A DNA stretch of 64,000 bases from Tropicibacter alexandrii (GTDB lineage Bacteria > Pseudomonadota > Alphaproteobacteria > Rhodobacterales > Rhodobacteraceae), in assembly GCF_003667315.2 (NCBI RefSeq), contig NZ_RCTZ02000014.1, positions 62,001-126,000 of the forward strand, written 5' to 3'. The notes under the pieces were generated by a model that was not told where the DNA came from, did not search any database, and was given only the letters and a program-made list of their open reading frames with translations. The position numbers and the translations under genes were made by a program. Each line of letters opens with the position of its first letter. Within the stretch, counting starts at the first letter, position 1. Of the stretch, positions 1 to 64,000 are shown in pieces.

Positions 1-1410
1 CAGTTCCGAGGCGTATGGCTCGACAAGGTTGTTGAAGCCGAAAGCAATGTTGCGCCCGGCATGGATTCGGTTCGACCCCATGCGCATCAGGTGATCGCCG
101 GGGTCGACCGTGCCGCGCAGCAGGTCGCCCATCGCGCCCGGCGTCGAGATGCCCATGGTCTTGTGCAGCGACGGGCGCCGCATGTCGCAATCCATCAGCA
201 GCGTACGGCAGTTTTCCTGCCGCGACAGGCTGATGGCGAGGTTGGCCGCGGTAAAGGTCTTGCCGCAATCCTTGCCGGGCGACGTGATGGCGACACGCCG
301 CCAGCCATTGTCGTTGAGCGCCTGCAGCAGGCGAGTGCGCAGCACGTCAAAGGCGGCGTGGGCGGGGTCGTCGCGTTGCGCCGTGATGATCCGGTTCTCG
401 GCCAGATGTTCCTCGTCGACCTTGAAGGTCGCGAGATCGTCCCACGGATCATGCGCCGCTGGCTGAGCTTCGATCCGGGCGCGCGCAGGCGCAGTATGCT
501 CTGTCTTGCGCTTCTCTTCAGCGCGTTGGGCCTCTTCGGCTTTGCGTTGGTCTTCTGCGCGTCGGGCCTCTTCGGCCTTGCGCTTTTCCTCTGCGCGTCG
601 GGCCTCCTCGGCCTTGCGCTTTTCTTCTGCGCGTCGGGCCTCCTCGGCCTTGCGCTGCTCCTCTGCGCGTTGGGCCTCTTCGGCCTTGCGCTTTGCTTCC
701 GCGCTTCGGGCCTCTTCGGCTTGGCGCTTTTCTTCCGCGCGTTGGGCCTCTTCGGCTTTGCGCTTTTCTTCTGCGCGTTGGGCCTCTTCGGCCTTGCGCT
801 GCTCCTCGGCACGCCGGGCTTCCTCTGCCTTGCGCAGCTCCGCTTCCTCTGCTGCCGAAGCCTCCTGCGCGCGGCGGCGGGCCTCTTCGGCGGCGCGGGC
901 GGCGGCGGCAGCGTTGGCCTCTGCAGCGGCTTGCTCGCGGCGCAAAGCCTCTAGCCGCGCGGCTTTGCGGCGCTTGGCCTCTGCCACGGCTTCGGCCTTG
1001 GCGCGGGCTTCGGCGTCGGCGCGGGCGGCGGCTTCGGCCTTGCGTTTCCGGGCGACGGCCTCGGCATGTGCCTTTTCCTTGGCCAAGCGATCGGCCTCTG
1101 CCTTGGCGGCGGCGGCCCTGCGGGCCTTCTCCTCGGAGGCCTTGCGGGCTTTGGCCTCTGCCACGCGGCGCGCCTGCTCCTCTGCCGCTTGCCGTGCCTC
1201 TTCCTCGGCCTGCGCGCGTTGTTCGGCTTCGATCCGGGCGGCCTCTGCCGCTCGGGCCTGTTCCTTGCGGCGCGCGTCCTCGGCGGCTTCCGTTTCACGG
1301 CGGGCCAAACGGTCCTCGCGGCTTTCCAGCAGCGGCACCGGGTCCATTTCGTCCACGGGGGCGGTTTTCTTGAACCGTCGGCGGAATTTCCGTTCGTCCG
1401 TCATGATCAT
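1..1410 (-). CDS. CpsD/CapB-like BY-family tyrosine kinase, 3' end beyond window
   Basis: Partial gene, open at the left edge. The kinase part has a Walker A motif (SPGKDCGKT, about residues 375-385) and a Walker A' motif (LLMDCDMRRPSLHK), the signature of bacterial tyrosine kinases that control polysaccharide chain length and export. No N-terminal Wzz or membrane segment is visible. Instead roughly residues 45-315 are an extreme Lys/Glu/Ala/Arg-rich stretch expected to form one long coiled coil, partly built from 12-residue repeats. ATG codons at 1410 and 1404 are both in frame; neither has a clear ribosome site, so the start is uncertain. It lies downstream of the glycosyltransferase run on the same strand, which fits a role in exopolysaccharide assembly. 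The tyrosine cluster expected at the C-terminus is outside the window. Confidence 0.8.
   Translation of the reverse strand, partial: MIMTDERKFRRRFKKTAPVDEMDPVPLLESREDRLARRETEAAEDARRKEQARAAEAARIEAEQRAQAEEEARQAAEEQARRVAEAKARKASEEKARRAAAAKAEADRLAKEKAHAEAVARKRKAEAAARADAEARAKAEAVAEAKRRKAARLEALRREQAAAEANAAAAARAAEEARRRAQEASAAEEAELRKAEEARRAEEQRKAEEAQRAEEKRKAEEAQRAEEKRQAEEARSAEAKRKAEEAQRAEEQRKAEEARRAEEKRKAEEARRAEEKRKAEEARRAEDQRKAEEAQRAEEKRKTEHTAPARARIEAQPAAHDPWDDLATFKVDEEHLAENRIITAQRDDPAHAAFDVLRTRLLQALNDNGWRRVAITSPGKDCGKTFTAANLAISLSRQENCRTLLMDCDMRRPSLHKTMGISTPGAMGDLLRGTVDPGDHLMRMGSNRIHAGRNIAFGFNNLVEPYASEL
516..840 (-). repeat. 36-bp tandem repeats encoding a 12-residue coiled-coil unit
   Basis: About nine imperfect 36-bp units lie inside the BY-kinase gene. 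On the minus strand each encodes a variant of KAEEARRAEEKR. The differences are mostly synonymous or R/Q and K/Q swaps, which suggests expansion by slippage or unequal crossing-over while the heptad-like charge pattern was kept. On the plus strand the same DNA reads as long spurious ORFs. Confidence 0.85.
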
Positions 1411-1605
1411 GCCCCGCCGGCCCGAACCAACAGGATCAGGAGCGCGCGCGCCTGTCTGTGCATGTGCTGATCCATGGCCTGCTCGTCTCCGATCACTGTC
1501 ACCCGAAACTGGTGTGCCTCGCGTTGGGCATTCATTCTGTCCGTTTAAACCAAAGGAATTTGGCTAGAATAAGTCCGTATTGAGGGGATTGTTCACACAA
1601 ACTCG

Positions 1606-3702
1606 CTACCAACCAAAGAGATTCGCCCGCGTGATCGCCTGTTCGACAAAGCGGGCGCGATCCGGCTCGGGCCGCCACTCGAGCAGCTCCTTGGGTTTGC
1701 GATTGTCGAAGGGCGAGAAATGCGCCCGGCTCTTCCAATCGGCAAGGCTGGGGCGGATCAGGCCGGGCTTGCGCAGGGCGTATTTCTTGAGCCCGTATTT
1801 CACCGCGTCAGAGGCATAGAAGGCGTAAAGGTTGCCCGGCGCGACGCGGATGCGCGCGCCCAGCTGCTCGTGGATCGCGTCGAAGTAATCGCGCGCGGAC
1901 AGCATTGGCTCGCCGATCAGGTTGAAGCTTTGACCCTCGACCGGGGCGTCGATCATGCGGACCAGCCCATCGGCGATGTCATCATTCAGCACAAAGGGCA
2001 GGATGTTGCGGCCATGCCCCCAGATGCGCACCGCGCCCGCGCCATGCCAGCGCCCGATGCCCCAGTGTTGCAGCGGGCCGCCCTCGCCCACGACGATGCC
2101 GGGGCGGGCGATGACCACGGGCAGGCCGCGCTCCTTGTGCAGCTTCATAAGCTGGCGTTCGCATTCCGCCTTGGACCGGGCATAGAGGTTGCGGTCGGTC
2201 ATGTCGTCGGGAAAGCCGGTCTCCTCGGTGATCGTGCGCGCGGGGTCGGACATGTCGTAGCTGGCGATGGTGCCGGTATAGACCAGCCGTTTCACCCCCG
2301 CCTTTTCGCAGGCCATGCCGATGCGGGTGGCCACGCCCACGTCATTCTTCAACGCGTCGGCCCATGTGGTTTCGAGCGCCTTGGCAAGGTTGAAGACCAC
2401 GTCGATGCCCTTCATCGCCTCGGTCAGACCGTCCAGATCGTGCAAAGAAGCCTGATAGGTTTCCACGTTGTCGGGCAGGTCGGGGAAGGGGCCTGTGCGC
2501 CCGCGCGACAGCACGCGCACATCGCGCCCCTCGGCCACCAGCCGCCGGGTCAGTGCCCGCCCGATGAAGCCGGTGCCGCCGATCACCATCGCGGTGGGTT
2601 TCGGGTCGTGCGAGCGGATGACGGGGGCCTTGACCTCCAGCGACTCGGGCGGCAGCAGGGCCAGCGCGTCGTCGAGCGCCTGCATGACCTTGACCGCACT
2701 TGGCCCGGCAAACCGCGCGTCGGGCTGGCCCTTGTGGATGCCGTCGTAAATCGCTGCATCCATGCCCCGGAAACTACGCCCGTACGGGTTTTGCGTGTTC
2801 AGGGATTTCAGTTGGATGGCGGCGTTCTTCACCCCCTGCCACAGATGCTGGCGCGACAGGTCCAACTGGCGGCGCAGCGGGTTGACGATCAGATCAGACG
2901 GATTCTCGCGTTCCACGATCAGCACGTCCTGCGCAAAGTCCAACCGCGCGCGGGCCGAGGACCCACGCAGCGTGACGGACCGGTCGTCGATCGTCTCGAC
3001 CATCGAGACGGTAAAGGTCACCTCGACCCCGCCGGCGCGGGCGAAGAGGCGGATATATTGCGGGCGCGGGTCGTCGCCGGGCAGAAGCGCGGGTTTCGAC
3101 ACTTCGGCATGGGTCATGGTGACGTCGCCGAACAGATCCTGAGCAAAGGCAACCAGATGCGGGCCAAGCTCCAGCAGCAGGTTTTTCGGCTCTCGCAAGA
3201 GCCACAGGTTGAACGGGCCGGACCGCAAGGGGGCCAGCGGCAGCGCCCATGTGATCTCGCATCCCGAGATGCGGCCATAGTCACCCGCGCGCATCGCGTT
3301 CTTCATTGCCTCATATGACGGCAGGCCGAGGAAATTATGCCCAGCGTGAAAGCATTTGCCCGATGTCTCGGCCGCCGCCTGAATCCGCCGGGTGGCGTCG
3401 GCAGATTCGGCCACAGGTTTTTCCACAAGCACATGGACGCCCGCCTCAAGGCATTCGATGGCGATTCCCTCATGTAAATGGGGGGGCGTCAGGATGTGCA
3501 CCGCGTCGCAGACCCCGGCGCGCAACATGTCGCCAACAGAGGAAAACGCCCGCGCGCCCAAACCCCCGGCAAGGCCCTGCGCGGCCGATTCGTTGGGGTC
3601 GGCAACGGCGGTAACGGTGACGCCAGACGTCGCGCGCAGCGCGTCCGCGTGCCAGGTGGCGATGTAGCCTGCGCCGATCAGGCCGATGCGGATGTCGGTC
3701 AT
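1606..3702 (-). CDS. Fused Gfo/Idh/MocA oxidoreductase and NAD-dependent sugar epimerase/dehydratase
   Basis: This 698-residue protein joins two enzymes. Residues 1 to about 355 are a Gfo/Idh/MocA oxidoreductase: N-terminal Rossmann motif GLIGAGYIATWHADA and the family EKP motif (VEKPVA). Residues from about 365 to the end are an extended SDR epimerase: second Rossmann motif IGGTGFIGRAL and a YxxxK catalytic pair in LYARSKAE. Both halves bind NAD(P) and act on nucleotide sugars or related polyols in known families; the substrate is unknown. It starts 8 bp after the GT2 stop, so it is probably cotranscribed with the glycosyltransferases. Separate homologues of both halves occur upstream in the same run (6840-7964 and 5878-6852), so the fusion may channel a two-step conversion. 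Confidence 0.85.
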   Translation of the reverse strand: MTDIRIGLIGAGYIATWHADALRATSGVTVTAVADPNESAAQGLAGGLGARAFSSVGDMLRAGVCDAVHILTPPHLHEGIAIECLEAGVHVLVEKPVAESADATRRIQAAAETSGKCFHAGHNFLGLPSYEAMKNAMRAGDYGRISGCEITWALPLAPLRSGPFNLWLLREPKNLLLELGPHLVAFAQDLFGDVTMTHAEVSKPALLPGDDPRPQYIRLFARAGGVEVTFTVSMVETIDDRSVTLRGSSARARLDFAQDVLIVERENPSDLIVNPLRRQLDLSRQHLWQGVKNAAIQLKSLNTQNPYGRSFRGMDAAIYDGIHKGQPDARFAGPSAVKVMQALDDALALLPPESLEVKAPVIRSHDPKPTAMVIGGTGFIGRALTRRLVAEGRDVRVLSRGRTGPFPDLPDNVETYQASLHDLDGLTEAMKGIDVVFNLAKALETTWADALKNDVGVATRIGMACEKAGVKRLVYTGTIASYDMSDPARTITEETGFPDDMTDRNLYARSKAECERQLMKLHKERGLPVVIARPGIVVGEGGPLQHWGIGRWHGAGAVRIWGHGRNILPFVLNDDIADGLVRMIDAPVEGQSFNLIGEPMLSARDYFDAIHEQLGARIRVAPGNLYAFYASDAVKYGLKKYALRKPGLIRPSLADWKSRAHFSPFDNRKPKELLEWRPEPDRARFVEQAITRANLFGW

Positions 3703-3710
3703 GGGAACCT

Positions 3711-4670
3711 CTACTTGTACTCGATGATGCGCATCTCGGCCCCGCGCAGCCTGCGCAGGTGGAACCGGAGAAGCCCGATCAGATTGGGGAATTTGGATAG
3801 GGTCAGCAGCCGCGCCATCTTGTTAGCGTCATCCGGCGGTATGCCGTCGCGCAGCAGCGCCTGACGCCCCTTGTTCAGACTCAGGGCGTAGAGCCCCAGA
3901 ACGACTACCAGAAGCCATGCCCATCCCATCAGCAGGAAAAGCACGGCCAGAACCGGCAGGGCGAGGCCGTAGACCAACACGCGGCGGACCTCGGTCTTGA
4001 AATAGTCGGGATGCAGGTGATGGACCTGCGCAAAGCCGTGGCCCGTGCGTTCCGCCCGCGACCACCATTGCCCAAAGCGCAGCATGGCGGCGTCGTGGCG
4101 GGTCATGTCCACCGGCAGGCGGTGCAGCTTGGCCCCGGTCTTGCGGAAGCGACAGCAGACCTCGTCATCCTCGGCGGCGATCACGTTGGGATTCATCCCG
4201 CCAACCAGCTCCCACAACCGTGCGCGCACCATCATGTCACCGCCACAGGCCGCGATTTCGCCCGGCGGGCGATGCCATTCCCAGTCGCACAGGCGGTTGT
4301 AGATCGACGCCTCGGGGTGGATTTCGCTGCGCCAGCCCGTGACCATGCCGACCTGCGGATTGTCTTCCAGAAAGGCGCGCCCGGCGTCGAGCCAACCGGG
4401 CACCAGCGCGCAATCCCCATCGATGAATTGCACGATCTCGGGGGTGTCGAGCGCATCGAAGCCCGCATTGCGGGCGCGGGCGGCGGTGAACGGGATCGAC
4501 ATGTCCAGTTGCACGACCTTGGCCCCGCGCGCCTGTGCCTGCGCGACGCTGTCATCGGTCGAGCCCGAATCGACATAGACCACCTGTCGCGCGATGCCTT
4601 GCACGGAGTCCAAGGCGGCCACCAACCGCGCGCCCTCGTTCCGACCGATCAGGACGACATCGACACTCAT
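3711..4670 (-). CDS. Family 2 glycosyltransferase with C-terminal membrane segment
   Basis: This 319-residue GT-A fold transferase begins with DVVLIGRNEGARL and has VYVDSGSTDDS followed by the metal/nucleotide-binding FIDGDC motif near residue 90. A later EDDEVCCR stretch fits the acceptor/catalytic acid region. Residues about 228-255 are hydrophobic and probably anchor it to the inner membrane. Its start overlaps the stop of the GT4 gene by 4 bp (ATGA), indicating translational coupling. It presumably adds one sugar to a polysaccharide repeat unit; donor and acceptor cannot be read from sequence. Confidence 0.85.
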   Translation of the reverse strand: MSVDVVLIGRNEGARLVAALDSVQGIARQVVYVDSGSTDDSVAQAQARGAKVVQLDMSIPFTAARARNAGFDALDTPEIVQFIDGDCALVPGWLDAGRAFLEDNPQVGMVTGWRSEIHPEASIYNRLCDWEWHRPPGEIAACGGDMMVRARLWELVGGMNPNVIAAEDDEVCCRFRKTGAKLHRLPVDMTRHDAAMLRFGQWWSRAERTGHGFAQVHHLHPDYFKTEVRRVLVYGLALPVLAVLFLLMGWAWLLVVVLGLYALSLNKGRQALLRDGIPPDDANKMARLLTLSKFPNLIGLLRFHLRRLRGAEMRIIEYK

Positions 4671-5881
4671 GGGCGTTTTTCCTTCGGGGGCTGGCCCTTG
4701 GCATAGCCTTCGAACAGGTCAGACAGCCACGCGGCCTCGTGGGTGATGTTAAATTCGGCCTCGATCTTGGCGCGGCCCTCCGCGCCGAATTTCGCGCGTG
4801 CCTCCGGGTTTGCCAGCAAGGTGACGATCGCGTGGGACAGTGCCGCGCTGTCTCCGGGCGGGACCAGAAGGCCCGCATGATGATCCCGCACCAATTCCGG
4901 CACCCCGGCGATCTGGGTCGTGACCACGGGCACGCCGCTGGCCATGGCTTCCATCAGGACGACGGGCACGCCCTCGGCAAAGCTGGGCAGGACGAAAAGG
5001 TCGGTCCGCGCGAGGGCCTCGGCCACTTCGGCCTGCGACTTGTAACCCAGAAACTCAACCGGCAAGCCGCGTGCTTGCGCTTCCAGCGCGGCGCGGTCCG
5101 GGCCGTCGCCGATCAGGGTGACGCGCAGGTCCTTGAACGTCTTGTGCAGGTCGGCAATGGCCTCCAGCAGAACCGGCACGCCCTTGACCGCCGCAAGCCT
5201 GCCGACGAACAGGACGTCCGTTCCCTCGTGCGGGGCGGTTTGATAACGCGCCGGATCGACGCCGCAATGCACGATGTGAAAGCGGTCCCAATGGGCCTGA
5301 TCGGCAAAGCACATCAGCTGAGAGCGGCAGAAATCCGAGATACAGGCGACGAACGCGGCGCGCGCGGCCTTTTCGTCGATGCGCCAGTGATGCGGCTCAA
5401 AGAAGATGTCCGGCCCGTGGATGGTAAAGCTGTAGGGAATGCCCGACAGGCCCGAGGCCAGCATGGCAACGGTGCAGGACGCCTTGGCAATGTGGTTGTG
5501 CAGGTGTTCAACGCCGTGGCGGGCCAGCTCATCCGCCAGAACGCCCGCCTCGAGGAAATAGATCAGGTTGTAGAGCCGGCCTTTGATGCCCTTGGGCGCG
5601 GTGTCCCATGCCAGTTTCAGCGTGCGCAGATAGCGTGCGGGGTGCCGCATCCAGCGCAAATGCGCGCGCAGCAGCCGGGCGGGCGATTTGCAGGCGTCCA
5701 GCACCTTGAAGGTGGTCTTGTGTTCGGCGCGCTGTTCGGGGCCGACAAGGTGTTCCGCGCCGGTGGTGCGGATCGAACAGGTCAGCACGTCGTGGCCGAG
5801 GGTCCGCAGAGCGGCAACCTCGCGCTGGATGAAGGTGTCGGAGGCGCGGGGGTATTCGCCGGTCAGGTAGGCGAGCTTCAT
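4667..5881 (-). CDS. Family 4 (group 1) glycosyltransferase
   Basis: This 404-residue GT-B transferase begins MKLAYLTGEYPRASDTFIQ. The C-terminal half carries LFVGRLAAVKGVPVLLEA and the retaining-GT4 E-x7-E signature in AEGVPVVLMEAMASG. The start at 5881 is chosen because AAGGAGG lies 7 nt upstream and the ATG overlaps the epimerase stop (ATGA); the longer open frame upstream only shadows that gene. Cytosolic or peripheral membrane. It is part of the exopolysaccharide run and probably extends the lipid-linked glycan. Confidence 0.9.
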   Translation of the reverse strand: MKLAYLTGEYPRASDTFIQREVAALRTLGHDVLTCSIRTTGAEHLVGPEQRAEHKTTFKVLDACKSPARLLRAHLRWMRHPARYLRTLKLAWDTAPKGIKGRLYNLIYFLEAGVLADELARHGVEHLHNHIAKASCTVAMLASGLSGIPYSFTIHGPDIFFEPHHWRIDEKAARAAFVACISDFCRSQLMCFADQAHWDRFHIVHCGVDPARYQTAPHEGTDVLFVGRLAAVKGVPVLLEAIADLHKTFKDLRVTLIGDGPDRAALEAQARGLPVEFLGYKSQAEVAEALARTDLFVLPSFAEGVPVVLMEAMASGVPVVTTQIAGVPELVRDHHAGLLVPPGDSAALSHAIVTLLANPEARAKFGAEGRAKIEAEFNITHEAAWLSDLFEGYAKGQPPKEKRP

Positions 5882-6852
5882 CTCTCGGCCTCCTTCGTGC
5901 GGGCCATCATGCCTTCGAACGTGTCGATGTCTTCCAGTCCAAAGTCGCTGCGGGCGCGGTCGTTGGACCAGCGCAGCGGCATCATCCGCGCCCGTAAAAC
6001 GGGTTCGCGGAACAGGCCGGGCAGCTTGCCCGAGACCGGTTTCAGCAGGCGGACCAGCGCCAGCCACGCGCCATAGGGCACCGTGATGTTCAGGCGTGGC
6101 CAGCCGTAGCTGCGACGATGCGCGCGCAGGAACCGGGCGCGCGTCGGGCGGTCGTCGTCCAGCACGTTCAGGGCGGGTACGCCCTCCGTGCGGGTGCCCG
6201 CGGCTGCGACAGACACGCGCGCGAGGTGGTCGACATGGCACAGCGGCAATTCGCCGTCCGAGCCGATGGTGACGAACAGCTTGGACGCCCAGAACCCTTG
6301 CAGCGCGTGCCAACTGCGTGTCGGCCCCCAGACCGCGCCGGGGCGCAGGATCCAGTCATCCTCACCACCGGTCAGCATATCCTCTTGCATCCGCTTGGCC
6401 CCGGCATAGGGGTCGCGGGCGTCATGCGGGTCGGCGAGCGGCAGCAGCGGGTTGCTTTCGCGGATCGTGTCGCCGGGTTGCACGGCGTCGGTGTCGTAGA
6501 CGGAAATCGACGAGATCAGGACAAGACGGATGTCACGCGCCCCGCGCGCCGCGATCAGGCGGCGGGTGGCGTCGATGGTGTCCCGTTTCAGCGCCTCGGG
6601 GTCGTCACCCAAATGCGCGGCGGCATGGATCAGCGCGCTGCCTTCGGGCAGGTGCTGCATCAATTCGGTCGCGGCGTTGGTCGCGCCGAGGTCGAACTGC
6701 AATGGCGTGATATCGGGATCATCGGCGCAGTCGGGGCGGGGCGTGCTGCGATAGACGGCGAGCACGGGATGGCCTTGCCGCCGGGCCTCTGCCACGCAGG
6801 CGGCGCCGACAAAACCGTTCGCCCCGGTGATCGCGACGGTCAGCGGGCCCAT
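5878..6852 (-). CDS. NAD-dependent epimerase/dehydratase (extended SDR)
   Basis: This 324-residue protein starts MGPLTVAITGANGFVG, a TGxxGxxG nucleotide-binding motif. A serine-rich strand (LVLISSISVYD) and a YAGAK active-site pair (DPYAGAKRMQ) follow, as in UDP-sugar epimerases. GGAG lies 8 nt before the ATG at 6852, which overlaps the end of the Gfo/Idh gene by 13 bp. It resembles the second half of the fused protein at 1606-3702 in family and context. A role in making a nucleotide sugar for the polysaccharide is inferred. Confidence 0.85.
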   Translation of the reverse strand: MGPLTVAITGANGFVGAACVAEARRQGHPVLAVYRSTPRPDCADDPDITPLQFDLGATNAATELMQHLPEGSALIHAAAHLGDDPEALKRDTIDATRRLIAARGARDIRLVLISSISVYDTDAVQPGDTIRESNPLLPLADPHDARDPYAGAKRMQEDMLTGGEDDWILRPGAVWGPTRSWHALQGFWASKLFVTIGSDGELPLCHVDHLARVSVAAAGTRTEGVPALNVLDDDRPTRARFLRAHRRSYGWPRLNITVPYGAWLALVRLLKPVSGKLPGLFREPVLRARMMPLRWSNDRARSDFGLEDIDTFEGMMARTKEAER

Positions 6853-7964
6853 GTCATCGGCTCCATCGGGTCGCAGCGGGTGGTCATGCGCTGGGCGCCC
6901 GTGTCCTCGCCTGCGTTCTGGATCGCAAGGGTCACTTCGGTTAGGTGCAGGGCAAAGGCGTTGGACATGCGGCAGGGGCGGCCCTCGCGCGCGGCGTCCA
7001 GCATCTCTTGCGGACCGAGCAGAAAGTTCATCGCGGCCGCGCCCCAGCGCTCGACCTTGGGATGGGTCGGTTGGGGCAGCTTGATCCGGCGCTTCAGGGG
7101 CGATTCCATCAGGCGGCGGCGCAGGGTCAGACGCTTGGCAAAGCGCACCTTGGCGGCGTTGTCCCACGCCGCGTCGCAGGACAGCACGCCCTTCTCGCCG
7201 ATGATCCGGATGCCGTGGTTGTGCGGCGCGGTGATCGAACAGGTCAGGCGCGTGACCGGGCCGTTCTCGAAAAACAGCGTGGCGACGGACAGGTCCGGGG
7301 CGAAGGGGCCGGTGCCCTCCTTGTCGGGGATCGTCTCGGCGCTGGCGGCGACGACGGTGCGGACCGAACCGAACCACGCGATCAGCCATGTCAGGTAGTA
7401 GCCCGCATGTTCCAGCGTGCAGCCGACACGGAATTCATCTTCAAACGGCCACGGCGCGCCGCTTTCGCTGCGCCATTTGTGATAGGCGGCTTGGGGGATG
7501 AAACCGTCGTCGAGCTCGGCATAAATCGCGCGAGGCGTCCCCGCGATACCGTGGCGTAGCGCGTGGCCCAGCGTCTGCGCGGCCTCGCCAAGCGCGGAAC
7601 ACGGCGCAGAGCCCAGCATGAGCCCGCGCGCCTCGGCCAGATCGTGCAGGGCGCGCGCCTGATCCATTGTCATGGCCAGCGGTTTCTCGGAATAGACGTT
7701 GTGCCCGGCCTCAAGACAAGCCTGCGTCGTCTCGAAATGGGCATCGGGATTGGTTAGGTTCAGCACCAGCGCGCCGGGGGCGTCGGCCAGCAGCTGATCG
7801 AAGGACGCTTTTGCCGGCAGCTTCCAGTACTCGCAGAACTGGCGCAGCCGGTCGGGGTTCAGGTCAAAGACTCCGACGACCTCGATCCCCGGCATCACCT
7901 TGAGCGCGCGCGCATAAAGGTCGGCCACGAAGCCGCACCCCAACAAGACAACCCGCCCGCTCAT
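6840..7964 (-). CDS. Gfo/Idh/MocA family oxidoreductase
   Basis: This 374-residue protein starts MSGRVVLLGCGFVADLYARAL (Rossmann fold) and has the family EKP motif in YSEKPLAM near residue 95, followed by the C-terminal alpha/beta domain. The ATG at 7964 is preferred because GGGGA lies 8 nt upstream; an in-frame ATG at 7982 is possible. It is the first gene of a six-gene minus-strand run, divergent from the WecG-type gene across a 200-bp gap that probably holds both promoters. Likely an NAD(P)-dependent oxidation or reduction of a sugar or cyclitol nucleotide; substrate unknown. Confidence 0.85.
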   Translation of the reverse strand: MSGRVVLLGCGFVADLYARALKVMPGIEVVGVFDLNPDRLRQFCEYWKLPAKASFDQLLADAPGALVLNLTNPDAHFETTQACLEAGHNVYSEKPLAMTMDQARALHDLAEARGLMLGSAPCSALGEAAQTLGHALRHGIAGTPRAIYAELDDGFIPQAAYHKWRSESGAPWPFEDEFRVGCTLEHAGYYLTWLIAWFGSVRTVVAASAETIPDKEGTGPFAPDLSVATLFFENGPVTRLTCSITAPHNHGIRIIGEKGVLSCDAAWDNAAKVRFAKRLTLRRRLMESPLKRRIKLPQPTHPKVERWGAAAMNFLLGPQEMLDAAREGRPCRMSNAFALHLTEVTLAIQNAGEDTGAQRMTTRCDPMEPMTWAR

Positions 7965-8164
7965 GCCGATATTCCCCGGCATGTCGGGCCGTTTCGGTTC
8001 GTTCTGCAAACCGGCACCTGCACGATCCCCACTCAATCCACGTTGGCCTTGAACCAGATGATCATGGCCAGAATTCGGCATTGTCGCCTTTGCCGGGAAA
8101 ATAATGCGGCGGCGCGGCATCACTTGCGGTGATTTGCATGGGATGTTGCGGAAAGGGCACGTAC

Positions 8165-8977
8165 ATGGCCGCAAATCCACGTTATGTGAGGGGCAAGAGG
8201 TGCCCTTGGATGCTGTTTCGGATCAACGGTCAAAGCTTGCACGTCAATGTCCCCACTTGGGCGACATTGGAGGCGCGCGTGCGCGAGCGCTTTGCAAAAC
8301 GGCAGGGTTTTGCGCTGGCGACGGTGAACCTGGATCACCTGGTCAAGCTGCGCAGCGACGGGGCGTTCATGGACGCCTATCTGGCGCAGGATTTCGTGGT
8401 GGCGGATGGCAATCCGATCGTCTGGATGTCGCGGCTGGCCGGGCGCCCGGTCGAGCTGATTCCCGGATCAGAAGCGATCCTGCCGCTAGCGCGGATCGCG
8501 GCGGCGCAGGGTGTGCCGGTGGCGCTGGTCGGCTCGACCGAAGAGGTGCTGACCTCGGCAGCAGCCTATCTGGAACGCGAAGTGCGTGATCTGCGCGTGG
8601 CCTGCTGCATTGCGCCGCCCATGGGATTCGATGCGGGGGGCGCCGCAGCGGAGGACGTGTTGAGGGACGTGGCGGCGTCGGGCGCGCGGATGTGCTTTGT
8701 CGCAATGGGCGCCCCCCGGCAAGAGATATTCGCCGCCTTGGGGCGTCGCGTTGCGCCGGAGGTCGGGTTTGCGTCCATCGGGGCGGGGCTGGATTTCTTT
8801 GCAGGCACGCAAAAGCGCGCGCCGGGCTGGGCGCAGCGTTTCGCGGTCGAATGGTTGTGGCGCGCTCTGTCCAGCCCGAAGCGGCTGGGGCCGCGCTATC
8901 TGAAATGCCTGATGATCCTGCCGGGGCAGGTCTTGCGGGCGGGGTTTTTGCGGTTCTCGGGGGGGCGCGGGGCATAG
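8165..8977 (+). CDS. WecG/TagA/CpsF family glycosyltransferase
   Basis: This 270-residue family 26 transferase shows the conserved blocks ATVNLDHLVKL, VADGNPIVWMSRL and MGAPRQEIF, with PGWAQRFAVEWLWR near the C-terminus. Members transfer ManNAcA- or GlcNAc-type sugars to lipid-linked intermediates at the inner membrane. The ATG at 8165 is chosen over one at 8129 because AAAGGG lies about 7 nt upstream. It is divergent from the Gfo/Idh gene and convergent with the SDR gene. Its stop codon lies inside a strong hairpin (8967-8983). Confidence 0.88.
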   Translation: MAANPRYVRGKRCPWMLFRINGQSLHVNVPTWATLEARVRERFAKRQGFALATVNLDHLVKLRSDGAFMDAYLAQDFVVADGNPIVWMSRLAGRPVELIPGSEAILPLARIAAAQGVPVALVGSTEEVLTSAAAYLEREVRDLRVACCIAPPMGFDAGGAAAEDVLRDVAASGARMCFVAMGAPRQEIFAALGRRVAPEVGFASIGAGLDFFAGTQKRAPGWAQRFAVEWLWRALSSPKRLGPRYLKCLMILPGQVLRAGFLRFSGGRGA

Positions 8978-8989
8978 CCCCGCCCTACG
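8967..8989. terminator. Hairpin with 3-nt loop at gene end (family copy 1)
   Basis: GCGGGGC pairs with GCCCCGC across a 3-nt loop, followed by CCTACG. The WecG-type stop codon is in the loop. It sits between convergent genes, so it could terminate both. There is no T-run. Similar hairpins occur at 28315, 36642 and 45891. Confidence 0.55.
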
Positions 8990-8999
8990 CTCTGTCCCG

Positions 9000-9752
9000 C
9001 TAGAGGCTTCGCGGCGTTCGTTTTTGAAACAGGAGCGCGTCCTTCAGCTTACCCTTCAGCCCGCGCGGGGGCAGGATTTCGCGATTCATCTCGAAGGTCG
9101 TACCGGTCAGCGACGGGTCGCGCATCAGCGCGAGCTTCACGCCCCATTTGGCAGAAACGTCGGGCGGTGTGCCATCCGGAATACCCATCGACGTCGCCAG
9201 CATCCCCGGCATCCAATCCGACACCACGATCCCCGGCCAGCGGTCGGCGATGTCGGCGATCACAGTGCGGGTCAGGATGCGCGCCGCGCCTTTGGACACC
9301 GAATAGGCCGACGATGCGGGCAGGGGATGGAGGTCGGCAAAGGTGGCGACGTTCAGGATGCGCCCGGTGCCACGCGGGGCCATGTCCTGCAGTGCCGCAT
9401 GGGTGCAATTGACCACGCCACCAAGGTTGATCGCCATCGTCCAGGCAAAGCTGTCAGGCGTTTCGTCGAGGAAATCCCGGTGGGGGTAGACGGCGGCGTT
9501 GTTGATGAGCAGGGCAATCGGGCCGAGTGATGCAAAGAGCGCGGCCACCGCCTGCGCATCCGCAACATCAACCGCATGCGCCCGAAACTTCGGACCGGCG
9601 GCCTCTGCCGTGCCTTGCAGCCCGTCCAGCCGCCGCCCCAGCCCGGCGACGGTGAATCCGCGCTGGCACAGGGCGACAGCCAGCGCCCGGCCTAGGCCGC
9701 TGCCCGCCCCGGTGACGATGGCGATGCCGTCCTGTGGGGTCACCTCTGTCAT
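9000..9752 (-). CDS. SDR family oxidoreductase
   Basis: This 250-residue classical short-chain dehydrogenase has TGxxxGxG (IVTGAGSGLGRAL), the NNA motif (LLINNAAVYPH) and a Ser/Tyr/Lys active site ending in AYSVSKGAARIL. It presumably reduces or oxidises a sugar- or lipid-linked carbonyl with NAD(P). The ATG at 9752 overlaps the stop of the GMC oxidoreductase (ATGA) and AAAGG lies just upstream, so the two are coupled. With the acyltransferase it forms a three-gene unit for modifying the polysaccharide or a lipid. Confidence 0.85.
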   Translation of the reverse strand: MTEVTPQDGIAIVTGAGSGLGRALAVALCQRGFTVAGLGRRLDGLQGTAEAAGPKFRAHAVDVADAQAVAALFASLGPIALLINNAAVYPHRDFLDETPDSFAWTMAINLGGVVNCTHAALQDMAPRGTGRILNVATFADLHPLPASSAYSVSKGAARILTRTVIADIADRWPGIVVSDWMPGMLATSMGIPDGTPPDVSAKWGVKLALMRDPSLTGTTFEMNREILPPRGLKGKLKDALLFQKRTPRSL

Positions 9753-11302
9753 GTCGCGCCTTTCGTGATCGTCTCGGCCACGCGCAGGGCGTTTGCGGCG
9801 ATGGTCAGACTGGGGTTGACCCCCATCGAGGTGGGCATGAAGGACGCATCGACAACCCACAGGTTGCCGATGTCATGGGTCCGACAATCCGGGCGCAGCA
9901 CCGATTGCGTGCGATCGGTGCCATAGCGCAGGGTTCCCGACGGATGGCCCCAGTTCAGTTCGATCCCATGGCCCATCATCATCCGGCGGTGCCCTTTGAA
10001 CGCGCGGCGAATGGCGCGGCGAAAGGCGCGGTGACGGGATTTCAGCTCGTCATGCAAGGTATAGTCGACCGACAGCCGGTCGGCTGCGGCGGCGTCCCAT
10101 GTGACGCGGTTTTCCGCGTAGGGCAGGTCTTCGAGCAGGCCGACGAAGATCTGCGCCGAGCCAAAGGCGCGATGCGCGAGCGCCGCAGGGATGCGGGTCA
10201 GCTGGCTCAGCCCCCGCACGCGGCCAAGGGGCGAGCGGGCCAGCATCAGGTTGAGATAATGCACGATCTCGCCATAGCTGGCGCGGATGCCCATGGCCTG
10301 AATCGTGCCAAAGCGTTGCCCGGGGTGGTAGAGATCGCGCAGCGAGATCGCCTTGGTCGCGCCGCTGTCAGGCGTGCCGCGTTGCGGCCATAGCGCGAAC
10401 ATCTTGTTCACGTGGAACATCAGGTTGCGCCCGACAAGGCCAGAGCGGTTCGCGACACCGCTCGGCCAGGCCTCATTCGCGGATTTCAGCAGCAGGTGTG
10501 GCGAGCCGAGCGCCCCACCGGCCAGAATATAGCGCCGCGCGGTCAGGCGGCGGGGCACGCCGTCATGGATCAGCTCGACATGGCTGATCGTGTCGCCATT
10601 GGTGCCAAGCCGCGTGACGCGGGCGCGGTCCAGAAGCGTGGCGTTGCCCGTGGCCAAAGCCGGCTCCACCCCGGCAGAGCGGCCATCCATCTTGCAGGCG
10701 CGCGGGCATTTGTGGCCGAGGCAGGTGGCGCAGCCGGGCAGACGTTCCAGCCCGGTATGCGCGTGGTAAGGGTGCAGACCGGCGCGGGTCAGACTGTCCA
10801 TCAGCGCGCTTTCGGTCGCGCTCAGGTCGGGCGGGGCGCGCAGGGGGATCGGTGGCTCGCCCAGGGGATCAGGGCTGCCATACACCCGGTATTGCGCGGC
10901 GGCCTTCGCATAGTAAGGGGTCATCGCGTCGAACGAGACAGGCCAGCCGCCGGTGGGATGCGGTTTGCCGTCGACCGAGTCCAGATCGTGCCGCTCGGGC
11001 CGTTCGAGCGTGGCGGCGTAGAACGCCGAAGACCCACCGACGCCCGCCCCGAGCGGCGCATAAAGCTGCTCGGATCGGCCATCGACCGTGACATGCAGGG
11101 GATCGGGCCACAGGCCCCGGGTCAGGCGCGCCTCCGGAACGAAGATCTCGGACAGGCCGTTTTGCTCGGACCGGAACCCGGCTGGCCCCTGCTCGACGAA
11201 CAGAACCTTGTGCCCGGCCTCGGCCAAGGCGCGCCCGATGGTGCCGCCGCCGATGCCGGTGCCGATCACGATGGCGTCCCACTGCACGTCGAAGACGCTC
11301 AT
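9749..11302 (-). CDS. GMC-type FAD oxidoreductase with Cys cluster
   Basis: This 517-residue flavoprotein has an N-terminal FAD-binding motif (AIVIGTGIGGGTIGRAL), the GMC substrate-pocket pattern (GAGVGGSSAFYAATLERP) and a C-terminal block WVVDASFMPTSMGVNPSLT. A Cys-rich segment, CATCLGHKCPRACK near residue 210, could hold a metal or Fe-S centre, as in some cholesterol-oxidase-like members. The usual His near the C-terminus is replaced by Asn in MGVNPS. The gene is coupled by ATGA overlaps to the acyltransferase before it and the SDR after it. An alcohol oxidation during glycan tailoring is inferred. Confidence 0.82.
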   Translation of the reverse strand: MSVFDVQWDAIVIGTGIGGGTIGRALAEAGHKVLFVEQGPAGFRSEQNGLSEIFVPEARLTRGLWPDPLHVTVDGRSEQLYAPLGAGVGGSSAFYAATLERPERHDLDSVDGKPHPTGGWPVSFDAMTPYYAKAAAQYRVYGSPDPLGEPPIPLRAPPDLSATESALMDSLTRAGLHPYHAHTGLERLPGCATCLGHKCPRACKMDGRSAGVEPALATGNATLLDRARVTRLGTNGDTISHVELIHDGVPRRLTARRYILAGGALGSPHLLLKSANEAWPSGVANRSGLVGRNLMFHVNKMFALWPQRGTPDSGATKAISLRDLYHPGQRFGTIQAMGIRASYGEIVHYLNLMLARSPLGRVRGLSQLTRIPAALAHRAFGSAQIFVGLLEDLPYAENRVTWDAAAADRLSVDYTLHDELKSRHRAFRRAIRRAFKGHRRMMMGHGIELNWGHPSGTLRYGTDRTQSVLRPDCRTHDIGNLWVVDASFMPTSMGVNPSLTIAANALRVAETITKGAT

Positions 11303-13404
11303 TCGCTGGTCCCGGTCAGGGCGGTTTCGCGAACCTCGCCGCCAAAGACCGGCGCGAACAGGTCGCGCAGACGCAGGGCGGCGGCATTGGTCACATGGTT
11401 GTTGTCGAAGAACTGCCCAACCCCGTCGACCACCGCGTGACAGGTCCCGTCCACGCAGAATCGATCCCACGGGTCGATCAGGGTGATCTGCCCGGTTTCC
11501 TCAAGCGCCTGCCACGGCGTATCTGCCAGCGCCGTGCGCACGGCCTGTTCATCGGGATTGGCGGTGGCGCGGGTCTGTGGCGCAGGGGCCAGCGGCCAGT
11601 GGGCATGGGCTGCCTCGCGCGCGGCCTTGCGGCTGTCATACAGCGGGATCTCGGGCGGTTGGCGCAGCACGGTCACCTGCGGCACCCATCTGTGCAGTTC
11701 GGTCACGGTGCGCTGCGCGGCCTGCGCCAGCAGAAGCGCCTGTTTCATCCCGGCCTGACCGGGCGTGTCTGTGGGATGCAGGGCGATGGTATTGCCCGCG
11801 TCCAGCCCCACGCCCTTGCCCGTCGCGTAATAGGCCCAGCGACCGATCAGCAGCACCTGTTCGAGGCTGTCCATGCGCGAAAACGCCTGTTCGATCTGCT
11901 TGTTGGCTTGGGTGCAGGCGGTGTCCTGTGCCTGTGTCGCGGCGCTTTCAACCTTGCGGATGCCAAAGAGCGGCGGGCAACCGGCGCGCCAGATGATGAT
12001 GCCCGGTGTCCCGGCCTCATGCGCGGCAAGATCCAGCCCCGCATGGAAGGCGCGCACATGGCTGTCGCCCCAGACCAGCACGCGCGGAGCGCCCTCGGGG
12101 CCGATGGGACAGACCTCCAACCCGTCGAGCGGCAGCGTATCGGCCACGTAACACCGGCTGAAATCCTGAAGGAAATCGCCCGACGCCGCGATATGGATGC
12201 TGGCCTGTTGCCCGAACCGGTCGGGCAGACCATTCGCCTTGAACACCAGCCCACCCATGGCCAGCGCCGACAGCGACAGCACCGCCGTCCCGCCCAGCAC
12301 CGCCAGCCCCGGCAGGCGGCGGGCCCGCCGCACGGGCTGTTCCACCAAGCGCCAGCTGAGCCAGCCCAGACCCACCGACAGCGCCATCCAGACCAGCGCC
12401 TCGGCCATGTTGGCATAGCCGTCGCGCAGATAGGCGGACAGCGTGTAGACCGGCCAGTGCCACAGGTAGAGCGAGTACGAGATCAACCCGAAGAACACCG
12501 CGACCGGGTGCGTCAGAAGCCGGTTCACCGGGTTTGCCCCCGTGCCGCTGGACAGCAGCAAAACGGTCCCCAGCACCGGGAACACCGCCAGCAGGCCGGG
12601 GAATGTCGGCCCCGCCGGGATGAACACGACCGAGACGAGGATCAGCGCCAGCCCCAGCCAGCTGAGCACCGCGTGACCGCGCCATAACGTGCCGCGGTGA
12701 AAGCCCCAGATCGCCAGCAGCACGCCGGTCAGCATCTCCCATGCGCGGAACGGGAACAGGTAAAACGTCGCCGTCTGCATGTAGGGCGTCAGCACGATGC
12801 AGGCCGCCAGCGACCCGGCCCAGACCGCGATCAACCCGCCGATCAGCCCCCAACGCCAGCGCGCCAGCAGCAGGATGAACAACGGCAGGAAGACATAGAA
12901 CTGCTCCTCGACCGCCAGCGACCACGTATGCAGCAGCGGCTTTTCCTCGGATGCGGCGTCGAAATACCCGGCTTGGCGAAAGAACAGCAGGTTCGACAGA
13001 TAGACCGTCGCCGCGATGACGCTTTTGCCCAGTTCGCGGTACTCGAACGGCAACAGGATCGCGTAGCCAAGCGCCATCGTCACCGCGACCATGGCGAAGA
13101 ACGCGGGCGCAAGGCGGCGGAAGCGGCGAATGTAGAAATTCTTCAGCCAGATGCGCCCGGTGGAATCGTATTCGCGCCACAGGATGCCGCCGATCAGGAA
13201 GCCGGAAATGACGAAGAAGATGTCGACCCCGACGAACCCGCCCTTCAGCGGCAGGCCGAAATGATACAGTACCACAGACAAGACGGCGATCGCCCGCAAC
13301 CCGTCGATGTCGCGCCGATAGGGCAACGGGGCGTGGGGCGAGGCGCTCTGTCCTGTAGGAGCCGGGCTCATCTGCATCCTTCCGGTTTCTCCGGGGTCAC
13401 TCAT
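11299..13404 (-). CDS. OafA/YrhL-type acyltransferase with C-terminal SGNH domain
   Basis: This 701-residue membrane protein has an N-terminal acyltransferase-3 domain of about 10 transmembrane helices. It begins RRDIDGLRAIAVLSVVLYHF (catalytic His), then GVDIFFVISGFLI and the LLHTWSLAVEEQFYV motif. A periplasmic SGNH domain follows from about residue 420, with GDSH (VLVWGDSHVRAF) and a late DNNH motif giving the Asp-His pair. The family O-acetylates surface glycans using cytosolic acetyl-CoA. It is first in the three-gene run ending with the SDR and is divergent from the hexapeptide acetyltransferase. Confidence 0.9.
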   Translation of the reverse strand: MSDPGETGRMQMSPAPTGQSASPHAPLPYRRDIDGLRAIAVLSVVLYHFGLPLKGGFVGVDIFFVISGFLIGGILWREYDSTGRIWLKNFYIRRFRRLAPAFFAMVAVTMALGYAILLPFEYRELGKSVIAATVYLSNLLFFRQAGYFDAASEEKPLLHTWSLAVEEQFYVFLPLFILLLARWRWGLIGGLIAVWAGSLAACIVLTPYMQTATFYLFPFRAWEMLTGVLLAIWGFHRGTLWRGHAVLSWLGLALILVSVVFIPAGPTFPGLLAVFPVLGTVLLLSSGTGANPVNRLLTHPVAVFFGLISYSLYLWHWPVYTLSAYLRDGYANMAEALVWMALSVGLGWLSWRLVEQPVRRARRLPGLAVLGGTAVLSLSALAMGGLVFKANGLPDRFGQQASIHIAASGDFLQDFSRCYVADTLPLDGLEVCPIGPEGAPRVLVWGDSHVRAFHAGLDLAAHEAGTPGIIIWRAGCPPLFGIRKVESAATQAQDTACTQANKQIEQAFSRMDSLEQVLLIGRWAYYATGKGVGLDAGNTIALHPTDTPGQAGMKQALLLAQAAQRTVTELHRWVPQVTVLRQPPEIPLYDSRKAAREAAHAHWPLAPAPQTRATANPDEQAVRTALADTPWQALEETGQITLIDPWDRFCVDGTCHAVVDGVGQFFDNNHVTNAAALRLRDLFAPVFGGEVRETALTGTSE

Positions 13405-13561
13405 AAAGGCAGCCCCACATGACGCTACGTCAGTGGAGCCGGGTATTCATCTGGTCAAGCTTCCGGGTGCGCGCGACCGCAGACGCGCGGCACCTGTTGC
13501 CATATCATCAAGGATACCGCATTTCTGGGCAAGAATATGACGCGGTGCGGGGAAAGATCGC

Positions 13562-14068
13562 TTGGATCACGAAACGGGGATATCGGCTGTCGAGCCGGAC
13601 TGGTCGCGCGAACGGATCGAGCGGTTTTGGGAGCCGGGCAAGAAGATGATCCGCGCGGTGCGCCGCTATCAGGCGTGGCGCGGACGCGGTGCGCTGGGCC
13701 GCGTGATGTCGAAATACTGGGTGCTGAACCATTGGTTCTGGTCGCTCATGTGCCAGTCGGAATTGCATCTGACCACGCAGATCGGCGGCGGGCTGCGGCT
13801 GACCCATCCGACCGGGATCATCATCCACCCGCAGGCGAAGATCGGTCCGAACTGCATGATCTTTCATCAGGTCACGCTGGCCGGGCCGGTTGTTCTGGGC
13901 GGGCATGTGGACGTGGGCGCCGGGGCCAAGCTGATCGGTCCGTTGACGGTGGGCGATCATGCGGTGATCGGGGCGAATGCGGTGGTGACCCGCGATGTGC
14001 CTGCGGGCGCGACGGTCGCGGGCATCCCGGCGCGGGTCATCGGCGAGGCTCACGCAAAGGCCCCCTGA
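13562..14068 (+). CDS. Serine-acetyltransferase-like hexapeptide (LbH) acetyltransferase
   Basis: This 168-residue protein ends in left-handed beta-helix hexapeptide repeats from about residue 75 (THPTGIIIHPQAKIGPNCMIFHQVTLAG, read as imperfect six-residue turns) and closes with VAGIPARVIG, typical of CysE-like and capsule O-acetyltransferases. The start is a TTG at 13562, supported by GGGGAAAG a few bases upstream; the only nearby ATG (13536) is out of frame. The short N-terminal part and the location point to polysaccharide acetylation rather than cysteine synthesis. Its 3' end overlaps the convergent imuB gene by 19 bp. Confidence 0.8.
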   Translation: MDHETGISAVEPDWSRERIERFWEPGKKMIRAVRRYQAWRGRGALGRVMSKYWVLNHWFWSLMCQSELHLTTQIGGGLRLTHPTGIIIHPQAKIGPNCMIFHQVTLAGPVVLGGHVDVGAGAKLIGPLTVGDHAVIGANAVVTRDVPAGATVAGIPARVIGEAHAKAP

Positions 14069-15696
14069 CAGAACCAGCCCGACGACACCTGCCCGCCATG
14101 GGCGTAGAACAGCCACAGCCGGTCGCCCTGCTCGGTGGCCACGCGCCAATAGTCGCGCGGACCTGACCGCCAGTTCGGGTCTTCGAGCCACCATTCCGGC
14201 AGGATGCGTTCCGGCCCCTCGCGATGCGCCGCCACCCAGTCGCGCCCCCGCCAGCGAAAGCGGTCCGGCGGCGTGGGCGTGTCGGGGGCCTGCACGATTT
14301 CCGGTGGCCACATGCGCAGCGGGCGCGGCGGCAGATCGTCGGGCCAGTCATGGCAGGGCTTGGTAAAGGCGGCGGGCACCGGGATGCTTTGCTTTTCCGG
14401 GATATGGCTGTCGCCGGGATGCAGGCGGGTGATCTTTTCGATACCGATGCGGGCGCCGAGACGGCTGATCAGATCCTCCATCGCGCGGTCGCGCGCCAAG
14501 GGCGTTCCCCCCGACAGGGGTCCGGCATGGGGGCGCGATTGAAGGGGTTCGTGCGCGGTGGCCTCCAGCCGCATCATGTCGATGCCGGGGCCTGCGTCGA
14601 TCTCGGGGATGCGCAGGGCCAGCAGGGACAGCAGCCGGTCCGGGTCGTGGGTGGCCACGGCGGACACCACCTTTTGCCATTCCATCAAGCCGTCGCAGCG
14701 ATGTGCCTCCAGCCGCAGGGCGCGGGCAGCGCGGCCTTTCCGTTCAAGCGTCCGGCACAGGCGGTCCAAGAGGCGGCGGGTGGCCTCGGTCACGTCGGCT
14801 TCGAGCCCGATGGGTTCGGGCAGGGTCAGGCGGATGGCAAAGCGATCGGGTGCGGCGCTGGGCGAGACGGGTTCCGGCGCGGCGCCGGTGGCCTGATCCA
14901 GCCGGTCGATCAGCCCGCGCCCAAAGCGACGCGCAAGGCTGGCGCGGGGCTGGTCCAAAAGGTCGCGGACCCGGCGCAGCCCCAATCGGTTGAGTTGCTC
15001 GACCGTTTGCGCATCCAGCCGCAGCGCCGCGACGGGCAGGGGCGCGAGGCTCGCCAGACTTTGTCCCTCGGCGGCGATCTGCCCGGGCGTCGCGGGGCTT
15101 TGCGCATTGATCGCCGGGGCCGCCCCGCCGCGTTCCCAATGCCGACGCTTGCCGGCGCGGGCGCGGGTGGCGCGGGCCTCCTGATCGATGGCATCGCCCG
15201 AGCGATGCGCGCGGGCCCGTGTGCCGCCATAGCGGGCCAGCGCCCAAGCCGCGCCCAGCGTATCGGCCAGACCGATCCGCACCGTCAGGCCCAGATCGGC
15301 GCAATCCTGCACCACCGTATCGGTCAGCTTGGCCTCGCCCCCGAACAGATGCGCGCAGCCGCTGAGATCCAGCATCAAGGCATCCGGCGGCTGGGCCGAT
15401 ACCCAAGGCGAATACTTGCCTGCCCAGCGATGCAAGCCCCCCAGAAAGGCCGCCTCGCGATGCGGCGCGGCGGGTCGGGTGACCAGCTCGGCACAAAGCG
15501 CATAGGCATCGCGCAGGGGTTGCCCGGCATAAAGCCCTTGCGCACTGGCCTTGTCCGACAGCGACACCAGCCGCTGCCCGCCGCCAACCTCGTCCATCGT
15601 GGCCAGCGGCAGGCTGGCCAGATGCGGTTCGCGGCGGATCAGCCGTTCGGCCCCGAGCCGGGGAAACCAAAGGGACAGGATTCGTCTGCGGGCCAT
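14050..15696 (-). CDS. imuB: ImuB, Y-family polymerase-like mutagenesis protein
   Basis: This 548-residue Y-family homologue begins MARRRILSLWFPRLGAERL. It has the family palm (SQPPDALMLDLSGCAHLFGGE-like region) and helix-hairpin-helix block (QLNRLGLRRVRDLL) but lacks the usual acidic catalytic set, as in known ImuB. ImuB links ImuA and DnaE2 to the beta clamp in SOS mutagenesis. The ATG at 15696 is chosen over upstream in-frame ATGs because a GTTC-N7-GTTC SOS box (15712-15726) lies just before it. No imuA precedes it and no dnaE2 follows in this window, which is unusual for the cassette. Confidence 0.85.
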   Translation of the reverse strand: MARRRILSLWFPRLGAERLIRREPHLASLPLATMDEVGGGQRLVSLSDKASAQGLYAGQPLRDAYALCAELVTRPAAPHREAAFLGGLHRWAGKYSPWVSAQPPDALMLDLSGCAHLFGGEAKLTDTVVQDCADLGLTVRIGLADTLGAAWALARYGGTRARAHRSGDAIDQEARATRARAGKRRHWERGGAAPAINAQSPATPGQIAAEGQSLASLAPLPVAALRLDAQTVEQLNRLGLRRVRDLLDQPRASLARRFGRGLIDRLDQATGAAPEPVSPSAAPDRFAIRLTLPEPIGLEADVTEATRRLLDRLCRTLERKGRAARALRLEAHRCDGLMEWQKVVSAVATHDPDRLLSLLALRIPEIDAGPGIDMMRLEATAHEPLQSRPHAGPLSGGTPLARDRAMEDLISRLGARIGIEKITRLHPGDSHIPEKQSIPVPAAFTKPCHDWPDDLPPRPLRMWPPEIVQAPDTPTPPDRFRWRGRDWVAAHREGPERILPEWWLEDPNWRSGPRDYWRVATEQGDRLWLFYAHGGQVSSGWFCQGAFA

Positions 15697-15711
15697 CGAC
15701 TCACACCAAAT

Positions 15712-15726
15712 GTTCCGCATTTGTTC
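15712..15726 (-). promoter_or_regulatory. LexA-binding SOS box of imuB
   Basis: An exact GTTC-N7-GTTC direct repeat (GTTC, cgcattt, GTTC) lies 15 nt before the imuB start codon. This is the alphaproteobacterial LexA operator, seen as GAAC-N7-GAAC in the gene's own direction. Repression by LexA and induction by DNA damage are inferred. Confidence 0.8.
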
Positions 15727-15759
15727 TAGTTTGCGGCTGGGCACGAGTCGAGTCGGGCC

Positions 15760-15978
15760 TCAGACGACGTAAAGCGGGTGCATCAGCTGATTGCGCAGGG
15801 TGGCGATGCGCGCCTGAATCTCTTCCTCTTCGGGGTAGGGGCCCGGGCGCAGGCTGCGCAGGCGGTCGAGCGTCGCCTCGTAGAGGCGGATGCGGATCAG
15901 CAGGCCGGTGCTGCTGTCCCGTGCGCCGCGAGACAGGGCATTGGCGGCGGCCTGTTGGGCAAGAATCTGAATCGACAT
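15760..15978 (-). CDS. Small conserved-looking hypothetical protein
   Basis: This is a 72-residue soluble, mostly helical protein (MSIQILAQQAAANALSRGAR at the start, an acidic EEEEIQARIATLR segment near the end). I do not recognise a family. It sits between imuB and the divergent frmA gene. Codon use matches its neighbours. Because the SOS box lies between it and imuB, it is probably transcribed separately. It could be a missed fragment of something else, but no remnant of imuA is visible in it. Confidence 0.55.
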   Translation of the reverse strand: MSIQILAQQAAANALSRGARDSSTGLLIRIRLYEATLDRLRSLRPGPYPEEEEIQARIATLRNQLMHPLYVV

Positions 15979-16125
15979 TCTGTCAGGACCTTTTCCGAGA
16001 TGATCTGATCCTCACGCTGACTCAAAACTCTCAACAATTGCTGAACGCGCGTGGCCAAGACGCCTTGCGACCGGGGGGTGCTTGTCGCTAGTGTCCGCGC
16101 GAACGTGCATCTTGGGAGAATGGAC

Positions 16126-17253
16126 ATGCGTACAAGAGCCGCCGTGGCGCTGGAAGCAGGCAAGCCGCTGGAAATCATGGAAGTCGAGCTGGAAGGTCCG
16201 AAAAAGGGCGAAGTGCTGGTCGAGATCAAGGCCACCGGGATTTGCCACACCGACGAGTTCACCCGCTCGGGCGATGACCCCGAGGGGCTGTTCCCCTCGA
16301 TCCTCGGCCACGAGGGCGCGGGCGTCGTCGTCGAGGTCGGCGAGGGTGTCACCACGCTGAAGCCGGGCGACCACGTGATCCCGCTCTACACGCCGGAATG
16401 CCGCGAATGCCACGCTTGCCTCAGCGGCAAGACCAACCTCTGCACCGCCATTCGCGGCACGCAGGGCAAGGGCCTGATGCCCGACGGCACCACGCGCTTC
16501 AAGATGCTGGATGGCACGCCGATCTATCACTACATGGGCTGCTCGACCTTCGCGAACCACACGGTCCTGCCGGAAATCGCGCTGGCCAAGGTGCGCGATG
16601 ACGCGCCCTTCGACAAGATCTGCTATATCGGCTGCGGCGTGACCACCGGCATCGGCGCGGTGATCAACACGGCCGGTGTGGAAATCGGCTCGACCGCCGC
16701 TGTCTTCGGTCTGGGTGGTATCGGCCTGAACGTCATTCAGGGCCTGCGCATGGCGGGCGCGGACATGATCATCGGTGTCGATCTGAACGACGACAAGGAG
16801 GAGATGGCCCGCAAGTTCGGCATGACCCACTTCGTCAACCCGTCCAAGGTCGAGAACACCGTTCAGGCCATCATCGAGCTGACCAAGACGGAAAAGGACC
16901 AGTTCGGCGGCGTGGATTACTCCTTCGACGCGACCGGCAACGTGAAGGTCATGCGCGACGCGCTGGAATGCTCGCATCGCGGCTGGGGCGTGTCGGTGAT
17001 CATCGGTGTCGCTCCGGCGGGTGCCGAGATCAGCACCCGTCCGTTCCAACTGGTCACGGGCCGGGTCTGGAAGGGCACCGCGTTCGGTGGCGCCAAGGGC
17101 CGGACGGATGTGCCGAAGATCGTCGACTGGTACATGGACGGCAAGGTCGAGATCGACCCGATGATCACGCACAAGCTGACGCTGGACGAGATCAACAAGG
17201 GCTTCGACTTGATGCACGAAGGCAAGTCGATCCGCGCGGTCGTCGAATTCTGA
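16126..17253 (+). CDS. frmA: S-(hydroxymethyl)glutathione dehydrogenase / class III alcohol dehydrogenase
   Basis: This 375-residue zinc alcohol dehydrogenase oxidises the glutathione adduct of formaldehyde (and can reduce S-nitrosoglutathione) with NAD. Catalytic zinc ligands are in [16 protein letters not shown] and CGVTTGIG; the structural zinc site is the four-Cys segment [15 protein letters not shown]; the NAD motif is [11 protein letters not shown]. Length and sequence fit class III enzymes. The start at 16126 is chosen because GGGAG lies 7 nt upstream; the ATG at 16120 would overlap that site. The next enzyme of the pathway, S-formylglutathione hydrolase, is encoded at 31751-32575. Confidence 0.93.
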
Positions 17254-17266
17254 TCGGTTCGACACG

Positions 17267-17292
17267 GTAGGATGGGTGATCACCCATCCTAC
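17267..17292. repeat. 26-bp perfect palindrome, copy 1
   Basis: GTAGGATGGGTGA is followed at once by its exact reverse complement, 14 bp after the frmA stop. An identical copy is at 37749-37774, also at a gene end. It may act as a bidirectional terminator or be a small dispersed palindromic element. Confidence 0.85.
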
Positions 17293-17499
17293 TTTCGGCT
17301 GGCGCGGGTTTCGGCCCGGGCCGCTTGCATGACCCGCGCGCGCATGATCTCTTTCCATTACGCGGCCTGTCCATTGACCTCGCCGCTCCGCAAACCTGCC
17401 CCTCGGAGTGATGCAAAAACGGTGCGGCTGCGCCCAAATCCTGTCCACCGTCTGGCACGGGCGCGGATCGGATGGCATCCCTTGATCCCGTGACAGCAG

Positions 17500-18273
17500 A
17501 TGGGCAGGAAAATGAAGGTCCGTATCCGCGAACTCTACAAGGGGGACAGCGACGAGGCGCACCGGTTCCGCTATGCCGTCCTGACCTTTGACATCGTCAC
17601 GATCCTGTTCGTGATCGCGACGTCCTTCACCCATCACGGTCCGGTCGTCGAGACCATCGACGCGGTGTTCGGTGTCTTCATCCTTGCGGATTTCGCCGCC
17701 CGGATCTGGATCAGCGCCAACCGCTGGCGTTTGCTCACGCGGTTTTCGACACTTGCGGATTTCATCGCGCTCATTTCCTTTCTCGCGCCGTTGGCTGGCG
17801 AGGGGTTGGGCTTTCTCCGCGTGCTTCGCACCTTGCGTCTGCTGCACACCTACCAATTGTCGAAGCGGCTGAAGCAGGATTTTCCCTATTTCCGCCGAAA
17901 CGAGGACGTGATCCTTGCCTCGCTCAACCTGATGGTCTTCATCTTCATCATGACCGGGGTAATCTATGCCACGCAGTATCCGTCCAATCCACAGATCCGG
18001 AACTATGCCGATGCGCTGTATTTCACCGTCACGGCCTTGACGACCACGGGGTTCGGCGACATCACCCTGCCGGGCACGGTCGGGCGGATGATTTCGGTCG
18101 TCGTCATGATCGCGGGCGTGACCCTGTTCCTGCGGCTGGTCACGGTGCTGTTCCGGCCGCACAAGGTGCGCTACGAATGCCCGACCTGCGGGCTGATCCT
18201 GCATGACGCCGATGCCGTGCATTGCAAACATTGCGGCGAGACGATCCACATCAAGACGGAAGGCCTGACATGA
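17500..18273 (+). CDS. Voltage-gated-type potassium channel with C-terminal zinc ribbon
   Basis: This 257-residue inner-membrane protein has six hydrophobic segments. An S4-like helix, FLRVLRTLRLLHTYQL near residue 105, carries Arg at regular spacing. The pore has a potassium selectivity filter TTTGFGDI near residue 185. The C-terminal tail is a four-Cys zinc ribbon (CPTCG...CKHCG) instead of the common RCK or cyclic-nucleotide domain. ATGs at 17500 and 17512 are both possible. Its stop overlaps the GNAT start by 4 bp. The ion is inferred from the filter. The 246-bp upstream gap holds the 26-bp palindrome and nothing else I can identify. Confidence 0.85.
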   Translation: MGRKMKVRIRELYKGDSDEAHRFRYAVLTFDIVTILFVIATSFTHHGPVVETIDAVFGVFILADFAARIWISANRWRLLTRFSTLADFIALISFLAPLAGEGLGFLRVLRTLRLLHTYQLSKRLKQDFPYFRRNEDVILASLNLMVFIFIMTGVIYATQYPSNPQIRNYADALYFTVTALTTTGFGDITLPGTVGRMISVVVMIAGVTLFLRLVTVLFRPHKVRYECPTCGLILHDADAVHCKHCGETIHIKTEGLT

Positions 18274-18755
18274 TCCTGCGAGAAGCCAGCCGTGACGCCG
18301 ACGAGGCCCGGGTTTGGGACATCCTGCGCCCCGCCGTCGAACGCGGTGATGTCTTTTGTGCGCAGCCAGATGGCGGTCAGGCGGGGGGGCTCGCGTATTT
18401 CTGGCCCGAAACGGCGCGGGTCTGGATTGCCGAGGACGCGGGCCGCGCGCTGGGTTGCTTCTACCTGCGACCGAACCAGACCGGCAACGGCGGCCATGTC
18501 TGCAATGCCGGATATTGCACCCGGCCCGAGGCCTCTGGCCGGGGGGTTGCCCGTGCCATGCTGGCCTTCTCGCTTGACGAGGCGCGGCGGCAGGGGTTTC
18601 GCGCCATGCAATACAATTTCGTCGTCTCGACCAACACCCGCGCCATCGCGACGTGGGAACGCGCCGGATTCGAGGTGGTGGGGCGCCTGCCGGGCGCCTT
18701 CGACCACCCGACCGAAGGAGAGGTCGATGCGCTGGTCATGTTTCGGCGGCTCTGA
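18270..18755 (+). CDS. GNAT family N-acetyltransferase
   Basis: This 161-residue protein starts MILREASRDADEARV. It has the acetyl-CoA-binding block ASGRGVARAMLAFSLDEARR, a Q/RxxGxG/A-type loop, and the late NTRAIATWERAGFEVVGR motif typical of RimJ/RimL-like acetyltransferases. The ATG at 18270 overlaps the channel stop (ATGA), which favours this start over a longer frame and implies translational coupling. The substrate is unknown. Confidence 0.85.
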   Translation: MILREASRDADEARVWDILRPAVERGDVFCAQPDGGQAGGLAYFWPETARVWIAEDAGRALGCFYLRPNQTGNGGHVCNAGYCTRPEASGRGVARAMLAFSLDEARRQGFRAMQYNFVVSTNTRAIATWERAGFEVVGRLPGAFDHPTEGEVDALVMFRRL

Positions 18756-18803
18756 CTGGCCCTCGTGCCGATCCGTGCTAGGCTGCACCGCAAAGGAGAC
18801 CTC

Positions 18804-19502
18804 ATGCCCGAAACAAAACTGCTGGCCGTCCTGATCGACGCCGACAACACCTCGCCGAAATTCGCAGGCGCGATCTTTGACGAGATCGCCTCGCTGGGTG
18901 AGGCGTCGGTGCGCCGCTGCTACGGCGATTTTTCCAGCCAGCAGATGGCAGGCTGGAATCGCGTGCAGGCCGATTTCGGCATCGTTCCGCACCATTCCCC
19001 CGCCAACACCGTGGGCAAGAACGCCAGTGATATCGCGCTGGTGATCGACGCGATGGACCTGATGCATTCCGGCCGGTTCGACGGCTTCGTTCTGGTCTCC
19101 TCGGACAGCGACTTTACCCGGCTGGCCAGCCGGGTGCGCGAGCAGGGGCTGGATGTGTACGGCATGGGTATGCAAAAGACCCCGGATGCGTTCCGCAAGG
19201 CCTGCAAGCGGTTCATTTTCCTTGAGAATCTGGATGGCGCCCCGGACCGGGACAAAGAGAAACCAGCCGGACGCTCGCCAAACGAGGCGCGGGACCTGAT
19301 CTTCAAGGCGATGGACGCACTGGAGCCCGAGGATGACTGGTATCGTCTCGGTGATATCGGTCAGGTCATCGGCGCCGCCAACCCGGATTTCGACACCCGC
19401 ACCTATGGCAAGCGCAAGTTGTCGGACTTGGTGAAGTCACTCAAGGTCTTTGAGATGCGGCAAGGCGACGGCAACCAAATGCTGGTGCGCCGGGTGGACT
19501 AG
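18804..19502 (+). CDS. NYN-domain nuclease-like protein with C-terminal OST-HTH/LOTUS domain
   Basis: This 232-residue protein has a PIN-like NYN domain (about 1-140): VLIDADNTS, KNASDIALVIDAMDLM and LVSSDSDFTRLA supply the acidic metal-binding residues of a probable ribonuclease. Residues about 155-230 form an OST-HTH/LOTUS RNA-binding domain (NEARDLIFKAMDAL ... YGKRKLSDLVKSL). The ATG at 18804 has AGGAG 6 nt upstream. It follows the channel and GNAT genes by 48 bp on the same strand. A role in RNA turnover is inferred; partners are unknown. Confidence 0.85.
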   Translation: MPETKLLAVLIDADNTSPKFAGAIFDEIASLGEASVRRCYGDFSSQQMAGWNRVQADFGIVPHHSPANTVGKNASDIALVIDAMDLMHSGRFDGFVLVSSDSDFTRLASRVREQGLDVYGMGMQKTPDAFRKACKRFIFLENLDGAPDRDKEKPAGRSPNEARDLIFKAMDALEPEDDWYRLGDIGQVIGAANPDFDTRTYGKRKLSDLVKSLKVFEMRQGDGNQMLVRRVD

Positions 19503-19518
19503 GGCGCCCGGGCTTGCG

Positions 19519-20454
19519 CTAGGGCAGACCGGCTGTCACCACCGCGATGATGGCGCTGACGGTCAGGATGCTGGCCGCGGTCGAGATCAGGATCGAGGCC
19601 GAGACGCGCTGCGGCGCGATGCCATAATGCTGCGCCAGAATGAAGACGTTTCCGGCCACGGGCAGCGCAGCTGCGCTGACCACGACTGCGGCGCGATAGG
19701 CGTCGACAGGGAAGATCACGTAGACCGCCAGCGCGACGAAGGCCGGATGCAGGATCAACTTGGCAAAGCTGAGCCATGCGGCGATCTGCAACCGCTCGGC
19801 AGATTTCGAGGCCAGCGACGCACCAATGGCGAATAACGCTCCGGGCGTTGCGGCATTGCCGAGGATCGTCAGAAAGGAATTGACCACCTCGGGCACCGGC
19901 AGGCCTGCGCCGGAAATGCCAAGGCCCAACGCGATGGAGACGATCATCGGGTTCTTCAGAAGCCCGATGGCGACCGTGCGAAAGATGCGCAGGGACACGG
20001 TGCCTTGGCGGGACGCGGTCACAAGGATCGTCAGCAGCGAGGAGAACACGATCAGGTCGATGGACAGGATCAGGATGATCGGGCCGACCGCGTCCTGACC
20101 CAGCAGCAGCGCCAGCATCGGCACGCCGAGAAAGCCGGTATTGCCGATGGCCGCGCATTGCGCCTCGATCGAGGCGGTCGGCAGGTCGAGACCGCGCCAG
20201 AATGCCCAGAACATCGCGATGCCATAGGTGAAGGCCGTGCCCCACAGGTAGGCGCTGGCCAGCCGTGGATCGAAGATCTCCGCGAAAGACAGGTTCGCCG
20301 AGAACCGCAGCAGCATCGCGGACAGGGCGAAGTAAAAGACAAACTTGGTGATGTGCGCTGTCGCTTCCTCGGGGAAAAAACGCGACTTGGCCGCGCCGTA
20401 GCCCAGCCCGATCAGGGCAAAGAAGGGCACTGTCTTGAGGAAGATTTCGAACAT
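19519..20454 (-). CDS. AEC (auxin efflux carrier) family transporter
   Basis: This 311-residue inner-membrane protein has about ten hydrophobic helices and is typical in length for the family. Diagnostic stretches are AAIGNTGFLGVPML and the C-terminal ALPVAGNVFILAQHYG. Bacterial members export or import small carboxylates such as malate; the substrate here is unknown. It is convergent with the NYN gene and preceded by a cluster of palindromes at 20511-20633. Confidence 0.85.
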   Translation of the reverse strand: MFEIFLKTVPFFALIGLGYGAAKSRFFPEEATAHITKFVFYFALSAMLLRFSANLSFAEIFDPRLASAYLWGTAFTYGIAMFWAFWRGLDLPTASIEAQCAAIGNTGFLGVPMLALLLGQDAVGPIILILSIDLIVFSSLLTILVTASRQGTVSLRIFRTVAIGLLKNPMIVSIALGLGISGAGLPVPEVVNSFLTILGNAATPGALFAIGASLASKSAERLQIAAWLSFAKLILHPAFVALAVYVIFPVDAYRAAVVVSAAALPVAGNVFILAQHYGIAPQRVSASILISTAASILTVSAIIAVVTAGLP

Positions 20455-20510
20455 GTGTTCGGCTTAGCATGCCGGTGGGCGGGGTCAATGTGCTGTTGCG
20501 GTTTCGCGGG

Positions 20511-20633
20511 CAAGGCGCTTCGAAGCGCCTTGGATCAAGCGCCTTAGAAGGCGCTTGTCGCGCGACGTCGATCGGGTGTGTTTCAAGGCTTTTCGAAAAG
20601 CCTTCTGCCGCTGCGCGGTGGCAGAGCGCCACC
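20511..20633. repeat. Cluster of perfect palindromes upstream of the AEC gene
   Basis: Four palindromes lie in a row: 20511-20532 (CAAGGCGCTTC then its complement, 22 bp), 20536-20557 (half-site CAAGCGCCTTA with one central mismatch, 22 bp), 20585-20604 (AAGGCTTTTC then its complement, 20 bp), and an imperfect hairpin at 20617-20633 (GGTGGC/GCCACC). The gap 20455-20663 holds no gene. A related pair is at 44428-44471. Confidence 0.8.
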
Positions 20634-20663
20634 GTCTGATACGGCGACCCAGCGCCGCAAAGC

Positions 20664-21173
20664 TCAGCCGCCGAGGGCTTTCACCGCCTGTCCGGCATTT
20701 GCCTCGTGCGGCAGGAATTGCAGCGCCGCCAGCGCATAGCCCGCCTCGTCCGGAAACGCGCCCCGCAGTGGCAGGATCACCTCGCAGGTGGATTGCACAC
20801 CCGGTGCCTTTCCGACGAAGGGCAGCGACACCAGCAGCGGTTTGCCTTGGCGTGCCAGCGTCTGGTAGACCGCCCAGATCATCGAGCCCGGCCCCTTGCC
20901 GGGCGTGACCGACAGGCACTTGCCCAGCATGTGCCGACCGGTGCCTTGGGTCATGGACGTTCCCATGTAGATCGGAAGGAAGTCGATCGGCATGCCGCTG
21001 TCATCCCGGATGATCTCGGTCAGGATTAGTGCGCCGCTCGCACTATCCTGCGACATGAAGTCGAAGTCTTCCATCAAGGGCAGTGACTCGCCGCGGCAGG
21101 CTGCGCGCCAGCGAAAGTAGACCCGGCGCTGATAATCAGGCAGGTCGCCCGGGGAAAAGTCGGCACTGTGCAT
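20664..21173 (-). CDS. PAS_5-like domain protein
   Basis: This 169-residue soluble protein has the layout of the PAS_5-type family common in alphaproteobacteria: an opening YFRWRAACRGESLPLMEDFD block, a central YMGTSMTQGTGRHMLGKCLS segment resembling the GT/TG motif, and a C-terminal LPLRG strand. No effector domain is attached. Its function is unknown; the family is sometimes linked to signalling or envelope stress. The assignment rests on pattern resemblance only. It is upstream of the AEC gene on the same strand but separated by 209 bp of palindromic DNA. Confidence 0.55.
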   Translation of the reverse strand: MHSADFSPGDLPDYQRRVYFRWRAACRGESLPLMEDFDFMSQDSASGALILTEIIRDDSGMPIDFLPIYMGTSMTQGTGRHMLGKCLSVTPGKGPGSMIWAVYQTLARQGKPLLVSLPFVGKAPGVQSTCEVILPLRGAFPDEAGYALAALQFLPHEANAGQAVKALGG

Positions 21174-21304
21174 CCTGTCGCCTTCACCTTGACGTGCCGG
21201 GCAACCCTACACGATTCACCGGGGCACGGGTGGAAAAAACCTGATTTTGAGGCGCGCTGCCCGGACCCGTTGACACCGGCTCTACAAAGGGTCCAAGTCG
21301 CGAC

Positions 21305-22195
21305 ATGCGCTATACCCGGTTCCATCTGCTGACCCTGCCCGCCAAGACCGCCTGCGCGCTGTGGCAGACCGGTCTCGGGCTGCTGCTGGCCTTCGTCATC
21401 ATGTATGCGCTGACCCAAGGGATTTTCGCGGTGACCGGCGCCATCATGGCACCACAAGGCTTCGAGGATCTGCTGGGCCAGATCAACCGCGGCGACACGG
21501 CTTTGGGCCTGATCCTGATGCTCGGCCTGATGGGGGCGATGGGGCTGGCCGCCTTTACCGTGACCGATCTGGTGCACAAGCGCCCGCCTTCGACCATCGT
21601 CGGTCCGTGGCCGCTGGCGCGCAGACAGTTCTGGGACGTGCTGTTGATCCTCGTGGCGCTCTACGCGGTGCTGATGATCCTGCCGCCTTGGGGGCTGTGG
21701 CGGGAAACCGCGCCGGGTTTGCCCCCGGGACGGTGGGTTGCCCTGTTGCCGGTGACGCTGCTGGCGCTGTTCATCCAGACCGGAAGCGAGGAATTGCTGT
21801 TTCGCGGCTATCTCCAGTCGCAATTGGGGGCACGGTTCCGCAGTCCTCTGGCGTGGATGGTCGTGCCCTCGGCGCTGTTCGGGCTGGGACACTACGCCCC
21901 CGAAATATACGGTGCGAATGCGTGGCTGGTGGTGGTTTGGGCGGTGATCTACGGCATGGCCAGCGCCGATCTGACGGCGCGTGCGGGGACGCTTGGACCA
22001 GCCGTGGCGTTCCACCTTGCCAACAACTTCGTCGCCATCGGGCTGTTCTCGATGCAGGGGGATATGTCCGGCCTCGCCCTGCGGCTGCTGCCCTTTGGTC
22101 CCGGTGACATTTCCGAGGTGGCCGGTTTCCTGCCGATCGACCTTGCCATGATCGGGGTCAGCTGGCTGGCGGCAAGGATCGCGATCCGCGCGTGA
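21305..22195 (+). CDS. CPBP (CAAX/Abi) family intramembrane metalloprotease
   Basis: This 296-residue membrane protein has about seven hydrophobic helices. The metalloprotease motifs are in order: EELLFRGYLQ (EExxxR), FGLGHY and HLANN. Such proteins cleave near membrane surfaces; bacterial substrates are mostly unknown. It ends 60 bp before accD on the same strand, but accD has its own leader and a functional link is not evident. Confidence 0.85.
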   Translation: MRYTRFHLLTLPAKTACALWQTGLGLLLAFVIMYALTQGIFAVTGAIMAPQGFEDLLGQINRGDTALGLILMLGLMGAMGLAAFTVTDLVHKRPPSTIVGPWPLARRQFWDVLLILVALYAVLMILPPWGLWRETAPGLPPGRWVALLPVTLLALFIQTGSEELLFRGYLQSQLGARFRSPLAWMVVPSALFGLGHYAPEIYGANAWLVVVWAVIYGMASADLTARAGTLGPAVAFHLANNFVAIGLFSMQGDMSGLALRLLPFGPGDISEVAGFLPIDLAMIGVSWLAARIAIRA

Positions 22196-22255
22196 TTGCA
22201 ATTTGTCGCGGGCGGGCTTAAGTCTGCGCCAGTTTCAAGACAGGTCAGGTCGCGC

Positions 22256-23179
22256 ATGAACTGGATCACCAACTACGTCCGCCCAAGGATCAACTCCATC
22301 TTTTCCCGCCGCGAGGTGCCGGAAAACCTCTGGTCCAAGTGCGACAGCTGCGGGACGATGCTGTTCCACCGCGAAATCAGCGACAACCTGAACGTCTGTT
22401 CCGAATGTGGCCACCACATGCACATCACGCCGCGCGACCGCTTTCTGGCGCTGTTCGACGGTGGTGTGTTCTCGGAAATCGACGTGCCGGAACCGCTGAC
22501 CGACCCGCTGCAATTCCGCGATCAGAAGAAATACCCCGAGCGCATGAAAGCCGCGCAAAAGGGCACCGGTGAAAAAGAGGCGATGCTGGTCGCCGCTGGC
22601 GAGATCGGGCGCACACCGGTGGTTTGTGCCGCGCAGGATTTCAGCTTCATGGGCGGGTCCATGGGCATGTATGTCGGCAACGCCATCGTGAAGGCCGCCG
22701 AAGAGGCCGTGCGTCTGGGCCGCCCGCTGATCCTGTTTTCCGCCGCTGGCGGCGCGCGCATGCAAGAGGGCATCCTGTCCCTGATGCAGATGCCGCGCAG
22801 CACCGTGGCGATCCAGATGCTGAAAGAGAAAAACCTGCCCTATATCGTCGTGCTCACGCATCCGACGACGGGCGGGGTGACGGCCTCCTATGCGATGTTG
22901 GGTGATATCCAGATCGCCGAACCCAACGCGCTGATCTGTTTCGCAGGTCCGCGTGTGATCGAGCAGACCATCCGCGAAAAGCTGCCCGAGGGCTTTCAGC
23001 GCGCCGAATACCTGCTGGACCACGGCATGCTCGACCGCGTGACCGACCGCCGCAAGCTGCGCGAGGAGCTGATCGTGATCTGTCGACAGCTTATGAAGAT
23101 GCCGCCGCCCACTTGGGGCGACCTGCCTGCGCCCGGCCCCGATGAGGCCAAGATGCCCCAGACGAAGCCCGCCAAATGA
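22256..23179 (+). CDS. accD: Acetyl-CoA carboxylase carboxyltransferase subunit beta
   Basis: This 307-residue subunit transfers carboxyl from carboxybiotin to acetyl-CoA, the first step of fatty acid synthesis, together with AccA. It carries the N-terminal zinc finger (CDSCG...CSECGHHM), the crotonase-like core FMGGSMG and the oxyanion segment SAAGGARMQEG. The ATG at 22256 begins MNWITNYVRPRI as in other alphaproteobacteria. The stop overlaps folC by 4 bp, the usual accD-folC arrangement. Confidence 0.95.
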   Translation: MNWITNYVRPRINSIFSRREVPENLWSKCDSCGTMLFHREISDNLNVCSECGHHMHITPRDRFLALFDGGVFSEIDVPEPLTDPLQFRDQKKYPERMKAAQKGTGEKEAMLVAAGEIGRTPVVCAAQDFSFMGGSMGMYVGNAIVKAAEEAVRLGRPLILFSAAGGARMQEGILSLMQMPRSTVAIQMLKEKNLPYIVVLTHPTTGGVTASYAMLGDIQIAEPNALICFAGPRVIEQTIREKLPEGFQRAEYLLDHGMLDRVTDRRKLREELIVICRQLMKMPPPTWGDLPAPGPDEAKMPQTKPAK

Positions 23180-24447
23180 ACACAACCTCCGATGTCATCC
23201 TCGACCGGATGATGGCCCTGCACCCCAAGGTGATCGACCTGGTGCTGGACCGCGTGTGGCGCTTGCTTGACGCTTTGGGCAACCCGCAAGACGATCTGCC
23301 GCCGGTGATCCATCTGGCCGGAACCAATGGCAAAGGCTCGACGCAGGCGATGATCCGCGCCGGACTGGAGGCCTCGGGCAAGCGCGTGCATGCCTATACA
23401 TCGCCGCACCTTGCGCGCTTCCACGAACGCATCCGGCTGGCGGGCGAGCTGATTACGGAACAGCACCTGACCGAGGTGCTGGACGAATGCTACGCCGCCA
23501 ATGGTGGCGAGACCATCACCTATTTCGAGATCACGACCTGCGCCGCGCTGCTGGCGATGGCGCGCACGCCCGCCGATTTCACCCTGCTGGAAACCGGACT
23601 TGGCGGGCGGCTGGATGCGACCAACGTGGTGGCAAAGCCCGCGCTGACGATCATCACGCCGATCTCGATGGATCACGAACAGTTCCTTGGGGACACGCTG
23701 GCGAAGATCGCCGGTGAAAAGGCCGGGATTCTGAAGCGCGGCGTGCCTTGCGTCGTCGGCCCGCAGCCTGACGCGGTGCTGGAGGTGATCGAGGCCCGTG
23801 CGCAGGCGCTGGGCTGCCCGCTGCTGGCCCATGGTCAACAGTGGCATGTGTCGGAGGAACGCGGTCGCCTTGTCTATCAGGACGAAACCGGGTTGCTGGA
23901 CCTGCCGATGCCCGCGCTGGCCGGTGCGCATCAGGTACAGAATGCCGGGGCGGCGCTTGCGGCCTTGCGGCACCTGAAGGCGGGCGAGGCCGCGTATGAG
24001 GGCGCGATGACCGATGTCACTTGGCCCGCGCGCATGCAACGCCTGCGCTCCGGTCCACTGGTCGATCAGGCAGGCCGTGCCAAACTGTGGCTCGATGGTG
24101 GGCACAACCCCGCGGCGGGCGAGGCGCTGGCCGACTACCTGTCGAAACTGCCGGGCCGCAAGGTCCACCTGATCTGCGGGATGCTGAACACCAAGGATGC
24201 GCGCGGTTTTCTGCGACCGCTGGCCACGCAGGCGGAAAGCCTGACCGCCGTGTCCATTCCCGGCGAGGCGAACACCCTTCCGGCCGAGGAAACGGCGCGG
24301 TTGGCCGCTGAAAGCGGGCATCGCGCGTTTCAGGCCGATGGGCTTGGCGCGGCGCTTGCGGCGATCCTTGAAGCGGAGCCGGACGCACGGGTGCTGATTT
24401 GTGGCTCTCTCTACCTTGCCGGGAACGTGCTGCGCGATCACGCCTGA
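23176..24447 (+). CDS. folC: Folylpolyglutamate synthase / dihydrofolate synthase
   Basis: This 423-residue Mur-ligase-type enzyme adds glutamate to dihydropteroate and folates. It has the ATP loop HLAGTNGKGSTQAM near residue 50, SPHLARFHERI, the metal-binding ETGLGGRLDATNV block and DGGHNPAAGEAL in the C-terminal domain. Length is normal. Its ATG overlaps the accD stop, so the two are translationally coupled. Confidence 0.95.
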   Translation: MNTTSDVILDRMMALHPKVIDLVLDRVWRLLDALGNPQDDLPPVIHLAGTNGKGSTQAMIRAGLEASGKRVHAYTSPHLARFHERIRLAGELITEQHLTEVLDECYAANGGETITYFEITTCAALLAMARTPADFTLLETGLGGRLDATNVVAKPALTIITPISMDHEQFLGDTLAKIAGEKAGILKRGVPCVVGPQPDAVLEVIEARAQALGCPLLAHGQQWHVSEERGRLVYQDETGLLDLPMPALAGAHQVQNAGAALAALRHLKAGEAAYEGAMTDVTWPARMQRLRSGPLVDQAGRAKLWLDGGHNPAAGEALADYLSKLPGRKVHLICGMLNTKDARGFLRPLATQAESLTAVSIPGEANTLPAEETARLAAESGHRAFQADGLGAALAAILEAEPDARVLICGSLYLAGNVLRDHA

Positions 24448-24518
24448 TTAACGGGAATTTTCCGAAAATTTGACCGTTTGGTTGCGCGTAATCCGGTCAA
24501 CGGCCCAAAAATAGATTG

Positions 24519-24534
24519 TTAATGATTCATTAAC
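24519..24534. promoter_or_regulatory. CtrA-type binding site
   Basis: TTAA, seven bases (tgattca), then TTAAC: an exact match to the full alphaproteobacterial CtrA site. It lies 39 bp before the STAS-like gene in an AT-rich stretch unlike the surrounding DNA. A further TTAAC half-site is at about 24450. In Rhodobacterales CtrA controls motility, gene transfer agents and signalling genes. Confidence 0.6.
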
Positions 24535-24573
24535 TTTTTAGAGCGCTGCAAGTTGACACATGCAGCGAAGACA

Positions 24574-25026
24574 ATGTCTATCCGGATTACGCTCTTTCCC
24601 GAGTTCTCGTTTTGTTACGTCGAAGTGGCAGGCTTGCTGAGCCTCGCGGACCTTGCGCGTGGCTATGCCGAGGCGCAGGCAAAGCCCGGATGGGAGGCGA
24701 TCCGCCATTCCCTGAACGACCTGCGTGGCCTGCACGACATGCGGATCTTTCCCGAAGGCATGGAACAGTTCGCAAAGGTGCTGGCGCAGGACGTGGCCAA
24801 GATGGCCAAGCCGCGCGACATCGCGATCCTTTGCCCGCCGCCGCGCAGCATCGGCATGTTGTCGGAATATGCCCGGCTCGTGCAGGAACTGAGCCCAGGC
24901 CGCTGTGCCATCCACCAGAATTTCCGTCGTGCCATGGACTGGCTGGGTGCCCCTGCCGCCTGCCACGACCTGCGCCTGCCCTCGGGGCGACGGATCGAGG
25001 ACCGCGATCCGGACTGGACGACGTGA
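24574..25026 (+). CDS. SpoIIAA/STAS-like hypothetical protein
   Basis: This 150-residue soluble protein (MSIRITLFPEFSFCYVEVAG...) alternates strands and helices: a first strand pair, a LADLARGYAEA helix, HSLNDLRGLHDM and DIAILCPPPRS. This looks like a single SpoIIAA/STAS-fold domain of the type that measures or relays membrane-associated signals, but I cannot name the family firmly. The ATG at 24574 is chosen over a TTG at 24553 because the protein fold begins there; the ribosome site is weak. A CtrA-type site precedes it. It opens a same-strand series with the rhodanese and LysM genes. Confidence 0.6.
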   Translation: MSIRITLFPEFSFCYVEVAGLLSLADLARGYAEAQAKPGWEAIRHSLNDLRGLHDMRIFPEGMEQFAKVLAQDVAKMAKPRDIAILCPPPRSIGMLSEYARLVQELSPGRCAIHQNFRRAMDWLGAPAACHDLRLPSGRRIEDRDPDWTT

Positions 25027-25074
25027 CACAGCAACAGTCAAGGCGGGTGCGACCCTTGAAATACCCCCCGGATG

Positions 25075-25104
25075 TTGACTGATTCGAGGGAAATGCCCTA
25101 TATT
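25075..25104 (+). promoter_or_regulatory. Sigma-70-like promoter of the rhodanese-like gene
   Basis: TTGACT (25075-25080) and TATATT (25099-25104) are 18 bp apart, 49 bp before the start at 25153. A good housekeeping match in an otherwise GC-rich region. Confidence 0.5.
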
Positions 25105-25152
25105 TTGCTCTAACCACAATGGCCGGCCCAACCGGCTGCAGAGGAAGAGCAG

Positions 25153-25728
25153 ATGATCAAAGGTCTTATCCCGGCCCTTTGCTGCATGGCGACCGTGCTG
25201 GCGCACCCCGCCGGTGCGCAATCGGGTCGTATTTCCGAGACCCGCGACAGTTTCCAGTTCTCCCTCAACGGTGTGCCCGTCACGATCGAGCGCAAGGGGC
25301 GGTCCTGCCCGTCGGATTGCATTCAGCCGATGCAGGCGGTGCGCGGTGTGGCCACGATCGGCGAGCTGGAATTGCTGGATTTCCTCGAAATCTTCGTGGC
25401 GTCGGGCAAAGGGTTGCTGATCGACGCGCGTCTGCCGCAGGGCTTTGCCAGCGGGACCGTGCCCGGCGCGGTCAATGTGCCCGAGGCCACGCTGCGCCCC
25501 GACAACCCCTATCGCGACGACTTGCTGAGCGCGCTTGGCGTGCGCGGTGGCGATTTCTCGGGGGCGTTCGACCTCGTGCTGTTCGGCGGGGGGGCCGATG
25601 ACGCGCAGGCGGTGTCCGCCCTGCGCAGCCTGAGCGACAGCGGCTACCCGGCGGACAAGTTGAAATATTATCGCGGCGGGGTACAGGCGTGGACGGCGCT
25701 GGGCCTGAGCCTTGCCAGCGGACAGTAA
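25153..25728 (+). CDS. Exported rhodanese-fold protein lacking the catalytic cysteine
   Basis: This 191-residue protein has a signal peptide (MIKGLIPALCCMATVLAHPAGA, cleavage near residue 22-23). From about residue 75 the rhodanese fold is visible: LLIDARLPQGFASGTVPGAVNVP is the conserved first strand-loop, and YYRGGVQAWTALGL is the C-terminal block. The active-site loop, where CxxGxR is expected after LVLF, reads GGGADDAQ, so the sulfur-carrying Cys is absent. The two Cys near residue 55 (CPSDC) are outside the fold. It is probably a periplasmic binding or structural protein, not a sulfurtransferase. Two LysM proteins follow on the same strand. Confidence 0.8.
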   Translation: MIKGLIPALCCMATVLAHPAGAQSGRISETRDSFQFSLNGVPVTIERKGRSCPSDCIQPMQAVRGVATIGELELLDFLEIFVASGKGLLIDARLPQGFASGTVPGAVNVPEATLRPDNPYRDDLLSALGVRGGDFSGAFDLVLFGGGADDAQAVSALRSLSDSGYPADKLKYYRGGVQAWTALGLSLASGQ

Positions 25729-25746
25729 AAGTATGTGGGGTAGGTC

Positions 25747-26325
25747 ATGATCCGGATGGTTCTTTTCGCAGTCGGGTTCATCGCGATCACCGTCACGCTG
25801 ATCGTCGTGCAGCCGGGCGCCAACCGCCGGACTGCGGACATGTCTGCCCCGGACCCCGTCACCCGTGCCGAGCCGGCCCTTGCGCCCCTGCCGCAGGAAA
25901 GCGCGCCCGTCGCCATGGCCGTGCCGGACTTCACGCCCGCCTTGCCAAGCGCCGAACCTGCGCAGGCCGCTGCTCCGGTGCCGACGGCGGGGCTGGATGA
26001 TCAGACGATGCGCCAGATGACGTGGGAAACCCTGTCGAGCCTGAACCACGCGACCGGACGGCAGACCGCGCCCGGACAGCCCGGCAGCCTGCTGCACACA
26101 ATCGTGAGGCGGTCTCTGGATGCGCCGGTGGGGGCGGCGCCACCGCAGGCGGGCAAGATGGCCGATATGTATGTGGTTCAGGCCGGTGACAGCCTCGTGT
26201 CCATCGCCGAAAAGATCTACGGCGACGTCAACATGACGGGGCCTCTCTTTGCGGCGAACCAGTCGATCCTGACGCGGCCTGACGACCTGAGGCCCGGCCA
26301 GACCCTGATGCTGCCCTCAAAATAA
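25747..26325 (+). CDS. LysM-domain protein with N-terminal membrane anchor
   Basis: This 192-residue protein has an N-terminal hydrophobic segment (MIRMVLFAVGFIAITVTLIVV), a Pro/Ala-rich spacer, and a LysM peptidoglycan-binding domain from about residue 140 (YVVQAGDSLVSIAEKIYGD to LRPGQTLMLPS). It is expected to be anchored in the inner membrane with LysM in the periplasm. It starts 18 bp after the rhodanese-like gene, so the two are cotranscribed. No catalytic domain is present. Confidence 0.85.
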   Translation: MIRMVLFAVGFIAITVTLIVVQPGANRRTADMSAPDPVTRAEPALAPLPQESAPVAMAVPDFTPALPSAEPAQAAAPVPTAGLDDQTMRQMTWETLSSLNHATGRQTAPGQPGSLLHTIVRRSLDAPVGAAPPQAGKMADMYVVQAGDSLVSIAEKIYGDVNMTGPLFAANQSILTRPDDLRPGQTLMLPSK

Positions 26326-26397
26326 GCGACTTTCCTGCACCCACTTATAGCTGGCTCGGCTTTCGACGCGCCTATGTGTTGACAGCTCTACTATATG

Positions 26398-26426
26398 TTG
26401 ACGGCTCAAAGCTGATTCGGCTATAC
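26398..26426 (+). promoter_or_regulatory. Candidate promoter of the second LysM gene
   Basis: TTGACG (26398-26403) and CTATAC (26421-26426) are 17 bp apart. A second TTGACA-containing copy of the same phrase (TGTTGACAGCTC versus TGTTGACGGCTC) lies 20 bp upstream. The 214-bp gap holds no other feature I can see. Confidence 0.4.
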
Positions 26427-26539
26427 CGTTAGGCAACGCGAAACCGCTGCCAAAACTGGTGCCGCGTTTGGGGGACTGCAATGTTGACGACCGACGTGAC
26501 CGGCCTTGCCGGGGTCGCGCCCTGTTGCGGAGGGCGCGC

Positions 26540-27097
26540 ATGATCAGGATTATCTTGCTGGGCGTGGCATTCTTCTCGGCCACGGGCGCGTTGCTCTGGG
26601 GACTGAACGCCTATCCCGACAAGGCCGTGCCCGCCATCGATCAGGTCAGCCGGACGGCGCCGGACCCGCTGGGCCTTCAGCCCAGCTTCGCCGCCGCGAC
26701 GGCCCCGTTGACGCCCGCCGTGGCCGCGGTCGAGCCGCCCGCCCCCGCTGCGGTGAAGCGACCGGAAGCGGCTCCGCAAGCCGTCGTTGCCACACCCGCA
26801 CCTGCCGTCGAGCCGGAGATGGACATCGTCCGCAAGATGAGCCTCGGCATCGTGCAGGAATTGCAAAAACCCGTCGCGAACCAGCCCGCGCCCGTACAGG
26901 CCGCCAAGGTCGCGCCCCAAGCCGAAGCGACGCGGAGCCATGTGGTGCAGCCCGGCGACAGCCTGCCGGGCATCGCCTTTCGCTATTATGGCACGACGGT
27001 CGCATATCTTCAGATTCTACAGGCAAACCCGGACGTGCTGAGCGACCCGTCCGAGTTGACCGCAGGCATGGTCCTGCGGTTGCCCGAAACGCGTTAA
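26540..27097 (+). CDS. Second LysM-domain membrane-anchored protein
   Basis: This 185-residue protein has the same design as the gene at 25747: N-terminal MIRIILLGVAFFSATGALLW anchor, a long Ala/Pro spacer with a short helix (MDIVRKMSLGIVQELQ; compare TMRQMTWETLSSL in the paralogue), and a C-terminal LysM (HVVQPGDSLPGIAFRYYGT to LTAGMVLRLPETR). GGAGGG before the ATG at 26540 fixes the start. The pair are tandem paralogues. It is followed by a strong terminator. Confidence 0.85.
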   Translation: MIRIILLGVAFFSATGALLWGLNAYPDKAVPAIDQVSRTAPDPLGLQPSFAAATAPLTPAVAAVEPPAPAAVKRPEAAPQAVVATPAPAVEPEMDIVRKMSLGIVQELQKPVANQPAPVQAAKVAPQAEATRSHVVQPGDSLPGIAFRYYGTTVAYLQILQANPDVLSDPSELTAGMVLRLPETR

Positions 27098-27141
27098 AAC
27101 GTCAGGCAGAGAACCAGACAGAGCAGGCAGAACGCAGCCTT

Positions 27142-27168
27142 GAGGGTCCTTCGGGACCCTCTTTTTTT
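27142..27168 (+). terminator. Rho-independent terminator after the LysM genes
   Basis: GAGGGTCC, loop TTCG, GGACCCTC, then seven T. It is the clearest intrinsic terminator in the window and ends 1 bp before the convergent zapE stop. Confidence 0.92.
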
Positions 27169-27169
27169 G

Positions 27170-28231
27170 TCAGGGCTGCATGCCCCATTGTGCGTCCTGC
27201 ATCTCGCGCAGGCGGGACGCGGTGCGTTCGAATTCGAAACTGCCCGCGCCCTCGACATACAGGTATTCCGGCTCGGCGGCGGCCGAGGCGATCAGCCTGA
27301 CCTTCGCCTCGTAGAGCGCATCGATCAGCGTGACGAAGCGCTTGGCCTCGTTGAAGTTCGAGCGCCCGAGGTTGGGAATGTTGTCGATGATCAGCACGCG
27401 CACGGTTTCGGCGAGTTTGAGGTAATCGGCGGGGCCAAGCGCCCGCCCGCACAGATCGTAGAACGTCGCGCGAGCGACACCGTTGTGATAGCGCGGCAAC
27501 TCGACCTCGCGGCCCTTGACGTGCAGGGTCAGCGTTTCGGACTGGCCATGGGTGAGTTCCTCCCACAGGGCGTCGATCTTTGCCCGGGCCTCGGCATTCG
27601 CGGGGGTGAAATAGACCTGCGCGCCTTGCAGGCGGTCCTGCCGGTGATCGCGATCCGACGCCAGTTCCTTGACCTCCATCCGCTCCTTCAGAAGCGCGAT
27701 GAAGGGCAGGAAAAGCTGGCGGTTCAGCCCGTCCTTGTAGAGATCGTCGGGGACGCGGTTCGAGGTGGTGACGACGACGGTTCCGGCATCGAAGAGGCGC
27801 TCGAACAGCCGCCCGACGATCATCGCGTCGGCGATGTCGGTGATCTGCATCTCGTCGAAGGCGAGCAGCTTGACGCTGTCCGATACGGCCTTGGCGACCG
27901 GTTTGATCGGATCCTCGACGCCCTCGCCGCGCAGGCGATGCAGTTCGGACTGGATTTCCTGCATGAAGGCGTGGAAGTGCACGCGGCGGGCGGGCACGTA
28001 CAGCGTTTCGACGAAGAGGTCCATCAACATCGACTTGCCGCGCCCGACCCCACCCCAGAGATACAGGCCCTTGGGCGGTTCCGGCGCCTTGCGGAAGAGG
28101 CCGCGTTTCGGCGGGTTGGCCAGATCGTGCCGGATGCGTTCGAAGGCGGGCAGCGCTGCGCGCTGCGCCTCGTCCGGTTTCAGACGTCCGTCGCGGATGC
28201 GGGCTTCGTAAAGGTCGGGCAGGGTTGTCAT
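27170..28231 (-). CDS. zapE: ZapE/AFG1-family cell division ATPase
   Basis: This 353-residue AFG1-like ATPase has Walker A GGVGRGKSMLMD near residue 60, Walker B LLAFDEMQITD and sensor-like TTSNRVPDDLYKDGL. The family binds FtsZ and is needed when division or membrane proteins are stressed. Length is normal for ZapE. It is convergent with the LysM genes and monocistronic as far as can be seen. Confidence 0.92.
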   Translation of the reverse strand: MTTLPDLYEARIRDGRLKPDEAQRAALPAFERIRHDLANPPKRGLFRKAPEPPKGLYLWGGVGRGKSMLMDLFVETLYVPARRVHFHAFMQEIQSELHRLRGEGVEDPIKPVAKAVSDSVKLLAFDEMQITDIADAMIVGRLFERLFDAGTVVVTTSNRVPDDLYKDGLNRQLFLPFIALLKERMEVKELASDRDHRQDRLQGAQVYFTPANAEARAKIDALWEELTHGQSETLTLHVKGREVELPRYHNGVARATFYDLCGRALGPADYLKLAETVRVLIIDNIPNLGRSNFNEAKRFVTLIDALYEAKVRLIASAAAEPEYLYVEGAGSFEFERTASRLREMQDAQWGMQP

Positions 28232-28314
28232 AGGCTCGGTTTAGCGAGGTTGCGTGGGGTGATCCAGAGGGCTGCTGCGCAGGCAGGTTGGTTTGCGCCT
28301 GCGCGGCGCGTGCG

Positions 28315-28404
28315 CCGGGGCTGTGCCCCGGACCCCCTTGGGGCGCTGCCCCCTGCGCGTGCCGCGCATTCCCCCGAGGTATTTCGGGACCGAAGAAGCA
28401 CGGG
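28315..28404 (-). repeat. Dispersed intergenic element, copy A
   Basis: Read on the minus strand it holds CTTCTTCGGTCCCGAAATACC, split here as CTTCTTC, GGTCCCG, AAATACC, then GGGGGCAGCGCCCC and a hairpin CCGGGGC/GCCCCGG with a 3-nt loop (28315-28331). Similar blocks are at 36701-36770 and 44301-44372. The remaining 28232-28485 gap shows no gene. Confidence 0.6.
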
Positions 28405-28485
28405 TGATGGTGGGCATCACGGAATGATGTTTGACGAGAGCATGTATTTTGGCGATACGTTTCGCGCTTTTTGAGGGAGTGCGCG

Positions 28486-29730
28486 ATGGAACAGAGGGCT
28501 TCGATCCTGACGCCGGTCTTGTTGGTGGGCTGCGTGATCATCATGGCAGGCTTTGCCGTACGCGCGTCGTTTGGCGTGTTCCAGATCCCGATTGCCGAGG
28601 AATTCGGTTGGGCGCGGGCGGAGTTTTCGTTGGCCATCGCCATCCAGAACCTTGCATGGGGCATCGGCCAGCCGTTGTTCGGGGCGTTGGCGGAAAAGCT
28701 GGGGGACAGGCGCGCGATCGTGCTGGGCGCGTTGATCTACGCGGCGGGGCTGGTGTTGTCGGCCTTTGCCGAGACGCCGTTTGCCATGCAGGCTTGGGAG
28801 GTGCTGGTGGGTTTTGGCATTGCCGGGACCGGGTTCGGCGTGATCCTGGCTGTTGTCGGGCGCGCGTCGAGTGACGAGCATCGCTCCATGAGTTTGGCGA
28901 TTGCGACGGCGGCGGGGTCGGCGGGGCAGGTGATCGGCGCGCCTTTGGCCGAGGGTCTATTGTCGGTGATGCCATGGCAGTCGGTCTTTTTGGTCTTTGC
29001 GGGCATGATGGTGGCCGTCCTGCTGGCGCTGCCGATGATGCGGGCGCCGGTTGCGTCGAAGGCTGAGTTGCAGGAGAGCATGGGCGCGATCCTTGGCCGG
29101 GCGGCGCGGGACCCGTCCTTTGCGTTGATCTTCCTCGGCTTCTTTTCCTGCGGCTACCAATTGGCCTTTGTCACGGCGCATTTCCCGGCGCTGGTGACCG
29201 AGATGTGCGGGCCGATCCTGCAGGGCGGTGTGCTGCATTCGGTGGGCATCACCACGACCAGCGCGCTGGGGGCGGTGTCGATTTCGCTCATCGGGTTGTT
29301 CAACATCGCCGGGACGTTGACCGCCGGTTGGCTGGGCAAGCGGTTCACCAAGAAATACCTGCTGTCGGGCATCTATGCGATGCGGGCAGTGGCGGCGGGG
29401 GTGTTCATCGCCTTGCCGATCACCCCGACATCGGTGCTGGTGTTCTCCGCCGTCATGGGGGCGCTTTGGCTGGCGACCGTGCCGCTGACCTCGGGCCTGA
29501 TCGCGCATCTTTACGGGTTGCGCTATATGGGGGCGCTGTACGGGATCGTCTTCTTCAGCCACCAATTGGGCGGCTTCCTCGGAGTGTGGCTGGGTGGGCG
29601 GCTGTACGATGTCTACGGCGATTACAGCCTTGTCTGGTGGATCGGCGTGGGGGTCGGCGTGTTCTCGGCGCTGGTTCACCTGCCGGTGAAGGAGGATGCG
29701 CCGGGCCGGGCGGCGATGCCTGCGACCTGA
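28486..29730 (+). CDS. MFS transporter (monocarboxylate/oxalate-formate-like)
   Basis: This 414-residue, 12-helix major facilitator protein begins MEQRASILTPVLLVGCVIIM. The A-loop between helices 2 and 3 reads GALAEKLGDRRAIVLG, the typical Gx3D/R signature. Overall layout (FGVFQIPIAEEFGWARAEFS) resembles the monocarboxylate-type branch. Substrate unknown. GAGGGAG before the ATG at 28486 sets the start. The 3' end overlaps the convergent hydrolase gene by 55 bp. Confidence 0.85.
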   Translation: MEQRASILTPVLLVGCVIIMAGFAVRASFGVFQIPIAEEFGWARAEFSLAIAIQNLAWGIGQPLFGALAEKLGDRRAIVLGALIYAAGLVLSAFAETPFAMQAWEVLVGFGIAGTGFGVILAVVGRASSDEHRSMSLAIATAAGSAGQVIGAPLAEGLLSVMPWQSVFLVFAGMMVAVLLALPMMRAPVASKAELQESMGAILGRAARDPSFALIFLGFFSCGYQLAFVTAHFPALVTEMCGPILQGGVLHSVGITTTSALGAVSISLIGLFNIAGTLTAGWLGKRFTKKYLLSGIYAMRAVAAGVFIALPITPTSVLVFSAVMGALWLATVPLTSGLIAHLYGLRYMGALYGIVFFSHQLGGFLGVWLGGRLYDVYGDYSLVWWIGVGVGVFSALVHLPVKEDAPGRAAMPAT

Positions 29731-30599
29731 GCGGGGTGCGTGAAGGGCAGGCCGTGATCCGCGTCCTCGATCACGTGATGCCGGACCGCGCGGTTCCACT
29801 GGGTCAGTTGACCCATCGCGCGCAGCGGGATGATCGGGTCCTGACCGCCCCAGATCGCCGTGACGGGCAGATCGGTCCGGGCGATGGCGCGATGCTGCGC
29901 CTCCATCGTTTGGCGGATCGTACCGCGCAGGGAAGACAGGACCGAGCGCGTGTAACCGCGTCGGTGCAGTTCGTTCTTTAGCAAGCGTGGCAGGTCCTCG
30001 ATGGCGTCCGCGCGTTCGCCGCGGGCATAGGCGGCGTGGCTGCGGGGAAACATCATGTGAAAGGCCCAGTCGCCGACAATGGGCCAGTCCGCGGCCCATT
30101 TGGCGAGAGGCCCAAGGTCGTGGCCCATTCCGGCGGGTGCTAGAAGGATCAGTTGCTGTAGGCGCTTCGGGTGCCGTGCGGCAAAGGCCGTCGCAATGGC
30201 ACCGCCCATGGAATAGCCGATCAGTGCAAAGCCGTCGGCGACCGTTTCATGGGCCAGGAGGTCTTCCAACTGGGCGCAGAAGAAATCCGGGGTTTGCAGA
30301 CCGCGCGGGGCGTCGGAATAGCCGCGCCCGTAGAGGTCGTAGCTGAGCACGCGATAACCTTGGGCCGTCAGGTGCGGGGTCAGGAGGGTCCAGACAAAGC
30401 TGGGGGTGGTCAAGCCGTGGACCAGCACGGCCACGGGGCCATCCTTGGGGCCTGACCACTGGAAATGGGTCTTGCCGCGGCTCAGCCGGGCCAACTGGCC
30501 CGGAGCCTGCTTTTGCAGGTGTCGAGCAGGGGTGCGCAAGGCTTCGCGAAGGCCGGGCAGCAGGGCCAGACCGGCAAGGCCGAGCGCGGGCCAGATCAT
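29676..30599 (-). CDS. Alpha/beta-fold hydrolase
   Basis: This 307-residue protein begins with a hydrophobic helix (MIWPALGLAGLALLPGL), possibly a membrane anchor. The catalytic triad can be placed at Ser in IGYSMGGAIA, Asp in IWGGQDPIIPL and His in IEDADHGLPF; the oxyanion motif is VLVHGLTT. Substrate unknown. The ATG at 30599 overlaps the HAD stop (ATGA), so it is coupled to that gene. Confidence 0.85.
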   Translation of the reverse strand: MIWPALGLAGLALLPGLREALRTPARHLQKQAPGQLARLSRGKTHFQWSGPKDGPVAVLVHGLTTPSFVWTLLTPHLTAQGYRVLSYDLYGRGYSDAPRGLQTPDFFCAQLEDLLAHETVADGFALIGYSMGGAIATAFAARHPKRLQQLILLAPAGMGHDLGPLAKWAADWPIVGDWAFHMMFPRSHAAYARGERADAIEDLPRLLKNELHRRGYTRSVLSSLRGTIRQTMEAQHRAIARTDLPVTAIWGGQDPIIPLRAMGQLTQWNRAVRHHVIEDADHGLPFTHPAQVAGIAARPGASSFTGR

Positions 30600-31216
30600 C
30601 TTGCCTCGTCCGGCGTCAAAAGGCCCTCGGCCACCAGCCGGTCGGCCCAGCCTTGTGGGCCGGTGAACAGGTGGGTTTGCCAACCGCGCCCCTGTGCGGT
30701 GGCGATGTTGTCTGCACGGTCATCGGTGAACAGCAGGCTTTGTGGCGGCAGGCCGCAATCCTGTTCGACCATCTCGTAGATGCGGGGCTCGGGTTTGATC
30801 TGCTGCATCTCGCCCGAGATGTAGTGGCGGTCGAATTCCTGCAGGAACGGGTAACGGGGCGTGGCGACCGCCCATGTGCCGATGCCAAAATTGGTCAGGG
30901 CAAAGACGGGTATACCCTTTGTGCGCAATGCATCGCGTAGGCGGATCGAGTGGGGGATTTCGGGTGTGGCGAGGTCAAGCCAGTGGTCGTGCCAATCGCG
31001 GATCTCGTCACGCCAATGCGGATACTGCTCGGCCCATGTATACACGGTGTCTTTGAAATCTGCGCCACGGTCGATCTGGTCATTCATGCCGTGCAGGTCG
31101 ATCTCTGCGAACATCTTCTTGCGGCGGTCCTCGCCGATCTTGGCGTCGTAATAGCGTTCGGGCACCCATTCGATCAGCACGTTGCCGATATCGAAGATGA
31201 CCGCTTGTATACCCAT
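30596..31216 (-). CDS. HAD-IA family phosphatase, YihX-like
   Basis: This 206-residue haloacid-dehalogenase-like protein has motif I FDIGNVLIEW, with Gly at the second Asp position as in YihX-type glucose-1-phosphatases. Motif II is ALTNFG, and motifs III/IV are QIKPEPRIYE and LLFTDDRADNI. It probably hydrolyses a small phosphate ester. It sits 4 bp downstream of the YaiI gene and overlaps the hydrolase start. Confidence 0.85.
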   Translation of the reverse strand: MGIQAVIFDIGNVLIEWVPERYYDAKIGEDRRKKMFAEIDLHGMNDQIDRGADFKDTVYTWAEQYPHWRDEIRDWHDHWLDLATPEIPHSIRLRDALRTKGIPVFALTNFGIGTWAVATPRYPFLQEFDRHYISGEMQQIKPEPRIYEMVEQDCGLPPQSLLFTDDRADNIATAQGRGWQTHLFTGPQGWADRLVAEGLLTPDEAR

Positions 31217-31220
31217 TGTA

Positions 31221-31670
31221 TTACCCTTTGGCCTTGCGCAGCGTGTTTTCCAGCGCGTTCAGGAAATTCGACCGATCTGCTTTGGAGAACGCACGTCCGC
31301 CGCCCTGACGAAAGGGATCGGCGGCGCGCAGGTCGGACATCAGGTCGCGCATGGCGAGTTGCTGGCCGATGTTGCGCGCGTCCAGAACCGAGCCGTCATG
31401 GCGCAGCACCTGCGCGCCGTTCTCGACGCAGCGCGCGGCAAGCGGCATGTCGGAGGTCACGACCACGTCGCCTTTGCCCGCGCGGTCGGCGATCCACATG
31501 TCGGCGACGTCCGGCCCGTCAGGGACCACAACCACTGACACGAACGGGTTGCGCGAGGGGCGCAGACCGCCGTTGGACACAAGGTGCATCTGCACCTTGT
31601 GGCGGGTGGCGACGCGCTCGGCTTCTTCCTTGACCGGGCAGGCGTCGGCGTCGATATAAAGCTCAGTCAT
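31221..31670 (-). CDS. YaiI/YqxD family protein (UPF0178, DUF188)
   Basis: This 149-residue protein shows the family signature [17 protein letters not shown] at the N-terminus, [17 protein letters not shown] in the middle and [13 protein letters not shown]. The fold is PIN-like with conserved Asp residues; biochemical function is not established. It leads a three-gene minus-strand run with the HAD phosphatase and hydrolase. Confidence 0.9.
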
Positions 31671-31681
31671 GGGCGCACCGC

Positions 31682-31746
31682 GCCCCGGGCTTGACCCGGG
31701 GCCTCCCGGTCGGTTTCGCCCAGAGGTGCCGGGTCAAGCCCGGCAC
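31682..31746. repeat. Inverted pair of TCAAG-loop palindromic elements
   Basis: Copy 1 (31682-31702, minus orientation) has stem GCCCCGGG; copy 2 (31726-31746, plus) has stem GTGCCGGG with its matching complement. Both have loop TCAAG and are 23 nt apart. They fill the gap between fghA and the YaiI gene. Confidence 0.9.
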
Positions 31747-31750
31747 GGTG

Positions 31751-32575
31751 TCACGCATGAAGCGCCTCGGCATGGAAGGCGACGTGGTCCTCCATGAAGG
31801 TCGAGACGAAGAAATAGCTGTGGTCATATCCCTTCTGCATGCGGAAGGTTCCGTCCTGACGGCGGGCCATCATGGCCTGTGCCAGCGCCTCGGGTTTCAG
31901 AAGGTCAAGGAACTGGTCGCTGCCGCCTTGGTCGATCAGGACGGGGCCGTCAAATCCGTTCGCCTCCATCAGCAGTGTCGCGTCGTGCTTGTCCCAGCCC
32001 GTGTCGCCCAAGTAAGCGCCCAACTGCTTCTTGCCCCAATCGGATTGCGTCGGGTTCGCGATGGGCGCGAAGGCCGAGACCGAGCGGAAGCGCCCCGGCA
32101 GGTTCATCGCCAGCGTCAGCGCGCCGTGGCCACCCATGCTGTGCCCGGTGATGCCCTGACGCTCCATGTCCAAAGCGAATTCCTTGCCCACCAGCGCGGG
32201 CAGTTCCTCGGCTACGTAGTCCCACATGCGGAAATGCGGCGCCCACGGGTCTTGCGTCGCGTTCACGTAGAACCCGGCGCCCTGACCCAGATCGTAGGCC
32301 TCGTCATTGGCCACGCCCTCGCCGCGCGGCGAAGTATCGGGGAAGATCAGCGCGATGCCCTGTTCGGCGGCCCAGCCCTGAGCGCCTGCCTTGACCATGG
32401 CGTTTTCATGCGTGCAGGTCAGGCCCGACAGATACCACAGCACCGGGACCGGCTGGTACTGCGCCTCTTCCGGCAGGAAAAGGCCAAAGGTCATGTCGCA
32501 GGAACAGGCCTGCGACGCATGGGTGAAGACACCTTGGGTGCCACCAAAGCAGCGGTTTTCGGATACGGTCTGCAT
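31751..32575 (-). CDS. fghA: S-formylglutathione hydrolase
   Basis: This 274-residue esterase splits S-formylglutathione to formate and glutathione, the step after FrmA. The nucleophile is Ser in ITGHSMGGHGAL; the oxyanion/N-terminal block is LWYLSGLTCTHEN; Asp and His are in the FLDLLKPE and GYDHSYFF regions. The ATG at 32575 is chosen because GGAGA lies about 6 nt upstream, and the next upstream ATG (32590) lacks one. It lies downstream of the TetR gene on the same strand. Confidence 0.93.
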   Translation of the reverse strand: MQTVSENRCFGGTQGVFTHASQACSCDMTFGLFLPEEAQYQPVPVLWYLSGLTCTHENAMVKAGAQGWAAEQGIALIFPDTSPRGEGVANDEAYDLGQGAGFYVNATQDPWAPHFRMWDYVAEELPALVGKEFALDMERQGITGHSMGGHGALTLAMNLPGRFRSVSAFAPIANPTQSDWGKKQLGAYLGDTGWDKHDATLLMEANGFDGPVLIDQGGSDQFLDLLKPEALAQAMMARRQDGTFRMQKGYDHSYFFVSTFMEDHVAFHAEALHA

Positions 32576-32614
32576 GTCATTCTCCGTCACGGGGTTGGCC
32601 CCCGCGAACGGGGG

Positions 32615-33232
32615 TCATTTTGCGCCGTAACGTGCCATGAAGGTGGCGACAGCGCCATCCACAATCCGGCCGATTTCCGCATCCGTGACCTCGGCCTGAA
32701 GGCCAAAAACCATGCGCGGCCACAGGTCGGCCTTGCACAGCTCGGCAAACTGGTCGGCAGCCAAGGGCATGTCGTCGATGTCCAGTTCGCCCCGGCTGCG
32801 CGCAACCTCAAGATAGGTGGTCAGAGCGCGGCGCATCAGCAGCGGCCCGCTTTCGTAGAAGCGTTTGCCAATCTCGGGAAAGCGTTCCGCTTCGGCGACA
32901 CAGATGCGAAAGATCCGCATCCCCATGTCGGAATACAGGAAGCCAAGGAAGCGCCGCCCGGCATCGCCCAGCACTTCGGCGGGGGGGCGGGTCAGGTCCA
33001 TCGTGACCAGCGCCTCGTCCGCCTGACGGCAGCATTGGTCACTGGCGACCTCGACGAACAGCAGGCGCTTGTCGGGAAAGTAGCTGTAGAGCGTCGCCTT
33101 GGACACGCCAGCCTCGCGGGCGATGGCATCGACCGAGGCGCCCTCGAACCCGTCGCGCAGAAAGACCTCGCGCGCGCCGGTCAGCACCTGATCGAATTTA
33201 CGCCCCTTGCGAATGATCGGCTCGGCGGTCAT
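32615..33232 (-). CDS. TetR/AcrR family transcriptional regulator
   Basis: This 205-residue repressor has the N-terminal HTH (AREVFLRDGFEGASVDAIAR, then AGVSKATLYSYFPDKRLLF) and a helical TetR_C-type ligand domain. An operator-like 16-mer lies 33 bp before its start and two more precede the upstream small secreted gene, so autoregulation is likely. Its effector is unknown. It may also affect fghA downstream, 39 bp away on the same strand. Confidence 0.9.
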   Translation of the reverse strand: MTAEPIIRKGRKFDQVLTGAREVFLRDGFEGASVDAIAREAGVSKATLYSYFPDKRLLFVEVASDQCCRQADEALVTMDLTRPPAEVLGDAGRRFLGFLYSDMGMRIFRICVAEAERFPEIGKRFYESGPLLMRRALTTYLEVARSRGELDIDDMPLAADQFAELCKADLWPRMVFGLQAEVTDAEIGRIVDGAVATFMARYGAK

Positions 33233-33264
33233 GCGGTTCCTCCCGTGTGCGTGTCACGGGAGTA

Positions 33265-33280
33265 TAAACCGTTCGGTTCA
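33265..33280. promoter_or_regulatory. Putative TetR operator O1
   Basis: TAAACCGTTCGGTTCA is an imperfect inverted repeat (TAAACCG and CGGTTCA around TT), 33 bp upstream of the TetR start. Two related 16-mers lie at 33477 and 33499. Confidence 0.6.
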
Positions 33281-33299
33281 CTTCCTTCAAGGAAGCGCG

Positions 33300-33461
33300 T
33301 CATTGACAGGCGGTCTGTCCCTGCACCGGCGCGCAGCCCTGAGTCGAGATGTCGGGCGACGGCGTGGGAAAGGTCAGGTCCGGCAGGGTCATGGCGGGCA
33401 CATTGGCCAATGCCGCGCTTGCGGACAGGGAGAAGAGGGCGGCGACGAAGAAGCGTGTCAT
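33300..33461 (-). CDS. 53-residue secreted small protein with two cysteines
   Basis: A short gene that standard cut-offs miss. It encodes a signal peptide (MTRFFVAALFSLSASAALA, cut after ALA) and a mature part of about 34 residues rich in Pro and Thr that ends QGCAPVQGQTACQ, with two Cys likely to form a disulfide. GGAG lies 8 nt before the ATG, and two operator-like 16-mers precede it. It is the first gene of a run with TetR and fghA. I do not recognise a family. Confidence 0.7.
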   Translation of the reverse strand: MTRFFVAALFSLSASAALANVPAMTLPDLTFPTPSPDISTQGCAPVQGQTACQ

Positions 33462-33476
33462 ATCGAGTCTCCAAAC

Positions 33477-33514
33477 TAAACTGTTCTGTTCATTTATCTA
33501 AACTATACGGTTCA
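33477..33514. promoter_or_regulatory. Putative TetR operators O2 and O3
   Basis: TAAACTGTTCTGTTCA (33477-33492) and TAAACTATACGGTTCA (33499-33514) are spaced 22 bp start to start, about two helical turns. They resemble the site before the TetR gene and precede the small secreted protein gene. Confidence 0.6.
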
Positions 33515-33620
33515 AAACGCAAGGGCGGATTGAAAGCTGCGGCGAAATGGCGTTGGCCGGGGGACGGCCTTGCACGTTGCCTTGCAAGGCTTATCCTGCT
33601 GGCAAACCGAGGAACTCGAT

Positions 33621-34595
33621 ATGCGCTACATCACACAGAGACGGCATTTCAGGGACCTGTCGGAGCAGGAGGTCCTCGCGCTTGCGATTTCCTCGGAAGA
33701 GGACGACGCGCGCATCTATCGCAGCTACGCGGAACGCCTGCGCGCCGATTACCCGGATACGGCGGCGGTGTTCGATGGCATGGCCGTCGAAGAGGACAAC
33801 CACCGCAAGGCGCTGATCAGCGCGCATCGCAAACGCTTTGGCGAGGTCATCCCGCTGATCCGGCGCGAGCATGTGGCGGGCTATTATGCGCGTCGTCCGG
33901 TCTGGTTGATGGAAAACCTGTCGATCGATCGCATCCGCGAAGAAGCTGCCGCGATGGAGAAGGATGCCGAGCATTTCTATCTCGAGGCGGCCAAGGCCTC
34001 GTCGGATGCGGAAACCCGGAAATTGCTGGGCGATCTCGCGGCCGCCGAGGCAGGGCACCAGCATTCCGCGCAACGGCTGGAGAAAAAGCACCTTACCGAC
34101 GACGCCCGCGCCGACGAGGACGCAGCGGCGCATCGGCAATTCGTGCTGACATGGGTGCAGCCGGGGCTGGCGGGGCTGATGGACGGATCGGTCTCGACGC
34201 TGGCGCCGATCTTTGCCACTGCCTTTGCCACCGGGGACACCTGGACGACGTTCCTCGTGGGGCTCGCCGCTTCCGTGGGTGCCGGCATTTCCATGGGCTT
34301 CACCGAGGCGGCGTCGGATGACGGGCAGTTGTCGGGACGCGGCTCGCCAGTCAAACGCGGAATCGCGGCAGGGGTGATGACAACGGTCGGCGGGCTAGGC
34401 CACGCGTTGCCCTACCTGATCCCGCATTTCTGGACGGCGACGGTGATCGCCATGATCGTGGTCTTTGTCGAATTGTGGGCGATCGCCTGGATCCAGAACA
34501 AGTGGATGGAGACGCCATTCCTACGGGCAGCCTTCCAGGTGGTTCTGGGGGGCGCGCTGGTGTTTGCCGCCGGGGCCCTGATCGGGGCGGGATAG
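33621..34595 (+). CDS. mbfA: Membrane-bound ferritin A (MbfA), ferritin-like plus VIT1-like iron exporter
   Basis: This 324-residue protein joins an N-terminal ferritin-like domain (about 1-165, with EEDDARIYRSYAERLR, EEDNHRK, EKDAEHFYLEAA and EAGHQHSAQRL supplying di-iron Glu/His ligands) to a C-terminal membrane domain of the CCC1/VIT1 type (about 175-324, with PGLAGLMDGSVSTLAPIF). Known MbfA proteins export iron and protect against peroxide in Rhizobiales and Rhodobacterales. GAGGA before the ATG at 33621 sets the start. Confidence 0.92.
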   Translation: MRYITQRRHFRDLSEQEVLALAISSEEDDARIYRSYAERLRADYPDTAAVFDGMAVEEDNHRKALISAHRKRFGEVIPLIRREHVAGYYARRPVWLMENLSIDRIREEAAAMEKDAEHFYLEAAKASSDAETRKLLGDLAAAEAGHQHSAQRLEKKHLTDDARADEDAAAHRQFVLTWVQPGLAGLMDGSVSTLAPIFATAFATGDTWTTFLVGLAASVGAGISMGFTEAASDDGQLSGRGSPVKRGIAAGVMTTVGGLGHALPYLIPHFWTATVIAMIVVFVELWAIAWIQNKWMETPFLRAAFQVVLGGALVFAAGALIGAG

Positions 34596-34710
34596 GGGGC
34601 GGACGCTCCTGCTGCGCAGGTCGCCCCGCCCACCATCCCTTGGGCCGCGCTTGCCTTGCCGCTTGCCCGGGTCATTCGGCTTCGCTATGCCGGATCGGGG
34701 AGGCGGGACA

Positions 34711-35403
34711 ATGCGCAAGCTATCAGGTGCGGGTTTGGCGATCGGGTTGATCGCAAGCAGCCTGTCGGGCTGCCAGTCGACCTTGTCCGACGACAATCCG
34801 GCGGCAGACCGCCGCGCCAGCCTTGTGCCCGCCCTTGCTGCTAAGTCGGCCCCCAAGCCACTGTCCAAGGTGCATTTTGCCGGGGGCGACGTGGTGGTCA
34901 GCGGACCGGAGGGCTATTGCCTTGACCCCAAGACGATCCAGAACCGGTCGGAACGCGGTTTTGCCCTGATCGCCTCGTGCAATATTCTGTCCGGTGGCCG
35001 GTTGGGTCCGCAGGTGCCTGCGATCATGGTGTCTGTCACCATAGGGCCGCGCGGGTCGTCCAACGATGTGCCGCGCGCCGCTGACATCGCCCGGACGACG
35101 GGGGCGCGCCTCGTGACCGAACAGACCCGAGACGGCTTGGTGCTTGCACAGGTCGAGGGCGGCGGGGACGCGTTGGCCGACAGCCGCGATCCGCGCCAAT
35201 GGCGCGGAGCATTCGCCCTGAACGGGCGACTCGTGGGGCTGGCGCTGTATGCCCCCCGGGGCAGCAGCTATGCCGATGCCGAAGGCGCGGCCTTCCTCGC
35301 CGCGACAAAGGCCCTCATCGTTGCACAATCCGCGCGGCCCGATGCGCCGCTAGCACAAAATGCAAAATCCAAGGGGCTTCTCGCCGGGTTGTTCAAACGT
35401 TAA
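34711..35403 (+). CDS. Lipoprotein of unknown function
   Basis: This 230-residue protein has a lipoprotein signal (MRKLSGAGLAIGLIASSLSGC, lipobox LSGC). The mature part contains VHFAGGDVVVSGPEGYCLDP and repeated small-residue strands. No catalytic motif is recognised. GGGGAGG before the ATG at 34711 fixes the start. It is expected at the inner face of the outer membrane or periplasm. The gene just downstream is a cytosolic DUF6478-like protein. Confidence 0.7.
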   Translation: MRKLSGAGLAIGLIASSLSGCQSTLSDDNPAADRRASLVPALAAKSAPKPLSKVHFAGGDVVVSGPEGYCLDPKTIQNRSERGFALIASCNILSGGRLGPQVPAIMVSVTIGPRGSSNDVPRAADIARTTGARLVTEQTRDGLVLAQVEGGGDALADSRDPRQWRGAFALNGRLVGLALYAPRGSSYADAEGAAFLAATKALIVAQSARPDAPLAQNAKSKGLLAGLFKR

Positions 35404-35471
35404 GACTCGCGGTAATAGTTTCCGATATCGAAACTCGTGCGTTTGCGGGTGACAGCAAGGCGAGGCACAAG

Positions 35472-36245
35472 ATGGCAGGCGATGGGCAAGGCTGGCTCGA
35501 CCGGATTTCGCAAGTGGCGGCAGAGCGGCGCTGGGCGCGCGCTGCGGCGTCGGCGGAAACGACTGACCTCCCGGACCTGCGCAAGCAGCGCAGCAAGGCG
35601 CGTCGCCTGAAGACCCATCTCGACCGGCTGATCTTCGTGGCGGAGTCGCGTCTTGCACTGCCCCTGATCGGCAACCAAAGCTTTCCGCGCCCGGCCGATG
35701 CCGACTGGGCGTGGCGGCCCGAGCTGTGGTGCGGTCCCTTGTCCGTGCCCGGAATCTCGTCGGTGCAATCGAAGTCGATGCTGGGCGACGAGGCGACGCT
35801 GTTCCACGATTGCGCCCATTCCGAGCTGACCCTGCGCCAGATCCGCAACATGCGCGAAGCCGACCTTGCCGCCTATGGCCTGCGCCTCGATGTGTTCAAG
35901 TTCGACGGGTCGTACTTGTCGCTCGCCATCGACCTACCCGAAGAGGCGGCCCAAGGGTTGAAACGCAAGCATCTGATCAAGGTCGATACCATTGTCGAGA
36001 TGGAAAAACGGCTGGAAATCTTTGCCCGCCTGAACATCAAGCACGGCCCGAACACCGAACAAATCGTGCGCGAATTGCCCCTGCATGACGAAGAGATCAC
36101 GGTGGAATTCGATCTGGCCTACACCAAGCTCAACGAGAAGCGGGTGGAAAAGATGTGGCTGGACCTGATCTTTGAGGGGCCGCAGATGAATCAGGTGATC
36201 CTGCGGGATCTGACCTTCAGCCGGCGCAAGCGGGCGGAATTGTAG
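35472..36245 (+). CDS. DUF6478-like protein
   Basis: This 257-residue soluble protein begins MAGDGQGWLDRISQVAAERRW and contains FHDCAHSELTLRQIRNMREADL, GLRLDVFKFDGSYLSLAIDLP and a C-terminal IFEGPQMNQVILRDLTFSRRKR. It matches my memory of a family largely restricted to Rhodobacterales; no activity is known. The name is from recall of the pattern, not from a search. It is followed 12 bp later by a 125-residue gene, probably in the same transcript. Confidence 0.65.
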   Translation: MAGDGQGWLDRISQVAAERRWARAAASAETTDLPDLRKQRSKARRLKTHLDRLIFVAESRLALPLIGNQSFPRPADADWAWRPELWCGPLSVPGISSVQSKSMLGDEATLFHDCAHSELTLRQIRNMREADLAAYGLRLDVFKFDGSYLSLAIDLPEEAAQGLKRKHLIKVDTIVEMEKRLEIFARLNIKHGPNTEQIVRELPLHDEEITVEFDLAYTKLNEKRVEKMWLDLIFEGPQMNQVILRDLTFSRRKRAEL

Positions 36246-36257
36246 AAAGGGACCGCG

Positions 36258-36635
36258 ATGAGCGCCTATACTTTGACCAAGACGCAGTTTCGCGAAGGCA
36301 TATGGACCGGCCTGCTGGTGGCCAAAGAGGCCAACGCCGCCCCGCCCGAGATCCTCGTGACCCTGCGGGACATGCCGGTCAAGGGCGTGACCGTGGCCGA
36401 AACCGCGCAGGCGGGGCGCTACGCCGTCGAAATCCCGGTCCCGCGCGAGGCGCTGAGTGACGGGGTCCAGACCTTCCTGATTACCGATGCCAACGCGGAT
36501 GTGGTGCTGGAAAGCTTTACCCTCATGGCGGGTGAAGCCCTCGGAGAAGATATTCGCGCCGAGGTCGACTTGTTGCGGGCCGAGCTGGACATGCTCAAGC
36601 GCGCCTTCCGGCGCCACTGTCTGGAAACCACCTAA
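36258..36635 (+). CDS. Hypothetical protein paired with the DUF6478-like gene
   Basis: This 125-residue protein has a beta-rich N-terminal domain (ILVTLRDMPVKGVTVAETA, YAVEIPVPREALSDGVQTFL) and a C-terminal helix with heptads (AEVDLLRAELDMLKRAFRRH). I do not recognise a family. It starts 12 bp after the preceding gene. The closing helix might mediate pairing with a partner. Confidence 0.65.
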   Translation: MSAYTLTKTQFREGIWTGLLVAKEANAAPPEILVTLRDMPVKGVTVAETAQAGRYAVEIPVPREALSDGVQTFLITDANADVVLESFTLMAGEALGEDIRAEVDLLRAELDMLKRAFRRHCLETT

Positions 36636-36641
36636 GGGGTG

Positions 36642-36664
36642 CCGGGGCAAAGCCCCGGTCTACG
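36642..36664. terminator. Hairpin with 3-nt loop at gene end (family copy 3)
   Basis: CCGGGGC, loop AAA, GCCCCGG, then TCTACG, 6 bp after the stop at 36635. The outer pair differs from the copies at 8967 and 45891 but still pairs. Confidence 0.55.
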
Positions 36665-36700
36665 ATCTGTTGCGCATGCCCGCATGAGGGTCCGCGCCAC

Positions 36701-36770
36701 TTGCGTTTCTTCTGGCCGAAAATACCGCGGGGGGCTCCGCAGGAGCGGGGGCAGAGCCCCCTCCGCCCCG
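36701..36770 (+). repeat. Dispersed intergenic element, copy B
   Basis: TTGCGTTTCTTCTGGCCG, then AAAATACCGCGGGG and GGGGGCAGAGCCCC. It shares its CTTCT, AAATACC and inverted G/C blocks with copies at 28315-28404 and 44301-44372. It sits between two plus-strand genes. Confidence 0.55.
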
Positions 36771-36837
36771 GCCACCGGCGCGCCATTGACCTTGCCGCCG
36801 ACACAGGCCACTTTGCCTGCAATCCCGAGGAGCCCCC

Positions 36838-37752
36838 ATGTCCCCCCTGCGCGGCATCGCCCTGAAATTGGGCGCCATTACCCTGTTCTCTGCCATGGCC
36901 GCGCTGGTGAAAGCCGGTGTGGCGCATGTGCCGACCGGCGAGGCGGTCTTTTTTCGGTCGTTCTTCGCCATGCCGGTGATCGTGGTCTGGCTGGCGATGC
37001 GGGGGGATCTGTCGACAGGGTTCAGGACCCGCCACCCGATGGGCCATCTGTGGCGCGGGCTGATCGGCGTTTCGGCCATGGGCTGCGGCTTTGGCGCGCT
37101 GGGCCTGCTGCCGCTGCCCGAGGTCACGGCGCTTGGCTATGCCGCGCCGCTGCTGACGGTGATCTTTGCCGCGATCCTGTTGGGGGAACGCATCCGCCTG
37201 TTCCGCATCAGCGCGGTTGTGATGGGGCTGGTCGGCGTTTCGGTGGTTCTCTGGCCAAGGCTGAGCTTCGACGATCTCACCGGCCCCGCCACTCTGGGCG
37301 TGGCCCTCGTGCTGATGTCGGCGGTCTTTCGGGCGCTGGCGCAAATCCACATTCGCCGCATGGTCCGGACCGAGGAAACCTCGGCCATCGTGTTCTATTT
37401 CTCGTTGACCGCGACCCTCTTCGCCCTGCTGACCGCGCCGTTCGGATGGGTCTGGCCGGACACGCCGATCCTGCTGGGCTTGGTCGCGGCGGGGTTGATC
37501 GGGGGCGTTGCACAGATATTGCTGACCTCGTCCTACCGCTACGCGGAAGCGGCGCTGCTGGCGCCGTTCGACTATGCCTCGATCCTGTTTGCCATCGCGA
37601 TCGGATGGGCCTTCTTCGACGAGATTCCGACGGTGATGGTGCTGATCGGCTCTGCCATCGTCATGACGGCTGGCTTGATGATCATCTGGCGGGAACGGCA
37701 GTTGGGGCTGAAACGGGGCACCGCCCGCCCCTTGATGCCCGCCAAGTGGTAG
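36838..37752 (+). CDS. EamA/DMT family transporter
   Basis: This 304-residue protein has ten hydrophobic helices in two EamA repeats (first repeat to about residue 135; second begins near PATLGVALVLMSAVFRALAQ). It is an inner-membrane drug/metabolite-type transporter; substrate unknown. GAGGAG lies 6 nt before the ATG. Its stop codon overlaps the first bases of a 26-bp palindrome, and the next gene is convergent. Confidence 0.88.
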   Translation: MSPLRGIALKLGAITLFSAMAALVKAGVAHVPTGEAVFFRSFFAMPVIVVWLAMRGDLSTGFRTRHPMGHLWRGLIGVSAMGCGFGALGLLPLPEVTALGYAAPLLTVIFAAILLGERIRLFRISAVVMGLVGVSVVLWPRLSFDDLTGPATLGVALVLMSAVFRALAQIHIRRMVRTEETSAIVFYFSLTATLFALLTAPFGWVWPDTPILLGLVAAGLIGGVAQILLTSSYRYAEAALLAPFDYASILFAIAIGWAFFDEIPTVMVLIGSAIVMTAGLMIIWRERQLGLKRGTARPLMPAKW

Positions 37753-37774
37753 GATGGGTGATCACCCATCCTAC
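37749..37774. repeat. 26-bp perfect palindrome, copy 2
   Basis: Identical to 17267-17292. Here it lies exactly between two convergent genes, overlapping one stop and ending 1 bp before the other, which fits a bidirectional terminator. Confidence 0.88.
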
Positions 37775-37775
37775 T

Positions 37776-39065
37776 TCATAGATCAAAAACCGACGCAGCC
37801 ATGTAGGCGGGCCGCAGGAGCACCCGCCGGAATCGGCCCAACGGGAAGCGCGCGGGGGGCTTGCGCAGGAAGGCCGGGGCGGGCCCTGAAGCGCGCCCGG
37901 TGATCTGCGCCGCCACATGTGCCCCCGCATAGGACCCCATCGCCACGCCATTGCCGTGAAACCCCATCGCCGCATAGAGGCCCGCATGACCGGGCACTTG
38001 CCCGACAAAGGGCACCAGCCCGCGCATCAGGCAGACCAGCCCGTCCCAGTCATGGGTGATCTTGACATCCGCCCATGCCGGAAAGAGGCGGGCGAAGTCG
38101 CGGCGGATCTCGGCCTTGATCGCCTGCCGAGCCCGCGCGGACGCATCGAGGCCACCGCGCATCCCGAACAGAAAGCGCCCATCCGGCATGAGCCGGAAAT
38201 AGTGCAGCAGAAAGCGGCTGTCATAGGCCATCTGGTGCGACCACCAGCCCTGCGCCTGCTGCTCTTGCGCCGTCAGGGGGCGCGTGACGATCACGCTGGA
38301 TTGCACCGGCAGATAGCGGGCCGACAGCCAATCCGGCAGATCCTCGGAGGAATAGCCGTTGGTGGCCAGAATGACGGTGTCGGCGCGGACACTCTGCGCT
38401 CCGACCTGCAGGGTCCATGCGCCGTCACGGTGCAGGCCGGTGACCGGGCTGCGGGCAAAAAGCTGCGCCCCGGCTTGGATCGCCGCACGGGCCAGCCCGT
38501 CATGGTATTTCTGCGGGTTCAGCGCGAAGCCCACCGGCGACCAGAGGCCGCCATGCCAAGTGCCGCCCATCCCCTGCTCGGCAAGGTCCCGGCGCGACAA
38601 CATCCGCTCGCCCGGCCCGGCCCGCATGCGGCGCAGCGCGCGCGGGGAATGGGCCAGCATGACCTCGCCCTCGCTGTGGGTGTCGGCGTCGATGGCATGT
38701 CGATCCAGCAGCGCACTGACATGATCGACCGCAGCGACCTGCGCGTCGTGCCAAAGGCCCGCGTCGTCGGCACCATAGCGGCGGCGCAGCGCCGCGTCGG
38801 ACAGTTTCGCGCCCCCCAGACAGCAGAACCCGCCATTGCGGCCCGAGGCGCCCCAACCGGGGCGCTCTGCCTCGAAAACGGCGACGCGCACGCCCTGTTC
38901 GGCAAGGGCCAGCGCTGCGTTCAAACCGGTGAAGCCGCCGCCGATGACCGCCACATCGACGCTCAGATCATCGCTCAGCCGGGGCCAGTCCTGCGCGGGG
39001 CGCGTGTCGGACCAATACGCGCCGGGATCGGCTGCGTAGGCCGCGTCCTCGTAGATGCGCTTCAC
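37776..39065 (-). CDS. puuB: FAD-dependent amine oxidase, gamma-glutamylputrescine oxidase-like
   Basis: This 429-residue DAO-type flavoprotein has the FAD motif VAVIGGGFTGLNAALALAE near residue 38 followed by GWGASGRNGG, and a C-terminal YAAMGFHGNGVAMGSYAG block. PuuB-type enzymes oxidise gamma-glutamylputrescine. The start is a GTG at 39065 that overlaps the potI stop (GTGA). Cotranscription with the polyamine transporter supports the substrate, but other amines are possible because no puuA or puuC is adjacent. Confidence 0.8.
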   Translation of the reverse strand: MKRIYEDAAYAADPGAYWSDTRPAQDWPRLSDDLSVDVAVIGGGFTGLNAALALAEQGVRVAVFEAERPGWGASGRNGGFCCLGGAKLSDAALRRRYGADDAGLWHDAQVAAVDHVSALLDRHAIDADTHSEGEVMLAHSPRALRRMRAGPGERMLSRRDLAEQGMGGTWHGGLWSPVGFALNPQKYHDGLARAAIQAGAQLFARSPVTGLHRDGAWTLQVGAQSVRADTVILATNGYSSEDLPDWLSARYLPVQSSVIVTRPLTAQEQQAQGWWSHQMAYDSRFLLHYFRLMPDGRFLFGMRGGLDASARARQAIKAEIRRDFARLFPAWADVKITHDWDGLVCLMRGLVPFVGQVPGHAGLYAAMGFHGNGVAMGSYAGAHVAAQITGRASGPAPAFLRKPPARFPLGRFRRVLLRPAYMAASVFDL

Positions 39066-39877
39066 GTCCGCGCTGCGGCCTGTTCGTCGCGCGCACGCGC
39101 AACGGCGGCGCGCTTGGTCGCCAGCGAGGCGCTGATCACGCCGATGGTCACAAGCCCGATCATGATCGTCGACAGCGCGTTGATTTCGGGCGAGACGCCC
39201 AGACGCACGGCGGAGAAGATCTTGATCGGCAGGGTGGTGGCCGACGGCCCGGTGGTAAAGCTGGCGATCACCAGATCGTCCAGCGACAGGGTAAAGGCCA
39301 GTAGCCAGCCCGAGATCACCGCAGGCGCGATGATCGGCAAGGTGACAAGGCGGAAGCTGTCGAAGGGCGTTGCGCCAAGGTCCAGCGCCGCCTCTTCGAG
39401 CGAGCGGTCAAAGGTCGCCAGCCGCGACGAGACCACGACCGAGACATAGCACATGGCAAAGGTCGTATGCGCCAGCACGATGGTCAGCACGCCCCGGTCC
39501 AGCCCGATGCCGATGAAGAGTAGCAGCAGAGACAGGCCGGTGATGACTTCGGGCATCACCAGCGGCGCGTAGATCATGCCGGAAAACAGCGTGCGACCGG
39601 AAAACCGCCCCGCGCGCACCAGCACATAGGCGGCCAGCGTGCCCAGTACGGTCGCGATGGTCGAGGACATGAGCGCCACCTTCAGCGTCACCCAAGCAGC
39701 GTCGAGATATTCCTGGTTGCGCAAGAGCTCGCCGTACCATTTGGTCGAAAACCCGGCCCAAACGGTGACGAGGCGGCTTTCATTGAAACTGTAGACGATC
39801 AGCACGATCATCGGCAGGTAGAGAAACGCAAAGCCAAGGCTGAGCGCGGTGGCGTTGAACCAGCTGAAGCGTCTCAT
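39062..39877 (-). CDS. potI: Polyamine ABC transporter permease PotI/PotC-like
   Basis: This 271-residue permease has six hydrophobic helices and the cytoplasmic coupling loop EEAALDLGATPFDSFRLVTLP (EAA motif), plus NESRLVTVWAGFSTKWY typical of PotC/PotI. With PotH, the ATPase and PotF it imports putrescine or spermidine. The ATG at 39877 is preferred; a longer frame reads into the palindromic element upstream. Its stop is coupled to the oxidase start. Confidence 0.9.
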   Translation of the reverse strand: MRRFSWFNATALSLGFAFLYLPMIVLIVYSFNESRLVTVWAGFSTKWYGELLRNQEYLDAAWVTLKVALMSSTIATVLGTLAAYVLVRAGRFSGRTLFSGMIYAPLVMPEVITGLSLLLLFIGIGLDRGVLTIVLAHTTFAMCYVSVVVSSRLATFDRSLEEAALDLGATPFDSFRLVTLPIIAPAVISGWLLAFTLSLDDLVIASFTTGPSATTLPIKIFSAVRLGVSPEINALSTIMIGLVTIGVISASLATKRAAVARARDEQAAART

Positions 39878-39903
39878 GCGGACCTCGCGGGGCTGAGGTG
39901 GAG

Positions 39904-39924
39904 GCCCCGGGTCAAGCCCGGGGC
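39904..39924 (+). repeat. TCAAG-loop palindromic element
   Basis: Stem GCCCCGGG, loop TCAAG, exact complement. It is a single copy in the gap between potH and potI. Confidence 0.9.
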
Positions 39925-39938
39925 GGGTGTGCAACTGG

Positions 39939-40829
39939 TCATTCGCCGCGCTCCCTTGCCCGGTCTTCGCTGCGCTGGAAGATCATGATCGGGATCACGA
40001 GGATCGCCAGCAGCACCACGGCCACGGCGCTTGCCAGAGGCCAGTCGAGGTTGTTGAAGAATTCCTGCCACAGCACCCGGCCGATCATCAGAGTGCCCGA
40101 TCCGCCCAGCAATTCGGGGATGACGAATTCACCGACCGAGGGGATGAAGACAAGGAAGCAGCCCGCGATGATCCCGCCCTTGGAGAGCGGGATGGTGATC
40201 ATCCAGAAGGCCGAGAGGCGCGAGGCGCCAAGGTCTTCGGCGGCTTCCAGCAGGCTGTCATCCATCTTTTCCAGCGCCGAATAGATCGGCAGGATCATGA
40301 AGGGCAGGTAGGTGTAGACGATGCCGATGAACACCGCAGTATTGGTGTTCAGGATTTGCAGCGGCTCAGAGATGATGCCCGTAGCCACCAGCACCGAGTT
40401 CAGCACCCCGTCGCCCGCAAGGATCACCTTCCACGCATAGACGCGGATCAGGAAGCTGGTCCAGAAGGGCAGGATCACCAGCATCAGCAGGGTCGGGCGC
40501 CATTCGTCCGGTGCGCGGGCCATGCCGTAGGCGATGGGATAGCCGATCACCAGCGCCAGCAGGGTCGAGATCAGCGCGATGCGCAGCGACGACAGGTAGG
40601 ACTTCCAATACAACTCGTCGGTGGTGAGGAAGGCGAAATTCTCGAAGTCCAGTTCCGAGAAGAACGCCTTGAGCCCCGCCCAGCCTTCGCTGAGGTCGAG
40701 CTGTGGCATGTAAGGCGGGCGCGCGATGGCCACGTCCGACAGCGAGATCTTCACCACGATCAGGAACGGCACAAGGAACAGCGCCAGAAGCCAGAGATAC
40801 GGGATGGCGATGAGGGTGAACCTACGCAT
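39939..40829 (-). CDS. potH: Polyamine ABC transporter permease PotH/PotB-like
   Basis: This 296-residue permease begins MRRFTLIAIPYLWLLALFLVPF. It has six helices and the EAA loop LEAAEDLGASRLSAFWMITIPLS. PPYMPQL and the late PSVGEFVIPELLGG block are typical of PotB/PotH. The ATG at 40829 is used; an upstream in-frame ATG lies inside a palindromic element and is unlikely. Confidence 0.9.
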   Translation of the reverse strand: MRRFTLIAIPYLWLLALFLVPFLIVVKISLSDVAIARPPYMPQLDLSEGWAGLKAFFSELDFENFAFLTTDELYWKSYLSSLRIALISTLLALVIGYPIAYGMARAPDEWRPTLLMLVILPFWTSFLIRVYAWKVILAGDGVLNSVLVATGIISEPLQILNTNTAVFIGIVYTYLPFMILPIYSALEKMDDSLLEAAEDLGASRLSAFWMITIPLSKGGIIAGCFLVFIPSVGEFVIPELLGGSGTLMIGRVLWQEFFNNLDWPLASAVAVVLLAILVIPIMIFQRSEDRARERGE

Positions 40830-40839
40830 GTGATCCCCC

Positions 40840-40905
40840 GTCCCGGGCTTGACCCGGGACCTCATGGTCGGGCTTGGCGTGGAGGCCCCGGGTCAAGCCC
40901 GGGGC
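40840..40905. repeat. Inverted pair of TCAAG-loop palindromic elements
   Basis: Copy 1 (40840-40860, minus) has stem GTCCCGGG; copy 2 (40885-40905, plus) has stem GCCCCGGG. They are 24 nt apart and fill the ATPase-potH gap. Confidence 0.9.
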
Positions 40906-40925
40906 GCGTTGGGCTTGCCGCGCGG

Positions 40926-42296
40926 TCACGCCTCGTCCTCCAGCACGATCCCGGCGGTTGCGGTGAAGCCGAGCCAGACGTCATCCTCCCACGTGATGTT
41001 GCGGCGCGAGATGCGGCGAGTGTTCGCGACCTGCGCCTTGACCTTCGTGCCGTCGGTCAGTTCGACGTGATAGGTCGAGATATTGCCGAGATAGCCAATA
41101 TCGATGACCTTGCCGCGCAGCACGTTGGGCGCGTCGGGGCGGTCTTTGCCGATGGACAGCTTTTCCGGGCGCAGCGCCAGAACGACCTTCTTGCCGTCCA
41201 GTGCCGCGTCGCCATTGGCGGCGATCAGCGCGGGCTGACCGTCGACCCAGTCGATGGACAGGCCTCCTTCGGGGATATCCGGCGCAGCGGCTGGTTTGGC
41301 TTTGGCGGTTTCCTCGGGCGAGGGCGCGGGAAGGGCCTTGGGCGCGTCGTCTTCGGGGCGTTCGCCAAGGATCGGTTTGAGCAGGTTGTCATGCAGCCAC
41401 GCGCCCATGGCGTTGGGCTCGGGGCGCGGGTCGCGATTGAGCGCGGGCTGCGCCGCCTCTGTCGCCGGTTCCGGCACGGGCTTCGGGGCGGGGGTGGCCT
41501 GCGGTGCCGCCGTGCGGGCTTTGGCCACGCCACGGATCAGGTTCACATCGCCGATGAAGTCAGCCACGTAGACCGAATTCGGCGCCTCGTAGATCACGTC
41601 TGGCGTGGCCACCTGCACGATGCGCCCCTCGTCCATCACCGCCACGCGGCTGGCGACGGTCATCGCCTCTTCCTGATCGTGGGTGACGATCACGAAGGTC
41701 GTGCCAGTCTTTTCCTGAATGTCCATCAGCTCGAACTGGGTTTCCTCGCGCAGCTTCTTGTCCAGCGCGCCGAGCGGTTCGTCGAGCAGCAACAGTTTCG
41801 GCGCCTTGGCCAGCGACCGCGCCAAGGCTACGCGCTGGCGCTGGCCACCGGAAATCTGGTGCGGCTTGCGCTTGGCAAACTTCGACAGGCGGGTCAGGCG
41901 CAGCATCTCGTCGACGCGGGCCTGAATGAAATCCTTGTCCTTGCCTTCGCGCCGCAGGCCAAAGGCGATATTGTCGAACACCGTCAGATGCGGGAATAGA
42001 GCGTAGCTCTGGAACATCATGTTCACCGCGCGCTTGTTCGGCGGCACGGTGTCGATCTGCTGGCCGTTGAGCAGGATGTGCCCCTCGGTCGGGGTCTCGA
42101 AGCCCGCAAGCATCCGCATCATCGTGGTCTTGCCACAGCCGGACGGGCCCAAAAGGGCAAAGAACTCGCGTTCGTAAATGTCCAGCGTCAGGTCATCGAT
42201 GGCGGTGAAATCGCCGAACCGCTTGGTGACGTTGCGAAACTGGATAAGAGGCTTGGCCTCAGGGTCGGTCCACGGGGCAAATACGGGTTCGGCCAT
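40926..42296 (-). CDS. potG: Polyamine ABC transporter ATPase with long linker insertion
   Basis: This 456-residue protein has Walker A GPSGCGKTT near residue 55, signature ISGGQRQRVALARS, Walker B LLLLDEPLGALD and switch His in VTHDQEEAM. The C-terminal TOBE domain (LRPEKLSIGKD... on) binds regulatory ligands in relatives. Between NADFIGDVN-type end of the ATPase and the TOBE domain lies an extra Pro/Ala/Glu-rich segment of about 100 residues (roughly 255-355), making the protein longer than the usual 360-380. It powers putrescine/spermidine import with PotF, PotH and PotI. Confidence 0.9.
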   Translation of the reverse strand: MAEPVFAPWTDPEAKPLIQFRNVTKRFGDFTAIDDLTLDIYEREFFALLGPSGCGKTTMMRMLAGFETPTEGHILLNGQQIDTVPPNKRAVNMMFQSYALFPHLTVFDNIAFGLRREGKDKDFIQARVDEMLRLTRLSKFAKRKPHQISGGQRQRVALARSLAKAPKLLLLDEPLGALDKKLREETQFELMDIQEKTGTTFVIVTHDQEEAMTVASRVAVMDEGRIVQVATPDVIYEAPNSVYVADFIGDVNLIRGVAKARTAAPQATPAPKPVPEPATEAAQPALNRDPRPEPNAMGAWLHDNLLKPILGERPEDDAPKALPAPSPEETAKAKPAAAPDIPEGGLSIDWVDGQPALIAANGDAALDGKKVVLALRPEKLSIGKDRPDAPNVLRGKVIDIGYLGNISTYHVELTDGTKVKAQVANTRRISRRNITWEDDVWLGFTATAGIVLEDEA

Positions 42297-42314
42297 ATGT
42301 CATTCCTTGGTCCC

Positions 42315-42368
42315 GTCCCGGGCTTGACCCGGGACCTCATGGTGGAGGCCCCGGGTCAAGCCCGGGGC
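42315..42368. repeat. Inverted pair of TCAAG-loop palindromic elements
   Basis: Copy 1 (42315-42335, minus) has stem GTCCCGGG; copy 2 (42348-42368, plus) has stem GCCCCGGG, 12 nt apart, in the potF-ATPase gap. Confidence 0.9.
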
Positions 42369-42384
42369 GGGTGTTGCAATAGGC

Positions 42385-43479
42385 TCAGGTGCCCGATTTG
42401 ATCTTGGTCCACAGGCGGGTCACGACGCGCTGCACCCGGGGCGGGTAGGGCGTGGTGGTGAACGTGTTGTCCAGCGCCGCCTGCGACGGGTAGATCGCCG
42501 GATCACCGATCACGTCCTCGGCCAGGAATTCCTGCGAGGCCTTGTTGCCGTTGGCGTAATAGACATAGTTCGACGCCGCCGCCATGTTCTGCGCATCCAT
42601 GATGAAGTTCAGGAAGGTATGCGCGCCCTCGGGGTTCGGCGCATCCACCGGAATGGCCATCTGGTCGAACCACATCTGCGCGCCCTCGTCGGGGGCGTAA
42701 TAGCTGATCTCGACGCCGTTATCCGCCTCGGCGGCACGGTCGCGCGCTTGCAGGATGTCACCGGACCAGCCGACGGCCACGCAGATCTCGCCATTGGCAA
42801 GCGCATTGATGTATTCGGAGGAGTGGAACTTCTGGATGTGGTCGCGGATGGGCATGTAGACGCCCTCGGCCTTGGCGATCACGTCCGGATCATGGCTGTC
42901 CGGGTCCTCGCCAATATAGTTCAGCGCGGCGGGAATCATCTCGGCCGGGGCATCGAGGAACATCACGCCGCATTCCGCCAGCTTTTCCATGTTCTCGGGC
43001 TTGAAAACGAGGTCCCACGAGGTCACGGGCGCGTCGTCGCCCAGCAGTTCCTTGACCTTCGCCTCGTTCACGCCGAGGCCGGTGGTGCCCCACATGTAGT
43101 TGATGGCGTATTCGTTGCCGGGGTCGTATTTCGCGGTTCGGTCGGCGATCACGTCCCACATATTGTCGATGTTGGGCAGCTTGGACTTGTCCAGCTTCTG
43201 GAAAGCGCCCGCAGAAATTTGCCGCTGCAAGAACGTGCCGGTGGGCACCACGACATCATAGCCGGAGCCGCCGGCCAGCATCTTCGTCTCCAGCACCTCG
43301 TTGCTGTCGAACACGTCGTAGACCAGCTTGAGGCCGGTCTCGGATTCGAACTTGGCCAGCAACTCTTCGTCGATGTAGTCGGACCAGTTATAGACGCGCA
43401 CTTCCTGCGCGGTGGCCATCCCGGCCAGCGCCGCAAGGGTTGCGGTCAGCGTGAGTGTCTTGATCGTGGTTGACGTCAT
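42385..43479 (-). CDS. potF: Putrescine/spermidine-binding periplasmic protein
   Basis: This 364-residue binding protein has a signal peptide (TLTLTATLAALAGMATAQ, cut after AQ or ATA) and the family opening VRVYNWSDYIDEELLAKFE. GYDVVVPTGTFLQRQI and YMWGTTGLGVNEAKV are typical of PotF/PotD ligand sites. GGGAG lies 7 nt before the ATG at 43479. It is the first gene of the transporter operon, which suits the need for excess binding protein, and is divergent from the GntR regulator. Confidence 0.92.
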   Translation of the reverse strand: MTSTTIKTLTLTATLAALAGMATAQEVRVYNWSDYIDEELLAKFESETGLKLVYDVFDSNEVLETKMLAGGSGYDVVVPTGTFLQRQISAGAFQKLDKSKLPNIDNMWDVIADRTAKYDPGNEYAINYMWGTTGLGVNEAKVKELLGDDAPVTSWDLVFKPENMEKLAECGVMFLDAPAEMIPAALNYIGEDPDSHDPDVIAKAEGVYMPIRDHIQKFHSSEYINALANGEICVAVGWSGDILQARDRAAEADNGVEISYYAPDEGAQMWFDQMAIPVDAPNPEGAHTFLNFIMDAQNMAAASNYVYYANGNKASQEFLAEDVIGDPAIYPSQAALDNTFTTTPYPPRVQRVVTRLWTKIKSGT

Positions 43480-43538
43480 GTCATGGCTCCCGTTGGTCGC
43501 GGGGTCTTTGCCGCCCCGTCCCCGGATTTTGATCATAA

Positions 43539-43556
43539 GTTGCAAAATCGTGCAAC
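43539..43556. promoter_or_regulatory. Candidate operator between potF and the GntR gene
   Basis: GTTGCA and TGCAAC form a perfect inverted repeat around six bases. A TTTGATCATA block adjoins it at 43528-43537 and recurs in the transaminase promoter (44395-44404). Binding by the GntR protein is inferred. Confidence 0.5.
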
Positions 43557-43632
43557 TCTTGCGATGCTTTCACTGATAAGGACCACGCGCAAGGGGTCCC
43601 GAAAGGGCAAGCGCGCCGGGGGAGGCAAAGCG

Positions 43633-44292
43633 ATGAATTCACAGGCAGAACCGCCCGCAGGCGCAGGGCTGCCAGCACATGAGCGCACCTATCGCGCCTT
43701 GCGCGATGCGGTGCTCTTCGGGGCCTTGGCGCCCGGTGAGCCGGTCACGATTCAGGGGCTGACCGAACGTCTGAACACCGGGATGACTCCGGTTCGCGAG
43801 GCGCTGCGCCGCCTGACGGCGGAGGGGGCGCTTCAGACCTTGGGCAATCGCCGGATCATGGTGCCGGTGCTGGACGCGGCGGCTGTCGAGGAACTCACCG
43901 AAGCGCGTCTGGCGCTGGAACCGCGCCTCGCGGCGCGGGCGGCCACCCATGCGGACAAGGTTGGCATCGCGGCGCTGCGCGCCATCGATGCGCGTCTCGA
44001 CCGCGCCATCGCACGCGGGGATGTGACCGGATATCTCGCGGAAAACCACGCCTTTCACGCGCATCTCAATGCGCTGGCGCAGGCCCCGATTCTGACATCC
44101 CTCGTAGAAGGTCTGTGGCTCCGGTTCGGACCATCCTTGCGGATTGTCTGTGGTCAGGTGGGGACGCGTAACCTGCCGGATTTGCACAAGGATCTTCTGA
44201 CGGCGCTCGAAACCGGCGACACCGAAGCCGCATCCGCCGCCATCGCGGGCGACGTTGCACAGGGCATGGACTTGATCGCGCAAAACCTGTGA
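43633..44292 (+). CDS. GntR family (FadR/FCD-type) transcriptional regulator
   Basis: This 219-residue regulator has an N-terminal winged helix (TYRALRDAVLFGALAPGEPV ... GMTPVREALRRLTAEGAL) and an all-helical FCD effector domain with a possible metal site (ENHAFHAHLN, then a later His). GGAGG before the ATG at 43633 fixes the start. It lies between the divergent polyamine transporter and the transaminase, so it probably senses a polyamine or its breakdown product. Confidence 0.88.
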   Translation: MNSQAEPPAGAGLPAHERTYRALRDAVLFGALAPGEPVTIQGLTERLNTGMTPVREALRRLTAEGALQTLGNRRIMVPVLDAAAVEELTEARLALEPRLAARAATHADKVGIAALRAIDARLDRAIARGDVTGYLAENHAFHAHLNALAQAPILTSLVEGLWLRFGPSLRIVCGQVGTRNLPDLHKDLLTALETGDTEAASAAIAGDVAQGMDLIAQNL

Positions 44293-44300
44293 TCCGACGG

Positions 44301-44372
44301 GGCTTGCGCTTCTTCTTGGGGGAAATACCCCGGGGTGAGCGCGGCACGCGCGAGGGGCGGAGCCCCTTCTAC
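44301..44372 (+). repeat. Dispersed intergenic element, copy C
   Basis: GGCTTGCGCTTCTTCTTGG, then GGAAATACCCCGGGG, GCGGCACGCG and AGGGGCGGAGCCCCTTCTAC. It corresponds to copies at 28315-28404 and 36701-36770 and separates the GntR gene from the transaminase promoter. Confidence 0.6.
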
Positions 44373-44380
44373 CGACTCAA

Positions 44381-44408
44381 TTGACTTCGCAAAATTTGAT
44401 CATATTCT
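44381..44408 (+). promoter_or_regulatory. Sigma-70-like promoter of the transaminase with overlapping operator-like site
   Basis: TTGACT (44381-44386) and TATTCT (44403-44408) are 16 bp apart. TTTGATCATA, shared with the potF-gntR region, occupies the spacer and the first bases of the -10 element, a position suited to repression. Confidence 0.5.
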
Positions 44409-44427
44409 TGCGGATGAACCAGCCGAC

Positions 44428-44471
44428 CAAGGCTCTTGCAAGAGCCTTGCAAATTTCTTCGAAGAAATTTG
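44428..44471. repeat. Two back-to-back perfect 22-bp palindromes
   Basis: 44428-44449 has half-site CAAGGCTCTTG; 44450-44471 has half-site CAAATTTCTTC; each is followed at once by its exact complement. They lie in the leader of the transaminase gene, and resemble the cluster at 20511-20604. Confidence 0.85.
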
Positions 44472-44497
44472 GCCCCAGACCCAATCGGAGGCACATC

Positions 44498-45883
44498 ATG
44501 ACGATTCTCACACCGAATTCGCCGACCGCGGAACTGCAGGCGATGGATGCCGCGCACCACATGCACCCGTTCTCCACCAATGACGACCTTGCGAAAAAGG
44601 GCGCGCGCGTGATCACCCGCGCCGAGGGCTGTTGGCTGACCGATAGCGACGGGAACCGCATCCTCGACGGCATGGCCGGGCTGTGGTGCGTGAACATCGG
44701 CTACGGGCGCCGGGAACTGGCCGATGCCGCCGCGCTTCAGATTCAAGAACTGCCCTATTACAACACGTTCTTCCAGACGACTCACGTGCCGTCCCTGAAC
44801 CTGGCCGCGCGGCTGGCCGAACTGGCCCCGGGTGACCTGAACCATGTCTTTTTCGCCTGCTCCGGGTCCGAGGCCAATGACACCAACCTGCGGATGGTGC
44901 GCACCTACTGGCACGAAAAGGGCCAGCCCGAGCGGCAGGTCATCATCTCGCGCTGGAACGGCTATCACGGGTCCTCGGTCGGGTCGGGTAGCCTTGGCGG
45001 GATGAAGGGCATCCACGCCCAAGGTGGCCTGCCGATCCCCGGCATCCATCATATTGGCCAGCCGCATTGGTGGGCCGAGGGCGGCGACATGACGCCCGAG
45101 GAATTCGGGCTGATGCGCGCCCGCGAGTTGGAGCAGGCCATTCAAGAAATCGGCCCCGACAAGGTCGCGGCCTTCATCGCGGAACCCATCCAAGGCGCTG
45201 GTGGGGTGATCGTGCCGCCCGACAGTTACTGGCCTGAAATCAAACGGATCGTGAAGGAATACGGCATCCTTCTGATCGCTGACGAGGTCATCTGTGGCTT
45301 TGGCCGGACGGGGCAGTGGTTCGGGTCGCAGACACTGGATATCCAGCCGGATATCATGACCGTGGCCAAGGGCCTGTCCTCCGGCTACCAGCCGATTGGC
45401 GCGTCCATCGTCTCGGACGAGGTGGCAGCGGTGATCGATGCGACCGAGTTCAACCATGGTTACACCTATTCCGGCCATCCGGTGGCCTGTGCCGTGGCGC
45501 TGGAAAACCTTCGGATTCTCGAAGAGGAGGGTATCGTGGACCGCGTGCGCGAGGAGACGGCGCCCTATCTGAAACAGAAATTCGAAAGCCTGACCGATCA
45601 TCCGATGGTCGGCGAGGCGAAGATCGCGGGCATGATGGGCTCGATCGCCTTGACGCCGGACAAGGCATCGCGCGCGCCGTTCAAGGCGGAGGCGGGGACC
45701 GTGGGTTACGTCACCCGCGAGCGGTGCTTTGCCAACAACCTGATCATGCGCCATGTCGGCGACCGGATGATCATCTCGCCGCCGCTGGTGATCTCGAAAT
45801 CCGAGATCGACACGCTGATCGAGCGCGCATGGCAAAGCCTTGACGAGGCGCACGCCCAGATCAAGGCCGAAGGCATTTCCTGA
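44498..45883 (+). CDS. Class III aminotransferase, putrescine/polyamine:pyruvate type
   Basis: This 461-residue PLP enzyme has the cofactor Lys in TVAKGLSSGYQPIGA, the phosphate-binding SGSEANDTNLRM and the Asp of LLIADEVICGFGRTG. It resembles SpuC/putrescine-pyruvate and omega-amino acid transaminases. The ATG at 44498 is chosen over 44381 because GGAGG lies 8 nt upstream, which leaves the paired palindromes in the leader. Position next to the polyamine transporter and its regulator supports a role in putrescine breakdown; beta-alanine:pyruvate transamination is an alternative. Confidence 0.88.
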   Translation: MTILTPNSPTAELQAMDAAHHMHPFSTNDDLAKKGARVITRAEGCWLTDSDGNRILDGMAGLWCVNIGYGRRELADAAALQIQELPYYNTFFQTTHVPSLNLAARLAELAPGDLNHVFFACSGSEANDTNLRMVRTYWHEKGQPERQVIISRWNGYHGSSVGSGSLGGMKGIHAQGGLPIPGIHHIGQPHWWAEGGDMTPEEFGLMRARELEQAIQEIGPDKVAAFIAEPIQGAGGVIVPPDSYWPEIKRIVKEYGILLIADEVICGFGRTGQWFGSQTLDIQPDIMTVAKGLSSGYQPIGASIVSDEVAAVIDATEFNHGYTYSGHPVACAVALENLRILEEEGIVDRVREETAPYLKQKFESLTDHPMVGEAKIAGMMGSIALTPDKASRAPFKAEAGTVGYVTRERCFANNLIMRHVGDRMIISPPLVISKSEIDTLIERAWQSLDEAHAQIKAEGIS

Positions 45884-45890
45884 ACGGCGG

Positions 45891-45913
45891 GCGGGGCACA
45901 GCCCCGCCCTACG
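45891..45913. terminator. Hairpin with 3-nt loop at gene end (family copy 4)
   Basis: GCGGGGC, loop ACA, GCCCCGC, then CCTACG, between the convergent transaminase and SpoIIAA-like genes. Same sequence as copy 1 except for the loop. Confidence 0.55.
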
Positions 45914-46630
45914 TCATGTGGTCACCCAAGTCCGGGCGTCGTCAAAGGCGTCCCTGTCGAAATAGCGTGCCTCCGCCCCGCTGAGCCGCCCGAGCCCGCT
46001 CAGGGCGAGCCGGTGCCAGCGCGATTCGCCCACCACGGCGACCCGGTCGAGCAGTCGGTAGTGGTCGCGCACGATGCCGAGATGCTGCCAGAGCGCGCCC
46101 AGACCTTGCCAGCCGTCGAATTCCCGCAGGTCGACCAGCAGACGGAACCTGTCATTGCGGCGGATGAAGGCGTTCATGTCCTCTGCCTCTCCGGCAAAGG
46201 CGGAGGGATCCAGCTTGCCCAGCAGGGCAACGTGCAGCGCGCCGTTGCCCAGATCGGTCTGGTGAACCGCGCCCAGCGACAGGGTCAGCCAGCGCCGGGC
46301 CTCGTCCTCGTCACCGAAGGTCGCGACCGGGCAGGGCATCAGCACCGACAGGCCGCGCACGGTGCGGGCGATCCATTTCGGGCCGCCGACAACCGCGATG
46401 CGCTCGAATCCGTGCCAGTGGCGCAGGCCGAATTCGGCATCGTCCAGCAGGGCCTCCATGGAGAAATCCACGTCCTCGTCCAGCACGACCAGCGCGCGGA
46501 TGTGATCGTGTTCCTCGATGGCGCGGTCCAGCGCCGGGATCAGGATTTCCTCGTAATCATAGTCGCGGATCTTGCCCGACAGGTGCAGGCGATAGCGGCC
46601 CGGGCCGCCCAGTTCGGTGATCTCGATCAT
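45914..46630 (-). CDS. Tandem SpoIIAA-like (STAS-related) domain protein
   Basis: This 238-residue cytosolic protein has two copies of the SpoIIAA-like fold: about 1-115 (LHLSGKIRDYDYEEILIPAL ... IAVVGGPKWIARTV) and about 125-238 (VALLGKLDPSAFAGEAEDMN ... VAVVGESRWHRLAL). Each has the aligned VAVVG-W strand. Single-domain relatives are small membrane-associated or lipid-related proteins of unknown role. GGGAGA sets the ATG at 46630. It follows the rhodanese gene. Confidence 0.8.
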   Translation of the reverse strand: MIEITELGGPGRYRLHLSGKIRDYDYEEILIPALDRAIEEHDHIRALVVLDEDVDFSMEALLDDAEFGLRHWHGFERIAVVGGPKWIARTVRGLSVLMPCPVATFGDEDEARRWLTLSLGAVHQTDLGNGALHVALLGKLDPSAFAGEAEDMNAFIRRNDRFRLLVDLREFDGWQGLGALWQHLGIVRDHYRLLDRVAVVGESRWHRLALSGLGRLSGAEARYFDRDAFDDARTWVTT

Positions 46631-46651
46631 GACAGTCTCCCTTCTGTCGCC

Positions 46652-46678
46652 CATCCTGCCACGGGTTGTGGCAGGATG
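46652..46678. terminator. Hairpin between rhodanese and SpoIIAA-like genes
   Basis: CATCCTGCCAC, loop GGGTT, GTGGCAGGATG: a perfect 11-bp stem 12 bp after the rhodanese stop (minus strand). There is no T-run. It may attenuate read-through into the SpoIIAA-like gene or protect the mRNA end. Confidence 0.5.
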
Positions 46679-46690
46679 CCTTGCGCTGGA

Positions 46691-47065
46691 TCAGTCGACC
46701 ATTTGCGGCGCGCCGGTCGCCATGTTGGTGCCGATGTAGGGCTTCTTCGCGCCTTTCCACGCGCCAAAGCCGCCCTCCATATGGGCGATGCGGGCGAAGC
46801 CTTCCTCGATGCATTTGCGCGCGACCTTTTCAGAGCGCATGCCCGACCCGCAATGGAAGACGATGCGCTTGTCCGACTGGCCGGGCAGCGAGGCGCATTG
46901 CAGGAAGCTCATCGGCAGCAGCAGCGCGCCGGGGATATGTTCGAACATGTATTCCTGCGGCGTGCGCACGTCGATCAGGACGATCTCGTTCTTCTTGAAG
47001 GCGTCCTGAACCTCGTCGACGGTCCATGTTTCCAGATGGGCTTGGCCCACTTCCTCGGTCTTCAT
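46691..47065 (-). CDS. Single-domain rhodanese sulfurtransferase
   Basis: This 124-residue cytosolic protein keeps the active-site loop with Cys (VFHCGSGMRSEK), the strand IVLIDVRTPQEYMFEHIPGALLLP and the EGGFGAWKGA block. It can carry a persulfide. It lies 12 bp after the metallo-beta-lactamase-fold gene, a common pairing for persulfide oxidation and sulfur transfer. Confidence 0.9.
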   Translation of the reverse strand: MKTEEVGQAHLETWTVDEVQDAFKKNEIVLIDVRTPQEYMFEHIPGALLLPMSFLQCASLPGQSDKRIVFHCGSGMRSEKVARKCIEEGFARIAHMEGGFGAWKGAKKPYIGTNMATGAPQMVD

Positions 47066-47077
47066 CTTGGTATCTCC

Positions 47078-47971
47078 TTAGAACTTGTTTGCAGGGATCT
47101 TGAAGTAAGAGTGGCCATCGCCCTGCGTCGGCGCAAGACGCCCGCCGCGCAGATTGACCTGAAGCGCGTAAAGCATCCGGTCCGGCAGGCCGAGCGTGGC
47201 GTCGCGGTCGTCGCGCAGCTTGCGGAACTGCTGTTCGGATTTTCCCGCGATGTGGGGATTGTGGGCGCGATGTTCGGCCACGGTGGCCTCCCATGCGGGG
47301 TCTTGGCGGTCGCCCACGGGGGGATAGTCGTGACCGATGAACAGCCGGGTGTCGTCGGGCAATTTCAGGATGCGTTGCAACGATTGCCACAGATCGGCAG
47401 AGGACCCGCCGGGGAAATCCGCGCGCGAGGTGCCGGTGTCCACATGCATGAAGGTGTCATGCACAAAGGCCGCGTCGCCCACGACATAGGTGATCGAGCC
47501 CAGCGTATGACCGGGTGAGAGCATCACGGTGACGTCCATCTCGCCGATGCGAAAGGTGTCGCCATCGGCGAACAGGTGGTCAAAGTCGCGATCCACGTCA
47601 AACGCATCGGGCATATTGTAGATGTCGCGCCACAGCTCGGCGATCTCGCGGGTCTTTTCCCCGATGGCGTTGGGCGCGCCGGTCTGTTCCTTCAGCCAAG
47701 CCGAGGCCATCATGTGGTCGGCATGGGGGTGGGTGTCCAGCACCCATTCTACGCTCAGGCCTTTGCTCTGGACGAAGTCCAGCACCTCTTGCGCGCTGTC
47801 GGTGCGGGTGCGGGCAAAGGCCGGATCGAAATCCAGAACCACGTCGATCAGCGCGGCCTTGCCCGTCTCGGGACAGGCGGCGACATACATGATCGACCCG
47901 GTGTCAGAGTCGTAGAACCCCGTGACTTCGGGTTTGCCGGGGCCGGACGATGGGCTTGTGCGTGTGAACAT
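47078..47971 (-). CDS. MBL-fold hydrolase, persulfide dioxygenase (Blh/ETHE1)-like
   Basis: This 297-residue enzyme has the metal motif THPHADH near residue 95, a His in LSPGHTLGSITY, an Asp/His late site in FIGHDYPP and N-terminal GSIMYVAACPETGKAALID. This pattern fits Blh/ETHE1-like persulfide dioxygenases, which oxidise glutathione persulfide to sulfite with a single iron. The adjacent rhodanese supports that role over a lactonase. No BigR-type ArsR gene is next to it; a LysR gene lies upstream on the same strand, 59 bp away. Confidence 0.85.
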   Translation of the reverse strand: MFTRTSPSSGPGKPEVTGFYDSDTGSIMYVAACPETGKAALIDVVLDFDPAFARTRTDSAQEVLDFVQSKGLSVEWVLDTHPHADHMMASAWLKEQTGAPNAIGEKTREIAELWRDIYNMPDAFDVDRDFDHLFADGDTFRIGEMDVTVMLSPGHTLGSITYVVGDAAFVHDTFMHVDTGTSRADFPGGSSADLWQSLQRILKLPDDTRLFIGHDYPPVGDRQDPAWEATVAEHRAHNPHIAGKSEQQFRKLRDDRDATLGLPDRMLYALQVNLRGGRLAPTQGDGHSYFKIPANKF

Positions 47972-48030
47972 GGCAGGCGCTCCGTTTGTTATTCCAAAGG
48001 TGGAATGTTTGGCGCTGCGTTTGGTTCCGG

Positions 48031-48939
48031 TCAGTTTTCGGACAGGGCCGCGCGGCAGGTATCGACCATGTAATCGGCGAACAGGCGCACCTTTGGATCG
48101 CGATGCTTGCGCGAGGGGGACAGGCAGGCCAGTTGCGCGGGGTAGGGCGGTTCGTTTGTCGCGACCGGCACCAACGCGCCCGAGGTGAGATGCGCGGCGA
48201 TCTCGAAGCGCGGTTTCAGCACGATGCCAAGCCCCGCCAGCGCCCAGCCGGTCAGCACATCGCCGTCGTCACATTCCAGCGGGCCGGTGATCTCGAACCG
48301 GCGGGGTCCGTCTGCGGTCTGCAAGGTCCACTGGAATTCCTGCGCGCCGGGAAAGCGCAGGTTCAGGCAGGCATGGCGTTGGCGGATCAGGTCCGCACCA
48401 CCCTCGGGCATGCCGCGCGCCTCGATATAGGCGGGCGCCGCCACCAGCAGGCGCGGGCAATCCGCAATCATCCGGACCTTGAGGTCGCTGTCGGTCAGCG
48501 GACCAAGGTGAAAGGCAAGGTCCAGCCCCTCGGCGGTCACGTCCACGACCCGGTCGGACAGGCGCAGGCGGATGTCGATATCCGGGTACATCTGGCGAAA
48601 TCGGATCACGGCGGGGGCGATGATCTGGCGGCCCAGATGCAAGGGCGCGGCCACATAGATCGTGCCGCGCGGGCTTTGCGTGGCCTCCATCACGGTGCCC
48701 TCGGCCTCGTCGATGGCATCGAGGATGCCACGCGCCCCGTCATAGAACATGCGGCCATGTTCGGTAGGGTGCAAGGCGCGTGTGGTGCGGTTGAACAGCC
48801 GCACACCCAGATGCCGCTCCAGTTCCGCAATCCGGGCGGAGGCGACGGCGGGCGAGGTGCGCTGATCCCGCGCGGCGGCGCTCATGCTGCCCAATTCGTA
48901 GACACGCACGAACATGCGGATGTTGTTGACATAGGCCAT
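48031..48939 (-). CDS. LysR family transcriptional regulator
   Basis: This 302-residue regulator has an N-terminal winged helix (YVNNIRMFVRVYELGSMSAAA, then SPAVASARIAELERHLGVRLFNRTTR) and a periplasmic-binding-like effector domain. It is divergent from puuD and upstream of the MBL-fold gene on the same strand, so either could be its target. Its inducer is unknown. Confidence 0.9.
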   Translation of the reverse strand: MAYVNNIRMFVRVYELGSMSAAARDQRTSPAVASARIAELERHLGVRLFNRTTRALHPTEHGRMFYDGARGILDAIDEAEGTVMEATQSPRGTIYVAAPLHLGRQIIAPAVIRFRQMYPDIDIRLRLSDRVVDVTAEGLDLAFHLGPLTDSDLKVRMIADCPRLLVAAPAYIEARGMPEGGADLIRQRHACLNLRFPGAQEFQWTLQTADGPRRFEITGPLECDDGDVLTGWALAGLGIVLKPRFEIAAHLTSGALVPVATNEPPYPAQLACLSPSRKHRDPKVRLFADYMVDTCRAALSEN

Positions 48940-49030
48940 GCGCGCTTTTTCGGTCTTTTTGAAAGTCCCTACGGATTATGAGGGTTATCATTGAAATCGC
49001 GCCCCGTATAGGATTTCGACAAGGACCGCC

Positions 49031-49103
49031 CACCGCCCCGCGCCCCCACCCAACCCCCAGAGTTTGGACCCTATCGGGGGTTGGGTGGGGGCGCGGGGCG
49101 GTG
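49031..49103. repeat. Hairpin with 28-bp perfect stem before puuD
   Basis: The left arm (49031-49058) starts CACCGCCCCGCGCC and the right arm (49076-49103) is its exact complement. The loop is 17 nt (49059-49075). It ends 34 bp before the puuD start and lies in the puuD-LysR divergent gap. Confidence 0.9.
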
Positions 49104-49136
49104 AGTGGCACGCAAACTGAAAACAGGAGGTACGCC

Positions 49137-50363
49137 ATGTATGATCTTGCCGCGATGGGCGCGTGGGTCGAATTCGCGATCCGCTGGCTGCACGTGATCA
49201 CCGCGATCGCGTGGATCGGGTCGTCGTTCTATTTCATCGCGCTGGATCTGGGCCTGCACCGGGATCGCAATCTGGCATCCGGCGCGGATGGCGAGGAATG
49301 GCAGGTGCATGGCGGCGGCTTCTATCACATCCAGAAATACCTTGTTGCGCCGTCGTCGATGCCGTCGGACCTCGTGTGGTTCAAATGGGAAAGCTACTGG
49401 ACGTGGATTTCCGGCTTTGCCCTGCTGACGGTGGTCTATTACTTCGGGGCAGAATTCTACCTGATCGATCCGGCGGTTGCGGACCTTGCCACATGGCAGG
49501 CCATCGCGATCTCCGTTCTGTCGCTGGGGCTGGGCTGGGTGGTCTACGACCAGTTGTGCAAGGTCTTCGTCAACGCCAACCAGACTTGGCTGATGGTGGC
49601 GCTGTTCGCGGTGCTGGTGGTGATGGCGTATTTCTATACGTCGGTCTTCTCGGGCCGCGCAGCGATGCTGCATCTGGGGGCCTTCACCGCCACGATCATG
49701 AGCGGCAACGTCGCGATGATAATCATCCCGAACCAAAAGGTGGTCGTGGCCGACCTGATCGCGGGCCGCAAGCCGGATGCGAAATACGGCAAGATCGCCA
49801 AGCAGCGGTCCACCCACAACAACTACCTGACGCTGCCCGTGCTGTTCCTGATGCTGTCGAACCACTACCCGCTGGCCTTTGCGAGCGAGTATAACTGGAT
49901 CATCGCCGCGCTGGTCTTTTTGATGGGGGTGACGATCCGGCACTATTTCAACACGATGCACGCGCGCAAAGGCTCGCCCACATGGACGTGGCTGGCGACA
50001 GCTGTGCTGTTCCTGATCGTGATGTGGCTGTCGACCGCGCCGCTGTTCCGCGACGACGCGCCGGAAGAGGCATCAGGCGCGGCGCTGCGGTTCACGCAGG
50101 CCGAGGGTTGGACCGAGGTGTCGGATATCGTGATGGGGCGCTGTTCGATGTGCCACGCGGCAGAGCCGTCATGGGATGGACTGCACTGGGCGCCCAAGGG
50201 CGTGCGGCTGGATAATGAGGCCGAGATCGCCAGACATGCGCGGGCGATCTATCTTCAGGCCGGACTGAGCCATGCCATGCCGCCCGCGAACCTGTCCTAC
50301 ATCGAAGAGGACGAACGCGCGGCGATCCGCGCGTGGTATGCGGCGGCGGTCAGCGGTGGATGA
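49137..50363 (+). CDS. puuD: Membrane-bound urate hydroxylase PuuD with cytochrome c domain
   Basis: This 408-residue protein has eight or so membrane helices with conserved His (RWLHVITAIAWIGSSFYFIALD near the start) and a C-terminal cytochrome c domain whose heme site is CSMCH near residue 338, with a possible axial Met in HAMPPANLSY. PuuD oxidises urate to hydroxyisourate and passes electrons to the respiratory chain. AGGAGG 6 nt before the ATG at 49137 fixes the start. Other urate-degradation genes are not in this window. Confidence 0.9.
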   Translation: MYDLAAMGAWVEFAIRWLHVITAIAWIGSSFYFIALDLGLHRDRNLASGADGEEWQVHGGGFYHIQKYLVAPSSMPSDLVWFKWESYWTWISGFALLTVVYYFGAEFYLIDPAVADLATWQAIAISVLSLGLGWVVYDQLCKVFVNANQTWLMVALFAVLVVMAYFYTSVFSGRAAMLHLGAFTATIMSGNVAMIIIPNQKVVVADLIAGRKPDAKYGKIAKQRSTHNNYLTLPVLFLMLSNHYPLAFASEYNWIIAALVFLMGVTIRHYFNTMHARKGSPTWTWLATAVLFLIVMWLSTAPLFRDDAPEEASGAALRFTQAEGWTEVSDIVMGRCSMCHAAEPSWDGLHWAPKGVRLDNEAEIARHARAIYLQAGLSHAMPPANLSYIEEDERAAIRAWYAAAVSGG

Positions 50364-50448
50364 CCGAGACGGGCTTGAACCACATCTTGGCAAAAGCCTC
50401 GCCATAGGTGGCGGAAATCGTTTCGAACATGATAAGCGGGACGAGCAT
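50350..50448 (-). CDS. 32-residue small ORF antisense to the puuD 3' end
   Basis: On the minus strand GGAG lies 7 nt before an ATG that opens MLVPLIMFETISATYGEAFA, continuing to a stop inside the last codons of puuD. It is short but has a good ribosome site and lies mostly in intergenic DNA. No family is recognised. It could also be a chance ORF. Confidence 0.35.
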   Translation of the reverse strand: MLVPLIMFETISATYGEAFAKMWFKPVSVIHR

Positions 50449-50608
50449 TTGAGGTCTCCAATGTCTGTCATGGAAGTGTTACGCTAATAATAGAACACTG
50501 GATATGCGACTTTTGTTCATATCTTGCTTTCGTAATTTGCAATGCCGTTTGCGTGGCGCGTGATCTGACCCGTTTCAGAATCACGGGCGCTCTGCTAGGT
50601 CTTGGGGT

Positions 50609-52456
50609 ATGAACAGTCACACCCCCAATATGCGCCCGATCATCCGGCAGTTGGACGAGGCCGCGATCAACCGGATCGCCGCTGGCGAAGTGGTCGAACG
50701 GCCCGCGTCGGCGGTGAAGGAAATCGTCGAAAATGCCGTGGATGCAGGCGCGCGGCGGGTCACGGTCGAGATCGCGGATGGGGGCAAGACGCTGATCCGC
50801 GTGACCGATGATGGCTGTGGCATGACACCGGACGAACTGCCTCTGGCCCTGTCGCGCCACGCCACGTCCAAGATCGACGGGACCGACCTGCTGAACATCC
50901 ATTCCTTTGGCTTCCGGGGGGAGGCGCTACCGTCCTTGGGCGCGGTGGGCCGTCTGACGATCCAGAGCCGGGCGCGCGGGCATGAGGCCGCCGAGCTGTC
51001 GGTCGAGGGCGGGGTGATGCGCGGCGTCAAACCCTGCGCGCTGAACGCGGGCACCGTCGTCACGCTGCGCGATCTGTTCTACGCCACGCCCGCGCGGCTG
51101 AAGTTCCTGCGCACGGACCGGTCGGAAACGCAGGCCATCGGCGATGTCATCAAGCGGCTGGCCATGGCCGAGCCCTCCGTCGGGTTCACCCTGCGGGACG
51201 TGTCGGGCGGCGGCGACCGGGTCACGTTCCGCGTCGATCCCGAGACGGGCGACCTGTTCGACGCGCTGCGCGGACGGCTTTCGCGCGTCATGGGGGCGGA
51301 ATTCGTGGAAAACGCGCTGGCCATCGACGCCGAGCGCGAGGGTTTTCGCCTGACGGGCTACGCGGCGCTGCCGACCTATTCGCGCGGCACGGCGGTGGCG
51401 CAGCACCTGTTTGTCAATGGCCGCCCGGTGCGGGACAAGATGCTGATCGGCGCGCTGCGCGGGGCCTATCAGGACTTCCTGTCGCGCGACCGTCACCCGG
51501 CGGTGGCGCTGTTCGTCGATTGCGATCCGCACAAGGTCGACGTGAACGTCCACCCGGCCAAGTCCGAGGTGCGCTTTCGCGATCCCGGCGTGGTGCGCGG
51601 GCTGATCGTTTCCGGCCTGCGCCATGCGCTGGCCGAGGCGGGGCATCGCGCGTCCTCCACCGTGGCGAGCGACACTTTGGGCGCGATGCGGGCCGAGCCT
51701 GCGCAGCCGCGCGTCTACCAGATGGACCGGCCCTCGATGGGCGCGCTGCGCAGCGCCTATCAGGCGCAGGCGCCGATCCCGCAGCCGGGCTTTGCCGATC
51801 TGGGCAATACCTATTCGGGACGTGTCGTCGAGGAACCCGAGGTGGAGGCCCCGGGTCAAGCCCGGGGCGGGGAGAGCCTGCCTTTGGGTGCGGCGCGCGG
51901 GCAGGTGCATGAGAACTACATCATCGCCCAGACCGAGACCGGCATCGTCATCGTTGACCAGCACGCCGCGCATGAGCGGCTGGTCTATGAGAAACTCAAA
52001 CGCCAAATGGCGGAGAATGGCGTTGCGGCGCAGGCCTTGCTGATCCCCGAGGTGATCGACCTGTCGCCGGACGATGCCGCGCTGCTGCTGTCGGTGGCGG
52101 ATGATCTGGCCCGCATGGGCTTTGCCGTCGAGGCGTTTGGCGGGGGGGCTGTCGCCGTCCGTGAAACCCCGGCGATCCTTGGAGAAGTGAACGCGAAAAA
52201 GCTGATCGAGGACATTCTGGACGAGCTGTCCGACCTTGGCGAAAGCCAGCTGGTGCAGGAGAAAATCGAGGCGATCCTGAGCCGGGTGGCCTGTCATGGC
52301 TCTATCCGCTCGGGCCGCCGGATGCGCGCCGAAGAGATGAACGCGCTGCTCCGTGAGATGGAGGCGACGCCGCATTCCGGCCAGTGCAACCACGGCCGCC
52401 CCACCTATGTGGAGCTGAAACTCAGCGATATCGAACGGCTGTTCGGGCGCACATGA
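50609..52456 (+). CDS. mutL: DNA mismatch repair protein MutL
   Basis: This 615-residue GHKL ATPase has ENAVDAGARRV, DDGCGM and HATSKI/GFRGEAL in the N-terminal domain. The C-terminal domain carries the endonuclease motif DQHAAHERLVYE (DQHA-x2-E-x4-E), so it should nick DNA itself, consistent with the absence of MutH. The linker (about residues 330-425) contains an in-frame TCAAG-loop palindromic element encoding [12 protein letters not shown] near residue 413. The stop overlaps the rmuC start by 4 bp. Confidence 0.95.
   Translation: MNSHTPNMRPIIRQLDEAAINRIAAGEVVERPASAVKEIVENAVDAGARRVTVEIADGGKTLIRVTDDGCGMTPDELPLALSRHATSKIDGTDLLNIHSFGFRGEALPSLGAVGRLTIQSRARGHEAAELSVEGGVMRGVKPCALNAGTVVTLRDLFYATPARLKFLRTDRSETQAIGDVIKRLAMAEPSVGFTLRDVSGGGDRVTFRVDPETGDLFDALRGRLSRVMGAEFVENALAIDAEREGFRLTGYAALPTYSRGTAVAQHLFVNGRPVRDKMLIGALRGAYQDFLSRDRHPAVALFVDCDPHKVDVNVHPAKSEVRFRDPGVVRGLIVSGLRHALAEAGHRASSTVASDTLGAMRAEPAQPRVYQMDRPSMGALRSAYQAQAPIPQPGFADLGNTYSGRVVEEPEVEAPGQARGGESLPLGAARGQVHENYIIAQTETGIVIVDQHAAHERLVYEKLKRQMAENGVAAQALLIPEVIDLSPDDAALLLSVADDLARMGFAVEAFGGGAVAVRETPAILGEVNAKKLIEDILDELSDLGESQLVQEKIEAILSRVACHGSIRSGRRMRAEEMNALLREMEATPHSGQCNHGRPTYVELKLSDIERLFGRT
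51848..51868 (+). repeat. TCAAG-loop palindromic element inside mutL
   Basis: Stem GCCCCGGG, loop TCAAG and exact complement, identical to intergenic copies at 39904, 40885 and 42348, including the GTGGAG prefix and GGCGGG-type suffix. It is translated as part of the interdomain linker. Confidence 0.9.
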
Positions 52457-53616
52457 TCCAGCTGGGTGACCTGACGCTTCATCTGGATGACCCGGTGACG
52501 CTGGCGGCTTTGGGGCTTGGCGCTTTGGTGCTGATCCTGTTGCTGCTGGCGGTGCGCGGGGCCAGCCGGGCGGCGGGGGCGCTGGGCCCGATGGCGCAGC
52601 AGATGCACATGATGGGCAAGCGGGTGAACGCGCTGGCCGATGGACAGGAGCGGCTGGCCGGCGGGCTGCATCACGTGTCCGAGGCGCAGGCCCACAGCCA
52701 GACCGCCATGCTGCAACTGATGGAGCAGCGCTTGGCCGAGGTGCAGGGCAAGATGGCCGAGACGCTGCATGGCTCGGCCCGGCGCACGGCGCATAGCCTT
52801 GGGGAATTGCAGGAACGCCTGCAAGCCATCGACAAGGCGCAGGCCAATATCACCAAACTGTCGGGCGACGTGCTGTCCTTGCAGGACATCCTGTCGAACA
52901 AGCAGACGCGCGGGGCGTTTGGCGAAATTCAGCTGCACGATATCGTGCAAAAGGCGCTGCCGTCGGACAGCTATACCTTGCAGGCGACGCTGAGCAACGG
53001 GCGGCGCGCGGATTGTCTGATCCACCTGCCCAACCCGCCCGGTCCCATCGTCGTCGATGCGAAATTCCCGCTGGAAGGCTACGAGGCGCTGCGGCGTGCG
53101 GACACGCCGGAACAGGTGCAGCGCGCGGCGCAGGCCTTTCGTCTGTCGGTGCGCAAGCATATCCGTGACATCTCGGACCGCTATATCCTGGAGGGCGAGA
53201 CGGCGGATGGCGCGCTGATGTTCCTGCCCTCCGAAGCCGTCTATGCCGAGCTTCACGCCAATTTCGGCGAGTTGGTGCGCGAGGGGTTCGAGCGGCGCGT
53301 CTGGATCGTCTCCCCCACCACCTGCATGGCCACGCTGAACACCATGCGCGCGATCCTGAAAGATGCGCGGATGCGCGAGCAGGCGGGTGCGATCCGCCGC
53401 GAATTGCACGCGCTTTACGCCGATGTGGATCGGCTGGGCACGCGGGTCGGCAATCTGGACCGGCATTTCGCCATGGCCGCCAAGGACATCGAAGAGATCA
53501 AGATCAGCGCCGACAAGGCGGGCAAACGGGCGCGCAGGCTCGACAACTTCGATTTCGAGGAGCTTGCACCTGAGGATGAGACCGCTATCGTGAGGGTGCC
53601 GCAACCCGGAGAGTGA
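52453..53616 (+). CDS. rmuC: RmuC family DNA recombination protein
   Basis: This 387-residue protein has an N-terminal membrane helix (VTLAALGLGALVLILLLLAV), a coiled-coil region to about residue 135, and a nuclease-like RmuC domain with RGAFGEIQLHDIVQ, VVDAKFPLEGYEAL and a C-terminal VSPTTCMATLNTM block. RmuC limits inversions at short inverted repeats in E. coli, which is noteworthy beside so many palindromes. Its ATG overlaps the mutL stop (ATGA). Confidence 0.9.
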   Translation: MIQLGDLTLHLDDPVTLAALGLGALVLILLLLAVRGASRAAGALGPMAQQMHMMGKRVNALADGQERLAGGLHHVSEAQAHSQTAMLQLMEQRLAEVQGKMAETLHGSARRTAHSLGELQERLQAIDKAQANITKLSGDVLSLQDILSNKQTRGAFGEIQLHDIVQKALPSDSYTLQATLSNGRRADCLIHLPNPPGPIVVDAKFPLEGYEALRRADTPEQVQRAAQAFRLSVRKHIRDISDRYILEGETADGALMFLPSEAVYAELHANFGELVREGFERRVWIVSPTTCMATLNTMRAILKDARMREQAGAIRRELHALYADVDRLGTRVGNLDRHFAMAAKDIEEIKISADKAGKRARRLDNFDFEELAPEDETAIVRVPQPGE

Positions 53617-53617
53617 C

Positions 53618-54538
53618 ATGGCCTTTGCCCCGACCGTTCTGGATGACGCCGCGCTGCAAGCGCTGGGGATCGGGGCGGCAGATGTGGTCAAAGCGATCAA
53701 AGCAGCGGTTCTGGACGTGGCCAAGGGGCGCTTGCGGACGACACCGAAATCCGTAATCCAGCCGGGCGACGGGCGCTACATGATGACGACGCTGGCGAGC
53801 GGGGGTTTTACCGTGGTCAAGGCCGTGACGGTCTGCCCGGACAATCCCGGTAAGGGGCTGCCCTCGATCACCGGCGCGATCATGGTGCTGGATGCGTCCA
53901 CCGGCGAATGTCTGGCGCTGATGGACGCGGAATGGATCACCGGCGTGCGCACGGCGGGTCTGTCGGCGGTCGCGGCCACGCGCATGGCGGACCCGGAGGC
54001 GCGGGTGATGGGCTTTGTCGGGACAGGCGTGCAGGCGCGGTCGCATCTCGACCTCTTCGCCCAACTGTTCCCGCTGGAAAAGGTGCTGGTCTCGGGCCGG
54101 GGGCAGGCAAATATCGACGCGCTCTGCGCCTTTGCGGCGGAACGCGGGTTGAAGGCCGAGGTCGTCGAGGCCGCCGACACGCTGGCTGCCGATATTGTTG
54201 TGACCTCGATCCCGATCACCTATTCCGGCGCGCCGTTTCTGGATGCCCGCGCGATGAAGCCAAATGCACTGGCGATCGTCACCGACGCGGCCAAGCCGTG
54301 GATTCCCGAGGGACGCGCAGGGTTCAACACCGTGATCGTCGACGATGTGGCGCAAGAGGCGGCCATGCCGGAACCCGTCGTGCCTGTGGCACGTATTGCA
54401 GGTGACCTGACCGGGCTGGTGTCCGGACAGGTGACCTTGGGCGCCGGGCCACGGGCCTTCATGTTCCGGGGAATCGCCGCTGGCGACTATGCTTTGGCGG
54501 CACATGTGTGGACGACTTACCGGGGTCGCTCTAGCTGA
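53618..54538 (+). CDS. Ornithine cyclodeaminase/mu-crystallin family protein
   Basis: This 306-residue NAD(P)-dependent enzyme has MMTTLASGGFTVVKAVTVCPDNPGKGLP (read as the substrate-side block), TGVRTAGLSAVAATRMA and the Rossmann motif GFVGTGVQARSHLDLF. Relatives convert ornithine to proline or reduce ketimines. The exact substrate is not clear. It begins 1 bp after the rmuC stop, so cotranscription is likely even though functions differ. Confidence 0.88.
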   Translation: MAFAPTVLDDAALQALGIGAADVVKAIKAAVLDVAKGRLRTTPKSVIQPGDGRYMMTTLASGGFTVVKAVTVCPDNPGKGLPSITGAIMVLDASTGECLALMDAEWITGVRTAGLSAVAATRMADPEARVMGFVGTGVQARSHLDLFAQLFPLEKVLVSGRGQANIDALCAFAAERGLKAEVVEAADTLAADIVVTSIPITYSGAPFLDARAMKPNALAIVTDAAKPWIPEGRAGFNTVIVDDVAQEAAMPEPVVPVARIAGDLTGLVSGQVTLGAGPRAFMFRGIAAGDYALAAHVWTTYRGRSS

Positions 54539-54610
54539 GGTAGAGTGACCGCGTAACAAACTTGCGAAAAACGCCCGCGCCAAGACGGGATGTTTAATAT
54601 TGAACTATTG

Positions 54611-54765
54611 CCATGCGCTGGGCGCATGGACGCTATGCATCTGCTTGACTGCCTCAGCGGAAAGGCGCTTGATAAACCGGATGCAAGCTTTGCCGAGCCT
54701 GGGGAGGAGATCGGCGCAGACCCCTTCTCCCCCGAGAAAACCGAAATGGTTTAGTTTTGAACTAA
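54611..54765. promoter_or_regulatory. PDH operon leader with inverted repeats and TTGAACTA direct repeat
   Basis: The 265-bp gap before aceE holds a hairpin (CCATGCGC, TGG, GCGCATGG; 54611-54629) and an inverted repeat TTAGTT-TTG-AACTAA (54751-54765). The phrase TTGAACTA occurs at both ends of the region (about 54600 and 54758). These are candidate regulator sites for the operon; no known operator was matched. Confidence 0.4.
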
Positions 54766-54803
54766 TTTGCGCATCGCGCGCAAAGACCAAGGGAAGAGGG
54801 CCT

Positions 54804-57461
54804 ATGACGCATACCCCCCAGGACATAGATCCGGTCGAAAGCCAGGAATGGCAGGAAGCCATCGAGGACGTGATCGAGCGCGACGGCGCCGACCGCGCGC
54901 AATTCTTGTTGGACAAGGCGGTACAGCAGGCGCGGGCCGCCGGGGCGAAACTGCCCTTTTCGGCGCACACGCCGTACCAGAACACGATCTCGCCCGATGA
55001 TGAGGTCGACATCCCCGGCGATACCGAGATGGAATGGCGCATCCGCACCATCAACCGCTGGAACGCCATGGCGACGGTTGTAAAGCGCAACAAGGAGTCC
55101 AGCGAATACGGTGGCCACATCGCCTCCTTCGCGTCGTCGGCTGCGCTATACGATGTGGGTCTGAACCACTTCTGGCGGTCGAAATCCGCGATCCATGGCG
55201 GCGATCTGGTGTTCTTCCAAGGCCACGTCGTGCCGGGCATCTATGCGCGCTCGTTCATGGAAGGGCGCATCAGCGAGGAAGAGCTGAAAAAGTTCAGGTC
55301 CGAAGTGGCGGGCGGCGGTCTGTCTTCCTATCCGCACCCGTGGCTGATGCCCGATTACTGGCAGTTCCCGACGGTTTCGATGGGCCTTGGCCCGCTGATG
55401 GCGATCTATCAGGCGCGCTTCATGAAGTACCTCGAAAACCGGGGTCTGATCGAGAAGAGCGACCGCAAGGTCTGGGCCTTCCTCGGCGATGGCGAGATGG
55501 ACGAACCAGAAAGCCTTGGCGCGATCCATCTGGCGGCCCGCGAAAAGCTGGACAACCTGATCTTCGTCGTGAACTGCAACCTGCAACGTCTTGATGGCCC
55601 AGTGCGCGGCAACTCGAAGATCGTGCAGGAACTGGAAGGCAACTTCCGTGGCTCCGGCTGGGATGTGATCAAGCTGCTCTGGGGCAAAGGCTGGGATGAC
55701 CTGCTGGAGCAGGACACGTCCGGCAAGCTGCGGCAGTTGATGGATGAGACGATCGACGGCGATTACCAGACCTTCAAGTCCAAGGACGGCGCCTATATCC
55801 GCAAGCATTTCTTTGGCAAATACCCCGAGACCGCCGAACTGGTGAAGGACTGGACCGACGACCAGATCTGGGCACTGCGCCGGGGCGGGCACGACCCGAA
55901 GAAGGTCTACAACGCTTTCAAACGCGCGACCGAGGCCGACGGCCAGCCCACCGTCCTGCTGGTCAAGACGGTCAAGGGCTACGGCATGGGCACCGCTGGC
56001 GAGGGGCAGAACACCACTCACCAGCAGAAAAAGATGCAGCTGGACCAGCTCAAGGCGATGCGCGACCGGTTCAAGATTCCGGTCACGGATGAGGAACTGG
56101 AAAAGGACATCCCGTTTGTCAGCCTGAACAACGCGCAAAAGGCCTATCTGGCCGACCGGCGCAAGGAACTGGGCGGCTCCTTCCCCAAGCGGTCCACGGA
56201 ATCGCCCAAGCTGGACATCCCCGGTCTGGACGCGTTCAAGAAGGAACTGCAAAGCACCGGCGACCGTGAGATTTCCACCACGATGGCCTTTGTCCGCATC
56301 CTGACCACGCTGTTGCGCGACAAGCAGATCGGCAAGCAGGTCGTGCCGATCGTGCCGGATGAAAGCCGCACCTTCGGGATGGAGGGGCTGTTCCGCTCTG
56401 TCGGCATCTACAATCCGTTGGGGCAGAAATACACGCCCGAAGATCGCGAACAGATGTCCTATTACAAGGAATCCGAGACCGGTCAGGTGCTGCAAGAGGG
56501 CATCAACGAAGCCGGCGCGATGGCCGACTGGATCGCGGCCGCCACGGCGTACAGCAATCACGGCGTGCCGATGATCCCGTTCTACATCTACTACTCGATG
56601 TTCGGCTTCCAGCGGATCGGTGACTTGGCATGGGCTGCCGGTGACAGCCGCGCCCGTGGCTTCATGCTGGGCGGCACCGCCGGGCGGACCACGCTGAACG
56701 GCGAGGGTTTGCAGCATGAGGACGGGCACAGCCATATCCTTGCCGGGACGATCCCGAACTGCATCAGCTATGACCCGACCTTCAGCTATGAGGTCGCGGT
56801 GATCGTGCAGCATGGCTTGCAGCGGATGTTCAAGGATCAGGAGGATGTCTTCTTCTACCTGACTCTGATGAACGAGAACTATCAGCATCCCGAAATGCCG
56901 ATGGGCGCCGAGGAGGGGATCATCAAGGGGCTGTACCGCTTCCGCAAGACGTCCCGTCCTGGCAAGAAGCACGTCAACCTGATGGGATCGGGCACCATTC
57001 TGGTGCAGGCTCTGAAGGCGGCGGATATGCTGAAGGACGACTTTGGCGTGACCTCGGACATCTGGTCGGCGACCTCGTTCAACGAGTTGGCGCGCGATTA
57101 TCAGGATGCGGTGCGGCACAACCGCCTGAACCCGTTTGCCGAAGAGCGCGTGCCCTTCGTCACGCAGCAGCTTGACGGGGTGAAGGGGCCGATCATCGTC
57201 GCCACCGACTATATGAAGACCTACGCCGAGCAGGTGCGCGGCGCGGTCAAACAACGCTTTACCGTGCTGGGGACCGATGGCTTTGGCCGGTCCGACAGCC
57301 GCGTGAACCTGCGGCGCTTCTTCGAGGTGGATGCGAACCACATTGCCGCCGCCGCCATGGTCGACCTGTGGCGCGACGGCGTGGTGAGCGACAAGGATCT
57401 CGAAAAAGCCCTGACAAAATATGACATCGACGGCGCCAAGCCGAACCCGCGTTTGGTGTGA
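54804..57461 (+). CDS. aceE: Pyruvate dehydrogenase E1 component, homodimeric type
   Basis: This 885-residue E1 decarboxylates pyruvate with thiamine diphosphate and acetylates the E2 lipoyl group. The ThDP motif is GDGEMDEPESLG ... NCNLQRLDGPVRGN; later blocks are YIYYSMFGFQRIGDLAWAAGDSRARG (read in parts) and HEDGHSHI. Length and sequence fit the AceE type instead of the alpha2-beta2 type common in alphaproteobacteria. The ATG at 54804 has GAGG upstream. E2 and E3 genes follow in the same operon. Confidence 0.95.
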   Translation: MTHTPQDIDPVESQEWQEAIEDVIERDGADRAQFLLDKAVQQARAAGAKLPFSAHTPYQNTISPDDEVDIPGDTEMEWRIRTINRWNAMATVVKRNKESSEYGGHIASFASSAALYDVGLNHFWRSKSAIHGGDLVFFQGHVVPGIYARSFMEGRISEEELKKFRSEVAGGGLSSYPHPWLMPDYWQFPTVSMGLGPLMAIYQARFMKYLENRGLIEKSDRKVWAFLGDGEMDEPESLGAIHLAAREKLDNLIFVVNCNLQRLDGPVRGNSKIVQELEGNFRGSGWDVIKLLWGKGWDDLLEQDTSGKLRQLMDETIDGDYQTFKSKDGAYIRKHFFGKYPETAELVKDWTDDQIWALRRGGHDPKKVYNAFKRATEADGQPTVLLVKTVKGYGMGTAGEGQNTTHQQKKMQLDQLKAMRDRFKIPVTDEELEKDIPFVSLNNAQKAYLADRRKELGGSFPKRSTESPKLDIPGLDAFKKELQSTGDREISTTMAFVRILTTLLRDKQIGKQVVPIVPDESRTFGMEGLFRSVGIYNPLGQKYTPEDREQMSYYKESETGQVLQEGINEAGAMADWIAAATAYSNHGVPMIPFYIYYSMFGFQRIGDLAWAAGDSRARGFMLGGTAGRTTLNGEGLQHEDGHSHILAGTIPNCISYDPTFSYEVAVIVQHGLQRMFKDQEDVFFYLTLMNENYQHPEMPMGAEEGIIKGLYRFRKTSRPGKKHVNLMGSGTILVQALKAADMLKDDFGVTSDIWSATSFNELARDYQDAVRHNRLNPFAEERVPFVTQQLDGVKGPIIVATDYMKTYAEQVRGAVKQRFTVLGTDGFGRSDSRVNLRRFFEVDANHIAAAAMVDLWRDGVVSDKDLEKALTKYDIDGAKPNPRLV

Positions 57462-57468
57462 CGGGGAC

Positions 57469-57515
57469 TGCCTGCTCAGCAAAAGTGGAAACCGGTTTTG
57501 CGCCCGGAGCAGGCA
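57469..57515. repeat. Two-tier hairpin at the aceE-E2 junction
   Basis: Outer stem TGCCTGCTC/GAGCAGGCA encloses inner stem GCAAAA/TTTTGC around GTGGAAACCGG. The inner core recurs at 58821-58867 with a different but also paired outer stem. The core resembles RIME-like intergenic repeats of alphaproteobacteria. Confidence 0.85.
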
Positions 57516-57536
57516 CTTAGACAAAGAGGACAGATT

Positions 57537-58814
57537 ATGACCGTAGAAGTGAAAGTTCCCGATATCGGCGATTTCAACGACGTGCCGGTGGTGACCGTTC
57601 TGGTCAGCGTCGGTGACACGATTGCCGAAGAAGACCCCATTGTCGAACTGGAGTCGGACAAGGCCACGATGGAGGTGCCGTCCTCGGCATCCGGTGTGGT
57701 CAAGGAAATCAAGGTTTCCGAGGGCGACAAGGTGTCCGAAGGGTCGGTTCTGCTGATCGTCGAAGGCTCGGACGCGGGCGATGCGCCGAAGGAAGAGCCG
57801 AAAGACGCGCCCAAGGCGGATCAAGGTGGAGGCTCCGGGTCAAGCCCGGAGCGCGATGTGCCCAAGCCTGCGCCCGCGCCTGCGGCGAAGACCGATGCGG
57901 GCTTTTCCAAGGTGCATGCCTCGCCGTCGGTCCGGGCCTTTGCCCGCCGGGTCGAGGTGGACCTGAACACCGTCAACGGCTCGGGCCGCAAGGGTCGTAT
58001 CCTGCGCGAGGACGTGGAAAAGGCGCTGAAATCCACCGCCGCCCCCGTGGCTGCTGCGGCGGGTGTCTCGGGCGGTATGGGTATCCCGCCGATCCCCAAG
58101 GTCGATTTCTCGAAATTCGGACCTGTGGAAGACGTGGAAATGCCCCGGATCAAGAAGATCTCGGGCCCGGCGCTTCACCGCTCGTGGCTGAACATCCCGC
58201 ATGTGACGCATAATGACGAGGCCGACATCACCGATCTCGACAAGTACCGCAAGGAAATGGACACGCATGCCAAGTCTGAGGGCTATCGCGTCACGCTGCT
58301 GTCCTTTGTCATCAAGGCTTCGGTGTCCGCGCTGAAACAGCATTGGGAGGTGAACTCGTCCATCCATCCGGATGGCGACAAGCTGATCAAGAAAGATTTC
58401 TACAATATCGGTTTCGCCGCCGACACGCCGAACGGGCTGATGGTGCCTGTGATCAAGGATGCGGACCGCAAGGGTCTGGTCGAGATTTCCAAGGACCTGA
58501 TGGACCTCAGCGCCAAGGCCCGCGCGGGTGAGTTGAAGAGCGCCGACATGCAGGGCGCGACCTTCACGATTTCCTCGCTTGGTGGGATTGGTGGCACGTC
58601 GTTTACGCCGATCGTCAATGCACCCGAGGTGGCGATCCTTGGCCTGACCCGGTCCAAGATGGCCCCGGTCTGGAATGGTGAGGAATTCGTGCCGCGCCTG
58701 ATGCAGCCGCTGTCGCTGTCCTATGACCACCGCGCCATCGACGGGGCCTTGGCCGCACGCTTTGTCGTGACGCTGAAAACCCTGCTGGGCGACATGCGCA
58801 AGCTGATGTGGTGA
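57537..58814 (+). CDS. aceF: Pyruvate dehydrogenase E2, dihydrolipoyl acetyltransferase
   Basis: This 425-residue E2 has one lipoyl domain (about 1-75, lipoyl Lys in ELESDKATMEV), a peripheral-subunit-binding domain (ASPSVRAFARRVEVDLNTV, about 120-155) and a catalytic domain with DHRAIDGALAARF near the C-terminus. Only one lipoyl domain is present, where E. coli has three. The linker at about residues 97-105 is encoded by a TCAAG-loop palindromic element. GAGGA sets the ATG at 57537. Confidence 0.95.
   Translation: MTVEVKVPDIGDFNDVPVVTVLVSVGDTIAEEDPIVELESDKATMEVPSSASGVVKEIKVSEGDKVSEGSVLLIVEGSDAGDAPKEEPKDAPKADQGGGSGSSPERDVPKPAPAPAAKTDAGFSKVHASPSVRAFARRVEVDLNTVNGSGRKGRILREDVEKALKSTAAPVAAAAGVSGGMGIPPIPKVDFSKFGPVEDVEMPRIKKISGPALHRSWLNIPHVTHNDEADITDLDKYRKEMDTHAKSEGYRVTLLSFVIKASVSALKQHWEVNSSIHPDGDKLIKKDFYNIGFAADTPNGLMVPVIKDADRKGLVEISKDLMDLSAKARAGELKSADMQGATFTISSLGGIGGTSFTPIVNAPEVAILGLTRSKMAPVWNGEEFVPRLMQPLSLSYDHRAIDGALAARFVVTLKTLLGDMRKLMW
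57832..57852 (+). repeat. TCAAG-loop palindromic element inside the E2 gene
   Basis: Stem GCTCCGGG, loop TCAAG, complement CCCGGAGC: a stem variant that stays fully paired. It is read in a different frame from the mutL copy (GGGSGSSPER here), again in an interdomain linker. Confidence 0.88.
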
Positions 58815-58820
58815 CGCGGA

Positions 58821-58867
58821 GCTTGCCCAAGCAAAAGTGGAATCCGGTTTTGCGACTCGGGGCAAGC
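58821..58867. repeat. Two-tier hairpin at the E2-E3 junction
   Basis: Outer stem GCTTGCCC/GGGCAAGC encloses the same inner stem GCAAAA/TTTTGC around GTGGAATCCGG. It begins 6 bp after the E2 stop and ends 21 bp before the lpd start. Confidence 0.85.
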
Positions 58868-58888
58868 GACCCAACAAGGAATTGAGAG

Positions 58889-60616
58889 ATGGATATCAAA
58901 GTACCCGACATTGGCGATTTCAAGGACGTTCCGGTCGTCACCATCCTTGTCTCCGTGGGCGACACGGTGGCCGAGGAAGACGCGCTGCTGGAACTGGAAT
59001 CCGACAAGGCCACGATGGAGGTCCCCAGCCCCGCCGCTGGCAAGATCACCGAGATCAAGGTGAAGGAAGGCGACAAGGTCTCTGAAGGCAGCGTGATCAT
59101 GGTGATCGAGGGGGCCGAGGCCGCAGACGCGCCCAAGGATGAGGCCCCGAAAGAGGCCCCCAAGGCGGTCGAGGCCAGCGGCACCGCAGCCGGCAAGGGC
59201 GACATCCACGCCGAGGTGGTCGTGCTGGGCTCCGGCCCCGGCGGCTACACGGCGGCGTTCCGGGCGGCGGACCTTGGGAAAAAGGTCGTCCTGATCGAGA
59301 AAAACCCGACTTTGGGCGGCGTCTGTCTGAACGTCGGCTGCATCCCGTCCAAGGCGCTGTTGCACGTTGCCAAGGTCATCACCGAGGCCGAGGAAATGGG
59401 CACGCATGGCATCAGCTTTGCCAAGCCCGAGATCAACCTCGACGAACTGCGCGCCTTCAAGGACGACGTGGTCGGCAAGCTGACCGGCGGTCTCGAAGGC
59501 CTGTCCAAGGGGCGCAAGGTGAAGGTCGTGCGCGGCATGGGCAAGTTCACCGGGCCGAACATGATCGAGGTCTCGGGCGACGACGGCACGCAGACGGTCA
59601 GCTTTGACCAATGCATCATCGCCGCCGGGTCCGAGCCGGTCGATCTGCCCTTCATCCCCGAGGATGAGCGGGTGATCGACTCGACCGGCGCGCTGGAATT
59701 GAAGGATATTCCGGGGCGAATGCTGGTTCTGGGCGGCGGGATCATCGGGCTGGAAATGGCCTGTGTCTATGACGCGCTCGGGTCCAAGATCACCGTGGTC
59801 GAACTGATGGACCAGATCATTCCGGGCGCCGACAAGGACATCGTCAAGCCGCTGATGAGCCGCATCAAGGGCCGCTACGAGAACATCTTCCTCAAGACCA
59901 AGGTCACGAATGTCGAGGCCACGGATGACGGCATGAAGGTCACGTTCGAGGACGACAAGGGCGAGAGCTTCAGCGATACCTTCGACAAGGTGCTGGTCGC
60001 CGTGGGTCGCAAGCCGAATGGCAAGCTGATCGACGCCGACAAGGCGGGGGTGGCTGTGGATGATCGCGGCTTCATCGCCGTGGACAGCCAGCAGCGCACG
60101 GGCGTGGGCCATATCTTTGCCATCGGGGACGTGGTCGGCCAGCCGATGCTGGCACACAAGGCCGTGCACGAGGGCAAGGTCGCAGCCGAGGTTTGCGCAG
60201 GGGAAAAGCGGCATTTCGATGCGAAGCTGATCCCGTCGGTCGCCTATACCGACCCCGAGGTCGCGTGGTGCGGCTTGACCGAATCCGAGGCCAAGGCCAA
60301 GGGCATCAAGGTCGAAAAGGGCGTCTTCCCTTGGGCGGCGTCGGGCAAGTCGCTGTCGAACGGGCGCAGCGAGGGCATCACCAAGCTGCTGTTCGACCCC
60401 GAGGATGACCGGATCGTCGGCGCCTGCATCGTCGGCACCAACGCGGGCGACTTGATCTCGGAATGCGCGCTTGCGATCGAGATGGGCGCGGATGCGGTGG
60501 ACCTTGGCCACACGATCCACCCGCACCCGACGCTGTCGGAGACGGTGAACTTTGCCGCCGAGATGTTCGAAGGCACGATCACCGACCTGATGCCGCCGAA
60601 GAAGAAAAAGCACTGA
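58889..60616 (+). CDS. lpdA: Dihydrolipoyl dehydrogenase (E3) with N-terminal lipoyl domain
   Basis: This 575-residue E3 has an N-terminal lipoyl domain (about 1-75, Lys in ELESDKATMEV) nearly identical to that of the E2 gene, an Ala/Pro/Lys linker, then the flavoprotein: FAD motif VVLGSGPGGYTAAFRAA, redox pair GGVCLNVGCIPSKA, NAD motif LVLGGGIIGLEMA and the active-site HPHPTLSE near the C-terminus. It reoxidises dihydrolipoamide for the pyruvate dehydrogenase complex. E3 enzymes with their own lipoyl domain occur in several proteobacteria. Confidence 0.95.
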   Translation: MDIKVPDIGDFKDVPVVTILVSVGDTVAEEDALLELESDKATMEVPSPAAGKITEIKVKEGDKVSEGSVIMVIEGAEAADAPKDEAPKEAPKAVEASGTAAGKGDIHAEVVVLGSGPGGYTAAFRAADLGKKVVLIEKNPTLGGVCLNVGCIPSKALLHVAKVITEAEEMGTHGISFAKPEINLDELRAFKDDVVGKLTGGLEGLSKGRKVKVVRGMGKFTGPNMIEVSGDDGTQTVSFDQCIIAAGSEPVDLPFIPEDERVIDSTGALELKDIPGRMLVLGGGIIGLEMACVYDALGSKITVVELMDQIIPGADKDIVKPLMSRIKGRYENIFLKTKVTNVEATDDGMKVTFEDDKGESFSDTFDKVLVAVGRKPNGKLIDADKAGVAVDDRGFIAVDSQQRTGVGHIFAIGDVVGQPMLAHKAVHEGKVAAEVCAGEKRHFDAKLIPSVAYTDPEVAWCGLTESEAKAKGIKVEKGVFPWAASGKSLSNGRSEGITKLLFDPEDDRIVGACIVGTNAGDLISECALAIEMGADAVDLGHTIHPHPTLSETVNFAAEMFEGTITDLMPPKKKKH

Positions 60617-60617
60617 C

Positions 60618-60653
60618 CGAGCGTCGCGCGGGGGTCTTGCCCCGCGCGGCTCG
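60618..60653 (+). terminator. Terminator-like hairpin after the PDH operon
   Basis: CGCGCGGGG, loop GTCTTG, CCCCGCGCG, flanked by CGAGC/GCTCG, starts 2 bp after the lpd stop. No T-run follows, so it may stabilise the 3' end or work with Rho. Confidence 0.6.
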
Positions 60654-60659
60654 AAACAC

Positions 60660-60719
60660 GCAACGCCCATGAAAAGGCCGGTTTGTTCACACTTGCCGCA
60701 CTAATTTCATGGGCGTTGC
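60660..60719. repeat. 15-bp perfect inverted repeat upstream of the Hint gene
   Basis: GCAACGCCCATGAAA (60660-60674) and its exact complement (60705-60719) enclose a 30-nt loop containing GTTTGTTCACACTTGCC. The rest of the 161-bp gap shows CACAGT/ACTGTG as a smaller inverted repeat and no gene. Confidence 0.85.
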
Positions 60720-60777
60720 ACAGTTTTGCCCGACGAATGAAGGACTGTGCCAATAGCTTTCGAGGGGCTTTCTTTGA

Positions 60778-61935
60778 ATGGGCGCAGTCAACACCCCGCT
60801 CTATGACCTGATCGAGGTCACGGGCATCAACGCCAACCAGACTTATACGCTGGGGATGGGCAACCTTCTGGGGTTTGTCGATACGGCGACCTATACGGAC
60901 GGCGATCCCGACAATACCGCGACCGAAATTGCGGAATTGAACGATATCGATGGCGGCAATTCCGGAACGCTGAGCATCGACGGCGTGGATTATGACATCC
61001 AGCTCTATGCTCCGGCCGGGGTTGGCAACGACGTCACGATCGTTGCCGATCAGGGCACGTTCAACCTTGGGGGCGACGGCGGAACCAGCCAGATCGTAAT
61101 GATGATGGCCACACCGACCGGGGGTGGGGCCGCGCGCTATTTCTTTGCCGTCGACGATGGGGTCGGTGATCTGACCAACATCTCTTCCATTCAGACACGT
61201 GGCGTCGACTGGGACCCCGCCGGGAACGATGTCATGATCAACCTCGATCAGGACAACAACCTGACGGTTTGCTTTACCTCCGGGACCCTCATCGAAACGC
61301 CGGACGGCCCTCGCCCGGTCGAGGCGATCGAGGTTGGGGATTTGGTTACGACGCTGGATCGCGGGGCGATGCCCGTGGTCTGGCGCCATGCCAGACGCTA
61401 CGAGGGGCTTGGCGAAGCGGACGCGGCGCACTTGCGCCCGGTCCGTGTCCGTCGCGGCAGTTTGCAGGCCGGGGTGCCGCATCGGGACCTGTTCTTGTCC
61501 CCACACCACCGCGTCATGGTGGATTCACCCATCGCACAGCGCATGTTCGGACAAGCCGAACTGCTTATCCCCGCCTTCAAGCTGTCGAAGCTGCCCGGCA
61601 TTTCCAATTGCGACAAGCTGGGGGCGGTGACCTACCACCACCTGTTCCTCGGCAGCCATGCGGTCGTTTTTGCACATGGCGCGCCAGTCGAAACGTTCCT
61701 GCCCGAGCCACAGGCCTTGAACCAGTTGCCCAGCCGCCCGCGCCGCGCGTTGGAGCGGCTGATGACCGGGCCGATCACCCCGGCGCGCGCGTTGCTCGAA
61801 AGCGGCCCCCTGTTGCAAGAATTCCTGCGGCGTCACAAGAAAAACGACAAGCCCCTGCTGCGGACCCGGCCTGAGCCGATCCCGCGTCAGGCCGGTCTCA
61901 CGCTGGTTGCCAGAGACGGTCAGCGCATCGCGTGA
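60778..61935 (+). CDS. Hint (Hedgehog/intein) domain protein
   Basis: This 385-residue protein has an N-terminal region of about 160 residues rich in Asp, Gly, Asn and Thr, with extracellular beta-sheet character (DGDPDNTATEIAELNDIDGG). A Hint domain follows: VCFTSGTLIETPDGPRPVEA carries the nucleophile-type Cys, then GDLVTTLDRG and the LSPHHRVMV block with the conserved His. Such proteins are common in Rhodobacteraceae and probably exported without a classical signal; processing is assumed but not shown. The final segment (KKNDKPLLRTRPEP) is basic. Confidence 0.82.
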   Translation: MGAVNTPLYDLIEVTGINANQTYTLGMGNLLGFVDTATYTDGDPDNTATEIAELNDIDGGNSGTLSIDGVDYDIQLYAPAGVGNDVTIVADQGTFNLGGDGGTSQIVMMMATPTGGGAARYFFAVDDGVGDLTNISSIQTRGVDWDPAGNDVMINLDQDNNLTVCFTSGTLIETPDGPRPVEAIEVGDLVTTLDRGAMPVVWRHARRYEGLGEADAAHLRPVRVRRGSLQAGVPHRDLFLSPHHRVMVDSPIAQRMFGQAELLIPAFKLSKLPGISNCDKLGAVTYHHLFLGSHAVVFAHGAPVETFLPEPQALNQLPSRPRRALERLMTGPITPARALLESGPLLQEFLRRHKKNDKPLLRTRPEPIPRQAGLTLVARDGQRIA

Positions 61936-61938
61936 GGG

Positions 61939-62583
61939 TCAGATTTTCAGGAATGGCTGCGCCAGACGGGGCAGGAGTCCCTTGAACCGCAGGGGCGCAT
62001 CCGTCACCGCAAGGCAGATGCAGTCCTGCGAGATATCGGCAACCGGCATATGTTCCAGATCGTCATCCGCGATCTCGATGTCGCCGCGCGCAAAGCGCCC
62101 CTCGGCATCCTCGAACGCCCCCTGCAGCACCAGCGTCAGTTCAAGGCCGTTATGACTGTGATCCGGCACCGCCGTACCAGCCGGAATGTAAAGCAACCGT
62201 GCCGTCGCCTCGGGCGAGGTTTCAAGGATCGCCTGTTTCACGCCCATGCCCACGGGCCGCCATTTCACGTCCGAAAGCCCTTTGCCGACATAGTCGGCCA
62301 ATGGGGCCGGAACGAGATCGCACCCGCGTCTTGGGGCAGGGGTGGCGCTCGTCTCTCCCTTGCGGATCATGTCCAGTGCGCCCGCAAGGCACGCCTCGCT
62401 GACCTCGTGGGAATGGCGTTCAAGCAGCACGCCGCCCACCGCGTCATAGGCGTCCAGACTGGCCCTGCACGCGTCGCATAGCGATATATGCGTCGCCACG
62501 ATCAGGTTGACCGCTTCGGGAAGCGTCCCGGCAGAATAACCCATAAGCAGGTCTTCGGTCAGGTGATGTGTGATCTTTGTCAT
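61939..62583 (-). CDS. chrR: ChrR-type zinc anti-sigma factor
   Basis: This 214-residue protein has an N-terminal zinc-binding anti-sigma domain (THISLCDACRASL, giving H-x3-C-x2-C with an earlier His in THHLTED) and a C-terminal cupin (PDHSHNGLELTLVLQGAFED with a later His in LEHMP). In Rhodobacter sphaeroides ChrR holds RpoE inactive until singlet oxygen appears. Its ATG overlaps the rpoE stop (ATGA), so synthesis of the two is coupled. Confidence 0.93.
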   Translation of the reverse strand: MTKITHHLTEDLLMGYSAGTLPEAVNLIVATHISLCDACRASLDAYDAVGGVLLERHSHEVSEACLAGALDMIRKGETSATPAPRRGCDLVPAPLADYVGKGLSDVKWRPVGMGVKQAILETSPEATARLLYIPAGTAVPDHSHNGLELTLVLQGAFEDAEGRFARGDIEIADDDLEHMPVADISQDCICLAVTDAPLRFKGLLPRLAQPFLKI

Positions 62584-63230
62584 CGGGCTCGTCCATCCAT
62601 GGCATGGCGCAGGCGATCCAGCGCCAATCGGATGCGGGATTTGATCGTGCCCAGAGGCAGGCCAGTGGCATCTGCGATCTCGCGGTGCGTGAGTTCGCCG
62701 AAATAGGCCTTTTCGATCAATTCTCGCTGTTTGTCGGGCAGTTCGGCAAGCGCCTGCCCGAGGTGATCCATTTCCTGTTGCAGCCCGACCGCATCGGCTT
62801 GATCGGGGTCCGGTTCCGGCCCCCACGGCAAGTCCTCGGGTTCGGGGCGGGCCTGCTTGCGCAGCGCATCGATTTTGCGGTTGCGCGCGATGGTAAAGAT
62901 CCACGTCGCCACCGAGGCGCGCGCCGGGTCGAACTGCGCGGCCTTGTGCCAGACCGTCGCCATCACCTCTTGCGCCACCTCTTCGGCCAGTGCCGCATCC
63001 GCGCCGGAGCGCATCAGGAACGCCTTCACCCGCGGGGCAAAGTGCCGGAACAGCGCGACAAATGCCGTCTCGTCCCGGTCGTCGCGAATGCGGATCAGGC
63101 AGCTTGTCCAGTCTGGGCTTTCGGCCACGGGTTCGGGATCCTTCCGTTTGCTCAAGACATGGACCGGCGGCGCGCCCACTGCAATGGGCGCAAGGTCGCG
63201 GCGTGTCCGAGGCGAAACGGCTTGTAACAT
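62580..63230 (-). CDS. rpoE: RpoE-type ECF sigma factor of the singlet-oxygen response
   Basis: This ECF sigma factor has region 2 FVALFRHFAPRVKAFLMRSG ... QFDPARASVATWIFTIARN and region 4 LPDKQRELIEKAYFGELTHREIADATGLP, very close to my memory of R. sphaeroides RpoE. The ATG at 63230 (MLQAVSP, 216 residues) is chosen because a sigma-E-like promoter ends at 63235; the ATG at 63248 falls inside that promoter. Start is therefore near the expected transcript end, giving a leaderless or very short leader. GTG or TTG codons further in are alternatives. Confidence 0.9.
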   Translation of the reverse strand: MLQAVSPRTRRDLAPIAVGAPPVHVLSKRKDPEPVAESPDWTSCLIRIRDDRDETAFVALFRHFAPRVKAFLMRSGADAALAEEVAQEVMATVWHKAAQFDPARASVATWIFTIARNRKIDALRKQARPEPEDLPWGPEPDPDQADAVGLQQEMDHLGQALAELPDKQRELIEKAYFGELTHREIADATGLPLGTIKSRIRLALDRLRHAMDGRAR

Positions 63231-63234
63231 GATG

Positions 63235-63264
63235 AGTATACGCGGCATGTCTGAAACCGGATCA
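63235..63264 (-). promoter_or_regulatory. Sigma-E-type autoregulated promoter of rpoE-chrR
   Basis: On the minus strand TGATCC (63264-63259) and TATACT (63240-63235) are 18 bp apart. TGATCC is the -35 element I recall for the Rhodobacter RpoE regulon. Autoregulation follows from that resemblance. Confidence 0.6.
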
Positions 63265-63342
63265 AAAGTTTTTTTCTTCTGATATTCATCCGTTCTGCCG
63301 TGCGGGTCGTATCACTCAAGTGACCGCAAAAAAGGATACCTC

Positions 63343-64000
63343 ATGCCGTTCGAAGCCAGCCCCCTGCCACCCCGCAAGATTGCCGTGATCGGAGGTGGGA
63401 TTTCCGGGCTTGGCGCTGCCCTGATGCTGTCCGAAGACAACGCCGTGACACTCTACGAGGCAGAGCCGCGTCTGGGTGGACATGCCCGGACGGTGCTGGC
63501 GGGCAAGCGTGGCGATCAGCCCGTCGATACCGGGTTCATCGTGTTCAACTACGCCAACTATCCCCTGATGGCGGACCTTTTCGCGCGGTTCGACGTGCCG
63601 GTGACGAAGTCGAACATGACCTTCTCGGCCTCGCTGCGCGGTGGGGCGCTGGAATACGGGCTGCGCGACCTCAGCGCCACCTTTGCCCAGAAGCGGAATG
63701 CGCTGAACCCGCGTTTCCTTCGGATGCTGCGTGACATCTTCCATTTCAACAAGCATGCCGTGTCCGAGGCGCAGGACCCCCGGCTGCCGCTGCGCGATTT
63801 TCTCGCCAATCTGGGCACCGGGGACTGGTTCCGCGACTACTACTTGCTGCCGCTCTCGGGGGCGATCTGGTCAACGCCGGTCGAAAAGATCCTAGACTTT
63901 CCGGCACATGCCATGATCCGCTTCTTCGAGAACCACGCGCTGCTCAGCCATACCGGCCAGCACCAGTGGTACACCGTACAGGGTGGGTCGGTCGAATACG
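63343..64000 (+). CDS. FAD-dependent amine-oxidase-like protein, 3' end beyond window
   Basis: The first 219 residues are present. FAD-binding KIAVIGGGISGLGAALMLSE near residue 12 is followed by ARLGGHARTV-type (EPRLGGHART) and TGFIVFNYANYPLMADLF. It resembles the NAD(P)/FAD amine-oxidase-like protein that in Rhodobacter is part of the RpoE regulon together with a DUF1365 protein and a cyclopropane-fatty-acid synthase. AAGGA lies 9 nt before the ATG. It is divergent from rpoE across a 112-bp gap, consistent with joint control during photo-oxidative stress. Confidence 0.85.
   Translation, partial: MPFEASPLPPRKIAVIGGGISGLGAALMLSEDNAVTLYEAEPRLGGHARTVLAGKRGDQPVDTGFIVFNYANYPLMADLFARFDVPVTKSNMTFSASLRGGALEYGLRDLSATFAQKRNALNPRFLRMLRDIFHFNKHAVSEAQDPRLPLRDFLANLGTGDWFRDYYLLPLSGAIWSTPVEKILDFPAHAMIRFFENHALLSHTGQHQWYTVQGGSVEY

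Follow-up and report, generated by a model that had tools for sequence, protein, structure and literature searches.

A CGTC-like palindromic repeat translated in frame in the interdomain linker of MutL of Tropicibacter alexandrii

The mutL gene of Tropicibacter alexandrii raises the question of how a short palindromic repeat came to be read as protein between two domains of a mismatch-repair enzyme, and whether it was inserted there or took the place of a native linker. The gene lies in a stretch of 64,000 nucleotides (positions 62,001 to 126,000 of contig NZ_RCTZ02000014.1), which we refer to as the window. An earlier note on this DNA proposed that a palindromic element is translated in frame within the MutL linker, and this is borne out by the 30/30 identity of the repeat to other copies, by its codons, which belong to MutL residues 411–422, and by its position between Pfam domains. 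The location given there also holds, although the coordinates (51841–51876, with the copy at 51848) were a few bases off, the repeat starting at 51842 and the run that it has in common with its best genomic match at 51835. Codons 51839–51874 encode a 12-residue peptide that spans the repeat and falls in the linker between the Pfam matches to DNA_mis_repair (residues 226–341) and MutL_C (residues 431–571), ending nine residues ahead of the latter. Within MutL_C the protein carries DQHAAHERLVYE at residue 450, which we take to be the endonuclease motif. In the AlphaFold model, pLDDT is approximately 28–41 in the ten-residue blocks covering residues 351–430, with no secondary structure at residues 388–432; disorder in the linker is weakly supported by the model, because low confidence extends to residue 480, inside MutL_C, and the mean pLDDT is 60.8. 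We assign no function of its own to the repeat in MutL.

Table 1. Positions in the window of mutL, pdhC and the repeat copies discussed in the text
Feature	Position	Strand	Basis or remark
Head-to-head REP dimer	31682..31746	.	G000:C5:93682 and 93723
Single REP between two minus-strand ORFs	39898..39927	+	Repeat match, alignment; nearly all in gap of G001 alignment
Head-to-head REP dimer, 66 bp	40840..40905	.	Nearly all in gap of G001 alignment
Head-to-head REP dimer, 54 bp, 6-nt spacer	42315..42368	.	Absent in G001, where the flanking alignment is poor
mutL, DNA mismatch repair endonuclease MutL, 615 aa	50609..52456	+	ORF; NCBIfam NF000953 equivalog over cut-off; Pfam HATPase, DNA_mis_repair, MutL_C
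37-nt run in common with the internally shortened dimer G000:C7:16108-16130	51835..51871	+	Probable minimal inserted extent
REP unit GTGGAGGCCCCGGGTCAAGCCCGGGGCGGG, in frame in mutL	51842..51871	+	30/30 identity to three other copies; 0 by chance
pdhC, pyruvate dehydrogenase E2 (dihydrolipoyllysine acetyltransferase)	57537..58814	+	TIGR01348 over cut-off; Pfam lipoyl and E3-binding domains flank the copy
REP unit in PdhC linker, in frame, QGGGSGSSPERDV, residues 96-108	57826..57852	+	Compensated stem variant GGCTCC..GGAGC; not in G001

The three copies that match GTGGAGGCCCCGGGTCAAGCCCGGGGCGGG at 30 of 30 positions are those at 39898 and 42342 of the window and at G000:C7:16127, and the mutL copy and the copy at G000:C7:16130 have 37 nt in common, beyond the 30-mer itself. 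Judged by these identities, the repeat in mutL is one that arrived by copying. Convergence would require a Pro/Gly/Ala-rich linker in a GC-rich genome to have drifted into a repeat-like palindrome, and while the MutL linker is indeed of low complexity and fast-evolving, the identity to three copies, the length of the common run and the expectation of none in shuffled sequence leave this reading with a negligible probability.

With up to three mismatches allowed, a 27-base pattern of the repeat matches six times in the window, whereas 100 dinucleotide shuffles gave a mean of 0.00. When six window places were compared with the same-genus genome G001, flank identities were 71–85% and the ends were not exact; the dimer at 31682 had no match in the G001 stretches compared. 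The minus-strand ORFs that flank the single unit at 39898 look like transporter permeases. The window also contains a second palindromic repeat, CGGGGCxxAGCCCCG, at 8968, 36643 and 45892 on the plus strand and at 28316 on the minus strand; a CTACG end follows each of the three plus-strand copies, and its reverse complement starts with CGTAG, like a GTAG-tagged REP. A separate tandem repeat of nine overlapping copies in 36-bp steps occupies positions 428–880.

The repeat family extends well beyond the window. The exact 17-mer CCCGGGTCAAGCCCGGG occurs 48 times in the genome, on many contigs (its reversed control not at all), and the 30-mer has 31 matches at up to three mismatches. In the loci examined, 69 units with up to five substitutions make up 24 dimers and 21 lone units, giving the 45 places referred to below, one unit (G000:C16:27603, five substitutions) being probably a chance match. 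The unit is 24–30 bp long, with eight stem pairs and a 5-nt loop, and the dimer 46–70 bp. Among the 64 units with at most two substitutions, Watson–Crick pairs fill 509 of 512 stem cells, reflecting compensated stem changes: the first pair is G-C in 63 units, while the second has T-A in 35 units and C-G in 28. The loop is TCAAG in 53 of these units and the outer trimer GGG in 29 or GCG in 20. The family therefore has two of the characteristics expected of REP sequences, a short palindrome (20–40 bp) in many dispersed copies and a stem maintained through compensated substitutions. The 24 dimers are all oriented head to head (minus then plus), the end called the head being chosen by matching to Di Nocera et al. 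(2013; PMC3733652). The spacer is 16–18 nt in 16 of the 24, giving dimers of 64–66 bp, and a common form carries TGG or ATGG at one spacer end and GTG at the other; because of these unlike ends the dimer looks, from its sequence, like one asymmetric element and not a chance pair. Five of the six reading frames of a single unit and four of the six of a typical dimer are free of stops.

This architecture can be set against three known systems. Di Nocera et al. sort REPs into the GTAG and CGTC superfamilies, and describe the latter as found mainly in alphaproteobacteria, in all orders, and as lacking a transposase (PMC3733652). Our family resembles the CGTC REPs in several respects: an 8-bp stem and 5-nt loop, head-to-head dimers, an alphaproteobacterial host, no transposase found, and copies in frame within genes that include DNA-repair genes. 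The wider CGTC description, with stems of 8–9 bp, loops of 4–5 nt, predominantly head-to-head dimers and no dedicated transposase, fits as well. The differences lie at the base of the stem, where T-type units read C-GTC outward but with the GTC paired, leaving no unpaired CGTC tag, and where A/T pairs are missing at the first position; the combination of an unpaired CGTC-type tag with A/T as the first two stem pairs was thus not found. Since the architecture fits but the unpaired tag and the A/T stem base are missing, we regard the family, on its sequence, as CGTC-like and not as a member of that superfamily. The main text of PMC3733652 gives no hits for Rhodobacter, Roseobacter, Ruegeria, Rhodobacterales, mutL or mutS, and Rhodobacterales may be among its species elsewhere, for example in figures or extra files.

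The second comparison is with REPINs, inverted REP doublets with a spacer that Bertels and Rainey (2011; PMC3116915) consider the likely mobile unit, with singlets as remnants. Our family resembles them in its inverted doublets with a spacer and in lone units that could be remnants, and the doublet as replicative unit would fit 24 dimers, 21 lone units and an insert of about dimer size in pepN (see below), movement as such not being observed. The pairing of a GTAG-type tag with a RAYT was not found, although 26 of 64 units have GTG or GTA ahead of GAG. A further difference is that no RAYT/Y1 transposase was found: a profile search of the genome found no PF01797, the Y1_Tnp domain of RAYT and IS200 proteins. 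Nor is there an association among 45 relatives, PF01797 being present in one of 15 other genomes with at least eight exact copies compared with four of 30 hand-picked genomes with none.

Thirdly, the earlier note likened the element to the Rickettsia palindromic elements, which are described as residing in ORFs without breaking the frame, at solvent-exposed places, with lengths of 100–150 bp (PMC3767692). The comparison is apt, as RPE-4 and RPE-6 belong to the CGTC superfamily that our family resembles, corresponding to CGTC-4 and CGTC-1, respectively (PMC3733652), and the copies in mutL, pdhC, pepN and bchB are all in frame between domains. Our family is set apart from them by the size described, a unit of 24–30 bp and a dimer of 46–70 bp against 100–150 bp, and by the fact that most of its copies are not placeable inside a recognised protein.

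The distribution of the repeat among relatives is uneven. The same-genus genome G001 has no copies at up to three mismatches of a 24-mer, and the exact 17-mer is found in 44 of 295 genomes of the family (one per genus, our own included), with 1–119 copies in each and 48 in our own. Being absent from G001 and present in only this minority of the family, the repeat family is patchy and, as far as sequence comparison can tell, was expanded or lost between sister species. Among plasmid records of marine Rhodobacteraceae, three contain a weak (75–79%) dimer-length match. Separately, the repeat occurs in three contigs of a viral collection (L220, L221 and L222), and in two of these contigs two units face each other.

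To place the mutL copy in this history, MutL was compared with 110 other loci (G001, 29 other genera and 80 titled loci), which amount to 101 distinct proteins, nine pairs of loci representing the same protein in two collections and being counted once. The MutL of G001 is 91% identical to ours and lacks the repeat peptide. Six element-type peptide patterns scanned in the 101 distinct proteins match one, that of Mameliella sp. CS4 (L066), and the other 100 have no repeat-type peptide; a weak match of L109 in the core scan of the MutL loci was rejected, as it is not the palindrome. The observation that would have spoken against insertion according to the earlier note, conservation of the same peptide in distant MutL proteins, was therefore not made, the single match being a different copy. 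In Mameliella sp. CS4 the peptide EVPDQVRDG, encoded around GAGGTCCCGGATCAGGTCCGGGAC, lies in the same linker, which between the same anchors is 63 aa long compared with 48 in Mameliella sediminis, 15 aa longer; the two genomes have 51 and 35 pattern matches, respectively, at up to one mismatch. This shared location could suggest that the repeat is an ancestral feature of the MutL linker that was lost in relatives, but the loop and stem bases are not the same in the two copies, no copies exist in G001, and the peptide is missing from 100 of the 101 distinct other proteins, which makes common ancestry highly improbable.

The prediction that close relatives would reveal a clean insertion of 30–36 bp was not borne out in mutL. 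Our MutL linker is 75 aa long, whereas the median is 76 and the range 67–121 in 100 distinct relatives, none of which has a linker as short as ours minus 12 (length was read for 100 of the 101 distinct proteins, L113 being left out, or 103 of the 110 loci before duplicates were removed). Against G001 the linker stretch shows a net gain of 6 bp, and over a longer stretch our linker is 4 aa shorter (49 aa vs 53); the closest relative, approximately 79% identical in the flanks, is too distant to place the ends or a target duplication. Because our linker is no longer than those of relatives, native linker has apparently been lost or replaced in mutL, a similar amount being missing. For the same reason, the arrival of the repeat is inferred from sequence identity and not from an empty site; the alignments can be read either as insertion followed by deletion or as replacement.

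Copies in other genes of the genome bear on this choice. They also agree with the proposal, made in the earlier note by analogy with Rickettsia, that such elements enter genes and are tolerated in linkers, as several of these copies are likewise interdomain. The PdhC copy has a 30-nt run in common with the copy at G000:C1:97786, including the stem variant of PdhC itself; PdhC, at 425 aa matched, is longer than 11 of 14 relatives (matches of 415–434 aa) and by 10 aa than that of G001, a length that is suggestive only of insertion. In PepN the copy is in frame between the Pfam domains M1 and DUF3458, and our protein has TPAPGEDPGPLGGVDVEVPGQAR (23 aa, 69 bp), which 13 of the 14 relatives compared, G001 among them, do not have. 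In the DNA of this insert the right-hand unit is good and the middle resembles a spacer, whereas the left half has decayed; the alignment presents the insert as a clean in-frame insertion of about one dimer (69 bp). At this position the fourteenth relative, G174 (L173), which belongs to a different genus, also has an insert. It finishes with EAPDQARG (GAAGCCCCGGATCAAGCCCGGGGC) but otherwise differs from ours, and is itself a decayed repeat of broadly the same kind. The BchB copy is in frame between Oxidored_nitro and PCP_red, in a linker shorter than most. In another genome (L201, G021) the bchB linker contains RPQVDPAPAPAESGPEARGG, which looks like a heavily decayed dimer and may be a mere Pro/Ala linker. 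In our own genome, at the bchY locus L155, a further copy is in frame at the BchY N-terminus; as it precedes the start of the TIGR02015 match, the start codon of BchY may lie downstream of it.

An alternative to transposition is that a segment of the native mutL linker, similar in length, was exchanged for the repeat through recombination, or through template switching, with a copy elsewhere in the genome. This would account for the absence of a net change in mutL length and is in keeping with the unremarkable linker lengths of PdhC and BchB, but no homology that could have seeded the exchange was noticed by eye in the linkers of relatives, and pepN has a net insertion of approximately dimer size. 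We consider such a replacement unlikely, while giving it more weight than any other competing account.

As regards the location mostly between genes that is usual for REPs, Pfam domains lie on both sides of the repeat at four of the 45 places, and genes without a Pfam family could hide among the rest; Pfam was run on 39 ORFs taken from a longer list with some alternative frames left out, so copies in non-Pfam proteins may escape. Lone units lie between Pfam domains in four of 21 cases and dimers in none of 24 (Fisher p 0.040), a borderline difference, given no weight here, in which pepN is counted as lone though a decayed dimer, and which would shift with ORFs that have Pfam support on one side, namely BchY (lone) and a Rieske ORF and a PTA_PTB ORF (both dimers).

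Could the repeat instead have been kept for what it does in mutL? Its RNA is predicted to fold into a 9-bp hairpin that might control mRNA stability, polarity or translation, or the insertion might alter MutL and produce a mutator phenotype; Di Nocera et al. speculate that mutators may arise from REPs located in repair genes (PMC3733652), and a second MutL with a copy exists in Mameliella sp. CS4. However, the local fold does not clearly exceed that of shuffled sequences in strength (z −0.95), the two carriers among 102 distinct MutLs, our own included, represent no evident enrichment by count alone, and PdhC, PepN and BchB are not repair proteins. A functional role of this kind is accordingly improbable in our estimation.

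Taken together, the mutL segment is very probably a copy of a REP whose mobile form is likely to be a REPIN-like head-to-head dimer of approximately 66 bp, and which entered the gene after the split from the sister species and was then partly lost. A dimer, or a shortened dimer, would have been mobilised in trans and entered the mutL linker, and part of the element together with some native linker would have been lost afterwards or on arrival. The remaining 30–37 bp would read as a Pro/Gly-rich stretch because five of six frames are free of stops, and would survive as the length and order of the linker are loosely constrained. Elsewhere, dimers would decay to lone units, as has been argued for REPINs (PMC3116915), and insertions outside linkers would be purged; the open frames of unit and dimer would help in-gene copies to survive.

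REPs within genes, many of them in DNA-repair genes, have been known since 2013, together with the suggestion that they are tolerated in flexible linkers (PMC3733652), and the MutL case is a new example of this. In the open-licence literature we found nothing on a palindromic element inserted in the MutL linker and, by title, nothing on REPs in Rhodobacteraceae; titles matching the repeat core as text do not concern this repeat. A more far-reaching reading is that Rhodobacteraceae have a REP-dimer family which spreads independently of a RAYT and, in different genera, enters identical interdomain positions time after time, in MutL (our own and that of Mameliella sp. CS4) and in PepN (our own and that of G174), such that these may be hot spots and the mobile palindrome a recurrent source of linkers. 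A similar question of hot spots is raised for Rickettsia (PMC3767692). We regard this reading as doubtful; if true, the recurrent source of linkers would reach even a mismatch-repair protein that limits such rearrangements. With the present case, a mismatch-repair gene joins those in which palindromic repeats are known to have turned into protein sequence. With dozens of repeats in this genome and none in G001 of the same genus, the pair offers a natural before-and-after comparison, and since copies occur in parallel in these linkers in other genera, the choice between hot spot and tolerance can be tested.
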